64,000 nt of DNA from Phycisphaerae bacterium (lineage in GTDB: Bacteria > Planctomycetota > Phycisphaerae > UBA1845 > UTPLA1). Both the position numbers and the translations under genes were made by a program. Positions 1 to 64,000 of this stretch are shown here, one piece after another. The first letter of the stretch is position 1. The number at the start of each line of letters is the position of its first letter. A model generated the notes under the pieces. The model worked only from the letters and a program-made list of their open reading frames with translations, searched no databases and had not been told where the DNA came from. The stretch spans positions 1-64,000 of the forward strand of contig JAHBXN010000002.1 of assembly GCA_019636475.1 (NCBI GenBank), written 5' to 3'.

Positions 1-240
1 GCTGGGTGTCCACTAACAGTGGGGAAGCTCAGAGCAGCGTCTTGACGCTCACGCGTCAGTTTAGATTGTCGCCGCCCGGCGTCCGGGTCGGCACGCGGGA
101 TTATAAGCGAGCGGCGCGGTTGTGAAGATGCCGTGAATTCTTCTGCGGAGGGCTCGCCGTCGGAGGCGTAGGTGGATACGCTTTGTCCAGCAGATCAATC
201 GACCTGCCTCCGATTGAACAACCATCGAAAGGAGGACACG
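1..240. other. Non-coding lead region before the first gene
   Basis: I see no supported gene here. The frame of the next gene is open from an ATG at 172, but the stretch 172-240 does not look like a secretion signal. The strong ribosome binding site (AAAGGAGGACACG, just before 241) decides for the downstream start. No promoter could be assigned with confidence. Confidence 0.5.
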
Positions 241-1596
241 ATGAATCTTGCGGCACTTCTCGCCATCGCTTCCTGTCTATTTGCCTGTCCTCCGAACGAC
301 GCCGGGACCATCGTTGTCGTTGACGGCAACTTGAAACTGATCGAATTCAACGTGCCAGGCAGCGTCGATTATCGACTGACGTATGACACGTCGCGGCTCG
401 CATTGTTCTTCGACGCGGGTGCGACGCAGCCCGCGCCGCCCAACACGACCTTTCAATCGCCTCCGGCTGCCATCGAGCATGGCGACATGAACCTTGACGG
501 CACGGTGGACGGCGGCGATATGCAGATATTCGTCGATGTGATGTTGGGTAACAACACGAATCCCATCCTGATCGCCCAGGCGGATTTCGACGAGAACGGC
601 ATCCTCAATTCCAACGACACGTCGCTATTCGTCACGGCGTTGCTCTCCGGCATTAGCGCTACCAGCACCGTGACACTGTTCGCGCAAGGGCTTTCGGCGA
701 GCGCCGCCCTTTGCGATACGCCGGTCGATATTCTCACCGACGAGGACATGAACGGCACCTTCGTACTCGCGGGAACCGTCGAGATAACGGTTGTTAATCT
801 GGCGGCGAGTCCAATCATGGGGCCACTTGGCACGGCGGTAACCCTAACCATAAACCCTGCGATTTCACCGCTTGTCTTCGACACGGCGACGACAGCATCC
901 TGGACCGGTGTTTACGACCCAGTTGTTGGTCCAACCTCAACTTCATTTACAGTTCAATATTCAACCTCGGAGTTTCGAGAATCGTCATCGTCCAGTGCCA
1001 CCGTCATCGTGGGCGATGGAACCAGTCCGCCGCCCGTACCCGTTGGCGGCGTATCTCCCGGGACCCTGTTGGGAACACTCACGATCAATCTGCAAGGGCT
1101 TGAGGTCGCTAAGCCCTTCAATTTTCAGGTGCCCAGTTCCGCGGTAGATTGGTTTGGTCTCGTTTATCCGGAGGATTCAGCCGGATTCCTCCCTGACCCG
1201 CCATCGCTAGCGAATTCGGCGCTCAACGAGTTGCCGATTTATGAAATTCCCGCGGAAGGAACGACCCCGGAAAACCTGAGCGCCGCCTATTTCTTTCACA
1301 CGATCTGTGTATTCAGGATCGCGGAGAATGCGACCACGCTTGCGGAATCGCCTGCTACCATAACGGTAGACATCGTTACGCTGGACGCGAGCGGCAATGA
1401 GGTTGATCGGGTTTCCGATGTCGTGTTGACCAAGAATGCGAGCGACGGCGATCCGCAGCATATCACCTATCAGTCCGATTTCTCACGACCCTTCGTGTTT
1501 GTCGAGGGCACGATTGATCCGATGGAGTTTCCGGATCAAATCGTTATTGTCGCGGAAGAAGACGGGACCGCCATCGCGGTGGAGGCAACGCCATGA
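241..1596 (+). CDS. Exported (lipo)protein with a dockerin-like EF-hand pair
   Basis: About 451 residues from the ATG at 241, which has a near-perfect Shine-Dalgarno (AAAGGAGG) 7-8 bases upstream. The N terminus is a short hydrophobic signal ending in LFAC, a possible lipobox with Cys16, so the protein is probably exported and lipid-anchored. At roughly residues 80-140 two calcium-loop-like repeats (GDMNLDGTVDGGD and ADFDENGILNSND) form a dockerin type I-like module, common in Planctomycetota surface proteins. The rest is beta-rich and I do not recognise it. The stop codon overlaps the next start (ATGA), so the two genes are translationally coupled. It heads a four-gene group of exported proteins. 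The specific role is unknown. Confidence 0.7.
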   Translation: MNLAALLAIASCLFACPPNDAGTIVVVDGNLKLIEFNVPGSVDYRLTYDTSRLALFFDAGATQPAPPNTTFQSPPAAIEHGDMNLDGTVDGGDMQIFVDVMLGNNTNPILIAQADFDENGILNSNDTSLFVTALLSGISATSTVTLFAQGLSASAALCDTPVDILTDEDMNGTFVLAGTVEITVVNLAASPIMGPLGTAVTLTINPAISPLVFDTATTASWTGVYDPVVGPTSTSFTVQYSTSEFRESSSSSATVIVGDGTSPPPVPVGGVSPGTLLGTLTINLQGLEVAKPFNFQVPSSAVDWFGLVYPEDSAGFLPDPPSLANSALNELPIYEIPAEGTTPENLSAAYFFHTICVFRIAENATTLAESPATITVDIVTLDASGNEVDRVSDVVLTKNASDGDPQHITYQSDFSRPFVFVEGTIDPMEFPDQIVIVAEEDGTAIAVEATP

Positions 1597-2477
1597 CCAG
1601 ATGCCGCGCGCTGAATCGCACGTTGCTGTTCGCCTTCACGCTGGCACTCGTCACAGGATGCAAAGACCAGCCGCCCAAGCCGACTAAGAAGCCGCCGGGG
1701 CCAATCCAGATCAATCTTCGCGTCGCAATGCTGGTTGAGACGGGTGCAGATCTTAATAATCCTCCGGCCAGTACCGGCGGGACTCGGCTTACGCGCGATC
1801 AAGTCTTGCAGCTTGTGCTCGAACTCGTCCAATTCGGAAACAACGCCGCGCCAGGATTGAAATTCAACTGGGACCAAAACATCGAGGCGTTGGAATCCGA
1901 TTGCATGGACGTTCTACCTCCGCCGTTCCAGCCGTGTTTTTCTCAGTGCAGCCTGACAGGAGTGCCGAATAACAATCCCCGGCAGATCAACCTGAACTGG
2001 TTCATCGCGAATATCGTGAATCAAGGCCCTGGCGGTGGCGGCGGACTCGTCAATGGTGACAACTACATCAACGATACTTGCACGATAAACATTTATTTCA
2101 CTGGCAACGTGGTTGACAATCAGAATCAACTCTTGGCAGGGGCGACGATACCACCGAACCAGATGGGCATTCCGGATTTTGTCTTTATCAATGATCTTGC
2201 CCTGACGAGCTGCACGAACCCGACCGATCCGAACCAGATTCGGGATCGCAAGACGGTTCTTCATGAAGCTGTCTGTCACTGGTTGCAACGGTTGGGGGAC
2301 GCCGCCCACCCGGCCCCAACTCCTGCAAACCCATGCCCGCAAAACCTCTGTATCGGAGGCGACATTCTTCTCTCTGGCCCCTGCCAGGGCGTCTATAATG
2401 GAAAGAGACCGGCACAGGTGCCAACCGCTGTGCAACAGCAGATACTCAACCTAAATCAGGGGCGCCCACCGCCATGA
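1593..2477 (+). CDS. Putative lipoprotein with an atypical zincin-like HE motif
   Basis: 294 residues. The N terminus is a lipoprotein signal with lipobox LVTGC (Cys about residue 23), followed by a Pro/Lys-rich linker. A Gly-rich and Asn-rich middle leads to VLHEAVCHWLQRLGD around residues 225-240. This resembles the HExxHxxGLxH/D signature of zinc metalloproteases, but the two His are separated by one residue too many (HExxxH). It may be a divergent or inactive zincin. Several Cys near the C terminus suggest disulfides outside the cytoplasm. The start ATG overlaps the previous stop, and its own stop overlaps the next start (ATGA), so it sits inside an operon. The substrate is unknown. Confidence 0.6.
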   Translation: MTRCRALNRTLLFAFTLALVTGCKDQPPKPTKKPPGPIQINLRVAMLVETGADLNNPPASTGGTRLTRDQVLQLVLELVQFGNNAAPGLKFNWDQNIEALESDCMDVLPPPFQPCFSQCSLTGVPNNNPRQINLNWFIANIVNQGPGGGGGLVNGDNYINDTCTINIYFTGNVVDNQNQLLAGATIPPNQMGIPDFVFINDLALTSCTNPTDPNQIRDRKTVLHEAVCHWLQRLGDAAHPAPTPANPCPQNLCIGGDILLSGPCQGVYNGKRPAQVPTAVQQQILNLNQGRPPP

Positions 2478-3406
2478 CAACCGAAACAATCCATCCACGG
2501 TTCCGAGTCTGTCTCGCTCTTCTTCTTGCAGCGGCGACCATGTCCCAACCTCAAACTGCGCTTGGCGACGAGCGTCCGGACCCAAAGGCGGACCTAGCCA
2601 GCATTAATTCAAGCTTGGACCGCGTGAAGTCGGGCACGGATAGCATTGCCGTGCTCGACGGATTGCAGGCTATCGCTTCACGCGACGGAGGTGACCCCTC
2701 AGTAGGGGTCATCGCCCTTCGGGCTATTGTTCATCTCGCTAAGGACGATGCGCTGATGCAGGATTATCTTCTGCGCGTGATCCGAACCGCCGCGAATGAC
2801 ACGGTCGTCAATGAAGCCTGCGTTCTGATTGTCTATGTTGCGGACCTGGAAGGCCGGAAGGCGCTTCTTCATGAAATCACTGACGCATGGAAAGCCGAGC
2901 GACTGCATCCGGCGATGGAGTCCTTGGCGACTCTCGGTGATCAGGCGTTCGCCGAGTGGATAGATCGCACCGTCAAGACATTGAAAGAGGATGATCCGCG
3001 AGCTCGATTCTTGAAGACGCTTGCCGAGAAGATTCAGCTTCAAAAGCCGCCAGCCAAGCTGGTCGCATACCTGAAAACGGGCGAGAAGACAATTGATCGC
3101 GCGTGGGTTATTCGTCAAGCCACTCGGCATGGAATACCGCGAACCGAAATCCGATCCGCAGTGCTGACAGCTATCGAAGCCGAGAACAAGCAGGACGCGC
3201 TCAAGTCCAATCTCGACCTTCTCATGGCATGCGAAGAATGCGGTGTGTTCACCGCTGATGACGCGTCAAAGATTCCTGTGGTCAATGATGCCAAGGGTTT
3301 TCGGGAGTTGATGACACATGAGGGTCCGTCTCCGACTTGGGCTACGCTGCCGCAGACGCTCAGAGCAAGATTTTATCGGATAGATGCGTCAATGGTTCGT
3401 AATTGA
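2474..3406 (+). CDS. Exported helical-repeat protein (paralogue A)
   Basis: 310 residues with an N-terminal signal peptide (hydrophobic LALLLAAATM, likely cleaved near ALGD). The mature part is rich in alpha helices in a HEAT/ARM-like rhythm, with no recognised catalytic motif. The C-terminal third resembles the next protein: PPAKLVAYLKTG against PPAKLLEFIGSA, GIPRTEIRSAVL against GLDKAAIRAALV, and CGVFTADD against TGILSQDD. The pair probably arose by tandem duplication. It overlaps the preceding gene by 4 bases and is 15 bases from the next. The function is unknown; a scaffold or periplasmic binding role is a guess. Confidence 0.65.
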   Translation: MTTETIHPRFRVCLALLLAAATMSQPQTALGDERPDPKADLASINSSLDRVKSGTDSIAVLDGLQAIASRDGGDPSVGVIALRAIVHLAKDDALMQDYLLRVIRTAANDTVVNEACVLIVYVADLEGRKALLHEITDAWKAERLHPAMESLATLGDQAFAEWIDRTVKTLKEDDPRARFLKTLAEKIQLQKPPAKLVAYLKTGEKTIDRAWVIRQATRHGIPRTEIRSAVLTAIEAENKQDALKSNLDLLMACEECGVFTADDASKIPVVNDAKGFRELMTHEGPSPTWATLPQTLRARFYRIDASMVRN

Positions 3407-3421
3407 AGGGTCAGGTTAACC

Positions 3422-4573
3422 GTGACGTGTACGGTGCGTTTTGATGTTCTTCTGATATTCCCTTGCATCCTTTTGAATGCCAGCGCCTTCGCTGATTCGC
3501 CGACACTCGGCGACGCTCTGAAAACGCTACACAGCCCGAAGGCGGACAACCGCCTGTCCGCCGTATATGTCGAGGCAATCGGCGTCGTCGGGAAACAGGC
3601 AAAGTCTGGCGACGCCGAGGCATTCAACAGTTTGCTCGGATGCGTCAAAGCGGAGGAACTGGCGTCACCTGTGCGCGCCGAAGCGCTGCGCGTCGCAATC
3701 AGCCTTGCCGACGAAAAACAGTTCGCCACACTTTCGGCCGCTATGGCAGGCATCGCCAAGGGAATTCCAAGCCCGGGAACCGATAGCATTGCCAAGCCTG
3801 AATACTATGCTGGTTCCTCTTTGCTTGGGATCTTTCTTGACGCGTTGCCGCGTGCCACTTCGGAGCCGGCAGCGTTGCTCGCCTCACTTCGGGATTGGGC
3901 GATTGCGGACGTTACTCGCTGGGAGTTCGGTTGGGTGTATGATAAGGCAGTGACAGCCATTGCCGCCGCAACAGCGAGCGAATCCGACCGGCGAAGACAC
4001 CTGATCGATATCATCGAAGCAGCTCCGAAGTATCAACCGCTTCCAGACAACGCGGTAATGTTGCTGGCCGACGCCACTAGCCGTGATGTTCTTCGCGGGC
4101 TGATTACGAAGCACGCGAAGCACCAATTCAATTTCGCGGCGGCGTCGGTGCTTGCACATCTTGGCGACGCGACCATTGTTGATGCGATCAACACTCAACG
4201 GCAGAAAGAGCCCGCCGGATTCTCGCAAGGCGTCCTCGACTTCTACCTACGGCAGATCGAGGTTCAGAATCCGCCCGCCAAGCTGTTGGAGTTCATCGGC
4301 TCGGCCGATCATCCGTCAGTCCAGGCGACGACGTGGGCACTTGAGCGGGCGTCACAACTCGGACTCGACAAGGCAGCGATCCGCGCAGCATTGGTTAGCC
4401 ATTGCAAGCAGTACAATGACCCGTCGGACAAGGCTTGGATGACGAAGCGTCCGCAAGTGGTTGCTGTCGCGACGGGAACAGGCATCCTTTCCCAGGATGA
4501 CCGTGCTATTCCACCCGCCAATCCAGTACCACCGTCGCCGTACGGTCAGTTCTCGCAAGCGGACAAGCACTGA
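3422..4573 (+). CDS. Exported helical-repeat protein (paralogue B)
   Basis: 383 residues, starting at a GTG (3422). No in-frame ATG lies before the signal peptide, which has the hydrophobic core VLLIFPCILL and a likely cleavage after AFA. The mature protein is helix-rich with HEAT-like spacing. Its C-terminal part is similar to the preceding protein (see there), and it is the longer of the two. It ends 256 bases before the cas genes. It is the last gene of the four-gene exported group and does not obviously belong to the CRISPR locus. No function can be assigned. Confidence 0.6.
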   Translation: MTCTVRFDVLLIFPCILLNASAFADSPTLGDALKTLHSPKADNRLSAVYVEAIGVVGKQAKSGDAEAFNSLLGCVKAEELASPVRAEALRVAISLADEKQFATLSAAMAGIAKGIPSPGTDSIAKPEYYAGSSLLGIFLDALPRATSEPAALLASLRDWAIADVTRWEFGWVYDKAVTAIAAATASESDRRRHLIDIIEAAPKYQPLPDNAVMLLADATSRDVLRGLITKHAKHQFNFAAASVLAHLGDATIVDAINTQRQKEPAGFSQGVLDFYLRQIEVQNPPAKLLEFIGSADHPSVQATTWALERASQLGLDKAAIRAALVSHCKQYNDPSDKAWMTKRPQVVAVATGTGILSQDDRAIPPANPVPPSPYGQFSQADKH

Positions 4574-4829
4574 CCCTGATTCGACGGAATTATCTCAATC
4601 AAATTCTCCACCGCCGCCGTTCTGGTTTCCAAACAAGCTACCATCGCGAAGATGCATAGCGGCGTCAAGTTCGTATCATCCTACGTGCGAGCGCACTGGC
4701 CACGATCCGTCAATTTCCGGACCTCTCGGAAAATCGAAGCGGACGTAGCGAGCGGCTCCGTCGCGTTTCCGCGCCATGTTCGATAACCCCCAGCCTTCTG
4801 CAGACCGATGAAGCGCTGGAGGTCTGCCG

Positions 4830-6620
4830 ATGTGGCCCTGCCGTGGCATTGCCGAACACGCATACTGTCCGCGACTGTTCTATTACATGACGGTCGAGGG
4901 CGTCTTTCTACCCAGCGCCGACACTGAGCAAGGCGCAGGCGTGCATCGCCGTGTCGATTCTCCGAGCGAAGCGCCACCATCGCCGCGCAAGTCCGAGGCC
5001 AAGCGGAGCAACGGGCGCAACAAGACAGAAAAACTGGAGGAGACAGAAAACGACCCCGACCGCCCACGAGCAGTGCGAAGTCTCGCGCTTACCAGCGAAA
5101 AACTCGGTCTGACAGGCACGCTTGATCTTACGGAGATAGAAGGTGCAAGAGCCGTTCCGGTCGAATATCGGAAGGGTCGCGCACGCCGCAACGGCCACGG
5201 CCAGAGCGAACCGGTTGATGATATGCTGGAGGAACCGCGCTTGTTGCCAGGTCCCGAGCCGTGGCCGGCGGACCGCATCCAACTTGGGCTACAGGTCTTA
5301 TTGCTTGAGGAGGCTGGGTATTCGGTTCCCGAAGCCTTTCTCTATTACGCCGCAGAAAAACTGCGGCTGCGAGTGCCGGTCGATGATAAGCTGCGGGAGA
5401 ATGCGCTCGCCGAACTCGAATCTGCGAAGCGAACCGCCGAAGGCCAACGACCGCCGCCTCTCGTCAACGATCCGCGCTGTCCGCGATGCTCGCTCCAACC
5501 GATTTGCCTGCCTGACGAAATCAACCATCAGAAATTGACCGCATTGACTGTCGAAGGCCAGCCAATCGATGAACAAATCACACCACGACGACTTTGGCCG
5601 CCGCGTGATGATGGCATCCACGTCGTGCTTCAACGCGAAGGCGTGCGAGTCGGCGTTCGTGGACAATCGGTTCGCGTCACGGACAAAGACGGCGAAGTCG
5701 TGCGCGAGTTCCCGCTTGCGAATGTCGAATCGCTCGCGGTGCTCGGCGGAGTCCAACTTTCGACGCAAGCGCTCACCGTTTTCGCCGAGCAGGAAGTTCC
5801 CGTCGCGTTTCTCTCATCAGCAGGAAGACTTGCGGCCATCATGGACCCGCTCGGGCCGACAAGCGCCGCCGTGCGCGCGGCACAGGTCCGCGCGTTGGAC
5901 CGGCCAGAAAAGGCGCTCGAACTAGCCCGTGCTGTTACCATTGCAAAAATCTCGAATCAACGAACCCTTCTCATGCGCAATCACGTTGGTTTGTCCGCAC
6001 GGGTCGCTTCCGATTTGCAGGAGGCGCTGACCGCGGCGCAACGAGCACTGACGATTGATGAACTTCGCGGTCACGAAGGCAATGCTGCCGCAATCTACTT
6101 CCGGCACTTTGCGGGAATGTTCAAGCAGGGTCTCGTTGAAATCGCCAACCGGTTCGACGTAAACGGGCGGCAACGCCGTCCACCGCCTGATCCGATCAAT
6201 GCTGTATTGTCGTTTGCATACTCCATGCTCACGAATGAATGCGCGGCGGCATGTCGTTTGGCCAGTCTTGAGCCGACGCTGGGGGCATTGCACTCGACGC
6301 GGCCGGGTAGACCAGCCCTTGCCCTTGACCTCCTTGAGCCGTTCCGTCCTATCGTGGCCGACTCGGTCGCGGTTTCCGCCTTCAACCGTGGAGAGCTAAC
6401 CGAAGGTCATTTCATGAACGCAGCGTCCGGCTGCGCCCTAACGGACGCCGGTCGCAAGGCGTTCTTTTCTGCTTACGGGCGACGCATGGATACCGAAGTG
6501 TCACATCCCGTATTCGAGTACCGGCTTTCGTACCGCCGCATGTTGATGCTTCATGCCCGACTGATCGCGGCATGGATGCTCGGCGAGATGCCGTCGCTTT
6601 CGTTCCTGACGACGCGGTAG
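4830..6620 (+). CDS. cas4-cas1: Cas4-Cas1 fusion (spacer acquisition nuclease and integrase)
   Basis: 596 residues. Residues 1 to about 235 are Cas4: Cys13 (in YCPRLFYY) with Cys217, Cys220 and Cys226 form the expected 4Fe-4S site, and D99 with E112 are the PD-ExK acidic residues. The usual ExK reads E112-Y-R, followed by K115, a swap worth noting. Residues from about 255 are Cas1, with metal ligands E416 (GHEGN), H488 (ALHS) and E503 (DLLEPFRP). In this family Cas4 trims and PAM-selects prespacers and Cas1-Cas2 inserts them at the leader-repeat junction. Cas4-Cas1 fusions occur in subtype V-B and some type I loci, which fits the Cas12b-like effector downstream. cas2 follows after 28 bases. 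Confidence 0.95.
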   Translation: MWPCRGIAEHAYCPRLFYYMTVEGVFLPSADTEQGAGVHRRVDSPSEAPPSPRKSEAKRSNGRNKTEKLEETENDPDRPRAVRSLALTSEKLGLTGTLDLTEIEGARAVPVEYRKGRARRNGHGQSEPVDDMLEEPRLLPGPEPWPADRIQLGLQVLLLEEAGYSVPEAFLYYAAEKLRLRVPVDDKLRENALAELESAKRTAEGQRPPPLVNDPRCPRCSLQPICLPDEINHQKLTALTVEGQPIDEQITPRRLWPPRDDGIHVVLQREGVRVGVRGQSVRVTDKDGEVVREFPLANVESLAVLGGVQLSTQALTVFAEQEVPVAFLSSAGRLAAIMDPLGPTSAAVRAAQVRALDRPEKALELARAVTIAKISNQRTLLMRNHVGLSARVASDLQEALTAAQRALTIDELRGHEGNAAAIYFRHFAGMFKQGLVEIANRFDVNGRQRRPPPDPINAVLSFAYSMLTNECAAACRLASLEPTLGALHSTRPGRPALALDLLEPFRPIVADSVAVSAFNRGELTEGHFMNAASGCALTDAGRKAFFSAYGRRMDTEVSHPVFEYRLSYRRMLMLHARLIAAWMLGEMPSLSFLTTR

Positions 6621-6648
6621 CGTTGATGAGCTGTTCGGAGATATCGAC

Positions 6649-6939
6649 ATGCGACGATGCTATCTCGTCTGCTACGACATACGCGAGCCAAAGCGGCTTC
6701 GCCGAACGCACAAGACGATGAAAGCCTACGGCGAGGCATGGCAGTATTCGGTTTTCTATTGCACGCTCAAAGACATCGACCGCGTCCGCATGGAGAACGC
6801 CCTCCGCGAGGTCGTGAACCTCCGAGAAGATCAAATCCTGATCGTGGACCTGGGCAGCAACGAAGAAGCCGCCCGCGAATCGGCCATCGTCCTTGGCCAA
6901 TCGCTGCCTGAACAAGATAGTGGCATGGTCGTGATCTAG
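6649..6939 (+). CDS. cas2: Cas2 (spacer integration complex subunit)
   Basis: 96 residues, the usual Cas2 size. The N-terminal first strand CYLVCYDIRE carries the conserved Asp of the ferredoxin-like fold. It is followed by LRRTHKTMKAYG and YSVFYC, typical of Cas2, and a C-terminal strand DQILIVDLG. Cas2 dimers bridge two Cas1 dimers in the integrase, so this should partner the upstream Cas4-Cas1 protein. It lies 28 bases after cas4-cas1 and 23 bases before the effector gene, consistent with one transcript. Confidence 0.95.
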   Translation: MRRCYLVCYDIREPKRLRRTHKTMKAYGEAWQYSVFYCTLKDIDRVRMENALREVVNLREDQILIVDLGSNEEAARESAIVLGQSLPEQDSGMVVI

Positions 6940-6962
6940 CGGGTTTTTGATATCATGATTAC

Positions 6963-9900
6963 ATGGCCAAGAAACCAAAGACGACAACCCGGTCATACAC
7001 CCTCGGGCTGTTGTCCCCGTCGGACGCGAGCGACTGGCTGCCGCTCTGGAACCGGCTCTTCCAGACCCATCACGCCGTCTGCCGCGGGGCTCGTGAGTAT
7101 GGCGAGTTCTACCTGAATCTTCGCGGCGGGCTTGCCGCGTCGCTTGCCGACTGCGCAGACGAACCGGACGCGGAGCGTCGCCGCCTATTACAGCGCGGAG
7201 CGCGGCGGATGCTCTCGCTGGGATGGCTATCCGTCGAGAGCGCGCGCGGCGCGGAAAACCACCCGCATCGCGTCCGCGAACGGGTTTGCGAAGCGTGCGG
7301 CGGTTTTCCTCAGCCCAGTTGCGAGCGAGGTCACCCGGACAAGATTGGGGAACTCAAGTCCGGCCAGTCGCTGCTGAGGGAGTTGGCGCAGCGGCTGCTT
7401 CTGGAAATCCTCTCGACACACAAAGGTGTCCGCGATGAGACCGAGATCGCCGAGTGGAGCGACGACTGCGTACTGGCACTGACCGCGCGCATCCGCCCTG
7501 ATGCTGTCATCGTCAACCGCGCTGCGGCGTTCGCGGAGTGGCAGCAGAGCGTCGGCGAGTCCGGCGCGGAGATGCCCGAGCAGGCCCGCCGCATCTTGTT
7601 CGCGATGTGCGGCGACGGCTTCGCGTCGCTGACGCTCCCTGAGGAGGAGGCTGTCAAACAGGAAGCCGAGCAGGCAGAGACGGACCCGTCGGGCGAGGAT
7701 GATTCTGAGGACGAGGATGCAAAGAAGTCCAAGTCTGAAACCGAAGAGGCAGTCGAGCCAAGCAACGCTTCTCGCGGAGTCTATTGCGACCTCTTCGGTG
7801 GCGATCCAGGTCCGAAGATCAAGCGAGAAGGAGAGAAGATTCGCTTTGCCGCGATGCTCCATGAGTTCTTGTCGCCATTTGCCACGGCAAATCAGGTCTG
7901 CGTGTTCCTTGACCGGACCAATCTCTCGCTTGGCGAGATGCCACGACGCTGCGATCCTGCGCGTCCACTCTCGGACCAACTCCGAGAGTGGCGAACGCTC
8001 CGCGGCTGGGATCGGAAAAATGCTGATCTGCTTCCACGTGAAGCAAGCCCGGACAACAAGAAGAACAAGATTGCGGTGCCTTACCGGAAGCTCTTGGTAG
8101 CCGCCGGACTCTGGCCAAAGTCGAATGACGAAGGCGGTGCAACCACACCTCAGCATGAAAAGGCTGGCAATCGCGTTCAGAAGAAGCTGAAGGAAGTGGC
8201 GATTACAACAGGCGAATCGCCTAGCATTCTTGGACTCGTCAACGGGATACTAAACGCATGCGCCAAACGAGCAACCGCTGAAGATTTGCGAGTGTTCAAG
8301 CCTGAGTGGGCCAAGGGCATCCAGGATAGCTTTGAGCGCGCGGCACGAGTAGGGACTATCAAGGGAGCGCCCGAGTTTCGTTACTTGATGTTTGCCCTGG
8401 CCGCGCGCCGGATCAGTCAAACGCAGACATGGACGAAACGCAACGAGGCCGAGCGGCACAAGGCCGCCGTCAAGGAAGACGCGGCGAAGAAGGCGCTAGA
8501 AGGGCTTGATCCCACCGAGGCGGCGCGGAAGTGGTTTGCCGCATACGAAGAGAAGCGGGGCGAAGAATCGGAAGCGTTGTCCGATTTTCAGATCACCCGG
8601 CGGATGATCGGCGAGTGCGACGCGGTTTTCAAAGCATGGCGAGGAACTGAAACCGCCGACGAGCGGGAGAAGGCAACCGCTTCGGTCCAGTCCAAAGTCG
8701 AGAAGTTCGGCGATGCCCGGTTCTATGCCGATCTGTCCGAAGACCCTGCCGCGGCAGTCATCTGGCAACATGAGCAAGGCCCGGAACTCCTCAAGCAGTG
8801 GATCAAACTGCGGCAAGCCCAGCACGACCAGCGGCGTTTCAAGATCCCCCGCTTCTGCCACCCCGATCCATTTCATCATCCGACGTGGTGCGAGTTCGGC
8901 GGCTCGTCGAAGCCCAAGGTGTGGTACGCGTGGAAACCGGACAGCAGGCCGCAGAGCCCGGAGCCTGGTGGTGACGCCGATGGCTCGCGTCGCCTGTGGA
9001 TGCTGCTCCCCGACTTTGCTGTGCGGCAGGCGAAGCCGGTACCGATGCGGTGGCGCAGCAAGCGACTCTCCCAAGACCTTGGCGGCGTTCGCGAGCACGT
9101 TGAAGTTCCGATCACTCGCGCCGATCGTCTGAGCGTTGCCGCGGCAAAGCTGCCGTTGCTAGATGCAAACAGGGACCCCATCCGCTATCGTCCCGCGCAC
9201 CCCTTCACCAAGGACGCCAAAGGCTGGAATGCTCGCTTGCAGCTCGACCGCGACACGCTGGAACGCCTTGAGAGGCACTGGGATGAAGAGCAACGTACAT
9301 GGCGGGATGATGGCAAGGCCCTTCGGCAGGCTCGATGGTTCGTCACGTTTGCTCCATCGCTCGCGGCGTCCGATGGACCCGGCCGCAGCATCCACCCAAA
9401 ACTCGGCTGGAAAGCAAGCCCACACTCCGAACTGAACAAGAAGCAGAAACGCGAAGGCCACGCCAAGCTCATCCTCTCCCGCCTCCCCGGCCTGCGGGTG
9501 CTCTCGGTGGACCTCGGCCACCGCTACGCCGCGGCGTGCGCGGTGTGGGAGACACCGGACGCCGCGACGTTCGACATCCGGAAGGTCATCGCCGACACCA
9601 AGGCCAAAGGATGGAAAGTGGACGGCTCGGCGGAAGGCCTGTTCGTTCATATCCACGAGCCGACGGACAAGATCGCCAAGAACGGCCGCAACAAAGACAA
9701 GCCTGTCATCGAGACGACCATTTACCGCCGCGTCGGCGAGGACTTCCTGCGCGACCCGAAGACCGGCACGCCGACGACGACACCGCACCCCGCCCCGTGG
9801 GCGCGGCTCGATCGCCAGTTCCTCATCAAGCTCCAGGGCGAGGAGAAACCGGCGCGGGAGGCGTCGAACGCGGAACTGTGGCTCGTCCACCAGATCGAAC

Positions 9901-12296
9901 GCGACATGGGGCTGGCAACGCCGCTGATCGATCGGCTTGTCCAGAACGGATGGGGACTCAAGGGCGACGAGTCGACGGGAGAGCGGCAGCCGTTGCGGAT
10001 CGCCGCGCTGCGCGCGCTCGGTTGGGTTCCACAACCTGCGAGCCGGGCGGTTCTCAACGGCGGGCCGTCGGGCGGCATGCGCCGACCGTCGCTGCGCGTG
10101 GATGAACTCATGTCGGAGACGGTCCGCAATACCCGTCTCGCGCTGTACAACCACGGCGATGCCGCGAAGATCGCCTTCGGCCTGACGAGCGAGTACAAGC
10201 CTCTTCCGGGAGATCGGAAATACTGGTTCAACAAGAGCCAAGACAACGACAGCGAACCGGCAAAGGACGCGGAGAAGAAGGCACGCGAGCGAGCGGAAAG
10301 GCACACACAGCATCTGCAGGACATGCTTGTGCTTTGGCACGATCTGGCGGTCTCCACGAAGTGGCGGAATGATGATGCGCTCGCGTGGTGGAATGACGAG
10401 CACGCCGGCATCCTGCCGCTTCTCAAGCAGGCTTCGTTCACGCCACCGCCGCTAAGCACCGAAGATCAGAAGGACAAGAAGAAGGCGGCCAGCCATGAGG
10501 CCAAGGCCAAGCGATGGAAGGAACTCTGGGAGCAACTGCAAGACGGGCCGCTGAAACGGCGAACTGAACAGGCGGAAGAGGATGCGGATCGCGCCGAGCG
10601 CAAGGCCGATCGCGAGGCCATCCGATCTCTGCTCGCCCCTGTCGCAGAAACGCTTCGAGACAATCCTGCATTGCGGCAGGCATTCAGCGCGAAATGGGTC
10701 GAACGATGGAAGGTGTCTGACGGCGCGCACGCGCTGGTACCGAAAGTGGAAAAGGGCCAGAGGGGGCCGTCAGAGGCGAAAAAGACTGCCGCGGCAACGG
10801 GCTGGCACGCCCGCCTTCGGGCTCTCACGGACTGGATCATGGGCCGGCGTCTGCCGGGCGAGAACTCCAGGTTGTGGAGCCGCAACGTCGGCGGCCTCTC
10901 GCTCACGCGCATCGCCACCATGCGGTCGCTCTACCAGTTGCACAAGGCGTTCGCCATGCGTTCTACGCACGACAATCCACGTGGAGCGCCGGAGAAGGGT
11001 GAGAGCAACATCGGCGTCGCCCAGGGCATCCTCGTCGCGATGGAACGGATGCGCGAGCAGCGCGTGAAGCAACTCGCCAGCCGGATCGCGGCCTCCGCCC
11101 TTGGCCTCGGCGGACATTGGAAGCAGGTCGAGCGCCGTGATCACAAGGGAAATACTCTACTCGACGAAAATGGCAAGCCGCGGATGAAGCGCGTTTGGGT
11201 CGAGGAGCCGAACGCGAAATATTCGCCCTGCCACGCAGTCGTTATCGAGAATCTCCGCAATTACCGCTTCGTTGAAACCCAGCCTCGTCGTGAGAACAAG
11301 GCGCTCATGAGTTGGTCCGCCGGAAAGGTCCGCAAGTATCTCGAAGAGGCCTGCCAACTCCACGGCCTGCATCTACGCGAAGTAATGCCCAACTACACCA
11401 GCCGCCAGTGCAGCCGTACCGCACTCCCCGGCGCGCGCTGTGTGGACGTACCCGTTGATTTAGAAACAGGTGAGCCAAAAGCGTATTGGTGGAAGAAATC
11501 GCTCAACGCTGCCAAGAAGAAGACCGACGACGGCAATCACAAAGAGAAAAGGGGTGATGCCGAATCTCGTTTCATCACCGATCTCGCCGAGTACCTCGCC
11601 AAACTCAAAGGACCGAAAAAGCCGCTGCCCAAAACGGTTCGCGTGCCGCGTAAAGGCGGTGACATTTTCGTCGCCGCGCCGCCGTGGCCCTGCGGCGGCG
11701 AAGGCCATCAACCTTGCCCGCTGTGTGACATGAAGCGCGCCTCTCAAGCCGACCTGAACGCGGCAGCCAACATCGGCCTGCGCGCCTTGTTCGACCCGGA
11801 TTTCATCGGCAGGTGGTGGTACGTTCCTGCATGTATGGAAGATGGTTGGCGGGTGCCTGCTTCGAGGAGTTGCACAGGCGCTGCCTGCCTCGATGGCTGG
11901 AAGGTAGCGCCGAAGGACGGCTATTACAGCGCAGACGCGCCGCCTCTCGCGGTGGCTGATGACGAAACCGTCAAGAAAGCTCAAGAGGCCGTAGATACGG
12001 CGAAGCGAGATTTGGACGCTGCGAAAATGGCAGCAAGGAAAAGGGGCGCGGATCAATCGCCCCTCAAGGCCGCAGTGGAGCATCACAAGAAAGCAAAGAA
12101 CTCGTTGAAAGATGCCAATACGGCTGCATCACAGAAGAAAATCATGAATATCTGGCAGGACTCCGCGGCCAAACGAATGTCAGCAGCCGACGGCCGATGG
12201 TATGAAACAACCGCTTATTGGAACATTGTCCGGTCCCGCGTCATCGATCTTCTCCGAGCCGCCAACGGACTCGCCCCAGTTCCATCAGGTTGTTGA
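6963..12296 (+). CDS. cas12b: Giant Cas12b-like RNA-guided nuclease (Type V effector)
   Basis: 1777 residues; ordinary Cas12b is about 1100-1300. RuvC-I is VLSVDLGHRYAA with D850, RuvC-II is VVIENLRNYRF with E1429, and RuvC-III is SQADLNAAANIG with D1597, all matching Cas12b style. The start resembles the Cas12b wedge region (LWNRLFQTHHAVCRGAREY). The segment ENKALMSWSAGKVRKYLEEA after RuvC-II is also Cas12b-like. Cys1483/1493 and Cys1577/1585/1588 suggest a zinc ribbon near the Nuc domain. Unusual parts are C109-x2-C112-x7-C120-x3-H124, an acidic linker at about 227-268, a charged coiled coil at about 1165-1228, and a helical tail at about 1666-1725. RuvC-I to RuvC-II spans 579 residues (278 in AacCas12b). 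Expected role: tracrRNA/crRNA-guided double-strand DNA cleavage. There is no clear ribosome binding site. A separate subtype is possible. Confidence 0.92.
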   Translation: MAKKPKTTTRSYTLGLLSPSDASDWLPLWNRLFQTHHAVCRGAREYGEFYLNLRGGLAASLADCADEPDAERRRLLQRGARRMLSLGWLSVESARGAENHPHRVRERVCEACGGFPQPSCERGHPDKIGELKSGQSLLRELAQRLLLEILSTHKGVRDETEIAEWSDDCVLALTARIRPDAVIVNRAAAFAEWQQSVGESGAEMPEQARRILFAMCGDGFASLTLPEEEAVKQEAEQAETDPSGEDDSEDEDAKKSKSETEEAVEPSNASRGVYCDLFGGDPGPKIKREGEKIRFAAMLHEFLSPFATANQVCVFLDRTNLSLGEMPRRCDPARPLSDQLREWRTLRGWDRKNADLLPREASPDNKKNKIAVPYRKLLVAAGLWPKSNDEGGATTPQHEKAGNRVQKKLKEVAITTGESPSILGLVNGILNACAKRATAEDLRVFKPEWAKGIQDSFERAARVGTIKGAPEFRYLMFALAARRISQTQTWTKRNEAERHKAAVKEDAAKKALEGLDPTEAARKWFAAYEEKRGEESEALSDFQITRRMIGECDAVFKAWRGTETADEREKATASVQSKVEKFGDARFYADLSEDPAAAVIWQHEQGPELLKQWIKLRQAQHDQRRFKIPRFCHPDPFHHPTWCEFGGSSKPKVWYAWKPDSRPQSPEPGGDADGSRRLWMLLPDFAVRQAKPVPMRWRSKRLSQDLGGVREHVEVPITRADRLSVAAAKLPLLDANRDPIRYRPAHPFTKDAKGWNARLQLDRDTLERLERHWDEEQRTWRDDGKALRQARWFVTFAPSLAASDGPGRSIHPKLGWKASPHSELNKKQKREGHAKLILSRLPGLRVLSVDLGHRYAAACAVWETPDAATFDIRKVIADTKAKGWKVDGSAEGLFVHIHEPTDKIAKNGRNKDKPVIETTIYRRVGEDFLRDPKTGTPTTTPHPAPWARLDRQFLIKLQGEEKPAREASNAELWLVHQIERDMGLATPLIDRLVQNGWGLKGDESTGERQPLRIAALRALGWVPQPASRAVLNGGPSGGMRRPSLRVDELMSETVRNTRLALYNHGDAAKIAFGLTSEYKPLPGDRKYWFNKSQDNDSEPAKDAEKKARERAERHTQHLQDMLVLWHDLAVSTKWRNDDALAWWNDEHAGILPLLKQASFTPPPLSTEDQKDKKKAASHEAKAKRWKELWEQLQDGPLKRRTEQAEEDADRAERKADREAIRSLLAPVAETLRDNPALRQAFSAKWVERWKVSDGAHALVPKVEKGQRGPSEAKKTAAATGWHARLRALTDWIMGRRLPGENSRLWSRNVGGLSLTRIATMRSLYQLHKAFAMRSTHDNPRGAPEKGESNIGVAQGILVAMERMREQRVKQLASRIAASALGLGGHWKQVERRDHKGNTLLDENGKPRMKRVWVEEPNAKYSPCHAVVIENLRNYRFVETQPRRENKALMSWSAGKVRKYLEEACQLHGLHLREVMPNYTSRQCSRTALPGARCVDVPVDLETGEPKAYWWKKSLNAAKKKTDDGNHKEKRGDAESRFITDLAEYLAKLKGPKKPLPKTVRVPRKGGDIFVAAPPWPCGGEGHQPCPLCDMKRASQADLNAAANIGLRALFDPDFIGRWWYVPACMEDGWRVPASRSCTGAACLDGWKVAPKDGYYSADAPPLAVADDETVKKAQEAVDTAKRDLDAAKMAARKRGADQSPLKAAVEHHKKAKNSLKDANTAASQKKIMNIWQDSAAKRMSAADGRWYETTAYWNIVRSRVIDLLRAANGLAPVPSGC

Positions 12297-12319
12297 CGCC
12301 TACGCCGCTTGTTATCATC

Positions 12320-12415
12320 AAGGCAATGCCCATGGGGCAGGAAAACTCCGAGAACGTGTCTTCCCCTTCGATGCGGCTTGGCACTCGGCATCAATCAAGC
12401 TCGCGTTGGCGCTTT
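12320..12415 (+). ncRNA. Candidate tracrRNA (ends approximate)
   Basis: Cas12b needs a tracrRNA, normally encoded between effector and array on the same strand. Here that interval contains a 21-nt stretch (12390-12410) nearly complementary to the CRISPR repeat. Upstream of it are small hairpins: TGCCC/GGGCA at 12327-12339 and GATGC/GCATC at 12370-12392. Hairpins first and anti-repeat near the 3' end is the V-B tracrRNA order. A TTGACG (12293-12298) overlapping the effector stop and a TATCAT (12313-12318) could be promoter elements, but their 14-base spacing is short. Both RNA ends are inferred and not seen. An overlapping open frame at 12202-12447 looks spurious. Confidence 0.7.
12390..12410 (+). 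other. Anti-repeat of the tracrRNA
   Basis: ATCAATCAAGCTCGCGTTGG plus C matches the reverse complement of repeat positions 10-30 at 18 of 21 bases. Two of the three differences are C-to-T changes that keep G-U pairing in RNA, leaving one A-C mismatch. It would pair with the 3' two thirds of the repeat, including TGATTGAT next to the spacer side. Confidence 0.85.
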
Positions 12416-12450
12416 CTGATTTACGTCAGCCGAGCGAGGCTCTTTGACAA

Positions 12451-12634
12451 GTCGGTTGACGCGGCCCGTCGCCGCAGCCCCGCGAGAGCGACGGTGGTGC
12501 GTAGGGGTACAGGGTACGCTCGCGGCACCGCAACGGCTGTCGGTTCAGCGTGTTATGACCGACCGTAAGGGACGACAGTGCCTTCAGCAGACACAAAAAC
12601 TGATTTCGTTCGCCAGCACGTCTCTAAGTGCTGG
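12451..12634 (+). other. Structured leader region upstream of the array
   Basis: Between the anti-repeat and the first repeat lie three clean inverted repeats: CCGTCGC/GCGACGG (12466-12494, 15-nt loop), GTCGGT/ACCGAC (12539-12563) and CCAGCAC/GTGCTGG (12613-12634, 8-nt loop). At 12451-12467 a 17-base segment matches repeat positions 6-22 at 14 bases and may be a decayed repeat or a second pairing segment. The stretch probably holds the array leader and promoter. No T-run follows the last hairpin, so it is not an obvious intrinsic terminator. Confidence 0.5.
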
Positions 12635-12660
12635 AGTTTGAGTGGTTTGCGAGGGCGGCA

Positions 12661-12907
12661 GCCGCGTCGGCCGACGCGGGCCTGATTGATGGACACCGTC
12701 CTGAAGCGTCGGACTTCCGCCAGACGGGACCGCCGCGTCGGCCGACGCGGGCCTGATTGATGGACACACGAAATTAAACAGGGCGCCGGCCCGTTCGCGC
12801 CGCCGCGTCGGCCGACGCGGGCCTGATTGATGGACACCGCTGCGCGCTGCTATCCGGCGCGGCGGTCGGTCGCCGCGTCGGCCGACGCGGGCCCGATTGA
12901 AGTGCCT
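12661..12907 (+). CRISPR. CRISPR mini-array, 4 repeats of 36 bp and 3 spacers
   Basis: Repeats start at 12661, 12732, 12802 and 12872, and the first three are identical over 36 bases. Spacers are 12697-12731 (35), 12768-12801 (34) and 12838-12871 (34). The repeat contains the perfect 18-nt palindrome CCGCGTCGGCCGACGCGG, then GCCTGATTGATGGACAC. The fourth repeat keeps its first 22 bases but is degenerate after that, as expected for the leader-distal end. This places the leader on the effector side with plus-strand transcription. The TGGACAC end resembles the TGGCAC end of known V-B repeats. The array is very short, so acquisition is either recent, slow or largely lost. Confidence 0.95.
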
Positions 12908-13576
12908 TCCCATTCGCCGCTGACATCACCCACGAGCGCACGCCGGAGGGTTGAGCGGCTCATCGGCCTTCGTCAAGAACGCCAGGGCCAAGCTAATGAG
13001 ACCGACCGTCGGTCACAGGAGATCGCTACCTATCTGGCGGTTGCAGAGAAAGTAACGGACGCACTCGAATTGCTGAGCCAGAGACTGTTCAAGGAATTGC
13101 TCGGTATCGTCGAGGCAAAAACGTCTATTGCCCTTCAGGAGATTCTTGACCAGCCGATTCGCCTCCGCGCCGACGCAGAATTCAAGCGAGGTTCCGCAAC
13201 CGTCGAGTTCTGGATCGACAACGAGGGTAATCGCGAGGACGTGTACCGCGGACAGGGAGGATCAGTGGCCAACATCTTAAGTGTCGGCCTCCGAATGTTT
13301 GCTCTCACAACGCTTGACCCGGCGAAACACCGACGTTTTCTCGTGCTCGACGAGCAAGATTGTTGGCTTCGCCCGGATTTGGTGCCAAAGCTCGTCAAGA
13401 TCGTGCAAGAAGCAGGGCGGGCGTTGGGATTCCAGGTAATCATGATAAGCCATCATGACTTGGCTGTTTTCGAGCGGTTCGCGGACAAGATTTACCAGTT
13501 CACGCCGCTCTTGGGAGGCGTCGTCGAAGTCCGGCAAGTGATGAAGCCCGCGACCGTTCCTGACGCAATTGGATGA
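12902..13576 (+). CDS. C-terminal half of an SMC/Rad50-like ABC ATPase, possibly truncated
   Basis: About 224 residues from a GTG at 12902. The frame stays open back to 12827, through the array. A helical N-terminal part, likely coiled coil, leads to an ABC signature-like region (GQGGSVANILSVGLRMFAL), a Walker B (RRFLVLDEQDCWLRPD) and an H-loop (VIMISHHD). These are the C-terminal features of SMC/RecF/Rad50-type ATPases. The Walker A half is absent. The first plausible codon lies in the degenerate end of the last CRISPR repeat, so the gene was probably cut by a rearrangement at the array. A genuine half-ATPase partner protein is the alternative. It converges on the methyltransferase gene with no gap (stops at 13574-13576 and 13577-13579). 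Confidence 0.6.
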   Translation: MPSHSPLTSPTSARRRVERLIGLRQERQGQANETDRRSQEIATYLAVAEKVTDALELLSQRLFKELLGIVEAKTSIALQEILDQPIRLRADAEFKRGSATVEFWIDNEGNREDVYRGQGGSVANILSVGLRMFALTTLDPAKHRRFLVLDEQDCWLRPDLVPKLVKIVQEAGRALGFQVIMISHHDLAVFERFADKIYQFTPLLGGVVEVRQVMKPATVPDAIG

Positions 13577-15175
13577 TTAACCAAAGAGACTTGCTGTCTC
13601 AGATTGATGGCAACCATCTATCAACTCCGGCCACCGCTCGACAAACGTCGATGCTGAAATACGGCCGAGTTCGCTTGGCTCGATCTTGTGCAGGCCACCG
13701 CCATAAACGCGGCCCTCTCCGCGAAATTGGTGCCCTGTAACTTGTCCAAGAATGTCGTACACGTCCCCCAAGCGGGAGGGATAATGTTTCAACAACGTGG
13801 CGAGGCCCCGATGAGGATAGACCATGAGATATAGGTTCGTTCCGATAGCGCGCGACCGGTTCCAGATAAAGCGAAATGGTCGCTTCTCATCGGAACCGCG
13901 TCCCATGTAGGTGCAAAGAAAAGGAGCTGGTTCTCGTTGTTCTTGGCGATACCAAGGCGTCCGCTTGCCGACGAGATATCCTTCCCTGATTCCTAATTTC
14001 TCAGCATCCAAGAGGTAATTCCACAGCGAGGGGTAACGCTCAGACAGCACTGGCTCTGGCAAGTCGCAATCAATAAGACAGAGTTGCTGATCGAGAACGG
14101 GATAGCCGTTTTCGTCGCCGTCGATGACGGTCGCTTTCAGTTGCCTCGGGCTTGGAAGGATCGGGCGCAAATACAGATTCGGAAGCTGGCGACGGTGTGC
14201 CTCTCCCCGTTCCAGAATAAAGAACTTATTGCTTCCCGTCGCAATTCCGCGCCGAATGCGAAAGAAATCGCCGAGCGTCGGCCCATCGTCCCTGATCGAA
14301 TCGTAGCCGTTATTGGTCGCATGACTTGGATAGATGGTCCATTTTCGCGCCTCCCGCAATTCTTCAAGCGCGACCGAGGCTTTTGCTTCGGGTTCGCGAA
14401 GCGTCCCGCCGAAACTGAATGCAACGCGATGCCCATCCGGCGGCATTGACTTCCGGAAGACGACTATGGCGGACGACACGAGAGCGTCGCCGAATTGCAC
14501 ATTGTCTGGATTGAACCGGTGAATTCGATTGAGCGTCACACGCTCAGTCAGAAATCTCTTTACGGCAACACCGTAATTGACATCCATGAATTCAGAAGGA
14601 ATCAGCCACGCGGCATATCCATCTTCCTCCAGCCAGGCCGTCGCCAACAGCAGAAAATACACGTACAGGCCCGCAAGGCCGTTAACATCGATCCCCACAA
14701 GCTTGCGTGTCAAAGACTGGAGTCGTTCCTTTTCTGTGCGATCAAGATGATGATGCCGAACATAGGGTAGATTCGCCAGGATCAGGTTCGGAGAAGGTGG
14801 CCGTAAGCCATTCTCAAGGAGTTGCGTAAAGTCCCCACGGACAATCTCAAGACCCTCAGCGCCCCAGAGTTCGCGCGCCGCTCCGCAAAATGCAGAATCG
14901 ATTTCGACGCCAACTGCGCTTTGAATTCGCGCCCGCCCGAATACCGACATCGCCGCCGAGAAGAAACTCCCGGTCCCGATGGAAGGATCGGCGAATCGTA
15001 TCCGCTTCAGCTTCGATCCAGAAGCGGCTTCCATATATGTTGCAATCTCCAACGCGAGAGGCTGCGGCGTTGCGAATTGACCGAGACGATTGCGCTCGGC
15101 CGCCGTCCGCCCTGCATCGAGTTCAGCTTGGACAGCTTGGCGGCGGGCTTCAATCGCGTGTTCTGTGGTCATCAT
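13577..15175 (-). CDS. Adenine-specific DNA methyltransferase of a type II restriction-modification pair
   Basis: About 532 residues from the ATG at 15175, 8 bases after the restriction gene stop; the open frame continues 17 codons upstream. Motif I is ADPSIGTGSFFSAAM (AdoMet binding) and motif IV is NLPY in NLILANLPYVRHH, a variant of the NPPY of N6-adenine methyltransferases. The C-terminal half should hold the target recognition domain. It presumably methylates the site cut by the neighbouring XamI-like endonuclease and so protects the host. Order on the minus strand is endonuclease then methyltransferase. Confidence 0.85.
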   Translation of the reverse strand: MMTTEHAIEARRQAVQAELDAGRTAAERNRLGQFATPQPLALEIATYMEAASGSKLKRIRFADPSIGTGSFFSAAMSVFGRARIQSAVGVEIDSAFCGAARELWGAEGLEIVRGDFTQLLENGLRPPSPNLILANLPYVRHHHLDRTEKERLQSLTRKLVGIDVNGLAGLYVYFLLLATAWLEEDGYAAWLIPSEFMDVNYGVAVKRFLTERVTLNRIHRFNPDNVQFGDALVSSAIVVFRKSMPPDGHRVAFSFGGTLREPEAKASVALEELREARKWTIYPSHATNNGYDSIRDDGPTLGDFFRIRRGIATGSNKFFILERGEAHRRQLPNLYLRPILPSPRQLKATVIDGDENGYPVLDQQLCLIDCDLPEPVLSERYPSLWNYLLDAEKLGIREGYLVGKRTPWYRQEQREPAPFLCTYMGRGSDEKRPFRFIWNRSRAIGTNLYLMVYPHRGLATLLKHYPSRLGDVYDILGQVTGHQFRGEGRVYGGGLHKIEPSELGRISASTFVERWPELIDGCHQSETASLFG

Positions 15176-15183
15176 CGTGCTGC

Positions 15184-16128
15184 CTATAGCCCAAGCTTGG
15201 CAAGATCGTCGATTCGGTGTTCCCACACCCAGTCTATGCCTTCGGCGGCCTCGTAGCCCAAATAATCACTTCCGAAATAACCGCAGAGAAAGAGCACGTA
15301 TGTCACGCCAGTGCCATACGTAGCCTGCAACTGATGCACCTTCGTCGCTTCTTCTTTGCGGCGCTTGTTCGTATTGGTGAAATCGCCAGCCGATTTCGCT
15401 TCGATGAGGATCGGAAGCCCGCCCCGCTTCGGCTTCTTGGACTGAATCACAACGTCAATGGGGATATTGACCTTCAACGCCTTCCCAACCGGCACGTTCA
15501 TGCGGAAAGCGTAGGTTCCAGCCTGCATTTCGTTCAATGTCTTGCTCGTTGCGTGCGCCTGTTTCCGATAGCCACGGGCATCGAGGAAATCGCCGATCAT
15601 CGCAAGCTGCCGTTGCTCCTGCGCGTTGCGGACGATGGGATTCGCCACCGCGCTGCACAGCCGGTCGGCCACAATTGTAGAGGCCCGATCCCGTTCGTGT
15701 TCGGACGGACCCTTCCCAGTGCCAAGCCACGGGAAAATGTCCCGGTCGAGCAATTCCGTCAACACGCGGCAGACCGAGCCAAGGCGTTGTAGGAGAATCT
15801 CGTCCTTCATGCGCTTGGCGAGTTTTCCATCTTCCATGTTCCCGATGAGCCGATCCACTGCAAGCGGTGGTGCCGTGCACATGCGGAGAGTCGGCAGCGC
15901 GCCCGGATTGGCCTTCAGGGTCTTGGGATTTAGGTTGCTGAGGTCGTTCGTCGCCAGCAGAGCGGCCTTGACATGCTCCGTCGTCTTGACGCGGGTTGAA
16001 CGGAAGGCTTCGGGGGCGAACTTCATGAACCAGCGGTTAAACTGGTCGACCAACGCGGCGATGTCGGCCTTCCACAGGTGCGGTTTGTCGGCGTTGATCT
16101 TGGCAGGCGGCAATCCGTTGCTCCCCAT
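15184..16128 (-). CDS. XamI-like type II restriction endonuclease
   Basis: 314 residues. The N-terminal segment (KADIAALVDQFNRWFMKFAP, then RVKTTEHVKAAL) is what I recall for the XamI restriction enzyme family. A PD-(D/E)xK-like core is visible near residues 220-250: PIDVVIQ supplies the Asp and ILIEAKSAGD supplies E-x-K. XamI itself recognises GTCGAC, but specificity here is not readable from sequence alone. It lies 8 bases upstream of the cognate methyltransferase on the same strand, a normal two-gene restriction-modification unit next to the CRISPR locus. Family assignment is from memory of the family pattern. Confidence 0.72.
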   Translation of the reverse strand: MGSNGLPPAKINADKPHLWKADIAALVDQFNRWFMKFAPEAFRSTRVKTTEHVKAALLATNDLSNLNPKTLKANPGALPTLRMCTAPPLAVDRLIGNMEDGKLAKRMKDEILLQRLGSVCRVLTELLDRDIFPWLGTGKGPSEHERDRASTIVADRLCSAVANPIVRNAQEQRQLAMIGDFLDARGYRKQAHATSKTLNEMQAGTYAFRMNVPVGKALKVNIPIDVVIQSKKPKRGGLPILIEAKSAGDFTNTNKRRKEEATKVHQLQATYGTGVTYVLFLCGYFGSDYLGYEAAEGIDWVWEHRIDDLAKLGL

Positions 16129-16899
16129 CCGTTCATGGCTTCACACTACACCATGCAATCCGAACCGTCTAGCTGAACGATGCGGACGAGTCGGTTGTCG
16201 GATCGGCTTCGGAGCGGGCATAATAGCAACCTATTCGATCCGCCGTCCGCCCGCTTGGTCGAACCAAGCCCGCTTTGCGGGGTCAAAAACGCGGATTCCG
16301 GCTACGAAAAGTTCGACTGGTGTCCAGTCACCCCGAGTGGGTTTGCCCGCGGCCGTGTCCTACGGGGCGGTCGTTTTGTTTCCGGAGCGCTGTCGCGGCG
16401 CGCTGGCGGTCGTCCTGTGCGCTACCATCCGCAACGCGTTTCCATAGCGACGCGAACGCTGAGCGCGCCCGCAGGGCGAAACTGCGTTGGAGGTTCGCGC
16501 CGATCGTAGCGGCTGCTAGGTGCAGGCCCGCATTTCTGCCATGAAGAACTCAACTGGCGTCCTGTCACCCCGCCTTCTCTCACGGTCTCACGGCAAGCTG
16601 GCGCTGGTTCGCGCCGATTGCTGAAGGACTCGTCGAAAGGCCGGCGCTCGGAACCCTGCCGGGCCCCGACATCCCCTTTACGCTGCCGGCAGCGTGTGAT
16701 GTGACGGCCAAGCCCCCCCGCACGGTACGAATGGCTGATTGGAGAGACTAACTCGCGGACGAACAGACTACGCGGCCACGTCTTCATCAGCTTCGCCTCG
16801 GACGACCGGGCCTTCGCGCGCTGGCTCACCCTCCGGTTGGCCGACGGGCTCGATCGGCCCGCAAACCGAGAATACACTGCCCGACAAAGGAGGAACCCC
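16129..16899. other. Long non-coding stretch with a 20-bp direct repeat
   Basis: No gene is supported. A 20-base motif occurs twice in direct orientation, ACTGGTGTCCAGTCACCCCG at 16316-16335 and ACTGGCGTCCTGTCACCCCG at 16553-16572 (18/20 identical); the first copy has the small palindrome ACTGGTGTCCAGT. The stretch may be decayed mobile or genic DNA at the edge of the defence island. A strong ribosome binding site (AAAGGAGG) at its end belongs to the next gene. Confidence 0.4.
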
Positions 16900-17454
16900 A
16901 TGGACCTCATCTCTCTCTGGCTCCCGATCCTCATCTCCGCCGCGGCCGTCTGGATCGTCGCCGCCATCGTCTGGATGGCCCTGCCCCATCACAAGAAGGA
17001 TTTCATCGCCCTGCCCGACGAAGACGCCTTCATGGATGACCTCCGCAAGCGCGGCATCCCGCCCGGCAACTACGTCTTCCCCGATTTCCGCGGTCGCGAC
17101 GCGATGAAGTCACCGAACGTGTGCAAGGCACTCGAGGAGGGCCCGGTCGGCCACCTCAGCATCTGGCGGCCGCCGCTCGGCATGGGGGGCAAGATGTTCG
17201 GAACGTTTGTCGTCTATCTCGTCGTGAGCACGCTCATCGCCTACCTCGCCTCTGTCACACTTCCCAAGCCCGCCGACTTTGCAAGAGTCTTCCATGTTGT
17301 CGGCACCGCCGGCATCCTCGCGTACTCGTTCTCTCACATTCCCAACGCCATCTGGTTCGGCGCCTACAGGCGAACGATCGTCGCGAGCATCATCGATGGC
17401 ATCGTCTTCGGTTGCATCACCGGGGCCATCTTCGCCTGGCGCTGGCCGCATTAA
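16900..17454 (+). CDS. Small integral membrane protein of unknown function
   Basis: 184 residues from the ATG at 16900, with AAAGGAGGAACCCC just upstream. Transmembrane segments are evident near residues 5-28 (WLPILISAAAVWIVAAIVWM), 100-125, 130-150 and 160-180. The loop after the first helix is charged and soluble. The pattern of an N-terminal helix followed by a three-helix bundle resembles uncharacterised inner membrane proteins; no enzymatic motif is visible. It lies alone between the restriction-modification pair and the alkylation repair gene. Confidence 0.7.
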   Translation: MDLISLWLPILISAAAVWIVAAIVWMALPHHKKDFIALPDEDAFMDDLRKRGIPPGNYVFPDFRGRDAMKSPNVCKALEEGPVGHLSIWRPPLGMGGKMFGTFVVYLVVSTLIAYLASVTLPKPADFARVFHVVGTAGILAYSFSHIPNAIWFGAYRRTIVASIIDGIVFGCITGAIFAWRWPH

Positions 17455-17552
17455 GCGGCGCGCCGCAAACGGCAAAGACCGGTGCCACCTGTCTGTGAGG
17501 TGTGTTCAGCATCGCCGTGAAGGATGACGTTTAATTCAGCTGACCTCTCGCT

Positions 17553-18338
17553 CTAACACCGCGTCCGCATCGACTCCATCGAACGTCCATGGGCGGCAGG
17601 ATTTTCGAAACCCCTGGATTTCGCACGCGCCCAGGTCTTCTCGATGTATTCCACGGCGTCGGCCGTCTTGCAGTCGGTGTCCCCATGATCGATGTCGACC
17701 TTACCGATTCGTTTTGCGGCGGCCAAAGCCGACTTGCGAAGGGAAGCGTTACGGCCACCTATGGAAATGAGCGCCTGATTCATGTGATAGCGATGCGCGT
17801 TCGGCGCGAAATGAATGTCCTTCTCAATCTCGGCGAGCCGCTGTACGAACCACGAGTCCGCGATTGACTCATCAAGCATCGCCAGCGCAGCGACCAGGCA
17901 CCACGCGGTAGATCGCGTGACCTCGTCCGAGGCAGCAAGCCATTTTTCCACTTTGGCGCGGCCGTGCGGACTCTCCGCAGTGAGGTGTCCGACATAAGCC
18001 CCGCACATGGGGGCGGTTGGCGATGCGGCCCAGCGGTCGAGTTCCCGCGAAGATATGGTCGCGGGGTCGGCAATCTTCACTGCGAGGTTGCGCGCGTCGA
18101 AGTTTCCCGTGCTCCAAAGCGCCTCCGCCAACTTCTGATCAACGCCTATCCGCTTATAGAGCGTCTTCAGGGTCGCAAAGCTGACACCGAACATCGGCTC
18201 TAGTGCGCCGTGTCGGGCATAAGTTTTCCGTGTCTGGGCGGAGCCGAACTTTTCCAATGCCTTCATCGTCTCCTGGAGGCTCATGCGCGCGGCTGGAGCT
18301 TTCGCAGTTTTTTTTGTCGTGATCTTCGATTTCGCCAT
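17553..18338 (-). CDS. AlkD-like DNA alkylation repair HEAT-repeat protein
   Basis: About 261 residues from the ATG at 18338, preceded by GGAGGAGACACC. A Lys-rich N-terminal tail is followed by helical repeats typical of the AlkC/AlkD HEAT-like DNA glycosylase superfamily: GVSFATLKTLYKRIG, LAEALWSTGNFDARNLAVKI, DEVTRSTAWCLVAALAM, and a C-terminal block around YIEKTWARAKSRG. Family members remove positively charged N3/N7-alkylated purines without base flipping. Some relatives are only DNA-binding, so catalysis is not certain. It lies between an orphan membrane protein and a decayed transposase remnant. Confidence 0.75.
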   Translation of the reverse strand: MAKSKITTKKTAKAPAARMSLQETMKALEKFGSAQTRKTYARHGALEPMFGVSFATLKTLYKRIGVDQKLAEALWSTGNFDARNLAVKIADPATISSRELDRWAASPTAPMCGAYVGHLTAESPHGRAKVEKWLAASDEVTRSTAWCLVAALAMLDESIADSWFVQRLAEIEKDIHFAPNAHRYHMNQALISIGGRNASLRKSALAAAKRIGKVDIDHGDTDCKTADAVEYIEKTWARAKSRGFENPAAHGRSMESMRTRC

Positions 18339-18673
18339 GGTGTCTCCTCCGGGTACGCGGTCTCCGCATCCCGAACGCGCCGTGTCCTTCATATATCCAC
18401 CACTGCAGAACGGGACGTGCTCGATCCACCGCTTCGATGTCCTTCACTCTCGTGACGACCCGCGGTCGACCGATTCCGACAGTCAAGACTACAGTCTGAT
18501 TGCGGCGAAGTCGACGCGCTCTCAGCTGAATGAGAATGGTGGGTCGAGTACGATCGAATGCCATGTAGACATAAGTCATTTTTCTGAGCGAGCTTACAAA
18601 GACTGGCGCATAGCGGGACCTCCGGATTTAAGGGTGTTATTCAGATGGCACCGATTGCAACAGGAGGTCTGCG

Positions 18674-18957
18674 ATGGGCAGTATGTTGGGCGGAGCCCGG
18701 AAGCTCAAGCGGTTGATTGCAGCTACGTTCGGTTTGTGTGGATTGGAAGCGCGGTGGATCGAGGAGGCGGTGGCGGTGTCCTGCCATCGCCGGCGACGGT
18801 GCTACTGAGTGCCGGTGATGACCATCATGACGTTTCTCCGACAGATCCTGCTGGGCAATCGCTCCTGCCGTTCGGCGTTCGCGCGGCAGCCGTCGGCCAG
18901 AACGGTCAGCACCCGATTTCCGCCGCCCGATTCTGCCATTCGGGCGATTTCTTTCAA
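18674..18957 (+). pseudogene. Truncated transposase-like N-terminal fragment (IS4-type resemblance)
   Basis: A frame opens at the ATG at 18674 behind a good ribosome binding site (AGGAGGTCTGCG) and reads 44 codons to an in-frame TGA (18806-18808). It then continues in the same frame with TIMTFLRQILLGNRSCRSAF. That segment resembles the N terminus of some IS4-family transposases (TFLxQVL...SCRxAVAR). No catalytic DDE core follows, because the reading runs into the end of the TolC-like gene on the other strand. I take it as a decayed insertion sequence remnant; the family is uncertain. The flanking stretch 18339-18673 holds nothing else I recognise. Confidence 0.42.
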
Positions 18958-20798
18958 TCAAAGAGCGTGTCGCCAAAATCCACCTTGGCATAGCCCATGA
19001 GCGTCCCGGTTGCGAAAGCAAGATCAACGAGCGTGATCTGATAGGCGACGATCGCGCTGACTTCGCGAGACTGCGCATCGCCTAACTGGGCCAGCGCTTC
19101 GAATACCTCGCGCATCGTCCGAAAGCCTTCGTCAAACTGATTCAACTCTGCCTCATAGTTGATGCCCGACACGATCGCACTTTGCCTGGCGGCCAGAATA
19201 CGCTGCCAACTCTGATTGACCATATCCAGCGCATCATACACTTCCTGTCGAATGGCCAGATCACGGGCGGCACGCGTCGCAAGCCGCTGCGTGCGTGTCA
19301 GGACCGCGCGTCGCAATTGAGCTTCGCGCAGCTGGTTCGTGACGGGAATCTCGCCCTTGATTCCAATTCCGAACTGGGTGTTGTCGAAGTCCCACGCGCC
19401 CTGCCAGGCGGTCCCGAACGAACCGGCCCGATCGATGATGCCATACTCAAAATCCAGCGAAATCATGGGCAGCGTCTGGTTCTTCGCGAAGTCGATCCGA
19501 ATACTGTCTGCTGCAAGCGCCAATTCCAGCTCCAGCATTTCCATTCGATTGTTCAGAGCGCTGGCGATCAGCGACCCTGGCTCCAGTTGATATTGCAGGA
19601 GCCGCGGCGGGGTGTCTGTCAGCAGGCGAGTCGGCGAGTCCAATCCGATCCCGTCCATGTTGAGAATGCGCTTGAGTTCGCGCTCCTTCATGCGCTCGTT
19701 TGTCTCCGCAACGATAAGCGATTCCAGTTGCATCGCGACACCGACTTCCGCGCGAGTGACCTCGATCGATGCAACCAGTCCCTGCTCCGAGCGCTTCCTG
19801 ACAATCTCGAGGTTCTTGTTCGCAAGCTCATTCAACCGCTGCCGGATTTCCAACTGGCAGCGTGCACCATATAGCATCCAATACGCCTTCTCCGCCGCCG
19901 CCAACAGACGAATGGCATACAGCTTTGTATTGGCGCGGGTCGCCCTGGTGTTCAATCGCGCGATCCGAATCGATGCCAGATTCGCATCGGTGCCGGCATT
20001 TCTCAGCAGCGGCTGGCTCAAGGAGAATCCGGTCGACGACGTGCCTTGTTCAGATGCAAACGGCGAAAGCTTGTTCACCTTGTCGAAGGATTGACCGATG
20101 CGAAACTGAGCCCCGGTCGGCAGCGGAACCAGCAGTCCGGCACTCAGGCCGATCTCCTCCTTCTGCTGCTCGATATCGTTGAGGGTCACGAACGTCCCAT
20201 CGAGACTGGACTTTCCTTTTGAGGATTTCCCGCCATCCAGCAGGCCCGACTCGAAGGATTTGATTGCCTTGCTGAGCGCCGAGCTCTTCTCGTCCAGGCT
20301 GAAGATATCGCCATCCCTTTGCGGCAGATTCTTCTTCTTGTAGGACGCGCCAACCTGGAAGGTCGCATCAAACCTGGCCTCCTCTTCGCTGATCCGCGTT
20401 CTGGCGATCTCCGGCTCCAGCGTGTAGATGCGCAGATCAAGATTGTTCTCAAGCACAAATTGACGAGCCTGGTCAATCGACAGATCGATCGATGCCGGCG
20501 CGCTGGTCGGCGCTGCGGTCGTCATGCCAGCCTTGATCGCCGCGAGACCCTCTTCGACAGTCTTCGCACGACCGTTTGACTGGCTTTCGAGATTCGTCGT
20601 TGAGATGCGATGGATTCGTTCATCGACTCGCTTCGCAAAATCAGGGTCAAGATCACCCCGCCACATCGAACAGCCGCCGGCTGCAAGCAGAACAGCGCCG
20701 AGTATGCAATGCGGCAAGGGTGCAATGGGCACGGCATTGGATCCATGCGCAACACGCCCCGGCCGGTTGCCGCAATTTGCAATACGCCCGAAGCTCAT
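18954..20798 (-). CDS. TolC-family outer membrane efflux lipoprotein
   Basis: About 614 residues. The start is set at the ATG at 20798, which overlaps the stop of the HlyD-like gene (ATGA), showing translational coupling. A lipoprotein signal ends at LLAAGGC. The body has the two long helical repeats typical of TolC/OEP proteins, with QLEIRQRLNELANKNLEIVR and EVTRAEVGVAMQLESLIVAE in the first half and ELELALAADSIRIDFAKNQT and REAQLRRAVLTRTQRLATRA in the second. It should form the outer membrane channel of the adjacent type I secretion or efflux system. An extra N-terminal segment before the first repeat (about residues 60-200) is longer than in plain TolC. Confidence 0.85.
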   Translation of the reverse strand: MSFGRIANCGNRPGRVAHGSNAVPIAPLPHCILGAVLLAAGGCSMWRGDLDPDFAKRVDERIHRISTTNLESQSNGRAKTVEEGLAAIKAGMTTAAPTSAPASIDLSIDQARQFVLENNLDLRIYTLEPEIARTRISEEEARFDATFQVGASYKKKNLPQRDGDIFSLDEKSSALSKAIKSFESGLLDGGKSSKGKSSLDGTFVTLNDIEQQKEEIGLSAGLLVPLPTGAQFRIGQSFDKVNKLSPFASEQGTSSTGFSLSQPLLRNAGTDANLASIRIARLNTRATRANTKLYAIRLLAAAEKAYWMLYGARCQLEIRQRLNELANKNLEIVRKRSEQGLVASIEVTRAEVGVAMQLESLIVAETNERMKERELKRILNMDGIGLDSPTRLLTDTPPRLLQYQLEPGSLIASALNNRMEMLELELALAADSIRIDFAKNQTLPMISLDFEYGIIDRAGSFGTAWQGAWDFDNTQFGIGIKGEIPVTNQLREAQLRRAVLTRTQRLATRAARDLAIRQEVYDALDMVNQSWQRILAARQSAIVSGINYEAELNQFDEGFRTMREVFEALAQLGDAQSREVSAIVAYQITLVDLAFATGTLMGYAKVDFGDTLFD

Positions 20799-22135
20799 TT
20801 GCCCGACCCGCCCTTGGCGGAACCAGGAGCGGGCTGCGCCGGTGTCAGCACCGGAGGAAAGCCGTTCCACTGCCGCCAGATTTCATAGCCCAGAGTCACC
20901 CGATTGAGGAGAACCCAGCCTTTGGCTCGCACGCCCTGACGCAGGTACCGCACATCCGGCCACTCAGGCTCTGACGGATCGGGCGTCACGAGCACTCTGA
21001 ACATGCCCTGACCGTTATCCGTCGAATCAATGAGCGCCACACGTCCGCCGAATGTGCCCACCGCGACCGACGGCCAACCCACAAACTGCACGGCCGGCCA
21101 TCCTTCGAACTGGAGTCGCACCGGCGCACCTTCGCTCACCAGCGGTGCGTCGTTCCCGTCAATCCAAAGCTCCACCGACCGATCCACCGAACTGGGAACC
21201 AGCATCAGCAGTGAATCACCCGCTTTTACGAATTCACCGGTCTGGCCGCCCACCACGCGAAACACGATGCCGTCTCTCGGAGCGGTCACATACTGCGACT
21301 GCTGGCGGGATAAATCCACTTCCAACTTCGCCAGACTGGCGAGTGCCTCCTGAACCTGCCCCCGAGCCTCGTTGTAAGTCGCGCGGGCGGAGTCGATCTT
21401 CGAATTCGATTCCGCACGAACCCGGTTGAGTTCGGCTTCAACAGCCTGCTCTTCATTGATCGACGCCTTCAGCGACGCCGCCGCGCTGTCCACCGAAGTA
21501 CGCGCCATCTCGAAATCGCGCTCGGCAACTTCGAACTCTCTTTGAGAAACCAGTCCGTCGGCCAGCAGGTTCCGATTGCGGATCAACTGCGCATCGGCCG
21601 CCTTCAACGAGGCTTTCGCCGCATCGAGCGACGCAGTGGCCGACTTCACTTTTTCTCGAGCCATGTCGAGCCGGAACGAAGCAGCTGCCACCGCCAGATC
21701 CCGCGTCGTTTCGAGATTGGCGACCTGCTGTTCATACGCAATCGATTTGTCCATGCTTGCTTCATATTTACCTTGCAGCGCGCTGCGCTGCTGATTCAGT
21801 CGATCGATCAGGTTCGGATCGATATCCGATATTTCAACAAGCGGATCTCCGGCGGATACGGATGATCCCTCCTGCACCCACCATTTCACCACACGGCCCG
21901 CAATCGGAGCGTCGATCGGCTGTGGACGCTCCAGCGGTGCAAAGGCGATCACGCGCCCCACACCCTTGAAATTCTGCTGCCACGGCACGAAGAGCAGCGC
22001 CACGGGCAGCGCAAGAAACACAACAACGCCGACGCGCGCGGCGACTCCAACCCAATGCGGCCTGCCAACGATTTCCAGAGCGGAAAAGGAGGCTGAGCCG
22101 GTCTGAAGCGGAATGTGGCTGTCTGTCTGATGCAT
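20795..22135 (-). CDS. HlyD-family membrane fusion (periplasmic adaptor) protein
   Basis: About 446 residues from the ATG at 22135, 22 bases after the ABC gene stop; the open frame extends 71 codons further upstream into that gene and is not needed. One transmembrane helix (VVVFLALPVALLFV) precedes a biotinyl-lipoyl-like half (PIAGRVVKWWVQEGSSVSAG). A long coiled-coil hairpin follows (about residues 120-265), then the second lipoyl half (VTAPRDGIVFRVVGGQTGEF) and a beta-barrel region. It bridges the inner membrane ABC protein and the TolC-like channel. The three-gene order ABC, HlyD, TolC is typical of type I secretion. Confidence 0.88.
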   Translation of the reverse strand: MHQTDSHIPLQTGSASFSALEIVGRPHWVGVAARVGVVVFLALPVALLFVPWQQNFKGVGRVIAFAPLERPQPIDAPIAGRVVKWWVQEGSSVSAGDPLVEISDIDPNLIDRLNQQRSALQGKYEASMDKSIAYEQQVANLETTRDLAVAAASFRLDMAREKVKSATASLDAAKASLKAADAQLIRNRNLLADGLVSQREFEVAERDFEMARTSVDSAAASLKASINEEQAVEAELNRVRAESNSKIDSARATYNEARGQVQEALASLAKLEVDLSRQQSQYVTAPRDGIVFRVVGGQTGEFVKAGDSLLMLVPSSVDRSVELWIDGNDAPLVSEGAPVRLQFEGWPAVQFVGWPSVAVGTFGGRVALIDSTDNGQGMFRVLVTPDPSEPEWPDVRYLRQGVRAKGWVLLNRVTLGYEIWRQWNGFPPVLTPAQPAPGSAKGGSGK

Positions 22136-22157
22136 GGTTTCTGCTGTCTCGCTCCGA

Positions 22158-23885
22158 TCAGCCGGGACTGCCGGCAAGTTGACCTTGGACAGAAGGCGGA
22201 TTTGCCTTGTCGAGAAAAACGACACGTTCCACGCCAAGACTGGTGAAATCATGGCGTCCCAGAATGATGACCGCCCATTTTCGTTCAGGCCGAACCACTG
22301 CCGCCAGAACGCTATCCCGCGCATCCGGATCGAGATCATCCAATACATCGTCGAGGATCAGCACCTTGGGCCGTCCGACCATCGCACGCGCAACCATCAG
22401 CCGCTTCGTCTGCCCGGACGAAAGCGGCTTGCCGGTGGATGTCAGCAGCGTCAGCAGGCCGTCGGGCAGTGCCCGAATTTCATCAAGCAGTCCGACTTCG
22501 TTCAGAGCATCGCGGATGTCCTCCGCCGTCACACCCTCTCTGCCCATGCGTACATTGTCTTCAACGGTTCCCTCGATGGTCTCAACATCCCGCACGAGCG
22601 CCACATGCTCGCGCAGGATCTTCAGACTGAGTTCGCGCACGTCAAAGCCGTTGAGCTCGATTCGACCCTTCGTCGGACGGCGAAGGCCGAACAGCAGATC
22701 CGCCAGGACGCTCTTACCGGATCCATGACGGCCGACAACGCAGATTCTATCGCTTGGCCCCACGTCAAGATTGAAATTAGTGAAGACCGGCTTCTGCTCC
22801 TCGAAGGCAAAGGACGCGCCGATGATCCTCAACCCCGGTGCGTCCGTACGGCTCTGTTCTGCCATCCCATCGGCACGCTCCAGCGGAAGGTCCATCAGGT
22901 GTCCGAGCTTGTCGACCGCCGCCAGCAGGTCATACACGTTTTCAAGCTGCTTGCCGAGCTTGGAAAAAGTCGCCAGGATGCTGGTCACGATCAGTTCAGC
23001 CGCGACCAGTTGGCCGAGGGTGAGTTGGCCCTCGAGTACGAGACCGCCGCCAATGGAAAGCAACGCCGTGGCCGCAATCACCTGCAACGTCGTGAAGCCG
23101 ATAGTCTGCCGCAATACGACTGAAAAATGACTGCTGCGGGTCTGAACATAGTGCACCGCCAATGCGTCGGCCCGCCTCCTCGCAAAATCCGCGGCGCCGG
23201 CGAGTTTGAAAACAAGCGGATAACGCGCCAGCTCCTCGAGCGCTGCGGCGACGGCATACTTCGCCCGAGATTCCTGAATCGATGTACGGATCGCACCGCG
23301 CCCGAGCACAAACACCACGAATCCGATCGAAAGCACAAGAACCACGTCAAATGCGAGCAGAAACGGATGGTAAAAGGCGAGCACCAGCAATCCGACAAAC
23401 GCCTGAAGCAGCACGGTCGCTCCATCAAGAAGGAGCATCGCCGCCACTTTCTGCACCGTGACGACGTCAAAAAAACGATTGACCAGTTCCGGACCGTTTT
23501 GCCGGTCGTAACACTCGGCCGTCACCCTCGGAAGACGGTCCGCCAGATCCGCGACGACTCGAACAAACAGACGCCTTTGAAGGATTTCGATGACGTAGGC
23601 CTGGATCGTGCGAATCGCGCCGGCCAGCGCCAGAAACCCGAAAAGAAGAATGCCGAGCACCACGAGCGGCTGAAGTAGTCCGCCAAATGAAACGAAATTG
23701 ACGAGCGCCTGAACCGTCACCGGCGTCGCCAGCATGAGGATGCCGACGGCTATCGAAAACACGATGACGAGAACGATGTCGCCGCGATCTGATGCGAAAA
23801 GCACAAGCAGCCTTCGAATCGGCCCGACGGATGCATGCGCGTGCGAATCGGATGTAGTCGCAGTCGCTGTCACCACTGAACTCAT
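22158..23885 (-). CDS. Type I secretion ABC transporter, permease fused to ATPase
   Basis: 575 residues. Residues about 25-320 are a six-helix exporter domain. The ATPase domain has Walker A GRHGSGKS and a signature LSSGQTKR (LSGGQ variant). Walker B is LILDDVLDD, where the catalytic Glu is replaced by Asp. The H-loop region reads VIILGRHDF, so the switch His is displaced or missing from its usual position. No N-terminal C39 peptidase domain is present. It should energise export with the HlyD and TolC proteins downstream. The altered residues suggest slow or degenerate ATP hydrolysis, or dependence on a partner site. The cargo is unknown. Confidence 0.85.
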   Translation of the reverse strand: MSSVVTATATTSDSHAHASVGPIRRLLVLFASDRGDIVLVIVFSIAVGILMLATPVTVQALVNFVSFGGLLQPLVVLGILLFGFLALAGAIRTIQAYVIEILQRRLFVRVVADLADRLPRVTAECYDRQNGPELVNRFFDVVTVQKVAAMLLLDGATVLLQAFVGLLVLAFYHPFLLAFDVVLVLSIGFVVFVLGRGAIRTSIQESRAKYAVAAALEELARYPLVFKLAGAADFARRRADALAVHYVQTRSSHFSVVLRQTIGFTTLQVIAATALLSIGGGLVLEGQLTLGQLVAAELIVTSILATFSKLGKQLENVYDLLAAVDKLGHLMDLPLERADGMAEQSRTDAPGLRIIGASFAFEEQKPVFTNFNLDVGPSDRICVVGRHGSGKSVLADLLFGLRRPTKGRIELNGFDVRELSLKILREHVALVRDVETIEGTVEDNVRMGREGVTAEDIRDALNEVGLLDEIRALPDGLLTLLTSTGKPLSSGQTKRLMVARAMVGRPKVLILDDVLDDLDPDARDSVLAAVVRPERKWAVIILGRHDFTSLGVERVVFLDKANPPSVQGQLAGSPG

Positions 23886-23925
23886 TTCAAAACACCTCTG
23901 GGATCAATCTTCGAACAGACCGGAA

Positions 23926-24234
23926 TCAGTCGCGGTGTCGGTGCTCCAGTTCCCTGCGCAATCCGCGCTCCAGTCGATCGGCCGCTCGGGCGACCGCCGA
24001 GTCAACCTTGCTGTCGAACACCTCGGCAACGATCTGCCCCGAAGGTTGAAGCCATGCGCGAATCCGACATCGCTTGTCGAGTCCCATTCGGGGACCACTG
24101 GAATCGTCGAGGCGGACCGAGACGCGAGCGATGCGATTTTCGAACCGCGCAATCGCGAATGCGACGCGGCGCTTCACGAATTCGCGCGTAGCTGCGGGCA
24201 CATTCCCGCTCATGCCGGTGATCCGCAGTTGCAT
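23926..24234 (-). CDS. HPF/RaiA-like ribosome hibernation factor, short form
   Basis: 102 residues from the ATG at 24234. The sequence MQLRITGMSGN, then REFVKRRVAFAIARFENRI and a DSAVARAADRLERGLRREL helix, fits the beta-alpha-beta-beta-beta-alpha fold of the sigma-54 modulation/HPF family. These proteins bind the 30S decoding region in stationary phase. It lacks the C-terminal dimerisation domain of long HPF. It is followed on the same strand by the secretion operon and is divergent from the LysR gene. Confidence 0.72.
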   Translation of the reverse strand: MQLRITGMSGNVPAATREFVKRRVAFAIARFENRIARVSVRLDDSSGPRMGLDKRCRIRAWLQPSGQIVAEVFDSKVDSAVARAADRLERGLRRELEHRHRD

Positions 24235-24353
24235 GACGATGACCTCACCAGGCGCCAACCGCTTTCATGGCGTTACTTTAGAATCCGGCATTTGATAGGA
24301 CAAATAGAAACTTTGAAGTTGAAACATTGGATTTTTGGAACTATTGTTCAGAC

Positions 24354-25256
24354 ATGGACTGGCTCAATTATCATCACCTGCTGTATTTCTGGACGGTTGC
24401 CAAAGAAGGCTCGCTCGCGGCCGCGGCCAAACAGCTTCACCTCGCACAACCCACCCTTTCCACCCAGATTCACACGCTTGAACGTTCGCTCGGCGTCGAG
24501 TTGTTCGAGCGGATCGGCCGTCGTCTGCAACTCACCGAGATCGGGCGAATCGTCTTCCAGTATGCCGACGATATCTTCACGATCGGAAAGGAAATGATGG
24601 ACACGGTGCGCGGCCGCCCGATCGGCGCGCCACTTCGATTACAGGTGGGAATTGTCGATGTCGTCCCCAAGCTGATCGCCCATCGGCTTCTAGTGCCGGC
24701 GCTGTCCGTCGATGCGATTCGTCTGATATGCTACGAAGGAAAGCTCGACCATCTGCTGGCGCAGCTCACACTCCACGAACTCGACATCGTAATTTCCGAC
24801 GCGCCGATTCCCACAAGCATCAGCATCAAGGGATTCAATCACCTTCTCGGCGAATGCGGCGTGACGGTCTTTGCAGCCAAAGGCCTGGCGCGAAAGCTGC
24901 GCCGTTCGTTTCCAACGTCCCTCGACGGAGCACCCTGGCTGCTGCCCACGCCCAACAACAGCCTCCGCCGCGCGCTCGATCGCTGGTTCGAAACCAGTCG
25001 AATCCGCCCGATCATCGCCGGCGAGTTCGAAGACAGCGCACTAACCAAGGTCTTCGGCCAGCAGGGACTCGGTTGCTTCGCGGGCCCCACCGCCATCGAA
25101 CGCGAAATCTGCAAGCAGTATGAAGTCGGTGTGATCGGCCGCATCGAGGCCATTCGCGAACAGTTTTTTGCCATCACGATGAAGCGAAAAATCGATCACC
25201 CGGCTGTCATCGCACTGGCGAAATCCGCACGGCAGGTTCTGCTCGAGTTCAACTAG
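24354..25256 (+). CDS. LysR-type transcriptional regulator (NhaR-like)
   Basis: 300 residues from the ATG at 24354; a start 27 bases upstream is also open. The N-terminal winged helix-turn-helix (MDWLNYHHLLYFWTVAKEGS, then AAAAKQLHLAQPTLSTQIHTLER) is characteristic, and the opening NYHHLLYFW is typical of NhaR. Residues from about 90 form the periplasmic-binding-like effector domain. NhaR in enterobacteria senses Na+ to activate an antiporter, but no antiporter is nearby. It is convergent with the tryptophanase-family gene, so direct control of that gene is not implied by layout. Confidence 0.85.
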   Translation: MDWLNYHHLLYFWTVAKEGSLAAAAKQLHLAQPTLSTQIHTLERSLGVELFERIGRRLQLTEIGRIVFQYADDIFTIGKEMMDTVRGRPIGAPLRLQVGIVDVVPKLIAHRLLVPALSVDAIRLICYEGKLDHLLAQLTLHELDIVISDAPIPTSISIKGFNHLLGECGVTVFAAKGLARKLRRSFPTSLDGAPWLLPTPNNSLRRALDRWFETSRIRPIIAGEFEDSALTKVFGQQGLGCFAGPTAIEREICKQYEVGVIGRIEAIREQFFAITMKRKIDHPAVIALAKSARQVLLEFN

Positions 25257-25347
25257 GCGATTTCGGTGTGATGCATGACGAGCCGACGGATCCGTGCGCC
25301 GCACGCAGTTCATCTCCACGATCCCGCGGAGCCGCGTGCCCGGCGAA

Positions 25348-26733
25348 TCAAATCTCGTCGAATCGGGCCGTAAAGTGGCGAAGCACCGGCGGCTCATGGA
25401 TCATTCGCAGTCCACGCAGTTCATTTCGGCGCGATGCCAACTCCGCGGCAGCCTCGATCACGTAGTCGATGTGGCTCTGAGTATATACCCGCCGCGGCAT
25501 CGCCAATCGAACCAGTTCAAGACGTGGCTTCGCGTTTGCAGATGATATGGCCGAACCGCCGGGCGTCGCGGCCCCGAACATGACCGATCCGATCTCCACG
25601 GATCGGATGCCCCCGATGCGGTATAATCCGCAAACCACAGCCTGACCCGGAAACTGCGACGCGGGAATGTGCGGACACAACTCGGCCGCATCGATGTAGA
25701 TTGCGTGACCGCCCGGAGGCTGCATGATCGGAATGCCGGCCGCCATGAGTTTCTCACCCAGGTACTCCACGCTACGGATTCGATATGCGAGATAGTCTTC
25801 ATGGACGACCTCCTCGAATCCCTGCGCCATGGCCTCCAGATCGCGCCCCGCCAGCCCGCCGTACGTGATGAAGCCTTCCGTGAGAATCAACAGGTTGCTC
25901 GCCTTGTACAGCAGCGCCTCGTCACGCAGCAACAAGAGACCGCCGATGTTCACAAGACCATCCTTTTTGGCACTGATCGTTGCACCGTCGGCCAGTTCGA
26001 AGGTCTCTCGAACGATTTCCAGGATCGATCGATCAGCCATCGCCGGCTCGCGTCGCTTGATGAGGTAGGCATTTTCCGCAAAGCGGCAGGCATCAAGGAA
26101 GAGCGGCAGTTTATGCCGATCGCAAACCGCGCGGACGGCGCGCAGGTTCTCCATGCTGACGGGCTGCCCCCCGCCGCTGTTGTTCGTGATGGTCACCATC
26201 ACGATCGGGATATTCTCTACACCAACTTCGCCGATCAGCTTCTCAAGCGCCTCGATGTTCATGTTGCCCTTGAAAGGGTGCCGATTCGATGGGTCGGCCG
26301 CCTCCGGAATCGGCAAGTCGATCGCTCTTGCGCCGGAATGCTCGACATTCGCGCGTGTCGTGTCGAAATGCGCGTTGTTCGGCACAATCTTGCCGGGGCC
26401 GCCGACCAATTCAAATAGAATGCGCTCGCTCGCGCGGCCCTGGTGCGTGGGCAGCACATGCTGAAATCCGGTCAGTTCACTGATGCGATCCTGAAATCGA
26501 TAGAAGCTCGAAGCGCCGGCATACGATTCGTCACCTCGCATGATCCCAGCCCACTGCTCGGACGACATCGCTCCCGTGCCGCTGTCAGTCAACAAATCGA
26601 TGATGACATCCTCGGCCCGCACCAGAAACAGATTGAACGCGGCTTCTCGCAGAATCCGCTCGCGCTTTTCCCGCGTGGTCATACGAATCGGCTCGACCGA
26701 CTTGATCCGGAACGGCTCGATGATGGTTTTCAT
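25348..26733 (-). CDS. Tryptophanase/tyrosine phenol-lyase family beta-eliminating lyase
   Basis: 461 residues from the ATG at 26733, the normal family length. PLP fold type I, with the catalytic Lys in the ATISAKKDG motif. The family hallmarks IPIVMVTITNNSGGGQPVSM and DACRFAENAYLI are present. The enzyme cleaves L-tryptophan to indole, or L-tyrosine to phenol, with pyruvate and ammonia. I cannot separate tryptophanase from tyrosine phenol-lyase by eye. No TnaC-like leader peptide or permease gene is seen next to it, unlike the E. coli operon. Confidence 0.88.
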   Translation of the reverse strand: MKTIIEPFRIKSVEPIRMTTREKRERILREAAFNLFLVRAEDVIIDLLTDSGTGAMSSEQWAGIMRGDESYAGASSFYRFQDRISELTGFQHVLPTHQGRASERILFELVGGPGKIVPNNAHFDTTRANVEHSGARAIDLPIPEAADPSNRHPFKGNMNIEALEKLIGEVGVENIPIVMVTITNNSGGGQPVSMENLRAVRAVCDRHKLPLFLDACRFAENAYLIKRREPAMADRSILEIVRETFELADGATISAKKDGLVNIGGLLLLRDEALLYKASNLLILTEGFITYGGLAGRDLEAMAQGFEEVVHEDYLAYRIRSVEYLGEKLMAAGIPIMQPPGGHAIYIDAAELCPHIPASQFPGQAVVCGLYRIGGIRSVEIGSVMFGAATPGGSAISSANAKPRLELVRLAMPRRVYTQSHIDYVIEAAAELASRRNELRGLRMIHEPPVLRHFTARFDEI

Positions 26734-26912
26734 GGTTCGTTTTCCGTGGTTTGATTGCAGGGATACACCGCTTCGCACTCCGATGAACAGTTCCCTCGCT
26801 CGCGCGATGCCGCGCACAAACGGCGCGGCCCCGACCGTACTGAATTCATCCGGCCGACCGCGACTGGCAGAAACGCATTCCCAGCAAGTCCCATGCCTTT
26901 TAGCCTGTCGCA

Positions 26913-28517
26913 TCAATCCGATTCGAGGCGATTACTGCACTGTTCCAGAATCGATTCAGCCACCTGCCTTGGATTGTAACCCGCGGGCAGCCGGACCAGG
27001 GGCTTTTCGTATTTCTTGCATGAGATTTCAACATCGGCATAACTATGCCGCGACCAACGGATCGCCAGAATGACCACGGCGACATCCGGCCGCGACACGT
27101 CGGGATCGAAGTCAACGCGCGTATTGTGCTCCCGCGTCTTCATCCAGATCAGCTCCCGCAGTCCAAACGCCGTTTCGATCGCCTGTTTGGAGTGAGGCCG
27201 CATCTCACCTCCGATCAGCAGGATCGATTTGCCGGATAGAAGGCTTGCCACGCGCATGATCGCTTCCGTCGGTGGTTCGCGCTGGACCACCTCCCCGCTT
27301 GGTCGCCGCGAAGCGATGTATCGGTCGATCTCCGTCAGCACGCGCTGCATGGCCGGATGCTCGGCGACCGCGTCCGGCATGGTGTCGACAAATGGCAGGA
27401 GCAGATCGCGAAGTTCGACACTGCTTGCAGCTAATCCATCGTTCACCATGCGATCGACTGTTTCGGAGATTGTCTTCCAGTCGTTATCGTGGTCTTGATC
27501 GCTGCGTTGCTCGACCTGCTTGAGGTGATATCGAATCTTGTTGAAGTCCTCGCGTCGCGACTTTTGCCGCTCGCGGCGCCGGGTCAGTTCCTCGTCAGCT
27601 GTGCGCAAACGTTCCCTCAAATCGTTCAACGAAGTCGGGTCCGCAGTATCATCCAGCCGCATGTATCGATTGATCAGTATCCGTGCTTTCCATGCCTTAA
27701 GGCGAAGCCAGTTGAACATTTTCAACTGGTCCGAATCGCGTTGGAAAATTGATTCCTGAAGCATCCCACGCAGCATGGACTGCGCTTCCGCGGCGAGATC
27801 CATCGCCTTCTCAAGATCACCCTCGCTTTCGTCGGAACCGTTCTCAACCATCCGCAACAGCGCCGCCGCATCGCCCACCAGGTCGAAGCAGTCAGCAAGA
27901 TCATCGTAATGCGCAGGGTCTTCGGGCATCGCCGCATTCGGGTTGCACATCCACAGATAGCAATCAGGCACTTCTCTTGCACGCTGGATAATCTCATCGT
28001 CAAGCGGCAGTATTTCAGTCTGAAAATTCGCGCCCTGCCCGAGCAGCCGCGTGCGCTTCACCTGCCAACGGCAACCCTGAGCCTTTATACGGCAACGCTT
28101 CTCGATCAGATTCAGATCAGGCAGAACTTCGCCGGCTCCCGGCGATCGGGTGTCCTGGCGAGGCGTCGCGGCGGCCAGATTCGTCGCGGACCCGAACGTG
28201 ATCGGCGGCAATTCCGCCAGCGCTGAATTACGCTCGGCTCGAGACGACCAATCGTCCGACTCGTCGCCGATGTCCCACGCAGGCGCCTCCGCGCGCACAG
28301 CCGTTCTGTTGTCATCCGCGCCGGAGCGCCCCTCGCTCTCGACTTGCGATGTTGCCGACCGAGCCGCAGCCGCGACATGAATAAGCCCCCGGCCCAGTTC
28401 ATCGAGCAGTTCGGCCAATCGCGAATCCGTTCGCGCAAGGCCGATCAGGTGCTCAATCACCGATCCGAATAACACCGAAATTCGGCCAGCGGTGGATTCT
28501 TCCTGCGGTTGTTCCAT
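26913..28517 (-). CDS. Uncharacterised protein with a C-terminal DUF2325-like domain
   Basis: 534 residues, start ATG behind GAAAGGAAAGGC. A variable, low-complexity N-terminal third precedes a helical and coiled-coil middle (TADEELTRRRERQKSRREDF). The C-terminal 100 residues (SILLIGGEMRPHSKQAIETA, then VDFDPDVSRPDVAVVILAIR, then KKYEKPLVRLPAGYN) look like the Rossmann-like DUF2325 domain. No catalytic residues can be named. It stands between the tryptophanase and a DinB-like protein on the same strand, with normal codon use. Confidence 0.6.
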   Translation of the reverse strand: MEQPQEESTAGRISVLFGSVIEHLIGLARTDSRLAELLDELGRGLIHVAAAARSATSQVESEGRSGADDNRTAVRAEAPAWDIGDESDDWSSRAERNSALAELPPITFGSATNLAAATPRQDTRSPGAGEVLPDLNLIEKRCRIKAQGCRWQVKRTRLLGQGANFQTEILPLDDEIIQRAREVPDCYLWMCNPNAAMPEDPAHYDDLADCFDLVGDAAALLRMVENGSDESEGDLEKAMDLAAEAQSMLRGMLQESIFQRDSDQLKMFNWLRLKAWKARILINRYMRLDDTADPTSLNDLRERLRTADEELTRRRERQKSRREDFNKIRYHLKQVEQRSDQDHDNDWKTISETVDRMVNDGLAASSVELRDLLLPFVDTMPDAVAEHPAMQRVLTEIDRYIASRRPSGEVVQREPPTEAIMRVASLLSGKSILLIGGEMRPHSKQAIETAFGLRELIWMKTREHNTRVDFDPDVSRPDVAVVILAIRWSRHSYADVEISCKKYEKPLVRLPAGYNPRQVAESILEQCSNRLESD

Positions 28518-28625
28518 GTGCCTTTCCTTTCAAGATTGACGAGTCATCACCTCGACCCGTTCCCGCTCAACGCGCGGCCGCTCCCGCCATCGGCCTGGCG
28601 AAAGATTTCCCAGCCCGAGTATTCC

Positions 28626-29117
28626 TCAGGATGGAACGAGAAAGCTCAGATGCAATTCGGCGTGTCGCAGGTTGAGTTGAATGCGCTCGTCCATCGTCAA
28701 CGGACCGATGACAACGCTTTGATACCTCGCCTCTTCTCCAGCCTTCAGACGAACAAGGGCCATCTTAAGTCGTTCCGCCCCAACCGACGTCTCCAGCTCC
28801 TCCATGCCGTATGTCCCACCCTTCACGCCAGGAATGTGAACTCCGACCGGCAATCCACGCCGGGCAAAGCGCCGCGCAACGATTGGTACCAGCCACCTGA
28901 CCACAATCGGCGGCTTCCTCATTGGCGGATAACCTGTCCAGCCGTACTCGATCCAGGATGCCAGATGGCCGAACGCCTGCCCTGGTGACCAATTCCCAAG
29001 TTTTCGAAGTGTGCCACGCGAATCGGCAACGACGATTCGATCGATTTCCGCGATGCAATCGTCGACCGTCTCAAACCTGAGCCGTCGCCGGTCCTTCACG
29101 CGCCGTGTGCGAACCAT
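28626..29117 (-). CDS. DUF1569/DinB-like helical protein
   Basis: 163 residues from the ATG at 29117, behind GGAGGGCAACCAG. The pattern of RKLGNWSPGQAFGHLASWIE and, near the end, LNLRHAELHLSFL matches the four-helix DinB/YfiT-like fold, in which spaced His residues may bind metal. In such proteins, often grouped as DUF1569, the reaction is mostly unknown; thiol-dependent transferases are a possibility. It appears to be a stand-alone gene. Confidence 0.6.
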   Translation of the reverse strand: MVRTRRVKDRRRLRFETVDDCIAEIDRIVVADSRGTLRKLGNWSPGQAFGHLASWIEYGWTGYPPMRKPPIVVRWLVPIVARRFARRGLPVGVHIPGVKGGTYGMEELETSVGAERLKMALVRLKAGEEARYQSVVIGPLTMDERIQLNLRHAELHLSFLVPS

Positions 29118-29356
29118 CTGGTTGCCCTCCGTTGTTGACCCACATTTCCAGCGTCCGCCCCGCCATTTTGGCAATTGAACCCGCATGGATGACTTACGAG
29201 AGGCCGGTCCGAATAGCCCGCTATAATTTTCTTATGGGAAGGCCTCGATTCAGGTAATATAAGGGCATCAGGCAAATTGCACTCGCCGATGCGCAACAAA
29301 ACAGGTAACCCCTGAGCGACAGTATCCCGACATTCAAAGAATCCGGACTCCTCAAA

Positions 29357-30070
29357 ATGACGCCGTCCGCTGACTCCGAAGCTGCCGTGAGCCGTTCCGA
29401 CGCCATCGTATACGTTGTCGATGATGATCCGGCCGTTCGATCGTCGATCTGCTGGCTACTCGAGTCCGTGTCGTTGCCGTTCGCCGCATTCGGAAGCGGA
29501 CAGGCATTCCTTGAGGCCTATCAACCCGATCGTCCGTCGTGCCTGGTGCTCGACGTGCGAATGCCCGGACTCAGCGGTATTGAATTGCAGGAGCGCCTGA
29601 ATTCTGAGGGAATCTGCCTACCCATCGTCTTTATCAGCGGACACGGGGACGTCCCCATCGCGGTCCGGGCGATGCGCCATGGCGCGATCGATTTCATTGA
29701 GAAGCCGTTTGATGACAAATTACTTCTCGAACGAATTGAGTCCTCGCTCGAGTCGTCGCGTGCTTTCATTGACGCCGAGCGAACGCGGAGCGTCATCCGG
29801 GAACGAATGCACCGGCTGTCACCCCGTGAGAATGACGTGATGTGGCTTGTCGCGGCGGGACTCGCAAACAAGGCGATCGCTGCAAGACTGGGCCTGAGTC
29901 CGAAGACTGTTGAGGTTCATCGTGCCCGCGTGATGGACAAAATGGAGGCGAACTCACTCGCGGATCTTGTCCGGATGTGCCTGTCCAACGACCTCCGCGC
30001 GATGCCTCAGCCCATGCCGAGGCCATCCGGCGTTGGCGATCGCACTGCATGGAACCGGCCCGGCGGTTGA
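29357..30070 (+). CDS. FixJ-type response regulator (receiver plus LuxR HTH)
   Basis: 237 residues. The receiver domain (residues about 15-130) has the acidic pocket VVDDDP, phosphoacceptor D66 in LVLDVRMPG, and conserved Lys in FIEKPF. The C-terminal LuxR/FixJ DNA-binding domain (LSPRENDVMWLVAAGLANKA, then SPKTVEVHRARVMDKM) follows. No histidine kinase gene lies in the window next to it, so it is an orphan regulator whose signal is unknown. It converges on the aminotransferase gene. Confidence 0.88.
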   Translation: MTPSADSEAAVSRSDAIVYVVDDDPAVRSSICWLLESVSLPFAAFGSGQAFLEAYQPDRPSCLVLDVRMPGLSGIELQERLNSEGICLPIVFISGHGDVPIAVRAMRHGAIDFIEKPFDDKLLLERIESSLESSRAFIDAERTRSVIRERMHRLSPRENDVMWLVAAGLANKAIAARLGLSPKTVEVHRARVMDKMEANSLADLVRMCLSNDLRAMPQPMPRPSGVGDRTAWNRPGG

Positions 30071-30115
30071 CTGAAAAACTGCACGGGAACCCTGGCGACG
30101 CCGACGGCCACCACG

Positions 30116-31030
30116 TCAACGCACCCCACCCGAAAAGATCTCATCTTTGGACCGTGTATGTTCACGGAAATCGGCGATGAGCTGCTTCGTGATTGGACCC
30201 GGCTTCCCGTCGCCGACCGGGCGCTTATCGATTTCGGTGACGGGGCACACTTCGGCACCCGTGCCGGTGATGAACATCTCGTCCGCGTAGTAGAGGTCCT
30301 GCCTCGTCAGCGTCGTCTCATCCGTACACAGCCCGCGCTTCTTGGCGAAGTGCAGAATCAGCCGCCGGGTGACGCCTTCCAGAAGTCCGCAGTGAGCCGC
30401 GGGCGTCCGAACAACCCCGCGCTTCACGATGAACAGATTGTCGCCCGTGCATTCGGCGACGTAGCCCTCATGATTCAACATGACGGCCTCGAGCACATTG
30501 GCGTCGATCGCTTCAAACTTCGCCATGATGTTGTTCAGGTAATTCAAGCTCTTGATGCGGGGAGACAGCGCATTGGGGTGGTTGCGAATCGTGGAGGCAG
30601 TCACAATCTTCATGCCGACTTCGTACATCGCGGGATCGAACATCTGAATCTTCCCAACGATGATGAACACATTGGCGGGCCCCACGCGCAGCGGGTGAAT
30701 CCCAAGTGTGCCGACGCCGCGCGCGGCCACAAGCCGGATATATCCGTCGGTCGCGTTGTTCACCTTGATGGTCTCGAGCATCGCGTCGATGATCTGCTGG
30801 CGCGTGTACGGAATCTCAAGGCGAATGGCCTTGAGGCAATCCATGAAACGATCCATGTGCGCGGTGCACTCAAAGATGCGTCCGTTGTAAACGCGAATGC
30901 CCTCAAACACGCCGTCACCATAGAGCAGACCGTGGCTGAACACGTTGATGTTCGCCTCGGCTGTCGGCACAAGCTTGCCATCGAGCCAGATCTTCAAGTT
31001 CGGGTCCGGCAAATATTCATTTGTCGCCAT
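30116..31030 (-). CDS. ilvE: Branched-chain amino acid aminotransferase (class IV)
   Basis: 304 residues, start ATG with GAAGAGGAGATC upstream. Fold type IV PLP enzyme: IWLDGKLVPTAEANINVFSH near the N terminus, the PLP lysine in the SPRIKSLNYLNNIMAK segment, and EGYVAECTGDNLFIVKRG and GVTRRLILHFA are family hallmarks. It exchanges the amino group between Leu/Ile/Val and 2-oxoglutarate. It is a single gene, not in an ilv operon here. Confidence 0.9.
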   Translation of the reverse strand: MATNEYLPDPNLKIWLDGKLVPTAEANINVFSHGLLYGDGVFEGIRVYNGRIFECTAHMDRFMDCLKAIRLEIPYTRQQIIDAMLETIKVNNATDGYIRLVAARGVGTLGIHPLRVGPANVFIIVGKIQMFDPAMYEVGMKIVTASTIRNHPNALSPRIKSLNYLNNIMAKFEAIDANVLEAVMLNHEGYVAECTGDNLFIVKRGVVRTPAAHCGLLEGVTRRLILHFAKKRGLCTDETTLTRQDLYYADEMFITGTGAEVCPVTEIDKRPVGDGKPGPITKQLIADFREHTRSKDEIFSGGVR

Positions 31031-31221
31031 GGCTTGATCTCCTCTTCTGGTGGCTGTAGCCCATTGTCAGGCATGGCCGCGGCTTTCGACAAGTGCCGCA
31101 GCGCGGATAAATAACTTTCCCGCCATACGCGGCCCGGCCGCTCTTTCCGTATCGCTTCTGAAGCAAACGGGGTTCGCGCCGGAGTGACTCACCGCGACAG
31201 ATTCGCGGACCAACGCGAAAT

Positions 31222-32070
31222 TCACGATTCGAGCCGACCGTCAACGAGGTGGACCGTGCGATCCGCCTCGGTCGCCAGTTCCCGGTCGTGCGTGACCATG
31301 ACGATCGTCTGGCCGGCTCGATTTAACTCTTTCAGCAGGTTAAAGATATCTCGCCCCGTGCGGCTGTCAAGATTGCCAGTCGGTTCGTCGGCAAAGAGCA
31401 TCGCCGGCTGATTCACAAGCGCCCGCGCAATCGCAACGCGCTGCCGCTCGCCGCCTGACAGTTCATTCGGGCGATGACGCATCCGATCGCTCAGTCCGAC
31501 ACGCGCCAGAAGATCCTTCGCACGCTGCCCCAGCGAAGCGCGACCACCGAGCCATTGGCCCGCCGAACGGCCGACCATTGCGGGCAGCAAGACATTTTCG
31601 AGCACGTCGAATTCCGGAAGCAGGTGATAGAACTGAAAAACGAACCCAAACGATTCGTTTCGCATCCGGTTTCGCCGGCTCTCGATCATGCGATAGTCTG
31701 ACGCACCGGAAATGGATTTCAGGCCTGATCCTCCTGTGGATCCGGCTCTCCGTTCTCCCTGCCGACGTGCCGGAGCAACCGAAGCGCCACCGACGGATAG
31801 AGCCGCCTCGACAAACGTGCCCTCGCGCCCTTCGGGTATTCGTCGAGCGCCTTCCGGCTCGAACAATTCGACACCTTCGAAATACACCTGCCCACGCTGC
31901 GGCACGTCCAGGCCGCTCATCACATGAAGCAGCGTGCTCTTGCCGCCACCGCTCGCGCCGGTGATGGAGACGAACTCGCCACGCTGTATCTCAACCGATA
32001 CACCGCGAAGCACCGGCAGGAGCGATCTGCCGAGGATGTAGGTTTTGTGAATGCCCTCAGCGCGAAGCAT
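31222..32070 (-). CDS. lolD: LolD-like ABC transporter ATPase with an extra loop
   Basis: 282 residues; LolD is usually about 225-235. Walker A is GASGGGKS, signature LSGGERQR, Walker B AMLFADEPTG and the H-loop VTHD. The N terminus (LRAEGIHKTYILGRSLLPVL) is typical of the LolD/MacB group. About 50 extra residues (roughly 72-125, Gly/Arg/Ser-rich) are inserted between the Walker A half and the Q-loop segment FGFVFQFYHLLPEF. It is 63 bases downstream of the FtsX-like permease, which should be its partner in moving lipoproteins out of the inner membrane. Confidence 0.85.
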   Translation of the reverse strand: MLRAEGIHKTYILGRSLLPVLRGVSVEIQRGEFVSITGASGGGKSTLLHVMSGLDVPQRGQVYFEGVELFEPEGARRIPEGREGTFVEAALSVGGASVAPARRQGERRAGSTGGSGLKSISGASDYRMIESRRNRMRNESFGFVFQFYHLLPEFDVLENVLLPAMVGRSAGQWLGGRASLGQRAKDLLARVGLSDRMRHRPNELSGGERQRVAIARALVNQPAMLFADEPTGNLDSRTGRDIFNLLKELNRAGQTIVMVTHDRELATEADRTVHLVDGRLES

Positions 32071-32133
32071 ATTTCACCATCCAGACACCCCCCTGAGAAC
32101 CGATGCAACACGTGTCGGCCTCGAATCAAATCT

Positions 32134-34824
32134 CTACTCGTATCGCAGCGCTTCCACGGGCCACGTGCGCCCTGCCCGCATCGCGGGGAAGGCCGCGCCA
32201 AGCACCGACGCGCCGATCGCCAATGCACTGATGGCCAGCACCTCATCCCATTTCCAGTGGCTCGGAATCTTGTCAAATGAGTAAGTCTCAGGACTCCATA
32301 CGCGCCAGGCCGGATTAATCCTCGCGAGCCAGTCCTGAACCTCGTTGATATTTTCAACAAACGTCGTGCCCAACAGTGATCCGAGTATTGCACCCACGAG
32401 CCCGATGGCAGCGCCATACACCAGGAAGACCGCCACCACGCCCTCCGTGCTCGCGCCGACGCTCTTGATGATGCCGACGTCGCGCGTTTTTTCCTGAACG
32501 ATCATGTAGAAGATGCAGAGTATCAGCAGCACGGCAACGATGCTGATCACACCAAACATGATCAGCACCAGAAACTTTTCTTTCTCGATCGCTGCGATGA
32601 AGCTTGCCTGCATTTCCTCCCATGTCGAGATACCCGTATTGCGAACCATGCGCGCTTCGAACGGGTCCATCGGTGTGTTCGCGGTGACACGCGTCCAACA
32701 CTGTGCGACCTGCCGCTTCTTCTCCAGCAGTTCCGATCGAGGCTTGGCAAACTGTTCCTTTAGCTTGACTTGAACCTGGGTGCATCGCGGACTGGTGAAG
32801 CCGCCCTCCTCCCGCTCCTGGGGGCCCATCTTCAATAAAGCCTGTAGGCGGTCGAAATCCACGTATACATTTTTGGAGTCTATGTCGTGAATTCCCGTCT
32901 TCGAATCGTCCACATATCGAAATGCCGGCTGAGGCGGCGCCTGCTGAACGATCTGGCCGCCACGCGTCATCGGAATGACCGTCAGCAGACACGGCTCCCC
33001 CCTTGGATAATTTGACAGACGCTCGTAATCGCCGGATGGAAACCGCTTGAACAGAATATCTCGACCAATGATTGCACCCGGATAAGGCGAGCCTTCGTAC
33101 CCGGGTTTCAGATTCTCACTCGATGACACATCGAACACACCCGGTCCGATCAGCCGGCCTCCATCGCGAGGGTAAAGCAGTTGCTCTTCCGCTCGCTTTT
33201 CCGGCGAAAGCGAAGGCAACCACTTCTCGCGATACCAGCGATCCATATCACCCGGCAGCGCAACGCGGCGCTGTTCGTCAAACCCCCACATCGGCTGCCC
33301 CTGCTCAATGTCCAGCCGCGTATCGCCATAACGGTTGTTATAAAAAAGGTCTTTGCCGAAATCGTTGACCTTGACAAACTCAGGAAGGCGAATGCCGAGA
33401 ATCTGAACGGCCTTGGTGAATTTCGTCGCAGGAAACTGAAGAATTCCGTATGAGATGATGAGCGGCGTCGCTTCTTCGACGATCAACTCGCCGGACTTCG
33501 GATCCCGCAGCTTCTTGGCTTCTTCGATGAACTCCGCGTAATACGGAAATCCCTGTAGCCCGCCGTCCATCACGAGGTCGCCCAGAAGTCCGTCCGCGCG
33601 GTCGCGGATGCTGTCAACGAATCCGCCCATGACGCTGATGACGATGATCATCATCGCAACGCAGAGCGTCACCGCACCCACAGAGAAAAACGCGATGCGC
33701 TTGCGCTGCAGCAGTCTCGACGCCAGAAACGCAACGTAGTATCGCGGCCATCCGAGAAATGGACTGATGCGCCACGCCGTCCACCAGATGAACGCCACAA
33801 TACCGAGAATCACGAGCCACACGCCCGCGTTGAACAGATACCACTCCGGCTGCGCCCATTCGAAGTGGTCGTACCCAAGCCACGCAAGCGGGCTGGCCAG
33901 CCACGACACACCGGTCAATTCGGGAACGTTTTTCCAGAGTGAATTGCCGACAGCAAGCGGAACCCACGCGGCAAGCCCATAAATCGCAACAAACGCCCCG
34001 ACCACGCGGATCAGATACATTCCGATCGGAAACCACCGAAACTTCGCGACGGCGTGCATTCCCGGCCAGCGAATCAGCAGCATCCACACCAGCAGCAGCG
34101 GACCCAGCATGAGCACGCTGTGATCCAGACCATCTGTCGAAAGCTCCTTCGGTACGAAATACCACGGAAGGCCGGCGACCTTTCGCATCAAGGTCTGTGA
34201 GGGCAGCCGATGGAAAGAAACCTCATCGTCGCGCATGGCCGAGACGAAATAATCCCAGTCACCGCTCAACGCCTCACGATTTGCATCGATTTCTGAAATG
34301 ATCAGGCGTCGACGCTCCTGCATCGATTCGGGCAACTCGCCGAGCGTGAGGCCCCTGCGAATGGCATCGACGAATTGTCGCCGCGTTTCGTTCGAGATGC
34401 CTTGGCCGATCCAGGCCATCGACATCGCCGCATTGAGGCACGCCATCGACGACCAGAATGCGACAAGCACCCACACGAGTCCGAAAGCCATCGATGGAAC
34501 GCGTGAAGTCAGCCCTGACTGCCAATTACCGATCGCGCCAAGGCAGCGACTGGCCCCACGCACCAGCGCGAGCAAAAAATGGCCCGCCGCGGCTACGGGC
34601 GCCAGCGCGAGCACCACGGGTGACAGGACCAACGCAAGCCACGGCGAAACGGTGATCGGCCGGCCAAGAATTCTGGCGACAGTCGCTTCGACGACGATGT
34701 AGTAGGCGGCGCCGACGAGGTTGGAACCCGCGAGGAAGAGCACATAAGCCGGCACCGACAGCGGTGCGAGCAGCGTAAAGAGCAACATGCGAATCCGCGG
34801 ACTCAAGAACCAGCTCCGTGACAC
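32134..34824 (-). CDS. LolC/LolE-like FtsX permease with a long N-terminal membrane extension
   Basis: 896 residues from a GTG at 34824; LolC/E are about 400-415. The Lol-type core begins near residue 375 (LASRLLQRKRIAFFSVGAVT, then MMIIVISVMGGFVDSI). It contains a large periplasmic domain and the three C-terminal FtsX helices (KEKFLVLIMFGVISIVAVLL, then DVGIIKSVGAST, then GLVGAILGSLLG). The first 370 residues add several transmembrane helices and are not part of standard LolC. The neighbour LolD-like ATPase suggests a lipoprotein release complex built from one permease type. What the extension does is unknown. Confidence 0.82.
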   Translation of the reverse strand: MSRSWFLSPRIRMLLFTLLAPLSVPAYVLFLAGSNLVGAAYYIVVEATVARILGRPITVSPWLALVLSPVVLALAPVAAAGHFLLALVRGASRCLGAIGNWQSGLTSRVPSMAFGLVWVLVAFWSSMACLNAAMSMAWIGQGISNETRRQFVDAIRRGLTLGELPESMQERRRLIISEIDANREALSGDWDYFVSAMRDDEVSFHRLPSQTLMRKVAGLPWYFVPKELSTDGLDHSVLMLGPLLLVWMLLIRWPGMHAVAKFRWFPIGMYLIRVVGAFVAIYGLAAWVPLAVGNSLWKNVPELTGVSWLASPLAWLGYDHFEWAQPEWYLFNAGVWLVILGIVAFIWWTAWRISPFLGWPRYYVAFLASRLLQRKRIAFFSVGAVTLCVAMMIIVISVMGGFVDSIRDRADGLLGDLVMDGGLQGFPYYAEFIEEAKKLRDPKSGELIVEEATPLIISYGILQFPATKFTKAVQILGIRLPEFVKVNDFGKDLFYNNRYGDTRLDIEQGQPMWGFDEQRRVALPGDMDRWYREKWLPSLSPEKRAEEQLLYPRDGGRLIGPGVFDVSSSENLKPGYEGSPYPGAIIGRDILFKRFPSGDYERLSNYPRGEPCLLTVIPMTRGGQIVQQAPPQPAFRYVDDSKTGIHDIDSKNVYVDFDRLQALLKMGPQEREEGGFTSPRCTQVQVKLKEQFAKPRSELLEKKRQVAQCWTRVTANTPMDPFEARMVRNTGISTWEEMQASFIAAIEKEKFLVLIMFGVISIVAVLLILCIFYMIVQEKTRDVGIIKSVGASTEGVVAVFLVYGAAIGLVGAILGSLLGTTFVENINEVQDWLARINPAWRVWSPETYSFDKIPSHWKWDEVLAISALAIGASVLGAAFPAMRAGRTWPVEALRYE

Positions 34825-35195
34825 GACTTTTCATTCCGCGGCCTGCCCTGATACCCCCGGGGCCACATCCCGTCGTTCGAGCGATGGTAAGGAACTTACG
34901 CCCTGCTGCCAACTGACGTTCAGCCGAGGTCGAGAATCCTGAGCACTGCTGACGCCGAACTCGAAAGGCATGGAAAGCCGAAGGCATAAATTGGCAGGGG
35001 TTGAGACGATCCCGCAATACATAAATGCCGGACGCGCAAAACATGCAGTGTTATTGCTGTCGACCCGTTCGAAAGCGGATCCGAATCAGCCGGCTTGATT
35101 CCGAAGTGAGGACGGCATCCCCCAATGCCGATCGCATCGCGGGAACAAACTCATGGTGGTTTTTCCCGGATTGACTCGATGGCACCGCGATCGAG
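34825..35195. other. Intergenic region with no recognised feature
   Basis: I see no supported gene or RNA. It lies upstream of the LolC/E-like gene and downstream of the PEP-CTERM gene, both on the minus strand, so a promoter for the permease is expected inside it but could not be pinpointed. Confidence 0.4.
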
Positions 35196-36332
35196 TCAAC
35201 GCCGCCGGGACGTTCGAAAGTGCAGCAGCGCGCCCGCGACAACCAACAGCGCGATCGCCCCAGGCTCCGGTACCCATGCCATGCGAAACCCGACCGTGTC
35301 AAGCGTATTCCCAGGGCCCAATCCATTTCGCCACGCCGCCTGCATGATGGGACCATCGGACCAATATGACCCGCCGCGAATTCCCCTAAGTGGGCCGACC
35401 TGCGGATGCTGATAAACCGATTCGTTCCATTCGGCCACATTACCCCCCTGGTCGAATGTGCCGTACGCACTGCCCGAGTTCTCGAATTCGCCCACTTCGG
35501 AACGGTAGTACGGGCTACCAAGAGTAAATCCACCCGATGCTCCGTTAAAGTAGTTCGCGCTGTTGCCTGTGTCGGGACTGAACAGTCCGTTGCCAGGCAT
35601 CGTGTTCGACCGCGTCGGATAATCCCAGAAATCACCCGTAACGCCGTTGTTCGCGTGATATGCCGCTTTGTACCACTCGTCCTCAGACGGAATCACGAAT
35701 TTCGCACCCGGGCGCCGCGTTACGGCCATGGCGATGGCGAAACCATCGATGCCGTTGACACCGGTCAGGTCATAGGACCCATCCTCGGTCGTCTCTGCGC
35801 TCGGAAGTCCGGAAGGCTGACCATTCGTGAGCCAGTTGGCGAATCGTGCCGCATTCAACCACGAAACGAAGACGACGGGCCGATTCGCATAATCTGGCGC
35901 GACCGAATAGGAAAAGCTCCCCGGAACGCCACTTCGGATGATTCGCGGAGATCTGCTTCCTCCGAGGCTCCCCATGTTTTCGACGTAGAGACCGTATGCA
36001 CTCGTGGACGCGACCGCGTTCAGAAACTCGGTGTACTGCGCGGCCGTCACTTCAAATGTACCCATTCGGAATTCGTAATCCACGCCGCCGACCACCGCGT
36101 CCGAACCGGAGCCCCCCGCGCCGGCCCCGGAGAGCCTGCTCGGATTACCCGCGTGACCGACATGCACGAATTCCACGCTCGTCAGACCAGGCGGCATGTT
36201 CAGCACGTCCGCGGTTGTTTTGTCCGCGGCAAGGCACAGCAGCAAGGCAGCGAAAAGCGAGCGTTCCAGGTACAAACCTCTCCGCCCGTGCCCGTTCATC
36301 GCCACATGCGCCACGTCCATGAGAGGATCCAT
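35196..36332 (-). CDS. Formylglycine-generating-enzyme-fold protein with PEP-CTERM anchor
   Basis: 378 residues; a later ATG at 36299 would also keep the signal peptide (SLFAALLLCLAADKTTA). The SUMF1/FGE-sulfatase fold is evident: FEVTAAQYTEFLNAVA, RPVVFVSWLNAARFANWLTN, KFVIPSEDEWYKAAYH, GGNVAEWNE and IRGGSYW. The C terminus WVPEPGAIALLVVAGALLHF plus RTSRRR is a PEP-CTERM sorting signal, so it is probably processed by an exosortase and kept at the surface. Catalytic Cys of true FGE are not evident, so it is more likely a binding domain than an enzyme. Confidence 0.8.
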   Translation of the reverse strand: MDPLMDVAHVAMNGHGRRGLYLERSLFAALLLCLAADKTTADVLNMPPGLTSVEFVHVGHAGNPSRLSGAGAGGSGSDAVVGGVDYEFRMGTFEVTAAQYTEFLNAVASTSAYGLYVENMGSLGGSRSPRIIRSGVPGSFSYSVAPDYANRPVVFVSWLNAARFANWLTNGQPSGLPSAETTEDGSYDLTGVNGIDGFAIAMAVTRRPGAKFVIPSEDEWYKAAYHANNGVTGDFWDYPTRSNTMPGNGLFSPDTGNSANYFNGASGGFTLGSPYYRSEVGEFENSGSAYGTFDQGGNVAEWNESVYQHPQVGPLRGIRGGSYWSDGPIMQAAWRNGLGPGNTLDTVGFRMAWVPEPGAIALLVVAGALLHFRTSRRR

Positions 36333-36338
36333 TTCAGC

Positions 36339-37310
36339 TCAACGCGCGACTTCGCCCGCGCCAGAGTCAATCTCCACGCGATTGTCCAACGCGCCCAGAC
36401 CGTCAAACTCCATGCGTACGACGTCGCCCGGCCTGAGGAACTTCTTCAGTTCCGCGCCGCAGCCGCCCCCTACCGTGCCGCTCCCTAGAATATCGCCGGG
36501 GAACAGCGTCCTCGACGCGCTGGCGAACGCAACCATCGACTCGAAGCGGTGCTTCACAGTGCCGTATCGGCCGTCGGTCCATTGCTCGCCATTCACGTAC
36601 GCACGCATGCCGACTGCGTCGAGGTCCTTGATCTCGTCCTTCGTCACCAGGTAAGGCCCCAGCGCGCTGGCAAAGTCCTTGCCTGGCGCAGGCCCCATGT
36701 TGATCGGCATCGCCTTGGTCTGCCTTCCCCGCGCGGACAGGTCGTTGAGAATCGTGTAACCCACAATTGCGTCACGAGCCGACTCGATCGTCGCATTGCG
36801 AATCGATCGGCCGATGACGCACGCCATCTCACATTCGAAGTCCATTCGCTCTTCGCCATGCGGGAAGTAAGCAGTCATGCCGTGGCCGATAAAGCTTGTC
36901 GCGTTGGAATTGTAATAAGCCGGAATCTCGTACCACTCGGGCACAATGAAATCCAGCCCCCGCTGCTTGCGCATCGTCATGACGTGCTGTTCGAAGGCAT
37001 AAAAGTCCAGATACTGCGACGGGCGGAGTACGCAAGGACCAAAGAACACCGCCGCCGGATCGACCCCGCCCTCGGCGTTCATCATGGCGATGTCTTTGCG
37101 GAATGCCGCCCACTCCGGCAGCCCGGCGACAGCAGCCGTGAGAACCCCGGCAAACTGCGGATCGTGGATATCGTGGTGTTTTCGCGCCCGATCCGTCACA
37201 TCGACAATCCGATCGCCGATCAGCACACCCAGCCGGGCATGCACGGGCACGCGCTGCCGCAAGTCCGCCGCACGTTCGGATTCTGAGTGGTAAAACTGGC
37301 AGAATTTCAT
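36339..37310 (-). CDS. Fumarylacetoacetate hydrolase family protein
   Basis: 323 residues from the ATG at 37310; the frame is open further upstream but MKFCQFYHSESERAADLRQR is a natural start. FAH-fold signatures: YYNSNATSFIGHGM, FECEMACVIGRSIRNATIES with metal-binding acidic residues, GYTILNDLSARG, and the C-terminal FPGDILGSGTVGGGCGAELK and LRPGDVVRMEFDGLG. Such enzymes hydrolyse C-C bonds of beta-diketones or decarboxylate/isomerise catechol-pathway acids. The exact substrate cannot be told. It follows the PEP-CTERM gene by chance position rather than as an evident pathway. Confidence 0.82.
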   Translation of the reverse strand: MKFCQFYHSESERAADLRQRVPVHARLGVLIGDRIVDVTDRARKHHDIHDPQFAGVLTAAVAGLPEWAAFRKDIAMMNAEGGVDPAAVFFGPCVLRPSQYLDFYAFEQHVMTMRKQRGLDFIVPEWYEIPAYYNSNATSFIGHGMTAYFPHGEERMDFECEMACVIGRSIRNATIESARDAIVGYTILNDLSARGRQTKAMPINMGPAPGKDFASALGPYLVTKDEIKDLDAVGMRAYVNGEQWTDGRYGTVKHRFESMVAFASASRTLFPGDILGSGTVGGGCGAELKKFLRPGDVVRMEFDGLGALDNRVEIDSGAGEVAR

Positions 37311-37930
37311 GCTGTGTCCTGCTTTTCTTACATCAATGCCGGAGCGTCCCAACCGACCGCGCATCCCGTGTCCGGCAGTCTGCGGACCTGCTTTCGCACC
37401 CTTCCGGAGCGAAGCCGAATGCAACAATCCCCAATTCGAACCTGATCAATAACTCAGCTTATCACGATTGCGAACGGCCCACAAGAAATAGGCATGATCG
37501 GGCGATTCGAAAAATCCACACTTCAAATCAAAGGAGCCTTCCGGGCCGAGGAAGGCATTAAGTGTGATCCCCAGTCGCCGGATGCGCGGGAGCAATCGCA
37601 TCGAGAGCTTCGCTCGCTTGGGACAAATCGGTTAAACGAACGGAGAACTCTGTTCGGAACACCCGAAGTACCGGGAATCCACTTCGTGTCCGCTGATGCG
37701 ATTCCGAACCCGATCACGGCAGGAGGCGGAGCAAGTCCTGATCAGTCATCCCGAAACAGCTCGATGGCGCAGGGTCGGTCCGACCACGACCCACCCATCC
37801 GCGCTAATCACTCATTCCGCGAGAGTAGTCAGACAGCCGCTTCAATTCGACACGGTCAGCGCATGCTCAGAGAACCCGTCTGCATCACCAACATCACGCC
37901 GGCGATGCCCGCAATGCGCTCTGTGTCCGT
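37311..37930. other. Long intergenic region with no recognised gene
   Basis: 620 bases without a supported gene. A plus-strand open frame at 37494-38039 overlaps the anti-sigma gene in antisense and has no protein-like features, so I leave it out. Downstream of the sigma/anti-sigma pair it may simply be spacer DNA. Confidence 0.4.
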
Positions 37931-38167
37931 TCAGTCCTTCGGTTTCATCGCGGACAGAATCGCCCGCACCATCTCAGGTGGAATCTCATCGCACGGCTCG
38001 GTCATCGCCGCGCGGCCCATGCGAACCGACTCCTCGTAGGTCTTCAGGTACACGACGCAAGGCGGGCATTGCGAAATGTGCTCCTCGAAGCGACGGCGAG
38101 TCGGCGCATCGAGTTCGCCGGACAGATAGTCCGAGAGGAACTCAGTCATTTCTCGACACGACATCAT
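37931..38167 (-). CDS. Zinc-finger anti-sigma factor
   Basis: 78 residues. MMSCREMTEFLSDYLSGELD followed by FEEHISQCPPC gives the zf-HC2/ZAS signature (H-x3-C-x2-C, with an upstream Cys4). There is no transmembrane helix, so it is a soluble anti-sigma factor. Its start overlaps the stop of the sigma factor gene by four bases, showing coupling. It should bind and silence that sigma factor, perhaps with redox-sensitive zinc release. Confidence 0.85.
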   Translation of the reverse strand: MMSCREMTEFLSDYLSGELDAPTRRRFEEHISQCPPCVVYLKTYEESVRMGRAAMTEPCDEIPPEMVRAILSAMKPKD

Positions 38168-38844
38168 GCCTCGTTTCCTCGAAAGCGCTCATCCAGAAGC
38201 GTACGCAACGCCAGACGCGCCCGATGCAGTCGCACCTTGAGAGCGCTCTCTTCAATTCCCAGCATTTCCGCGGCCTCGCGCGTTGACAATTCTTCGATGT
38301 CCCGGAGCATCAAAACGATACGGTAGTTTTCCGGCAATTTGGATATGCAGTCACGCACGATCGCCCGAGTCTCACGGCTACGAGCGACATCCTCCGCCGT
38401 CTGAGTCCATTCCGCAACCGGCGCCGATCGGTGTCCATCGTCCTGATAAGCCGGCAGGAGAGATTCAATCGACACCTCACCCTGTCGCCGCCGGGTGCGC
38501 AGTTTCATCAATGACGAGTTCACAGCGATGCGATGCAGCCAGGTGGACAGACGCGAGGCCCCGGCAAATCCACCGATCGACCGAAAAGCCGAAACGAGGG
38601 CCTCCTGCACCGCATCTCGTGCATCATCCTCGTTGTTCAACAGCCGTCGCGCCACAGCCAGCATGCGTCCGCCATGCAGTCGAATCATGGATTCGAAGGC
38701 GCCGGCGTCGTTGGCGCGAAGCCGTTCGAGCAGTTCTTGCTCAGCCGCTTGCTCCGCTGCCGAGATCGATGCACTGTCATTGAAAAGCGAATCAGGCATG
38801 ACTTGCATAGCATAGTCAGCGCGGGCTCGCATTGCGAGATCCAT
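38164..38844 (-). CDS. ECF-type RNA polymerase sigma factor
   Basis: 226 residues with a 30-40 residue N-terminal tail; later ATGs at residues 13 and 16 are also possible starts. Region 2 is at about residues 50-120 (FESMIRLHGGRMLAVARRLL, then DDARDAVQEALVSAF and LSTWLHRIAVN). Region 4 is at about 165-220 (LPENYRIVLMLRDIEELSTR, then EAAEMLGIEESALKVRLHRA). It directs transcription of an unknown regulon, restrained by the anti-sigma factor coded just downstream. The giant exported protein gene lies directly upstream on the same strand (14 bases away). Confidence 0.92.
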   Translation of the reverse strand: MDLAMRARADYAMQVMPDSLFNDSASISAAEQAAEQELLERLRANDAGAFESMIRLHGGRMLAVARRLLNNEDDARDAVQEALVSAFRSIGGFAGASRLSTWLHRIAVNSSLMKLRTRRRQGEVSIESLLPAYQDDGHRSAPVAEWTQTAEDVARSRETRAIVRDCISKLPENYRIVLMLRDIEELSTREAAEMLGIEESALKVRLHRARLALRTLLDERFRGNEA

Positions 38845-38858
38845 CCTTTAAGCCGCAC

Positions 38859-41800
38859 TTAGCAGCGTCGCCGAAAGCGAACCCGACTCAGCAACATCAG
38901 CGGAAGCAGCATACCGGATGCTGCCATCGTCCCACCGCCGCACACTGGCGCGAAACTCAGCCCGCCACCCGGATTCAGCCCAGGGGCTGGGGAACCGGCC
39001 GGCCCGCCCGGCGGGAAGGGTTCCGCCGTCGCCTCCGAAACGCCGATTGCAAACTCTCCCGCACGGTCAACCACCACCCACGCCATGCGAACGTCCGCAC
39101 CGAGCGACAACACGGACTGGACTCCGCCTCGACCGACATCCCCCGCCATCGGACGGGGTGGATAAGGACCCGCCTCCGGCGCGCCATCCACCGCCGGTCG
39201 CCATTTCCCGGCGCCGCCGTCCCACTGATGAACCCGAACGATTGCATCCGCGGATGCGAGTTCCTTCAGATCAAAGAGCATCCCCACAACCATCACAAAG
39301 TCCCCGCGCCTGGACGTGGAATCGATTGTCAGCCGCCGATCGATCGATGCATCGCTCAGAAGTCCCGAGCGATCGGCCGATCCGCCGGCATCCCTCAGAC
39401 TGCCGGCAAATCCCTCTCCAGGCGCCGCTCCCGCCACACGCACCTCCGCGGCCTCGTGGGCTTCCGCGATTCGCAGAGACATGAAAACGCGTCCATCCAT
39501 GTTGACCTGCATCGCACGCGATGCCGCAATCGCCTCAATCGCGACCACGTCACTTGATGCGCATCCGCCAACCGGATCCGTTCCCGTCACCTGCAGCGCG
39601 TAACTGCCGACGTCTCCCGGCGTGAATACCGGGTGTGCCAGGGTCGGGTCACTAAACTGGCTGGCATCGAGCGACGGACCGGCCAGCACGCGCCATTCGT
39701 AGCGGATCGCCGCCCCACCCGATGTCGCGGACGCCGGACCCAGTGGCTTCGATGGAGAAAATGCCGGGGTGACAAAATCACCGCCGGCGTCGACGCTCAA
39801 TTTCGTAGCCCGCACGGCCAGAACGCCGGATGTCGAACACGCGGGCGATGCCGAATCCGTCGCGGTCAGTCGAAGCGTGTATGACCCCGCCTCTTCGGGG
39901 ATGAACAGCCACGACGGATCGAAGGCGTTCTCATCAGCGAACCGGGCGGTCATCGTTCCGGGGGAATCCGATTCGACCGTCCAGTTGTAGTAAACGGGCG
40001 CATTCCCGCCGACAAGCGTCGGACGCGGCAGCCTGACGCCCCCGGAACCAATGCAAGTCGTCACCTCCGCCGGCAGTGCCAGATTCATCGCACCGGCCGA
40101 CACCCGGATGACCCGGCTGACCTCGGACACCGGCGTGCTGGAGTCGCGTACTGTCACGCGAAGCGAATACTCGCCCGCCGACGCGGGAGTGAATGTCGGA
40201 CGAGACGACAAGGGACCATCCCCGCCGAACTGGCTCTGCGACACGTTCGGACTGCCGGATTCGACCTGCCATGCGTATGAATAAGGCGGCACGCCCGGCG
40301 ACGTGATGGACACCGCCAGCGGCGCGGACACGCCGGCCACACACATCGAGAAGTCAGCGGGCACACCGAGGGTCATCAGCACCGAATCAACGGTGACCGT
40401 ATCCGAAACCGAACAGGCCGCCGTCGTGTTCGAGTCCATCGCAGTCACGCGCAGCACATACCGTCCCGGCAGCGCCGGCGTAAATGTCGGCGATGACGCC
40501 GTCGCGCCGCCGCCCGTGAACTGCGCCGGCGAAAGGCTTGGCGCGCCGGGCTCTACCTGCCATTGATATGTCACCGTGCCAACCGCCCCACCCACGCTCG
40601 GCGTCAAAGGCGCTGTCGATCCGCCGAAACCGATCGACCGATCCGGTCCCGCATCGACCGACATGCCGTACACCGTCACGATCGTGGTATCGCTCTTGAC
40701 GCAGGGCGGCTGGGTCGAGTCGCGCACAGTCACCCGAACTTCATAGACTCCCGTTTGCGAAGCCTGAAACGTCGGCCGCATCGCGGTCGGCGAAATCAGC
40801 GACGCGCCGCCGGGGCCCGACACAATCTGCCATTGGTAGGTGTAAGGCGGTGTCGAGCCGCTGGCGACAATCGCCCCGCCGAGTTGAACGGTCGCCTGCC
40901 CGGCGCAAACCTGCATCGCCGGTCCGGCGCTCACCATATAGGGCGGATCGCACTCATCAGGAATGCCATTGCGATTGCAGTCTTCGCTGGTTCCATTGGC
41001 GATGTCACACACATCGGGGATGCCATTCTGGTTACAGTCCGGCATGCCGCCACCATCGGTCTCGCATTCATCCGGAATGCCATTCGCATTGCAATCGGCG
41101 CTCATTCCCGCCGCGATGTCACACGAATCCGGCAATCCGTTCCCGTTGCAGTCGGAAGTGCAGCCGACGGTACAATGGAAGGGTCCGCCCGGCGCGCCGG
41201 AACCCGCTGGAATTTCGCACTCATCCGGAACGCCGTTTGAGTTGCAGTCCGCGCTCACGCCATTCGCAATATCAATTCCGTCGTCCACGCCGTTGGCATT
41301 GCAGTCGCATGCGTTGCTCGTGAGAGTAAGGTGCGCCTCGCGCGTCGTCAGGGGCTGGCCACATTGGCCGATGATGACGCAGTGATACCGCCCGGCCTGC
41401 TGTGCCGATACGCCGGTGAGAACCAGGATCGATGATTGCGCGCCGCTCACATTCGGACCATTCTGAAGACTCTGGAACGCCGCGCCCGTATGGGCCTGCC
41501 ATTGATAGCTGAGATTCGACCCGCTTGCGACCGCTTCAAACACCGCCATGCCGCCGGGGCAGGCCGATGCGTCTGACGGCAGATCGAAATTGTCATTCGT
41601 CGTCCACCCCGGAACATGCAGCAAGGTCGGGCTGGTCGCCAGAGCCGCGCCGCACTCGCCGGTCACCACGCAGCGATAGGCGCCTGCGTGAACGGACGCC
41701 GCTTGGGGTATGGTCAGCGTCTCACCATTGACACCCGGCAACCCGCTTTGGGGGTCGATGTCCGCGAATCCGGAGCCGCCGTCAAACTGCCATTGAAACA

Positions 41801-44800
41801 TCAACCCGACGCCGGTGGCCGTGGCCGTCAAGGACACCCCCTGACCGGGGCACGCCGTAACCTGGCTCGGACCGTCAAACACGCGCGTCGCCGGCCGGAC
41901 CGCCAGTTGAATCGATGAGGACTGCGCCGTCATTCCGCAGCCTCCCGTGACGAGACATCGATACGCGCCGGCGTGAGAGGCCGACACATTGGCGATCGTT
42001 AATGTCGGCGTACTGACACCCGATACCCCCGCCTCGGTCGGAAGCAGCGCGCGCCATGTGCCGTTCCCGTTGAACCACCATTCATAAAGCAGATCACTGC
42101 CTGTTGCAGTGACGCCGCCTGTAAAGGTCTGGCCCTCACAAAGTGTCTCGTCCGTCGTCTGATTCACGATCGCCGCGGGAACACGCACTGTCAGATGAGT
42201 TTCACCACTCGTCGCGCCGGCCCCGCAGGCGCCCGACACCACGCACCGATATCGGCCCGACCGGATCGGCTGAACGCCGGCCAGCGTCAGTATGGCAGTC
42301 TGCGCGCCGCCAACTCCCGTATCGGCCGAGTCCGTCAGATCGGCGAACTCCTGATCAGACGCATACTGCCACTGATACCCGTTATCGACGCCCGCCGCTT
42401 CCACGAAAAGCGTCACGGTTTCGCCGATGCATGCGGCCCTTTGCGGGCTCGGATCCGTCACGATCGACGTATCGCCGCGAATCGAGAGCACAGCCGCCCG
42501 GCTCACCGCGGATCCGCAGGGAAGTGTCACGACGCAGTCAAAGAAACCCACATGGCCCGACTCGACTGACGGAATAAGCAGTTCGTGAGTCGCCGCGCCA
42601 ACGAATGCGGCGCCATCCAAAGCGACTCCGTTCCGTCTCCATTGAAATGTGGCGCTCCCCAAATCGAGCGATTCATCCGGCAGCACGGTGAACCGCACTT
42701 CGTCACCGAGGCAGGCCGCGACGTCCTCCGGCTCGCCCGAGATGATCCGCGTGAACGAGGCGGTCACGGTCTTCGGAAAATCAGCGATAACGGCCGTCGC
42801 CGTCGCCGCCGGATCGATCGGCTGCGCGCCCGTGTCCACCGTCCAGCCGGCGAAGCAGAAACCCGATGCAGCCGAGGCCGTGATGGATACCGGTTCACAA
42901 ACGGTGTACTGCCCTCCGGCGCTTGGATGCACCGCCCCGCCGCCCTCCGGCACACGCTGCATCGTTAACGCAATTGGCCCCTCGCAGTCATCGGGAATCT
43001 CATTCGCATTGCAGTCCGCGCTGGTCTCGGACGCGATGTCGCAGCTGTCCGGCACGCCGTTGCCGTTGCAGTCTGTCGCGACGCCGGCCGCAATGTCGCA
43101 CAGGTCCCGAACGCCATTGCCGTCACAGTCCGCTGCCGATTCGCACTCATCCGGAATGCCGTTGCTGTTGCAGTCCGTCACGCCGCTTTCAGCCTCATAA
43201 TCAAGACGAATCTGTGCCGACGACGGCGGATCGCACAAATTGGCGTCCACGGCCGACGATGCCGTCAGGAGAATCGTGGCTGATCCGCCCGCCGCGCCAA
43301 GTGACGCATTGAATGCCGCACTTGTGACACTTATGCTCGCCGTGACCGGCGCCGCAGGACAGTCCAGTCCGCCGTTCTCAAACACCCGGCCGATCCACGT
43401 TCCATTCAGTCGAACATCGAGATATTCTGATTCGGCGCTGAAGTCCCCCCGGGCAGTCACTTCAAGGGTCACGGACCCGACCGCCGCGGGCAGTCTGGCC
43501 AAAAGAAAGCTTCCAGGCGCGCCGGCGCCGATCGGCCCCTGAGCCGACGACGTTACAACATGTCGCGTCCGCACATCGCAGGCGTCGGGCATGCCATTCT
43601 CATTGCAATCCGCGTCGCAACCGGAAACGCAGTAATAAGGCCCGCCGGGCGCGAGGCTTGCCGACTCGATCTCGCAGACATCGGGAGTGCCGTTTCCGTT
43701 GCAGTCCGTCGCCGGAATGATTCGCCCCAGCAGGAACGCGCCGCCCCCGCTCGGCAGGCTTGCCGTGCTCCCTGACACCGTCTTGGCAATCGGATCGCGA
43801 TGCGTCGTGATCGCAGACGCCGTACCGGTCGCCGTATTGAACCAGAAAAGCTCAAGCCCCGAATCATCTCGAAATCCGCCCTCATGCAGTGCGGCATCCG
43901 AGTAGCTGACTGTCAACGTCGCGGCACTTCCCGCGGGAATCACCGCAGTCGACGCAAGCTGAAAACCGAAGCCGGCATATCTGAGGGCAAGTCCTCCAAA
44001 CGGCGCCAGATCAAATCCGCATCGCGCGCCCGTCCCGATCGATGTGACGCTCGTCAGCCCGGTCGTCGTCACTTCGGAATATTCAACGGAAATCCCGACA
44101 CACGCCGCGCAGCCGTCCGTCAAAGGTCCGACCGATACGCTCATTCCCTTCGGGGTGTAATTCGAGTCCGACCCGAGCCACGCGACGAGGTTCCGCAGAA
44201 ACGTGCGATGTCCCGCTCCATCATCGAACAGATCCGCAAATATCGACGAATCGCAAACCAGACCCGCGCGGCCGCCACCGCTCGACGCATCCAGCACTGC
44301 GGCAAAAGCGCCGGGTCCCGCAGCCTCGGTGTACAGCGCAGTCGCCGGAACATTCGCCCCCTGAAGATTCATCAGTCCGAAGGTCGCATTCGTCGCTGCA
44401 ACGAGACCAACGGACCCGAACGGACCATTTGCAAGTGCATGCCCGCCGCCCGTAAACACCGGTCCGGTTGTGGAATAAGTGCCGTCGAGCTTGCTGATGC
44501 CGAATGCCGACAGAAACGAATCGTCGCCGCTGTTATAGATGCCGGCGTCGCCAACCCACAGAATGCGCCCGCCTCCGTCAAAAAACGCGCGGAGTGCATC
44601 GCGCTCCGCCGCAGTGTAAACAGCGTCCGTCTCCAGCAGTGGCAGCCAGAGAATGCGAATGCCGCCAAGGGATGCCGCATCAATGGCATTGACCTGCGTC
44701 ACGAGATGACCGTCCGCGACCAGCGCATTCCGCGCCGCGCTCATTGCAGGATCAAGCAGGCTCAGGTTGGGATATTGCCGGGCGTCCGACAGGCGAAGGA

Positions 44801-44903
44801 CGCCGATCGTCGCGCCTTCGATCCGCGCGGCATTGCCTGCCAGGCAGACAGCCAATCCGATCAGAGCAGTCTGCGCCCCACTGGGAATCCGATTTGTGTT
44901 CAT
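38859..44903 (-). CDS. Giant multidomain exported surface protein
   Basis: About 2014 residues from the ATG at 44903; the frame is open 37 codons further. After a signal peptide comes a glutamine-amidotransferase-like or DUF4350-like segment (about residues 30-240). Then follow at least a dozen DCNxNGxPDxC calcium-loop repeats in two clusters, about six Ig-like domains with the YRCVV/GxYRC pattern (about 690-1200), and about four PKD-like domains (YTYQWQIVSG types, about 1330-1740). The C terminus CGGG, a hydrophobic stretch and RVRFRRRC form a Cys-Gly sorting tail like those handled by surface-anchoring systems. It is probably a calcium-stabilised adhesin or envelope scaffold. The sigma factor gene begins 14 bases after its stop, on the same strand. 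Confidence 0.78.
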   Translation of the reverse strand: MNTNRIPSGAQTALIGLAVCLAGNAARIEGATIGVLRLSDARQYPNLSLLDPAMSAARNALVADGHLVTQVNAIDAASLGGIRILWLPLLETDAVYTAAERDALRAFFDGGGRILWVGDAGIYNSGDDSFLSAFGISKLDGTYSTTGPVFTGGGHALANGPFGSVGLVAATNATFGLMNLQGANVPATALYTEAAGPGAFAAVLDASSGGGRAGLVCDSSIFADLFDDGAGHRTFLRNLVAWLGSDSNYTPKGMSVSVGPLTDGCAACVGISVEYSEVTTTGLTSVTSIGTGARCGFDLAPFGGLALRYAGFGFQLASTAVIPAGSAATLTVSYSDAALHEGGFRDDSGLELFWFNTATGTASAITTHRDPIAKTVSGSTASLPSGGGAFLLGRIIPATDCNGNGTPDVCEIESASLAPGGPYYCVSGCDADCNENGMPDACDVRTRHVVTSSAQGPIGAGAPGSFLLARLPAAVGSVTLEVTARGDFSAESEYLDVRLNGTWIGRVFENGGLDCPAAPVTASISVTSAAFNASLGAAGGSATILLTASSAVDANLCDPPSSAQIRLDYEAESGVTDCNSNGIPDECESAADCDGNGVRDLCDIAAGVATDCNGNGVPDSCDIASETSADCNANEIPDDCEGPIALTMQRVPEGGGAVHPSAGGQYTVCEPVSITASAASGFCFAGWTVDTGAQPIDPAATATAVIADFPKTVTASFTRIISGEPEDVAACLGDEVRFTVLPDESLDLGSATFQWRRNGVALDGAAFVGAATHELLIPSVESGHVGFFDCVVTLPCGSAVSRAAVLSIRGDTSIVTDPSPQRAACIGETVTLFVEAAGVDNGYQWQYASDQEFADLTDSADTGVGGAQTAILTLAGVQPIRSGRYRCVVSGACGAGATSGETHLTVRVPAAIVNQTTDETLCEGQTFTGGVTATGSDLLYEWWFNGNGTWRALLPTEAGVSGVSTPTLTIANVSASHAGAYRCLVTGGCGMTAQSSSIQLAVRPATRVFDGPSQVTACPGQGVSLTATATGVGLMFQWQFDGGSGFADIDPQSGLPGVNGETLTIPQAASVHAGAYRCVVTGECGAALATSPTLLHVPGWTTNDNFDLPSDASACPGGMAVFEAVASGSNLSYQWQAHTGAAFQSLQNGPNVSGAQSSILVLTGVSAQQAGRYHCVIIGQCGQPLTTREAHLTLTSNACDCNANGVDDGIDIANGVSADCNSNGVPDECEIPAGSGAPGGPFHCTVGCTSDCNGNGLPDSCDIAAGMSADCNANGIPDECETDGGGMPDCNQNGIPDVCDIANGTSEDCNRNGIPDECDPPYMVSAGPAMQVCAGQATVQLGGAIVASGSTPPYTYQWQIVSGPGGASLISPTAMRPTFQASQTGVYEVRVTVRDSTQPPCVKSDTTIVTVYGMSVDAGPDRSIGFGGSTAPLTPSVGGAVGTVTYQWQVEPGAPSLSPAQFTGGGATASSPTFTPALPGRYVLRVTAMDSNTTAACSVSDTVTVDSVLMTLGVPADFSMCVAGVSAPLAVSITSPGVPPYSYAWQVESGSPNVSQSQFGGDGPLSSRPTFTPASAGEYSLRVTVRDSSTPVSEVSRVIRVSAGAMNLALPAEVTTCIGSGGVRLPRPTLVGGNAPVYYNWTVESDSPGTMTARFADENAFDPSWLFIPEEAGSYTLRLTATDSASPACSTSGVLAVRATKLSVDAGGDFVTPAFSPSKPLGPASATSGGAAIRYEWRVLAGPSLDASQFSDPTLAHPVFTPGDVGSYALQVTGTDPVGGCASSDVVAIEAIAASRAMQVNMDGRVFMSLRIAEAHEAAEVRVAGAAPGEGFAGSLRDAGGSADRSGLLSDASIDRRLTIDSTSRRGDFVMVVGMLFDLKELASADAIVRVHQWDGGAGKWRPAVDGAPEAGPYPPRPMAGDVGRGGVQSVLSLGADVRMAWVVVDRAGEFAIGVSEATAEPFPPGGPAGSPAPGLNPGGGLSFAPVCGGGTMAASGMLLPLMLLSRVRFRRRC

Positions 44904-45054
44904 GCCCTTGAAATCGGCATAAACGGAGTCGGCAGGAAAGGTTACGACGACAAAAGCACAGCGGATCTGCCTCGCGCCCACACGCCGGCGCTGTCCGGCC
45001 GCGGCTCGAATCACACCGGTCGCCGACGGGCGAATTCACACTGACATAAATCGC

Positions 45055-45861
45055 TTAAACAACGCCGCTTCTGACAAAGCGAGGCAGCTCCCCTGCCGGA
45101 ACAAACCCATGCCGCTCGAGCAACTCGCGCCCGGCCAGATCGCCCGCCTCCACGCACGCCACAATGCACCGCGGCGAAAGTCGCCGAGCCGTCTGCAGGA
45201 AGTGCGCGACCAGCACATCGCCCACCTCGCCCCCCCGAAACGCCGCAGCAACATCAAGATCCACGAGTCGAGCGATATCTCCCACTTCCAGGTAGGCAAT
45301 TCGCCCCGCCGCAATCCCGTCCACCTGAGCGATGGTGGCGTCATAATTCGAATCATCCAGGCGCTCAATGCCGGTCTCGACTGCCGCCTCGACCGCTTCC
45401 GATCGCCCGGCCGCCTCCAGCTCCATTGCAGACGCCTCAAGCAGCGAACGATAGGCGCGGCGCATCGCACGAGCGGGCAAGACGCGAATCGTCGAATCAG
45501 TGATCGATGCCGGCGCGGAATGCGCATCACGGCCCGGAAGTCCCATCGCAAGCACGTCGCGCCGCCGCCAGCCGCGAGCCGTCAGCAGTTCCGACACTGG
45601 GCCGATGTCCTGGCCCGATGCCGGCGTCCAGACACCGCACGTCAGCCCGCGGGCACCGAAGAACGACTCGCACCGGTCATACACCTCGTCAGGCCGAGCG
45701 TCCGCAATCCATGCGTCACGAAGTTGATTGCCGTCGGAGAATCTCGGAAAACGCGGCGTCATGTACGCGACGCCAAAATCAAGCGATTCCGATTCGCACA
45801 CCTGCTCATACCACGCCCGATCCGATCGCCGAGCGGCCGTCATGACATCACTGACGTTCAT
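45055..45861 (-). CDS. Putative GNAT-fold acetyltransferase
   Basis: 268 residues. The C-terminal half resembles a GNAT domain: GRIAYLEVGDIARLVDLDVA, then the acetyl-CoA-binding-like RGGEVGDVLVAHFLQTARRL, then a final RELLERHGFVPAGELPRFVR as in many GNATs. The N-terminal half is a second, divergent GNAT-like lobe. The substrate is unknown. It stands alone between typA and the giant gene. Assignment is by pattern only. Confidence 0.6.
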   Translation of the reverse strand: MNVSDVMTAARRSDRAWYEQVCESESLDFGVAYMTPRFPRFSDGNQLRDAWIADARPDEVYDRCESFFGARGLTCGVWTPASGQDIGPVSELLTARGWRRRDVLAMGLPGRDAHSAPASITDSTIRVLPARAMRRAYRSLLEASAMELEAAGRSEAVEAAVETGIERLDDSNYDATIAQVDGIAAGRIAYLEVGDIARLVDLDVAAAFRGGEVGDVLVAHFLQTARRLSPRCIVACVEAGDLAGRELLERHGFVPAGELPRFVRSGVV

Positions 45862-45984
45862 GGAGCTACATGCCTTCCTCGCATGAATCGGCGATCACAC
45901 GAAGCGGATGGCCGGTCCCTGCACACCGCGGACGCTCGGATTGTCTTTCCCATCAAATCCCGCGTTCCACGAGCTTGAGGAAAA

Positions 45985-47802
45985 TCAGGCTTCTGCCTTC
46001 ATCGCCGTTCGTTCCGCTCGCTTGCGCTCATTCGGATCAAGAAATCGCTTCCGCATCCGGCAATTCTCGGGCGTCACCTCCACCCACTCGTCATCCTCGA
46101 TGTACTCAAGCATCGCCTCCAGCGACAATTCGCGATGCGGCTTCAGAACGACCGTCTTGTCGGCGCCGGCGGCCCGCATGTTCGTCAGCTTCTTCTCCCG
46201 CGCGACATTGACCTCGATGTCATCGTCCTTGCAGTGCTCGCCGACGACCTGGCCCTTGTACACCTCGTCGCCGGGTTTCACGAACATCATCCCCCGATCC
46301 ACAAGGTTCAACACCGCATAAGCCGTCACGCGCCCCGTCTCAATTGAAACCATCGCACCGTTGTTCCGGCCCGGAATCGATCCGCGAAAATGTTCGTATT
46401 CGTAGAAAGTATGATGCATCACGGCCTCACCGCGCGTCGCATTCAACATGCGGGTCCGTAGGCCGATCAATCCTCGAGCGGGAATCTTGAATTCCATGTG
46501 CGTCATGTTATCCCGGGAGTCCATCTTCACCATTTCGCCGCGCCGACTGCCCACCAGCTCGATCACGGACCCGGAACTCGACGACGGACAATCAACCACA
46601 AGATACTCGATGGGCTCGCATTTCTTTCCGCCGATCTCCCGGAAGATCACCTTCGGCTTACCCACCATGAGTTCGTAGCCTTCCCGTCGCATCGTCTCGA
46701 TCAGAACGCCCAGATGCAATAAACCGCGCCCCGATACACGAAACGTGTCCTTCGATGGCATATCCTCAACTCGCAGTGCCACGTTCGATCGCAGTTCCTT
46801 CATCAGTCGATCGCGAATATGGCGCGTCGTCAGGAACTTCCCCTCGCGGCCCACAAACGGCGATGTATTAATGCTGAATTCCATCGTCAACGTCGGCTCG
46901 TCCACCGCGATGATCGGCATCGGCATCGGGTTCTCCGGACAGGCCACGGTATCCCCGATTCCGATCTCCGCGATACCCGTGATCGCGACGATGTCCCCCG
47001 CCGTGGCTTCCTTAACCTTCTTCTGACGCAGACCGTCAAATGTGAACAGCCCGTCGATCGATTCATCCCGCCGATGTCCGTCCCGAGAGATCACCGTCAC
47101 ACGCTGAGACTCGCAGATCGTGCCCTCGAAGATCCGTCCAACGCCGATGCGACCGACATAATCGCTGTAGTCAAGAGACGTCACCAGCATCTGCAGCGGC
47201 GATGCGTCGCTGCCGCTCGGCGGCGGGACCGATTCCAGGATCAGATCCAACAGCGGCGCCACGCCGGTGTTCGCGTCCGCCAGTTCACGGCGAGCGAATC
47301 CTTCCTTCGCACTGGAATAAATCACCGGAAAATCCAGCGTCTTGTCGTCGGCGCCCAGTTCCATGAACAGCTCGAATACTTCATCGAGAACTTCATGCGC
47401 CCGCGCATCAGGTCGATCGACCTTGTTGATGACCACGATCGGCCGCAGGTGATAGCCGAACGCCTTCTGAAGCACATAGCGGGTCTGAGGCATCGGCCCC
47501 TCGAAGGCATCGACAAGCAGCAGACAACTGTCCGCCATCTTCAGGACGCGCTCAACCTCGCCCCCGAAGTCGGCGTGGCCGGGCGTGTCGATCAGATTGA
47601 TCTTGACGTCTTTCCAGACAATCGAGCAGTTCTTGGCGAAAATGGTGATGCCTCGCTCGCGCTCCTGCGGGTTGGAGTCCATGATGAGATGCTGCGACGT
47701 GATGTTCTCCCGGAACATCCCCGATTGGCGAAGCATGCAATCGACGAGTGAAGTCTTTCCGTGATCGACGTGGGCGATGATGGCGACATTGCGAATATTC
47801 AT
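45985..47802 (-). CDS. typA: TypA/BipA ribosome-associated GTPase
   Basis: 605 residues from the ATG at 47802; the frame is open 10 codons upstream from a TTG, but MNIRNVAIIAHVDHGKTSLV is the classic start. G1 AHVDHGKTS, G3 DTPGHADFGGEV and G4 NKVD are clear. EF-G-like domains III and V and the TypA-specific C-terminal domain (ARGLIGLRTRMLNATRG) follow. The protein binds 70S ribosomes and helps 50S assembly and stress growth. The length is normal for the family. Confidence 0.96.
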   Translation of the reverse strand: MNIRNVAIIAHVDHGKTSLVDCMLRQSGMFRENITSQHLIMDSNPQERERGITIFAKNCSIVWKDVKINLIDTPGHADFGGEVERVLKMADSCLLLVDAFEGPMPQTRYVLQKAFGYHLRPIVVINKVDRPDARAHEVLDEVFELFMELGADDKTLDFPVIYSSAKEGFARRELADANTGVAPLLDLILESVPPPSGSDASPLQMLVTSLDYSDYVGRIGVGRIFEGTICESQRVTVISRDGHRRDESIDGLFTFDGLRQKKVKEATAGDIVAITGIAEIGIGDTVACPENPMPMPIIAVDEPTLTMEFSINTSPFVGREGKFLTTRHIRDRLMKELRSNVALRVEDMPSKDTFRVSGRGLLHLGVLIETMRREGYELMVGKPKVIFREIGGKKCEPIEYLVVDCPSSSSGSVIELVGSRRGEMVKMDSRDNMTHMEFKIPARGLIGLRTRMLNATRGEAVMHHTFYEYEHFRGSIPGRNNGAMVSIETGRVTAYAVLNLVDRGMMFVKPGDEVYKGQVVGEHCKDDDIEVNVAREKKLTNMRAAGADKTVVLKPHRELSLEAMLEYIEDDEWVEVTPENCRMRKRFLDPNERKRAERTAMKAEA

Positions 47803-48081
47803 GAACGCTGCTGGTTCCTCTACTTCTGCCAAACGCTGACTGCGTTCGCAATCCGCGCACGCAGGGTCTCATGGACCGCCGCGGTCCGTCCGCGGCGCGC
47901 TCGGCAGAGCCCCGTAATATAGCACAATCGACCGATTTCGTCCTGCCCCCGTCGGTCGCTTAATCAGCAGGTCCTTTCCCTGACCAACGCCGTCCGCCTG
48001 CATTCCTCGATCCGCGGGTCGCCGCGTTTCATGCTATCATCCGACCGGGAAATCCCCGACCCAGTACGGAGAAACCAAATC

Positions 48082-48987
48082 ATGAACATCGCTCTGACCG
48101 GCGCAACCGGCTTCCTCGGACGCTATATCACCAGACGCCTCGCCAAGGCCGGCCACCGCCTCCGCTGCTGGCATCGGCCCGATTCGGACCTCACCGGCTT
48201 CGGCGAGGCCGAAAAGTCCATCGACTGGGTCATCGGCTCGCTCGAAGCTCCCAGGGCATTCGGTGATTTCTGCTGCAAAACGGACGCGGTGATACACTGC
48301 GCTCTGTTTCGACCTGCCGGACTCGGCTTCCGGGCCGCAGGGCAGCAGGCATTCGACGAATTTGTCCGCGTGAATCTGCTCGGCACCTTGTCACTTTTTC
48401 AGGCGGCTCGCGAATACAACGTTCCACGGTTCATTTTCATTTCCACCTGCGCCGTACACGAAGTCATCCTGTCCGACCGGAAGCTCGACGAAAATCATCC
48501 CACCAGGGCCCGAAACCATTACGGCGCGCACAAGGCAGCCCTCGAGCAGTTCGTCCACAGCTTCGGATTCGGCGACCAATGGCCCATTTGCGCGCTGCGC
48601 CCTTCCGGAATCTACGGAATGGCGCATCCGCCCAAGAGAAGCCGCTGGTATGACATCATACAAACAGTCAAGAGTGGCCGGCCCTTCAACAGCGATGCAG
48701 GCGGAAAAGAGGTGCATGCCGCGGACGTGGCACGCGCGACGGAACTGCTCCTCTCAGCCGATCCTCAGGCCGTACAGGGACAGGCGTTCAACTGCTGCGA
48801 CATGTACGTCTCGGAAAGACACGTTGCCGAAATCGCCCGCGAGTTGTCCGGAAGCAGATCCGAAATCGGCGGCGCCAATGCCGGACCGAAGAATCAGATC
48901 GATACAGGCAGGATTCGTTCCCTCGGCATGACCTTCGGCGGAGAAAGCCTGCTGCGGAGCACCATTGGCGAGTTGCTCAACGGCTAG
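48082..48987 (+). CDS. NAD(P)-dependent epimerase/dehydratase, extended SDR
   Basis: 301 residues from the ATG at 48082, with GGAGAAACC upstream; an earlier open frame from 48031 is not needed. Rossmann motif MNIALTGATGFLGRYITRRL (GxxGxxG), catalytic YxxxK in HYGAHKAALEQFV, and downstream sugar-pocket segments. Such enzymes act on nucleotide sugars or related alcohols. The substrate is unknown. It converges with the FecR-like gene 7 bases away. Confidence 0.88.
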   Translation: MNIALTGATGFLGRYITRRLAKAGHRLRCWHRPDSDLTGFGEAEKSIDWVIGSLEAPRAFGDFCCKTDAVIHCALFRPAGLGFRAAGQQAFDEFVRVNLLGTLSLFQAAREYNVPRFIFISTCAVHEVILSDRKLDENHPTRARNHYGAHKAALEQFVHSFGFGDQWPICALRPSGIYGMAHPPKRSRWYDIIQTVKSGRPFNSDAGGKEVHAADVARATELLLSADPQAVQGQAFNCCDMYVSERHVAEIARELSGSRSEIGGANAGPKNQIDTGRIRSLGMTFGGESLLRSTIGELLNG

Positions 48988-48994
48988 CAAACCG

Positions 48995-50116
48995 TCAGCG
49001 CCGCTGCCGACCCCACGATGAGCGATCGCGCGAACTCTGTTTCAGCATGGTCCGAATCGTGTCGCCGACCGCCTTCTTCGCTTCCATCCGCTGCCGCGCG
49101 CGAAGCGAGCCGAACAGATCAGGCAGCCCCGCCTGGCCAATGCCAAAATCACCGTCACGAATCGATCGGACCCCCTGCGACGGCAGACTGAACGGATTCG
49201 TGCCGAAAAGGTTCTTGCGCCCGTCCTGACCCGTCACCGTCGGCCCGCCGAATATCTCTGCGGCCGTGCCGTTGAACGGCAGGAGGAATCCAAAACCACG
49301 ATCGTTCAGCATCGTGAACAACCGATCGTTCCCGACAAGTCCGAACACATCGTTGATATTGATATCGCGATCGAACGTCATGCTGTCAATCGCCTGCGCC
49401 ATGCGCTGTGTAACCTGCTGGCCCGGCGTGACGAGTCGTGACTTCATGCCGATCACGTCGCCTCGGTTGCTGTAGCGAAGCTGAACCGCCTGCAACATGC
49501 CGCGACCCTGATCCGATAGCGACATACGGAATCGGCCGTTCACATATTCGAGACGGAAAATATCCGTGCCGCGCTTGCTCAACACAGCCTGCGGAGATGC
49601 AATCTCCATGTCACTGCGAACCTGCCCTTCCGCAACTCCCGCGCGTACGGCACCATATCCTAGGCCAAGACGGGAGACCGCTGCCCCATTGCGAATCGCA
49701 AGGTCCTCAATCGCCACCATCGACCCGGGTTCAACCAGAATCACCGTCGGTGGATCCGCTGGCCGCGCGACCATCTTCACCTTCGCTCGCGCCGGCGCAT
49801 GAATCTGCTGTCCACGGCCGAGCGCCTCCCCGACTTGAATCGGACGCCACTGGGCGTAGTCCTTCAGGATGTTCGTCCCGATCGGACCGACGAGCGGCTT
49901 GCCAGCGATCTCGACGACTTCATAAACCAGCGATTCCTCGCCCGGCTGCGGCTGGGAACTCGTGGCGGCCGGTGCGGTTGCGGTAGTGGATGTCGCGCCT
50001 GATGCCGCCGCATTGGACGGTGAATTCAAGTCCTGCGCTGATAGCCCGAGCGGCGCGCCAAGGATAATGGCCAGTCCCCCGACAAGCACTCTGGACATGT
50101 TCATTCTCAATTTCAT
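48995..50116 (-). CDS. FecR-domain exported protein
   Basis: 373 residues with a strong ribosome binding site (GAGGAGGATGTC). A signal peptide (VLVGGLAIILGAPLGLSA) and a Ser/Thr/Ala linker precede a FecR-like beta domain (AQWRPIQVGEALGRGQQIHA, AKVKMVARPADPPTVILVEP, GAVRAGVAEGQVRSDMEIAS). FecR domains usually sense or bind in the envelope, or carry surface sugars. The C-terminal part is Gly/Arg-rich and not recognised. It probably acts in the periplasm. Confidence 0.68.
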   Translation of the reverse strand: MKLRMNMSRVLVGGLAIILGAPLGLSAQDLNSPSNAAASGATSTTATAPAATSSQPQPGEESLVYEVVEIAGKPLVGPIGTNILKDYAQWRPIQVGEALGRGQQIHAPARAKVKMVARPADPPTVILVEPGSMVAIEDLAIRNGAAVSRLGLGYGAVRAGVAEGQVRSDMEIASPQAVLSKRGTDIFRLEYVNGRFRMSLSDQGRGMLQAVQLRYSNRGDVIGMKSRLVTPGQQVTQRMAQAIDSMTFDRDININDVFGLVGNDRLFTMLNDRGFGFLLPFNGTAAEIFGGPTVTGQDGRKNLFGTNPFSLPSQGVRSIRDGDFGIGQAGLPDLFGSLRARQRMEAKKAVGDTIRTMLKQSSRDRSSWGRQRR

Positions 50117-50264
50117 CTGACATCCTCCTCGACACCAAAGCGGCCGGCGTCAGGTGGGCGAGGCATCATTGATTATATGCCCCGACCAGCGTGAATCGTC
50201 GTGTGAGCGTTGCGGTTGGATTGACCCGATCCGGCCGTCTCCAGCTTGCGACCGAAGATCAGAA

Positions 50265-50972
50265 TCACGAACCCGGTTGTGTCGTCGGACGATGCACGGG
50301 CGGCACGATCAGGTTGCCCCGGGAGTCACGGTCTGTCTCGTCGCTCAGGTCCACGCCCGATTTCTCATACAGACCCTTCTCCTCCATTAGGACGTCCGCA
50401 TTGCGAAACAATGCAAAGAACGCCCCGCCGGTCATGTACTGATAGTCCACCGCATCGTCCAGCATCTCGCGGTAAACCAGCTCCCGCAGGGCGTATCGCC
50501 GGTCACCCAGTCCCGCGCGGCCGAACAATCGCATGTTTACGCCGCCATCGATGTTGCAGATCCGGCAGACCATATAGGCCGCCGAACCGGCGTCGATCAC
50601 GTTTTCTGGTTGCAAGCCCCATTCCGCTTTGGCGATTCCCCGGGATTCCAGCTTCTGTCGACGCTGTTCAAAATTTTCGGATGTATCCTCGCCGTCAGCC
50701 AGAATCAGCATGGCGCGATACGCTTCATCGACCGTAACAAGTTCCACTTCCGCGAGATACGCCGGAAAAATTGCATCAGGAAGCGACGCCCCATCGATCT
50801 CCGGCTGGCTGGGACGCGGACCGGCACAGCCCCAGAGCGACGCGACCCAACCAATCAGAAAAAGCAGGACCAGCCCGAAACGGACTTTCGGTACACCCCG
50901 ATTTACCCGATTGGGGTACGGAATGCCGGGCAATTTTGCCCAATGTCCGGTCTGATGTGTTAGAACGACCAT
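50265..50972 (-). CDS. Putative lipoprotein of unknown function
   Basis: About 235 residues from the ATG at 50972, which lies 13 bases inside the end of the beta-barrel gene upstream; a start at 51056 is also open but would lie deep in that gene. The lipoprotein signal VRFGLVLLFLIGWVASLWGC gives the lipidated Cys. The mature part is predicted alpha/beta, with EVELVTVDEAYRAMLILADG and AYMVCRICNIDGGVNMRLFG, and no known motif. The overlap suggests coupling with the outer membrane protein gene, so it may be a lipoprotein partner of that barrel. Confidence 0.6.
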   Translation of the reverse strand: MVVLTHQTGHWAKLPGIPYPNRVNRGVPKVRFGLVLLFLIGWVASLWGCAGPRPSQPEIDGASLPDAIFPAYLAEVELVTVDEAYRAMLILADGEDTSENFEQRRQKLESRGIAKAEWGLQPENVIDAGSAAYMVCRICNIDGGVNMRLFGRAGLGDRRYALRELVYREMLDDAVDYQYMTGGAFFALFRNADVLMEEKGLYEKSGVDLSDETDRDSRGNLIVPPVHRPTTQPGS

Positions 50973-52447
50973 GTGATACCTGTCAGCAAAAAGGTCCGCG
51001 TGGTCTGATCCGAAAACGATCGACCGGGAAAGAACGAACCGAATCGAACCGTCCACGCGAGGTCGTTGGTGAGGCGCCAGTTCGCGTAGTAGTCCATCTC
51101 CCAGCCGAGATAGCCGCTCTGAACGTCGGCCAGTGTATCGCTGATCGCCGCATCGGCATGGTGCTTGTAAAAGACGTAGAAGTCATTGCCCAGTTCCAGA
51201 TCGCGCGTGAACCGCGATTCCGGGAACGGCCGAAACGAACCGCCCGCGCGCCACACATGAATGTTCGACAGACGCGGAGCCAGTGCCAATCCCGTGTCAC
51301 GAAACCCGAAACCCACGAAGCTGTTGTCAACGTGATCGCCGCGGTTCCCGCCCTTGGCGTTCGTCGGACTGCCGAGCCGGTCGGCGTCGCCGCTGGCGAA
51401 CATCCATTGAGCGGAGATCACCGGCTTCATTCTGTGTCGGAAGTAGTAGTCCAGACGCTGATCAAAACCCCATGCCTTGATCTCCGATCGCTTCATGAAG
51501 CGCTGGTCGTTATAGCTCTTGCCGCGCTCCAGGACCCATTCCGAACTGTAGCGGAGGTTCTCGATCAACTCGCCCGTCGAACCCCACCCGATGTACCGGG
51601 AGTCGTACCGGTATTGCTGAAGCAGGTCCGGTGGATCCTCGGACGTGTGGTCGTCCTGCCAGGCCACATAGACAAATGGCTCGTGCTGACTCCAGCCCTT
51701 GTATCGCGTCTCGATGATGTGGAAAACCCGGTTGCTGTGGTCGGCCACCGGTCGGCTGCGATCAATATTCTCAGTACTCGCCGGGGTGCGCCCCGCAATG
51801 TAGGTCGTTTCGAAATGCAGAACTTCACCCTGGATCATCACATGATCCAGCGGAAGATCGATCGCAAAACCGGTGCCCGCATAGACAAGGTCGCGACCAA
51901 TCTTGAACTTCAGCTCAACCGGAAGATCGAAACGCTCATCCCGCCGAAGCGCCTTGGCGACATCGAACACATACCAGCCACGCTCCAGGTTCGGGCCGTC
52001 CAGATCGTCGTGATTCGGAAAAAAATTGTCGCCGTGATTCCAGTCGTTGTAGGTGGCCCGCATGCGAGCGTAACCTTCATGAATGCCCTCGTCGGCGCTG
52101 AAAGACAGCCACAGCCGGCCCTCATACTGCCGAAGCGTGCGGCTGCTCTCGATTCCGTCATCGAACATGTAGAAGTAAGTGTTGAACCAGCCGCCGTAGT
52201 CCACGCGGAACTTTTGCGCTGCCGGCAGCGATTCCTGCAATCGACGCTGATTCTCTCGCTCCAGTGCGCGCTGCCGCTCCAGAAACGCGCTGCCAAGATC
52301 TGAGCGTGGAGCCGGCTGGTTCAGCCCCAGCTGAGCCCATGTCACCGAGGGCGCTGCGAGAATTGCAAAAATCAACCCAACGACACCCGGCCACGTGCGT
52401 TGACGAAGGCGCCAAAAGGCTGCGACATGACCACTCGAAGCCAGCAA
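50960..52447 (-). CDS. Outer membrane beta-barrel protein (alginate-export-like)
   Basis: About 495 residues. No ATG precedes the signal peptide. A TTG at 52447 with GGAGGA upstream is the best start, though the frame is open to 52522. Signal peptide GVVGLIFAILAAPSVTWAQ. A long alternating amphipathic beta pattern ends in the outer membrane hallmark GITWSF. Patches like YEGRLWLSFSADEG and NSFVGFGFRDTG resemble alginate export (AlgE-type) channels. A pore for poly- or oligosaccharides is plausible; the substrate is not deducible. Confidence 0.72.
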   Translation of the reverse strand: MLASSGHVAAFWRLRQRTWPGVVGLIFAILAAPSVTWAQLGLNQPAPRSDLGSAFLERQRALERENQRRLQESLPAAQKFRVDYGGWFNTYFYMFDDGIESSRTLRQYEGRLWLSFSADEGIHEGYARMRATYNDWNHGDNFFPNHDDLDGPNLERGWYVFDVAKALRRDERFDLPVELKFKIGRDLVYAGTGFAIDLPLDHVMIQGEVLHFETTYIAGRTPASTENIDRSRPVADHSNRVFHIIETRYKGWSQHEPFVYVAWQDDHTSEDPPDLLQQYRYDSRYIGWGSTGELIENLRYSSEWVLERGKSYNDQRFMKRSEIKAWGFDQRLDYYFRHRMKPVISAQWMFASGDADRLGSPTNAKGGNRGDHVDNSFVGFGFRDTGLALAPRLSNIHVWRAGGSFRPFPESRFTRDLELGNDFYVFYKHHADAAISDTLADVQSGYLGWEMDYYANWRLTNDLAWTVRFGSFFPGRSFSDQTTRTFLLTGITWSF

Positions 52448-52889
52448 AAGCCTGCATTCCTCCGAACAAGTCGGCGCCAAAAAGGCCTCGCCGGCGCGCG
52501 CACACGACGAGCCATCACCCACCTGCGACAGCAGTGGAATCGGCGGCAGTCAAAAGCCGATATCGCAACGACTTGCAAGCGGCGAACATGCTCATGTTGC
52601 ACAAAGGCCGACTGACCGGGCCACACGCTTCAGTGCATGCGACCACCGGACCCAGATTCGGCATGGTTGCCCGGAATGGAACAATTTGCAAGGGGGCCGC
52701 ATCTGACGATTTCACTGCGGCAACGTAGAGGAATGGATGGCGAGGAACCTTCCCGCCCGGGCCTTCGCACCCCTCACCCGCGCGAATCATCAGCTGCGTT
52801 TATTCGAATAATCATCTGACCGCGCAAGAATCGCCTGCGTGAGCCGGATCCCACCGGGAAAGCGAACGCAAATTCGGTCCGATCGCGCC
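52448..52889. other. Intergenic region with no recognised feature
   Basis: 442 bases between two minus-strand genes with no supported gene or RNA. The short open frames here lack ribosome binding sites and protein-like composition. A promoter for the beta-barrel gene is expected at its left end. Confidence 0.4.
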
Positions 52890-53828
52890 TCAGCCGCCTC
52901 TCGGCCCACGGCCGCGCGGACCGCCTCCGCCGTTATCACGCCTACCGCGACCATCGTCTTCCGGCTTGGGTGGCGGCGGGCCGGCCGCGGTGCCATCGAC
53001 GCCCGGCGGCGAAAGTTTGATCACCATGCCCACCTTCGTGCTGAAAACGATTGATGCTTCGATCTTCTGCCCGACCTCGAACCCACTGAGACTCGCTTCT
53101 TCAGCTTCCGCGTCCAGCAGCTTGCTTACATCCTCAACAAGCTTGAGCTTGATCTTGAGTTGTCGAACCGGCTTGGGCTTCGGCGGAGCGGTTGCCTTGG
53201 TGGAAGCTTTGCTATCATCCTCCAACGCCGCCAGGTGTGGCCAGTTTTGACCGTTCTTGGGCACGGCGCGAATGGTAACGGTATCATCCTCGACGCTCAG
53301 AATTTTGCCGCTCACTTCAAGCTGAGTGAATTCCAGCGTGCGCAATTCCTTCACCTTGACTTTCGCGCTTTCATCCTTGAAACCCCAGCCGGCCGTGCAG
53401 TAAAGGCCCTTCCAGAACAACTGGGAGTAATCCTCGACTTCAAATTTGTGGTCTCCCACCTTCACGGAAACACTCGGCTGGCCTTCTTCGTTCTCCTTGA
53501 AGACCGTCAATTTCACCAGCTTTGCCTTTTTCTCAAACGGGCGGACTGTCAGATAGCCGGCAATTCCCTTTTCCGCTTCAGCTTCCGTCGCGGGCTTGTA
53601 GCTCACGATCGTTCCGGTCTGCATTCCCGGCGTTTCGATGGGCTTTTCTGTCGGCTTCGTCGGCTGCTTCGGCCCCTCTTTCGGCCCGGCGCCCGGCCTG
53701 CCGGCGCGGCCACGGCCGCCGCCAGCCTGCGCAAACGCCGTATCACAAACAGCCAGAGCCATTATCAACATGACAACCGCTGAAATTCTCCGCACCAAAC
53801 ACCCCATTTTCGGACCGGGAATCAACAT
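52890..53828 (-). CDS. Exported Gly/Pro-rich protein of unknown function
   Basis: 312 residues from the ATG at 53828 (GAGGAGCGC upstream). Signal peptide about residues 10-34 (VVMLIMALAVCDTAFAQ), then a Gly/Arg/Pro/Lys-rich linker (GGGRGRAGRPGAGPKEGPK), then a beta-rich domain (YLTVRPFEKKAKLVKLTVF, VKVGDHKFEVEDYSQLFWKG) and a second similar part. The tail is again Gly/Arg-rich. I do not recognise the family. The protein is probably periplasmic or surface-exposed. Confidence 0.6.
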   Translation of the reverse strand: MLIPGPKMGCLVRRISAVVMLIMALAVCDTAFAQAGGGRGRAGRPGAGPKEGPKQPTKPTEKPIETPGMQTGTIVSYKPATEAEAEKGIAGYLTVRPFEKKAKLVKLTVFKENEEGQPSVSVKVGDHKFEVEDYSQLFWKGLYCTAGWGFKDESAKVKVKELRTLEFTQLEVSGKILSVEDDTVTIRAVPKNGQNWPHLAALEDDSKASTKATAPPKPKPVRQLKIKLKLVEDVSKLLDAEAEEASLSGFEVGQKIEASIVFSTKVGMVIKLSPPGVDGTAAGPPPPKPEDDGRGRRDNGGGGPRGRGPRGG

Positions 53829-54171
53829 TTGCGCTCCTCGCGTCAACCAGGCGGGACTTAATTCGGCGTGCCACGATGATTAAGACACACAGTCTATCCA
53901 ATCGTAAGCGCTTGCTCAATGAATTGCAGAATCGTAACAATTTTGGATCCGATATTCGGACATTCACATCGCGATTTTGTGGGTTTTCATCGCTTCTGCG
54001 CAGCTTCCGCAGACTTCTTGCTTCCATCATTCGCTGTAAACGTTTATACTGCACAGAATTAGGTGTCCATCGGGCGAACAGGCAATTTTGGCCGATGTCA
54101 ACCTGAGGGGGCGGACGGCAAGGAGGCCGTTCCCGGCGTAATTCGCACGCGCAGGAGGCGCTCGACAACGA
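53829..54171. other. Divergent promoter region upstream of smc
   Basis: 343 bases between a minus-strand exported gene and smc. It is noticeably more AT-rich than its surroundings around 53890-54060, as expected for promoters firing both ways. The ribosome binding site of smc appears to be GGAGG at about 54153. No operator was recognised. Confidence 0.45.
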
Positions 54172-57100
54172 ATGATTCTAAAAAAACTCACCGCGACGGG
54201 CTTCAAAAGCTTTGCTGACAAGACCGAATTCGAGTTCGACAAGGGCATCACCTGCATCGTCGGACCCAACGGCTGTGGCAAGAGCAACGTCGTCGACGCC
54301 ATCAAGTGGGTGCTGGGCGAACAGTCCGCCAAGAGTCTTCGCGGCAAGAACATGCTCGACGTCATTTTCAATGGATCCGGAACGCGCAAATCCAGCGGTC
54401 TGGCCCAGGTCGATCTGACGTTTGACAACTCCGACGGGACCCTTCCCGCCGATCAGACCGACGTGGTCATCTCGCGCCGGCTCTATCGCAGCGGCGAGAG
54501 CGAATACCTCATCAACAAAGCGCCGGCCCGCCTGAAAGACATCCGCGAACTGTTTCTCGACACGGGCATCGGCGTGGACGCATACAGCGTCATCGAGCAG
54601 GGCCGCGTCGATCTGATGCTTCAGGCCAATCCGCAGGAACGCCGAGCAATTTTTGAGGAAGCGGCGGGCATCAACAAATACAAGCACCAGAAGAAGGAGG
54701 CATTCCGCCGGCTCGAGCGAGTGAATCAGAACCTCCAGCGCGTTCAGGACGTGGTCGAGGAAATTGAAAAACGACTCAGAAGCGTCAAGCTCGCGGCGGG
54801 CAAGGCGCGAAACTATGAATCGTACATGTCCCGGCTGCGCGAACTTCGAAGCCGACATGCCCTCAGCGAATACCACCGGCTGCGCATCGCGTTGGATGAA
54901 CTGACGCGCGTCGCGAACGAACTCCACGACCGCGTCACGGCCCTTCGCACCGAGCTGTCATCGAATGAAGCCCGGACGAGCGAGACGAATGTGCGCATTG
55001 TCGACCTGGAACGCGAAACGCAGGAAGTCGAATCCCGGCTTCATGAGGTTCAGTCCCGGATGACGGCCATGCAGGAGCGAATCGCCGCGAGTGAACGACG
55101 GATCGTCGATCAGCAAGGCCTGCTTGACCGATCGCGCGAGCGTCTGTCGCAGTTCGACGAGCAGGTTGCGGCGTTGAACTCGAAAATCTCCGCTCAGCGC
55201 GAAGCGGCCGAGGGGATTGAAAACGAACTGGCCGCAGTCGCTGATGACCAGCGTCAATGCCAGAGCGAAGACACCGCCTGCGCCCACGAGCTGAACGAAC
55301 GAAAAGTCGCAATCGAGGAAGCGAAGGAGAGCATTTTTGAAATGGCTCGGCGGACGAGTCAGCTCAATAACGAACTCCAGGGACACGGCATTCAGCGAGA
55401 GTCGATCCATGTTCAGAAATCGAAGCTCGACACCCGCGCACAGGAGATCGCCGCCGCCATCGATGCAGCCGAGACCGCACAACGGGAACGCATCGATCGC
55501 CGTTCCCAGATCGACGCGGTCATCGCGGAAAAAACAACGAGCCTCGATCACACACGCTCTCGAATCGCCGAAGCGGCCCAGCAGCGGGCGGCATTGCACG
55601 AGCAGATCGCGGCCGCGAAGGAACATCGCAGCGGACTTGATAGTCGCCGCCAATTGCTCGAAGAGATGGATCGCAAGCACGAGGGCCTTCTCGCAGGCGC
55701 CCGGGAGATTCTCGAGCGTCGCGACACCGACAGCACCGGGGCGGCATTCGCCTATGTCCGCGGCGCGGTCGGAGAAATCTTCGAGACCGATGTCGCCCAT
55801 GCGCGACTCGTGGAGGCCGTTCTCGGTTCGCTGGAAACCTACCTGGTCGCGACGAACCGAATCGCCCTGCTTTCTGATCTGGATTCGTTCGGCGAATTGT
55901 CGGGCCGCATTCAATCGTTCTGCCTTGATTCGATCCCGCCGCACATTGGCGGGCCGGACCTGTCGGCCCAGGATGGATTTGTCGCCAGAATTCTTGACTG
56001 GGTACGGGTGCCAGAAGATTGTCAACACCTGGCACGGCACCTGCTTGGTCGTACTTATGTCGTCCGCGATCTCAATGCAGCCGCCGCCATGGCGCGGCTC
56101 GACTCCGGCGCGCGGTTCGTGACGCCGGACGGCGTTGTACTTGAGTGCGACGGCCGTGTCAGCATCGGTTCACTGGCCAGCGATACCGGGCTAATCAGCC
56201 GGCGAAGCGAGCTTCGTGAGCTGACTCGCGAACTGGCTGAAGTTGCCAATCGCATCGCCACGATGTCCGGCGAATTGCAGACCCGCGATTCCGAGGTCAG
56301 CCACCTCGAACAGATGCAGTCGGACCTGCGCACCGCCTTGTACGAAGCGAACACCGAGCGTGTCGAGGTGCAGGCCACTTTGAATAACCTTGAGAACACA
56401 ATGCGCCGGCTGGCGCAGGAAGGCCCGCTCGTCGCTTCTGAGATTGCGGTGCTTGACCGCCGACTGGGCGAGATTGACGCCCGGGAGACCGAAGCCCGAC
56501 AGGCGCTGACGATCGTCGAACAGCGTTACTACGATGCCGAACAGCTCTCCGGCCGCCTTCAGGGCGAAATTGATGAGTTGCTCGTCCGGCGGCAGGCCAT
56601 CTCCGAGCGCATGACGTCCGCACGCGTTCGTGTCGGCGAGTTGTCACAGCGGCGCAGCGCCGTCGCCGAGTCGATTCGGGAATTCGAGGCAGCGGCGATT
56701 CAGCTCGATGCTGACCGACGCCGAGCCGAGAGCGACGTCATCGAAGCGCAGGAGCGGATCGAGCAATCACAACGCCAGATCGACGAAGCCCGAGCCACGC
56801 TTGACCAGCTTTCCGAAGAAAACACGACGCTGGTCCATCGCAGCATGACGTTGCGTCAGGAGCGCGACAACCTGCGCGAAGCCTGTGAACAGCTTGCCCG
56901 TGACGCACGGCGGCTTCGCGGCGAACTGGAAGCGGTCGAATCCGACCTGCACGAGCGGGAGATCAAACTTCAGGAGATTCGTGTACGCATTGAAGACCTG
57001 ACATCCCGCATCGCCGAGGAATTGTCGGTCGATCTGGCGGCGCAGTATGAGTCCTATGTGCCCGATCAGACAGAGGACTGGCCCGCGATCGAGGCCGAGA

Positions 57101-57753
57101 TGAGCGACCTGCGCCAGAAGATCGAACGCCTCGGCAACGTGAATCTCGACGCCATCCGGGAGCAGGAAGAACTCGAACAGCGACTCGAATTTCTCGTCAA
57201 GCAGCTTGAGGACCTTCGGTTGAGCGAACGACAGCTCGGGTCGCTCATCGAACGCCTGAACGAGGAGTCGCAGCAGCGATTTGTCGAGACCTTCAACGCC
57301 GTGTCCGAGCACTTCACCAAGCTGTTCAAGAAGCTCTTCGGCGGCGGCAAAGCCGAGGTCGTGCTGCTCGATCCCAACGACGTCCTCGAGTGCGGCATCG
57401 AGATCACCGCACGGCCGCCGGGCAAAGAGCCGAGAAACATCAGTCAGCTATCGGGCGGTGAGAAAACGATGACCGCTATCGCGCTGCTGATGGCGGTGTT
57501 CCGGAGCCGGCCGTCACCCTTCGTGCTGCTGGACGAAGTCGATGCGGCGCTCGACGAGGCGAATAACATCCGGTTCAGCAATGTCGTGAAAGAGTTTGTC
57601 GAACTCTCGCAGTTCATCGTCATCACGCACTCCAAACGCACCATGGCGATCGCAGACGTGATGTACGGCGTGACGATGCAGGAAGCCGGCGTCTCCAAAC
57701 GCGTCAGCGTTCGGTTTGATGACGAACGCAAGACGAACGCGGCGGTGGCATAG
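54172..57753 (+). CDS. smc: Chromosome partition protein SMC
   Basis: 1193 residues, the normal bacterial SMC size. The N-terminal ATPase half has Walker A GPNGCGKS (residues 31-38) and the Q-loop region. Two long coiled-coil arms flank a central hinge (about residues 515-640, with GAAFAYVRGAVGEIFETDVA). The C-terminal half has the ABC signature QLSGGEKTMTAIALL and Walker B FVLLDEVDAALDEAN. It forms the condensin core with ScpA/ScpB, whose genes are not in this window, to organise and segregate the chromosome. A rearranged copy of its 3' end lies at 59057-59200. Confidence 0.96.
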   Translation: MILKKLTATGFKSFADKTEFEFDKGITCIVGPNGCGKSNVVDAIKWVLGEQSAKSLRGKNMLDVIFNGSGTRKSSGLAQVDLTFDNSDGTLPADQTDVVISRRLYRSGESEYLINKAPARLKDIRELFLDTGIGVDAYSVIEQGRVDLMLQANPQERRAIFEEAAGINKYKHQKKEAFRRLERVNQNLQRVQDVVEEIEKRLRSVKLAAGKARNYESYMSRLRELRSRHALSEYHRLRIALDELTRVANELHDRVTALRTELSSNEARTSETNVRIVDLERETQEVESRLHEVQSRMTAMQERIAASERRIVDQQGLLDRSRERLSQFDEQVAALNSKISAQREAAEGIENELAAVADDQRQCQSEDTACAHELNERKVAIEEAKESIFEMARRTSQLNNELQGHGIQRESIHVQKSKLDTRAQEIAAAIDAAETAQRERIDRRSQIDAVIAEKTTSLDHTRSRIAEAAQQRAALHEQIAAAKEHRSGLDSRRQLLEEMDRKHEGLLAGAREILERRDTDSTGAAFAYVRGAVGEIFETDVAHARLVEAVLGSLETYLVATNRIALLSDLDSFGELSGRIQSFCLDSIPPHIGGPDLSAQDGFVARILDWVRVPEDCQHLARHLLGRTYVVRDLNAAAAMARLDSGARFVTPDGVVLECDGRVSIGSLASDTGLISRRSELRELTRELAEVANRIATMSGELQTRDSEVSHLEQMQSDLRTALYEANTERVEVQATLNNLENTMRRLAQEGPLVASEIAVLDRRLGEIDARETEARQALTIVEQRYYDAEQLSGRLQGEIDELLVRRQAISERMTSARVRVGELSQRRSAVAESIREFEAAAIQLDADRRRAESDVIEAQERIEQSQRQIDEARATLDQLSEENTTLVHRSMTLRQERDNLREACEQLARDARRLRGELEAVESDLHEREIKLQEIRVRIEDLTSRIAEELSVDLAAQYESYVPDQTEDWPAIEAEMSDLRQKIERLGNVNLDAIREQEELEQRLEFLVKQLEDLRLSERQLGSLIERLNEESQQRFVETFNAVSEHFTKLFKKLFGGGKAEVVLLDPNDVLECGIEITARPPGKEPRNISQLSGGEKTMTAIALLMAVFRSRPSPFVLLDEVDAALDEANNIRFSNVVKEFVELSQFIVITHSKRTMAIADVMYGVTMQEAGVSKRVSVRFDDERKTNAAVA

Positions 57754-57787
57754 AAGAGTCCGCTGTACTCCTGCCACAATGAAATGG

Positions 57788-57831
57788 AAAAAAAGTGCCG
57801 TGCTGTTGTTTCACGTCTCAACAGCACGGCA
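57788..57831 (-). terminator. Strong intrinsic terminator, minus strand
   Basis: A 13-bp perfect stem (57796-57808 with 57819-57831: TGCCGTGCTGTTG and CAACAGCACGGCA) with a 10-nt loop. It is followed on the minus strand by a run of seven U (A's at 57788-57794). It ends transcription of the minus-strand exported genes coming from the right and also stops it from running into smc in antisense. Confidence 0.9.
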
Positions 57832-57858
57832 AACTGGATCCACCAAACGAACGAGGAT

Positions 57859-58308
57859 TTAAAGGGGTGTGAGTGTTCCGCTCAGGACCTCTTCGATTTC
57901 ATCAGAAACAATCACTCCAATCTGAGTACCAGAGCCAACTTGTCGCAGTGGAACAACTCCCGTCAATGTTCCATCCTCGGTGGAATGGAGCGTGTAAACG
58001 TCGTTGTCCACGCGAACAGCCGCGGACTTCGGTATCTTCGGAAACTGGTGCGGCGCGAACGCAGTTTGGTAGTCGACCGGAATGTGCGTCACAACGTCGA
58101 CTTGCAGTGTGCTCGCCATTGAATCCCACTTGGCGCGCACTTCGATTCCAACGTCCTCCGCCCACCAGCGCATTTCGGCTGGCGAGAGGAGGCTCGATGA
58201 CAAGTCTGCCGGCTTGGATGCGCCAGCGGGGCCATCCGAGAGTGCGATCGAGAGAAAGCTCCCACTTACCAGAAAAACCGCAACTAGAGCTAACACATTT
58301 CGATTCAT
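57859..58308 (-). CDS. Small exported protein of unknown function
   Basis: 149 residues. The N terminus (MNRNVLALVAVFLVSGSFLS) is a signal peptide or a membrane anchor. The mature part is short and mixed beta, with RWWAEDVGIEVRAKWDSMAS and VDVVTHIPVDYQTAF, and no recognised motif. It is 22 bases after the next lipoprotein gene and ends at the strong terminator, so the two probably form one transcript. Confidence 0.6.
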   Translation of the reverse strand: MNRNVLALVAVFLVSGSFLSIALSDGPAGASKPADLSSSLLSPAEMRWWAEDVGIEVRAKWDSMASTLQVDVVTHIPVDYQTAFAPHQFPKIPKSAAVRVDNDVYTLHSTEDGTLTGVVPLRQVGSGTQIGVIVSDEIEEVLSGTLTPL

Positions 58309-58330
58309 GGTTATTTCTCCATATTAGGAT

Positions 58331-58807
58331 TCAATAGAGCCTCGTCGAGTCTCGGTACGTGGTTCCGTTCTGGAGTTTAATTATGACCTGCCCTTTCACC
58401 GGGCTCTCATGACCACCTACTTCTACGTTGATTTCTCCAATATCAAGCTCGGAAGTTCCATCCGGATCCTCTACTTCCCGCTCGTGAACGATTTCAGTCG
58501 GATCGGGCTTCCCGTTCCCATCTCGATCCACGAATACCGTTATCGTTCCTTTGGTAATCTTAGGGCCTCCGTCCAGCACTGTCGCCTTTACGCCGGTCGC
58601 AGAGATATTGATCGGCACGGTTCCGCCGCCTGTCACCGAAACTTTGATCGCGACCACCTGGAATTTCTTCGTTCGCATGAGTGTTGCGTTTCCACTACCC
58701 CCTGTTCCCGAGCAACCGCTCACACACCAGCCCGGGAAGATGAACAAACCAACCATGACTGCGAAGCAGTGCGCCTTCACTTTGCCATTCAGTTGTCCCA
58801 CATTCAT
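58331..58807 (-). CDS. Small lipoprotein with a beta-rich domain
   Basis: 158 residues. The signal peptide with lipobox near WCVSGC places it in the envelope. The body has a repeated beta pattern, with GTITVFVDRDGNGKPDPTE showing a DxDxNGxxD calcium-loop-like motif, and ends EVGGHESPVKGQVIIKLQNG. No family is recognised. It is the upstream gene of a two-gene unit with the following exported protein. The 250 bases upstream are AT-rich, with a C-run and a short A-run around 58938-58970. Confidence 0.58.
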   Translation of the reverse strand: MNVGQLNGKVKAHCFAVMVGLFIFPGWCVSGCSGTGGSGNATLMRTKKFQVVAIKVSVTGGGTVPINISATGVKATVLDGGPKITKGTITVFVDRDGNGKPDPTEIVHEREVEDPDGTSELDIGEINVEVGGHESPVKGQVIIKLQNGTTYRDSTRLY

Positions 58808-59056
58808 TCCTCCATGATCTTATTCTGATCCAAATCTCCTCATTTTCCATCCAGTTACCTGCTTAACCCGGTTGCGCACCCGAGTGACACTGACCCGAAC
58901 ATTCTGTAAATCACGTGAACCCGATATGGGGAATATATCCCCCCCCCACACACTAAAAAAGCAAGAAAATGTCCAAGTTTTTCGCTATTTTTTGAATTCA
59001 TGAGTCTCAAGCGTCACGGATCCGCAAGAGACGAGGACATGTCACCTCACCAACTC

Positions 59057-59200
59057 GCCATCAGCAGCGCGATGGCGGTCATGGTCTTCTCGCCGATTGC
59101 CGACATGATGTATGACGTGACGATGCAGGAGGCCGGCGTCTCCAAACGCGTCAGCGTCCGGTTTGATGACGAACGCAAGTCGAACGTGGCGGTGGCATGA
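59057..59200 (+). pseudogene. Rearranged remnant of an smc 3' end
   Basis: The last 106 bases (59095-59200) encode a copy of the smc C terminus (VTMQEAGVSKRVSVRFDDER), about 10% diverged from 57648-57753 in DNA. The preceding 38 bases (59057-59094) are the smc signature-region sequence in the opposite orientation: their complement encodes GEKTMTAIALLMA, as at 57458-57495. About 150 bases between the two parts are missing. It is therefore a deleted and internally inverted duplicate and not a functional gene. Confidence 0.85.
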
Positions 59201-59304
59201 ACTCGGATTTGGCAACAAACGCCACGCACGCACGACCGGCGACTCCACTTCGCTTCGTGCGTTCAGGATGATGATCACGGGCCGACAGCGGAGCCGGGCC
59301 GTCG

Positions 59305-59817
59305 TCAGGCCGGGTGAATCCTTCCGAGCGACCGATGAAAGATATGTTTCCCGTCATTGTCCGCATAAAAGTCCGGCAGCGTTGCGACAATCTCGTAGCC
59401 GCACTTTTCGTAGAACCGCCGTGTCGGCGTATAGAGATCCCGCGTTGATGTTTCGATGTAGATTCGTTTTCCGCCCTGCTTCGCGACCGACGCCTCCACC
59501 CGCCGCATCAGCTCGATGCCGATGCCTCGGCCGCGACACGCATCGTCAACAACAATCCAGTACAGATCGTAGCTGGTCAGTGTGCAGGGAATGAGACCAA
59601 AGCACGCGTAGCCCACCGGCTCGCCGTCTGCTTCGGCGAAAATGAACGAATAGCCCGACGCATCCTCTTTTTCGAGCGTCTCTGTCACCAGTTCAACCGC
59701 AACCGGCACTTCATCAGGGCGAAAGAACCCGGACGACGAAACCATTCGCCGGACATGTTCCCTGTCCGGCGGTTCGACATGCGTACGAAATGTCAGTTGC
59801 ATTTGTCGGTCGATCAT
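59305..59817 (-). CDS. GNAT-family N-acetyltransferase
   Basis: 170 residues with AAGGAAACT before the start. GNAT motif A: LYWIVVDDACRGRGIGIELM (R/Q-x-x-G-x-G/A). The C-terminal RRFYEKCGYEIVATLPDFYA and GKHIFHRSL complete the fold. It lies on the same strand just beyond two ATP-grasp genes and a lysine 2,3-aminomutase-like gene, so an acetylation step in the same pathway is possible. Methanogen AblB acetylates beta-lysine in this way, but similarity to AblB is not claimed. Confidence 0.85.
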   Translation of the reverse strand: MIDRQMQLTFRTHVEPPDREHVRRMVSSSGFFRPDEVPVAVELVTETLEKEDASGYSFIFAEADGEPVGYACFGLIPCTLTSYDLYWIVVDDACRGRGIGIELMRRVEASVAKQGGKRIYIETSTRDLYTPTRRFYEKCGYEIVATLPDFYADNDGKHIFHRSLGRIHPA

Positions 59818-59993
59818 CTGGAGTTTCCTTCATGGCGGGCGGCGTGATTCCGGTCGTTCGCACGGTTCGATCCCGTCATCGTTGCAGCCGGCGCGGAGGC
59901 GAACGCGGCGGCCTTCAGTCCGCTGAAGTATGAACGCGCGTTGATCCCGCCCCCCGCCTTCTGACTGGTCGCGGCCGCAACATTCGCAATGAA

Positions 59994-60986
59994 TCAGCGG
60001 GCGTCTTCGACGATTCTCGTCACGACGGCCTGATTGCTCAACCCTGCGTTCGCCGCGGCCGCCATGAAGCCCGCGTCGGGCGCCAGGCACGGATTGGCAT
60101 TTACCTCCAGAATGAATGGACATCCCGCCGCATCAACACGAAAATCGACGCGGGCATAACCGCGAAGTCCGAACACCGTCCAGCATCGGCGGGCAAGGTC
60201 GGAAAGCGTGTCCAACAGTGGTCGATCCGCCGTGGCAAAGTCGAACGTTCTGGTTGTATTGACATACTCAAACGCGCTTTCATCCCACTTCGCCGCATAG
60301 GTGACGATTCGCGGCTTGTCCGCCGGGTAACCGACAAACTTGATTTCGGCCGGCGGCAGCACTTCGCATCCGCCGAGCCCCTCTGTCAGCAATGAGAGAT
60401 TGAATTCCCGGCCATCCACGTAGACCTCGGCGAAGGCGTCGCCGCCCAATTGTTGGCGACGAATTTTGATCTCGGACTCCAGCGTTTCGGCCGCCGCGGC
60501 AAGTATGACCGACGAGTCATCGATGCCGATGGACGCCTCCTCCCACACGGACTTGACGAGATACTTCGCCGGGAACACCGCGCCGCCATGTGCCATGAGC
60601 CGTCCACGATTGATCTCGGCCCATGCCGGTGTCGGCATGTTGCCGCGCGCGAGCCAGCGTTTGGCCAGCAGTTTGTTCGAGGTCAGAAACATGGCTTCCG
60701 TCCCCGCGCCGGTGTAGGGCACCGCCATCGCGTCCAGCAGCGCGGGCGCCAGATGGATCAGGCGGCCCGCGCCTCCAACCGATTCAACCAGATTGAACAC
60801 CAGATCGGGCGCCGCCGCGGCGATACGCTTTCGCATGGCGGACAGATCGGCTGTAAACGCCATGCGTGACGATTCGATGCCGCATTGCGACAGAACCTTG
60901 CCGATGAATTCGGCCTGCACCACGGCATCGACTGCGTCGGGGGGCGCATCGGTTGGGATGTCGTCGTGCAGAAAGAGAATCCGCAT
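59994..60986 (-). CDS. ATP-grasp ligase (D-Ala-D-Ala ligase-like), copy 1
   Basis: 330 residues. The ATP-grasp pattern of D-alanine-D-alanine ligase relatives is visible: MRILFLHDDIPTDAPPDAVD at the start, VPYTGAGTEAMFLTSNKLLA in the middle, KYLVKSVWEEASIGIDDSSV for the ATP lysine loop, EVYVDGREFNLSL, and the C-terminal metal-binding DFRVDAAGCPFILEVNANPC. It makes an amide or ester bond from a carboxylate and an amine with ATP. A second, similar ligase follows 53 bases upstream in the same operon. The substrate is unknown; it is likely not true cell-wall Ddl. Confidence 0.82.
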   Translation of the reverse strand: MRILFLHDDIPTDAPPDAVDAVVQAEFIGKVLSQCGIESSRMAFTADLSAMRKRIAAAAPDLVFNLVESVGGAGRLIHLAPALLDAMAVPYTGAGTEAMFLTSNKLLAKRWLARGNMPTPAWAEINRGRLMAHGGAVFPAKYLVKSVWEEASIGIDDSSVILAAAAETLESEIKIRRQQLGGDAFAEVYVDGREFNLSLLTEGLGGCEVLPPAEIKFVGYPADKPRIVTYAAKWDESAFEYVNTTRTFDFATADRPLLDTLSDLARRCWTVFGLRGYARVDFRVDAAGCPFILEVNANPCLAPDAGFMAAAANAGLSNQAVVTRIVEDAR

Positions 60987-61039
60987 GTTTTATCATCCGC
61001 GAGCAACGCACCGCCTAACGGCTTTTGCGGCTGTCGACA

Positions 61040-62065
61040 TCAGGCCTGCGCGACGAGTTGTCGAATCCCCGCCGCAGACGATCGGGCTGCCGCTGATTCG
61101 ACGATCTGCCGAATGAGTTCCTGAAAAGGGATGCCATGCAGCGTGCAGATGATCGGTAGATCGGAATGTTCGGGGTGAAGCCCGGCGAGCGGGTTGATTT
61201 CGAGGAATCGAATCTCGCCTTGCGCATCGGCGCGGACATCCACGCGACCGGCGTCACGACAGCCCAGCACGCGATAGGCGGCCAAGGAGACCGACTCTGC
61301 ACGCCGTGCCAGGGAATCACTTGCGCGATGATACCGCACCCGTTCTTCGCAGTGCTCCTTGTTGGTGTAGGTGTAGATCTCCGGATCGGCACTGGCCAGC
61401 AGCTCTATTTCCATCGTGCCGATCACCCGGGCGGCCGGTCCGGTTCCGACGATGCCGACAGTGAATTCACGGCCCGGCAGGAATGTCTCCACGAGGACCG
61501 GCTGCCGATACGCTGCCAGCAGCCTCGCGCAAGCCGCATCTAGTTCCTCCCGCGATCGGATCTTGGAGCGTCCGTCGATGCCCTTTGCGGTTCCCTCGGC
61601 AATCGGCTTGGCAAACACCGGGAACGGCAGTGCCGCAGTGGCGACATCCTCCATTCGCTCAACCACGAAGAAATCGGCGGTGGGAATCCCGGCATCGCGG
61701 ACGACGCGTTTGGCCAGCGCCTTGTGCAGCGTCAGCGCGTTAACGAGCGGATCGGAGAAGGTGTACGGAATCTCATAGGCATCGAGAAGCGCCGGCACCT
61801 GCGACTCGCGCCCGATGCCATGAAGCCCTTCCGCGATATTAAAGACAAGATCCCAGCGATCTCCCGCGGCAACCCGCTGCACCAGTTGGCGAAAATGGCC
61901 GATCCGGTCCGTCTCGAACCTCAGTCCTCGCAGCGCGGACTCGATCGCAATGATCGTGTCGGGCCGGTCGAACTCAGCCGTTTCCAGTTCGGTGAAACCC
62001 TCTGCGAGATAGTCCGACCGCAGATCGTAGGTCAGACCGATCCGCATTCCCTTGTTCATGTTCAT
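61040..62065 (-). CDS. ATP-grasp ligase (D-Ala-D-Ala ligase-like), copy 2
   Basis: 341 residues. Same fold as the neighbour: MRIGLTYDLRSDYLAEGFTE, then FNIAEGLHGIGRESQVPALL and PYTFSDPLVNALTLHKALAK. FPVFAKPIAEGTAKGIDGRS is the ATP loop and RVDVRADAQGEIRFLEINPL the metal-binding end. The opening LTYDLRSDY is typical of ligase-like proteins found next to radical SAM aminomutases in Planctomycetota. It lies between the aminomutase and copy 1, so all three may act on one small molecule, such as a beta-lysine-containing peptide. That is inference from context. Confidence 0.82.
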   Translation of the reverse strand: MNMNKGMRIGLTYDLRSDYLAEGFTELETAEFDRPDTIIAIESALRGLRFETDRIGHFRQLVQRVAAGDRWDLVFNIAEGLHGIGRESQVPALLDAYEIPYTFSDPLVNALTLHKALAKRVVRDAGIPTADFFVVERMEDVATAALPFPVFAKPIAEGTAKGIDGRSKIRSREELDAACARLLAAYRQPVLVETFLPGREFTVGIVGTGPAARVIGTMEIELLASADPEIYTYTNKEHCEERVRYHRASDSLARRAESVSLAAYRVLGCRDAGRVDVRADAQGEIRFLEINPLAGLHPEHSDLPIICTLHGIPFQELIRQIVESAAARSSAAGIRQLVAQA

Positions 62066-62101
62066 GGCGTGGCCACCTTCGTGCGACAGAAAAGACCGGC
62101 A

Positions 62102-63436
62102 TCACGCCCGCGGATCACACACCGGATCGTGGTAGCGATATTGCTTGCCTTCGTAGTTTCGCAGCACCACGTCATCGCCGTCGCGTCCGATCAGGTAATC
62201 CGGCACCAGCGGAATCTTGCCGCCGCCGCCCGGCGCATCGATCACGAAAGTCGGCACGGCATATCCGGTTGTATGCCCGCGGAGCCCTTCGATGATCTCC
62301 AATCCCTTTTCAACCGGCGTGCGGAAGTGCTTGCTGCCGCTGATCGGATCGCACTGATAAAGGTAATATGGCCGAACGCGAATCTTCAGCAATCGATGCA
62401 CGAGCGACTTCATTGTTTCGACATCGTCATTCACGCCTGCGCTCAGAACGGTCTGGCTGCCGAGGGGAATGCCGGCATCGGCCAATCGACCGCACGCCTG
62501 TGCGACTTCCGGCGTGACTTCAACCGGGTGCATGAAGTGAATGCTCATCCAGATTGGGTGAAACTTTCGGAGCATCTTCACCAGCGCGGGCGTGATGCGC
62601 TGCGGCAGCACCGCGGGAACCTTGGTGCCGATACGAATAAACTCCAGGTGAGGAATGGCGCGCAATCGGGACAGCAGCCACTCGAGCCGCTCGTCGTTCA
62701 TGCTGAGCGGGTCGCCGCCTGACAGCAGAACATCTCGAATTTGCGGATTTGCCGCGATGTAGTCGATGGCAGCCTGATGCTGAGCCTGATTGAAATGGTA
62801 TTCGCCGGTCTGACCGACCATTCGGGCGCGCGTGCAGTATCGGCAGTAGGTCGCGCAGAAGTTCGTCACCAGGAACAAAACGCGGTCCGGATAGCGGTGC
62901 ACCAGACCGGGGACGGGCATATGGCCATCCTCGGCGAGCGGATCGTCAGCCTCTCCGGGGGATGTCACGAATTCGTCCGTGACGGGAATCATCTGTTTTC
63001 GGGTGGGATCGAGGGGATTGGAAGGGTCGATGAGCGATGCATAGTACGGCGTGATTCCAACGGGCAGGTGCCCGCCAATTCGCTGCATCGATTGGCTTTC
63101 GTCAAAGGAAAGCCGGACGACCCGACCAAGCGATTTCAGATCGCGGATTCGCATGCGGAGTTGCCACCGCCAGTCGTTCCACTCGGCATCGGTCGCGGCC
63201 GGGAATACCCGGCGGCGAAACTCCGCAGCCTGTTCGCCCACGACGAAGTCCGACCGGCGCGATCGCTTGCGCGCCGGTCGAGTGGGCGCGTAGTCGTCCT
63301 TCTCGTGACGACGACGAGTCAGCGGAGGATCGAAGTTGTCGAGGGAATCAATCTGCGGATCGAGAACCTGCAAGGAAAGCGTGCGTCCGCCCGGACCGGG
63401 AGGCTCCGAATCGGAGCCGGTGAGTTGTTCGATCAT
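62102..63436 (-). CDS. kamA: Lysine 2,3-aminomutase-like radical SAM enzyme
   Basis: 444 residues, similar to KamA (about 420-470) and longer than EpmB. The 4Fe-4S motif is CATYCRYC (CxxxCxxC), followed by TRARMVG, typical of KamA. GGDPLSMNDERLEWLLSRLR and the C-terminal YAVPTFVIDAPGGGGKIPLV segment with the PLP-binding Lys are as in lysine aminomutases. It converts L-lysine to beta-lysine using SAM and PLP. The downstream ATP-grasp genes suggest that beta-lysine or a related beta-amino acid is then ligated. The start ATG lies 217 bases from the left end of the next gene. Confidence 0.88.
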   Translation of the reverse strand: MIEQLTGSDSEPPGPGGRTLSLQVLDPQIDSLDNFDPPLTRRRHEKDDYAPTRPARKRSRRSDFVVGEQAAEFRRRVFPAATDAEWNDWRWQLRMRIRDLKSLGRVVRLSFDESQSMQRIGGHLPVGITPYYASLIDPSNPLDPTRKQMIPVTDEFVTSPGEADDPLAEDGHMPVPGLVHRYPDRVLFLVTNFCATYCRYCTRARMVGQTGEYHFNQAQHQAAIDYIAANPQIRDVLLSGGDPLSMNDERLEWLLSRLRAIPHLEFIRIGTKVPAVLPQRITPALVKMLRKFHPIWMSIHFMHPVEVTPEVAQACGRLADAGIPLGSQTVLSAGVNDDVETMKSLVHRLLKIRVRPYYLYQCDPISGSKHFRTPVEKGLEIIEGLRGHTTGYAVPTFVIDAPGGGGKIPLVPDYLIGRDGDDVVLRNYEGKQYRYHDPVCDPRA

Positions 63437-63653
63437 GTTCCATCAGGAGTATAGGCGAGCCCAAGCCGCGTTGATCCGAATACGCACGGAAACACCGCAC
63501 TGATTATTCACGCAGCCGCTTCACCTTCATCCTCTCATCGAGAGAAAAGTATATCACGTTTTAAGAAAGTCAAGAAAATTGCGATCGAATCATCTCAAAT
63601 TTCCGATAGCCATCCGCTGCTTGCCGGGGCGCTTCGTCGTCGAAGCTTCGAGT

Positions 63654-64000
63654 CTATCGATCCGCGACAGCGGACGATGCCCGGCCCCACCCGGACTTGC
63701 CTTCGAGGTGGGACGCAGCCAGCTTGCCCTTGGACTGGGTGACGCCATGTCCCTGGCGAATGACGATCAACTGATCCACCGCGATCTCATCACCAGTCAG
63801 CCCGGTTCCAAATGTCTCCCGGTCGCCACCCGGCCACTGAACCGTCAGCCGATCGATCCGCCTGGTCCCACCCAGCCCGAAAGTCGCCGGCAACTCCACC
63901 TGCGAGGCATAGCTGCGCGTCGGGCCGATCTGCCGTCTCTGAACAAACCCGCCCGCTTCCAATTCAATGACGGCTCCCACCGCGTCGCGGTTTGACCGCT
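63654..64000 (-). CDS. C-terminal part of an ASPIC/UnbV protein, cut by the window edge
   Basis: Only the last 115 codons are in the window; the frame continues past 64000 without a stop. NRDAVGAVIELEAGGFVQRR, then YASQVELPATFGLGGTRRID, then RLTVQWPGG are the ASPIC/UnbV domain found at the C terminus of CRTAC1-like exported FG-GAP repeat proteins, common in Planctomycetota. A GTG at 63980 is therefore internal, not the true start. The repeat part lies outside the window. Confidence 0.75.
   Translation of the reverse strand, partial: RSNRDAVGAVIELEAGGFVQRRQIGPTRSYASQVELPATFGLGGTRRIDRLTVQWPGGDRETFGTGLTGDEIAVDQLIVIRQGHGVTQSKGKLAASHLEGKSGWGRASSAVADR

Follow-up and report, generated by a model that had tools for sequence, protein, structure and literature searches.

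Homology-facilitated illegitimate recombination (HFIR) gives rise to one-sided events, known from three naturally competent species and from Escherichia coli conjugation (PMC3240628). Short variable segments amid conserved stretches are, according to a second study, a major form of bacterial diversity (PMC2884548). The locus described here lies in the window, by which we mean the whole stretch of 64,000 nucleotides that was analysed (contig JAHBXN010000002.1 of the Phycisphaerae bacterium assembly GCA_019636475.1, positions 1 to 64,000), and consists of a rearranged partial copy of the 3′ end of smc, the chromosome-condensation gene of this uncultured planctomycete. It differs from HFIR as described in that the event would have to be read from a fossil rather than from donor, recipient and empty site, and in that the joint would carry inverted filler.

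Two other kinds of event also offer a comparison. As in short-range template-switch mutation, reverse-complement and forward pieces of one locus are joined, here with a 2-bp overlap; unlike in such mutation, the product lies 1.4 kb from its source, past two unrelated genes, and the source has not been replaced. Integrated elements displace gene 3′ ends, as prophage e14 does in E. coli icd. The present arrangement resembles these displaced ends in that an insert would lie between the working and the displaced 3′ end of the gene, but there is no integrase and no recurrence in relatives, and an inverted piece abuts the repeat. We conclude that the locus is a real, old rearrangement fossil, non-functional and ordinary in kind, which does not point to a new system or function.

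Structure of the Rearranged Copy

A repeat search identified a direct repeat (105 nt, 91% identical) and an inverted repeat (40 nt, 90% complementary) that pair two parts of the smc 3′ region with two adjoining pieces downstream of it (Table 1). The direct piece is a forward copy of the last 105 bases of smc and reaches the stop codon. The inverted piece spans the codons of the SMC ABC signature (GGEKTMTAIALLMA), and the 151 smc bases between the two source regions (57496-57646) are missing from the copy. At the junction, the CG at 59094-59095 fits both pieces, an overlap of 2 bp and thus of microhomology size. The sequence-only reading had described 38 bases of the signature region in reverse orientation, joined to the last 106 bases in forward orientation with 150 bases missing, about 1.4 kb from the parent gene; the measured 40, 105 and 151 bases agree with it to within 2 bases, as do the coordinates, and its description holds.

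Table 1. Position and strand of smc, its rearranged copy and the features between them.
Feature	Position	Strand	Remarks
smc, intact, 1193 aa, parent of the copy	54172-57753	+	NCBIfam TIGR02168 SMC_prok_B, 981 bits against a cutoff of 567
Source of the inverted piece (ABC-signature codons)	57456-57495	+	40 nt, 90% complementary to 59056-59095
Source of the direct piece (last smc codons)	57647-57751	+	105 nt, 91% identical to 59094-59198
Spacer between the two smc ends, 1302 bases	57754-59055		Single copy in the genome; lowest-G+C 1.3-kb block of the window
Orphan ORF, 149 aa, probably exported	57859-58308	-	In the spacer; convergent with smc; no Pfam/NCBIfam match
Orphan ORF, 158 aa, lipoprotein-like, probably exported	58331-58807	-	In the spacer; convergent with smc; no Pfam/NCBIfam match
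Inverted smc piece, 40 bp	59056-59095	-	E = 2e-8 in own genome
Direct piece, decayed smc 3′ end, 105 bp	59094-59198	+	E = 6.5e-37 in own genome; followed by its own TGA, 59198-59200

The similarity between the copy and smc runs one base into the stop codon, which is TAG in smc and TGA in the copy. The two differ at 13 of 145 aligned positions, and the divergence is similar in the inverted (10%) and direct (9%) pieces. Apart from the 40 inverted bases, the copy retains just about 34 C-terminal smc codons; it is truncated and cannot encode the protein. An open frame of 66 aa (59000-59200, plus strand) crosses the inverted piece and continues in the reading frame of the smc remnant, probably by chance.

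Within the organism's own 4.4-Mb assembly, smc was matched by the direct piece with E = 6.5e-37 and by the inverted piece with E = 2.0e-8. A search of the whole assembly gave no other significant match to the copy, the next best having E = 0.12. No further pieces of smc beyond chance were present in 58808-59055 or 59201-59304, and an 11-bp similarity to smc at 59043 is of a length that most shuffles reach. When short near-identical pairs lying within 8 kb of each other were surveyed over 364 kb of the contig, the copy was the only displaced gene end recognised; the other pairs, viewed in outline, include tandem repeats. Elsewhere in the window there are imperfect tandem repeats at 12658-12900, with spacings of about 71 and 141 bases, and a direct repeat of 71% identity (41061-41261 and 42981-43184, about 1.9 kb apart) that possibly represents parts of paralogous genes.

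Origin and Decay of the Copy

Both pieces were aligned with the smc genes of 16 relatives, all of them from outside the genus of the window. The nearest named relatives are MAGs labelled Phycisphaerae, Phycisphaerales or Planctomycetaceae, and the family is Phycisphaerae-like, within the Planctomycetota. In the variable C-terminal tail the copy (FDDERKSNVAVA) is nearly the same as the organism's own smc (FDDERKTNAAVA) and unlike all 16 relatives. Because this hypervariable tail matches only its own smc, the copy comes from its own lineage or from a sibling. A tree built on 115 sites pairs smc with the copy (support 0.78), on near-equal branches of 0.066 and 0.063, and the inverted piece is 97% identical to the corresponding smc piece in two relatives of the same family. 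Judged by sequence, the source is the smc of the organism's own lineage or of a sibling lineage, possibly a close sibling strain. A distant smc was considered as a source and is ruled out by the common tail and the tree grouping; the earlier suggestion that the copy might come from another smc finds no support for any sampled family. The 16 relatives contain no similar remnant near their smc.

The polarity of the changes was based on counts in the 16 relatives, with weak calls at 57465, 57468, 57711 and 57733. Six changes were assigned to smc (57459, 57465, 57468, 57477, 57654 and 57711), and all six are synonymous and at third positions. The seven changes assigned to the copy are spread over all three codon positions; five of them are C>T or G>A, and one alters a Gly that all 16 relatives share. 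Four of these seven are nonsynonymous, as against none of six in smc, which, although the numbers are small, indicates relaxed selection on the copy. From this pattern of a live gene and a dead copy it follows that a working smc gave rise to the copy long ago and that the copy shows no sign of function. Similarity to a functional parent, truncation and relaxed selection, the three marks of an smc pseudogene or remnant, are all found here, and the copy is a dead, non-functional remnant of the smc 3′ end. The view of the locus as an old, rearranged partial duplicate with a microhomology-sized junction is supported.

The Low-G+C Spacer and Its Surroundings

The G+C content of the spacer is 51.7%, compared with 59.7% for the window (median 59.6%), and GC3 is about 0.58 in its ORFs versus 0.65-0.73 in the neighbouring genes. 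The 149-aa ORF has no clear homologue among 298 genomes of the class. For the 158-aa ORF none was found among 61 relatives, and no clear one among 392 genomes of the phylum or in plasmids. Searches of the spacer for mobile genes (Pfam, NCBIfam and plasmids) recognised none. Just past smc, at 57796-57831, there is a perfect 13-bp inverted repeat with a 10-base loop. On the minus strand a run of T comes next, and the repeat is a candidate that may serve as the terminator of the orphan genes, its loop exceeding the limits of our scan.

The copy sits at the far edge of the spacer, on a compositional boundary. From 59201 on, the composition is back to 64% and the genes have ordinary relatives; those recognised by Pfam and NCBIfam are a GNAT, two ATP-grasp ligases and a KamA-family radical SAM protein. 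The ATP-grasp genes (59994-62065, minus strand) are an adjacent, divergent, D-Ala-D-Ala-ligase-like pair and, together with the radical SAM and GNAT genes beside them, possibly form a small biosynthetic operon.

Where Homology Ends

Past the stop codon the two smc ends cannot be aligned, although a flank duplicated with them should have stayed recognisable at a divergence of about 9%. We compared this with pairs of relatives that share a genus with each other. In one pair (G005/G014, smc 88%) homology is lost exactly at the stop codon and is back 230 and 138 bases later. In three other pairs (G012/G001, G012/G015 and G015/G001, smc 86-88%; 85-88% over all four pairs) it is lost no more than 16 bases from the stop, the flanks are unrelated and homology is not regained within 6 kb. 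The exception is the pair G002/G013, in which flank homology continues through the smc stop. Since same-genus relatives lose homology there, donors with homology ending exactly at the smc stop do exist. In many pairs homology ends near smc on the 5′ side too, and the loss on both sides therefore reflects a gene order that is poorly conserved in the family; it does not prove the smc end to be a hotspot. Among family members the flanks are unrelated, and downstream of the window smc, over about 10-15 kb, no gene order is conserved that would mark the ancestral flank.

Discussion

The reading that we tentatively favour, and to which we give slightly less than an even chance, is a one-sided event immediately behind smc, either an insertion or a replacement, that would have stranded the old smc 3′ end at the distal joint together with inverted filler. 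The ancestor would have carried smc followed directly by what is now 59201 onward. The incoming segment would have brought an smc 3′ end, derived from this lineage or a sibling, together with low-G+C flanking genes. One of its sides would have entered smc through homologous recombination; the other would have been joined without homology to a point within the resident smc 3′ end, near the codon at 57649. The last 105 bases of the resident gene and its native flank would then have been left beyond the insert, and the 40-bp inverted piece of smc may have been captured as filler at the joint. Afterwards smc would have stayed under purifying selection while the remnant decayed neutrally.

Insertion is favoured because homology stops at the stop codon and because the copy lies at the edge of a low-G+C spacer of orphan genes. 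The polarity of the changes and the pairing of smc and copy on near-equal branches also count in its favour. The distal joint, with its CG overlap, is illegitimate; an HFIR product would also need a homologous crossover at the proximal end. Several observations weigh against insertion. An empty site, with 59201 onward coming straight after smc, is unseen among relatives that include no genome of the same genus, and the spacer carries no integrase, transposase or boundary repeat. The inverted piece requires an extra step. Poor conservation of gene order around smc makes the loss of homology at gene ends common in the family and hence less diagnostic, G002/G013 retain homology through the stop, and several of the polarity calls are weak.

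Nearly as likely, and with a substantial probability of its own, is a local duplication by template switching, in which a polymerase, at work on the repair or replication of smc, would have copied 40 bases, jumped strands at the 2-bp microhomology to 57647 and copied on to about the stop codon, the product being inserted 1.4 kb downstream. Inverted and direct segments of a single locus do meet here at a microhomology, and one event would account for both pieces, for their similar divergence and for a source in the organism's own lineage. The placement requires a further jump, and this reading has to put down to chance both that the copy ends at the stop codon and that it borders the low-G+C orphan block. 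The region folds no more stably than its shuffles do (z = -0.54), and so no hairpin drive is seen. The sequence-only reading had proposed template switching or a hairpin-mediated rearrangement; this fits the inverted piece and the microhomology junction and leaves the stop-codon end and the low-G+C edge unexplained. Both are explained if an insertion displaced the old smc end.

A broader form of the insertion reading, in which the smc 3′ end is a recurrent boundary of gene exchange in the family and the copy results from one-sided recombination with templated filler, we regard as doubtful.

Much less probable is an attachment-site repeat, left by an integrative element that entered at the smc 3′ end, restored smc and later lost its integrase. 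A direct repeat of a gene 3′ end that flanks an insert and ends at the stop codon is what such an element would leave, but the 1.3-kb spacer holds no integrase and two ORFs that match no Pfam or NCBIfam family, an smc 3′ repeat near smc is absent from the 16 relatives, and an inverted piece abutting the repeat would be unexpected. We give marginally less credence to an assembly artefact or chimaera. The assembly is a draft of 18 contigs and 95% completeness, but the locus lies deep within a contig of 650 kb, about 59 kb in, and the differences between the copies, 13 in 145, are lineage-specific and consistent with selection; a simple artefact is therefore unlikely. The faintest prospect is a functional region, for example one that yields an antisense RNA against smc when the minus-strand operon is read through, or one that encodes the 66-aa peptide: the minus-strand genes, from GNAT onward, point at the copy, a minus-strand transcript would have 105 nt complementary to the end of smc and the 66-aa frame stays open, but an Rfam search gives no match, the folding is not unusual, the 66-aa ORF matches no protein family, the copy is absent from all relatives examined, its changes follow a neutral pattern, and a terminator-like site, of a kind no commoner here than in shuffles, lies between GNAT and the copy.

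The locus is a clean, small rearrangement fossil with two independent clues to its origin, the polarity of the substitutions and the base composition. With genomes of the same genus, it could show how genes flanking a core gene are exchanged in a poorly studied class.
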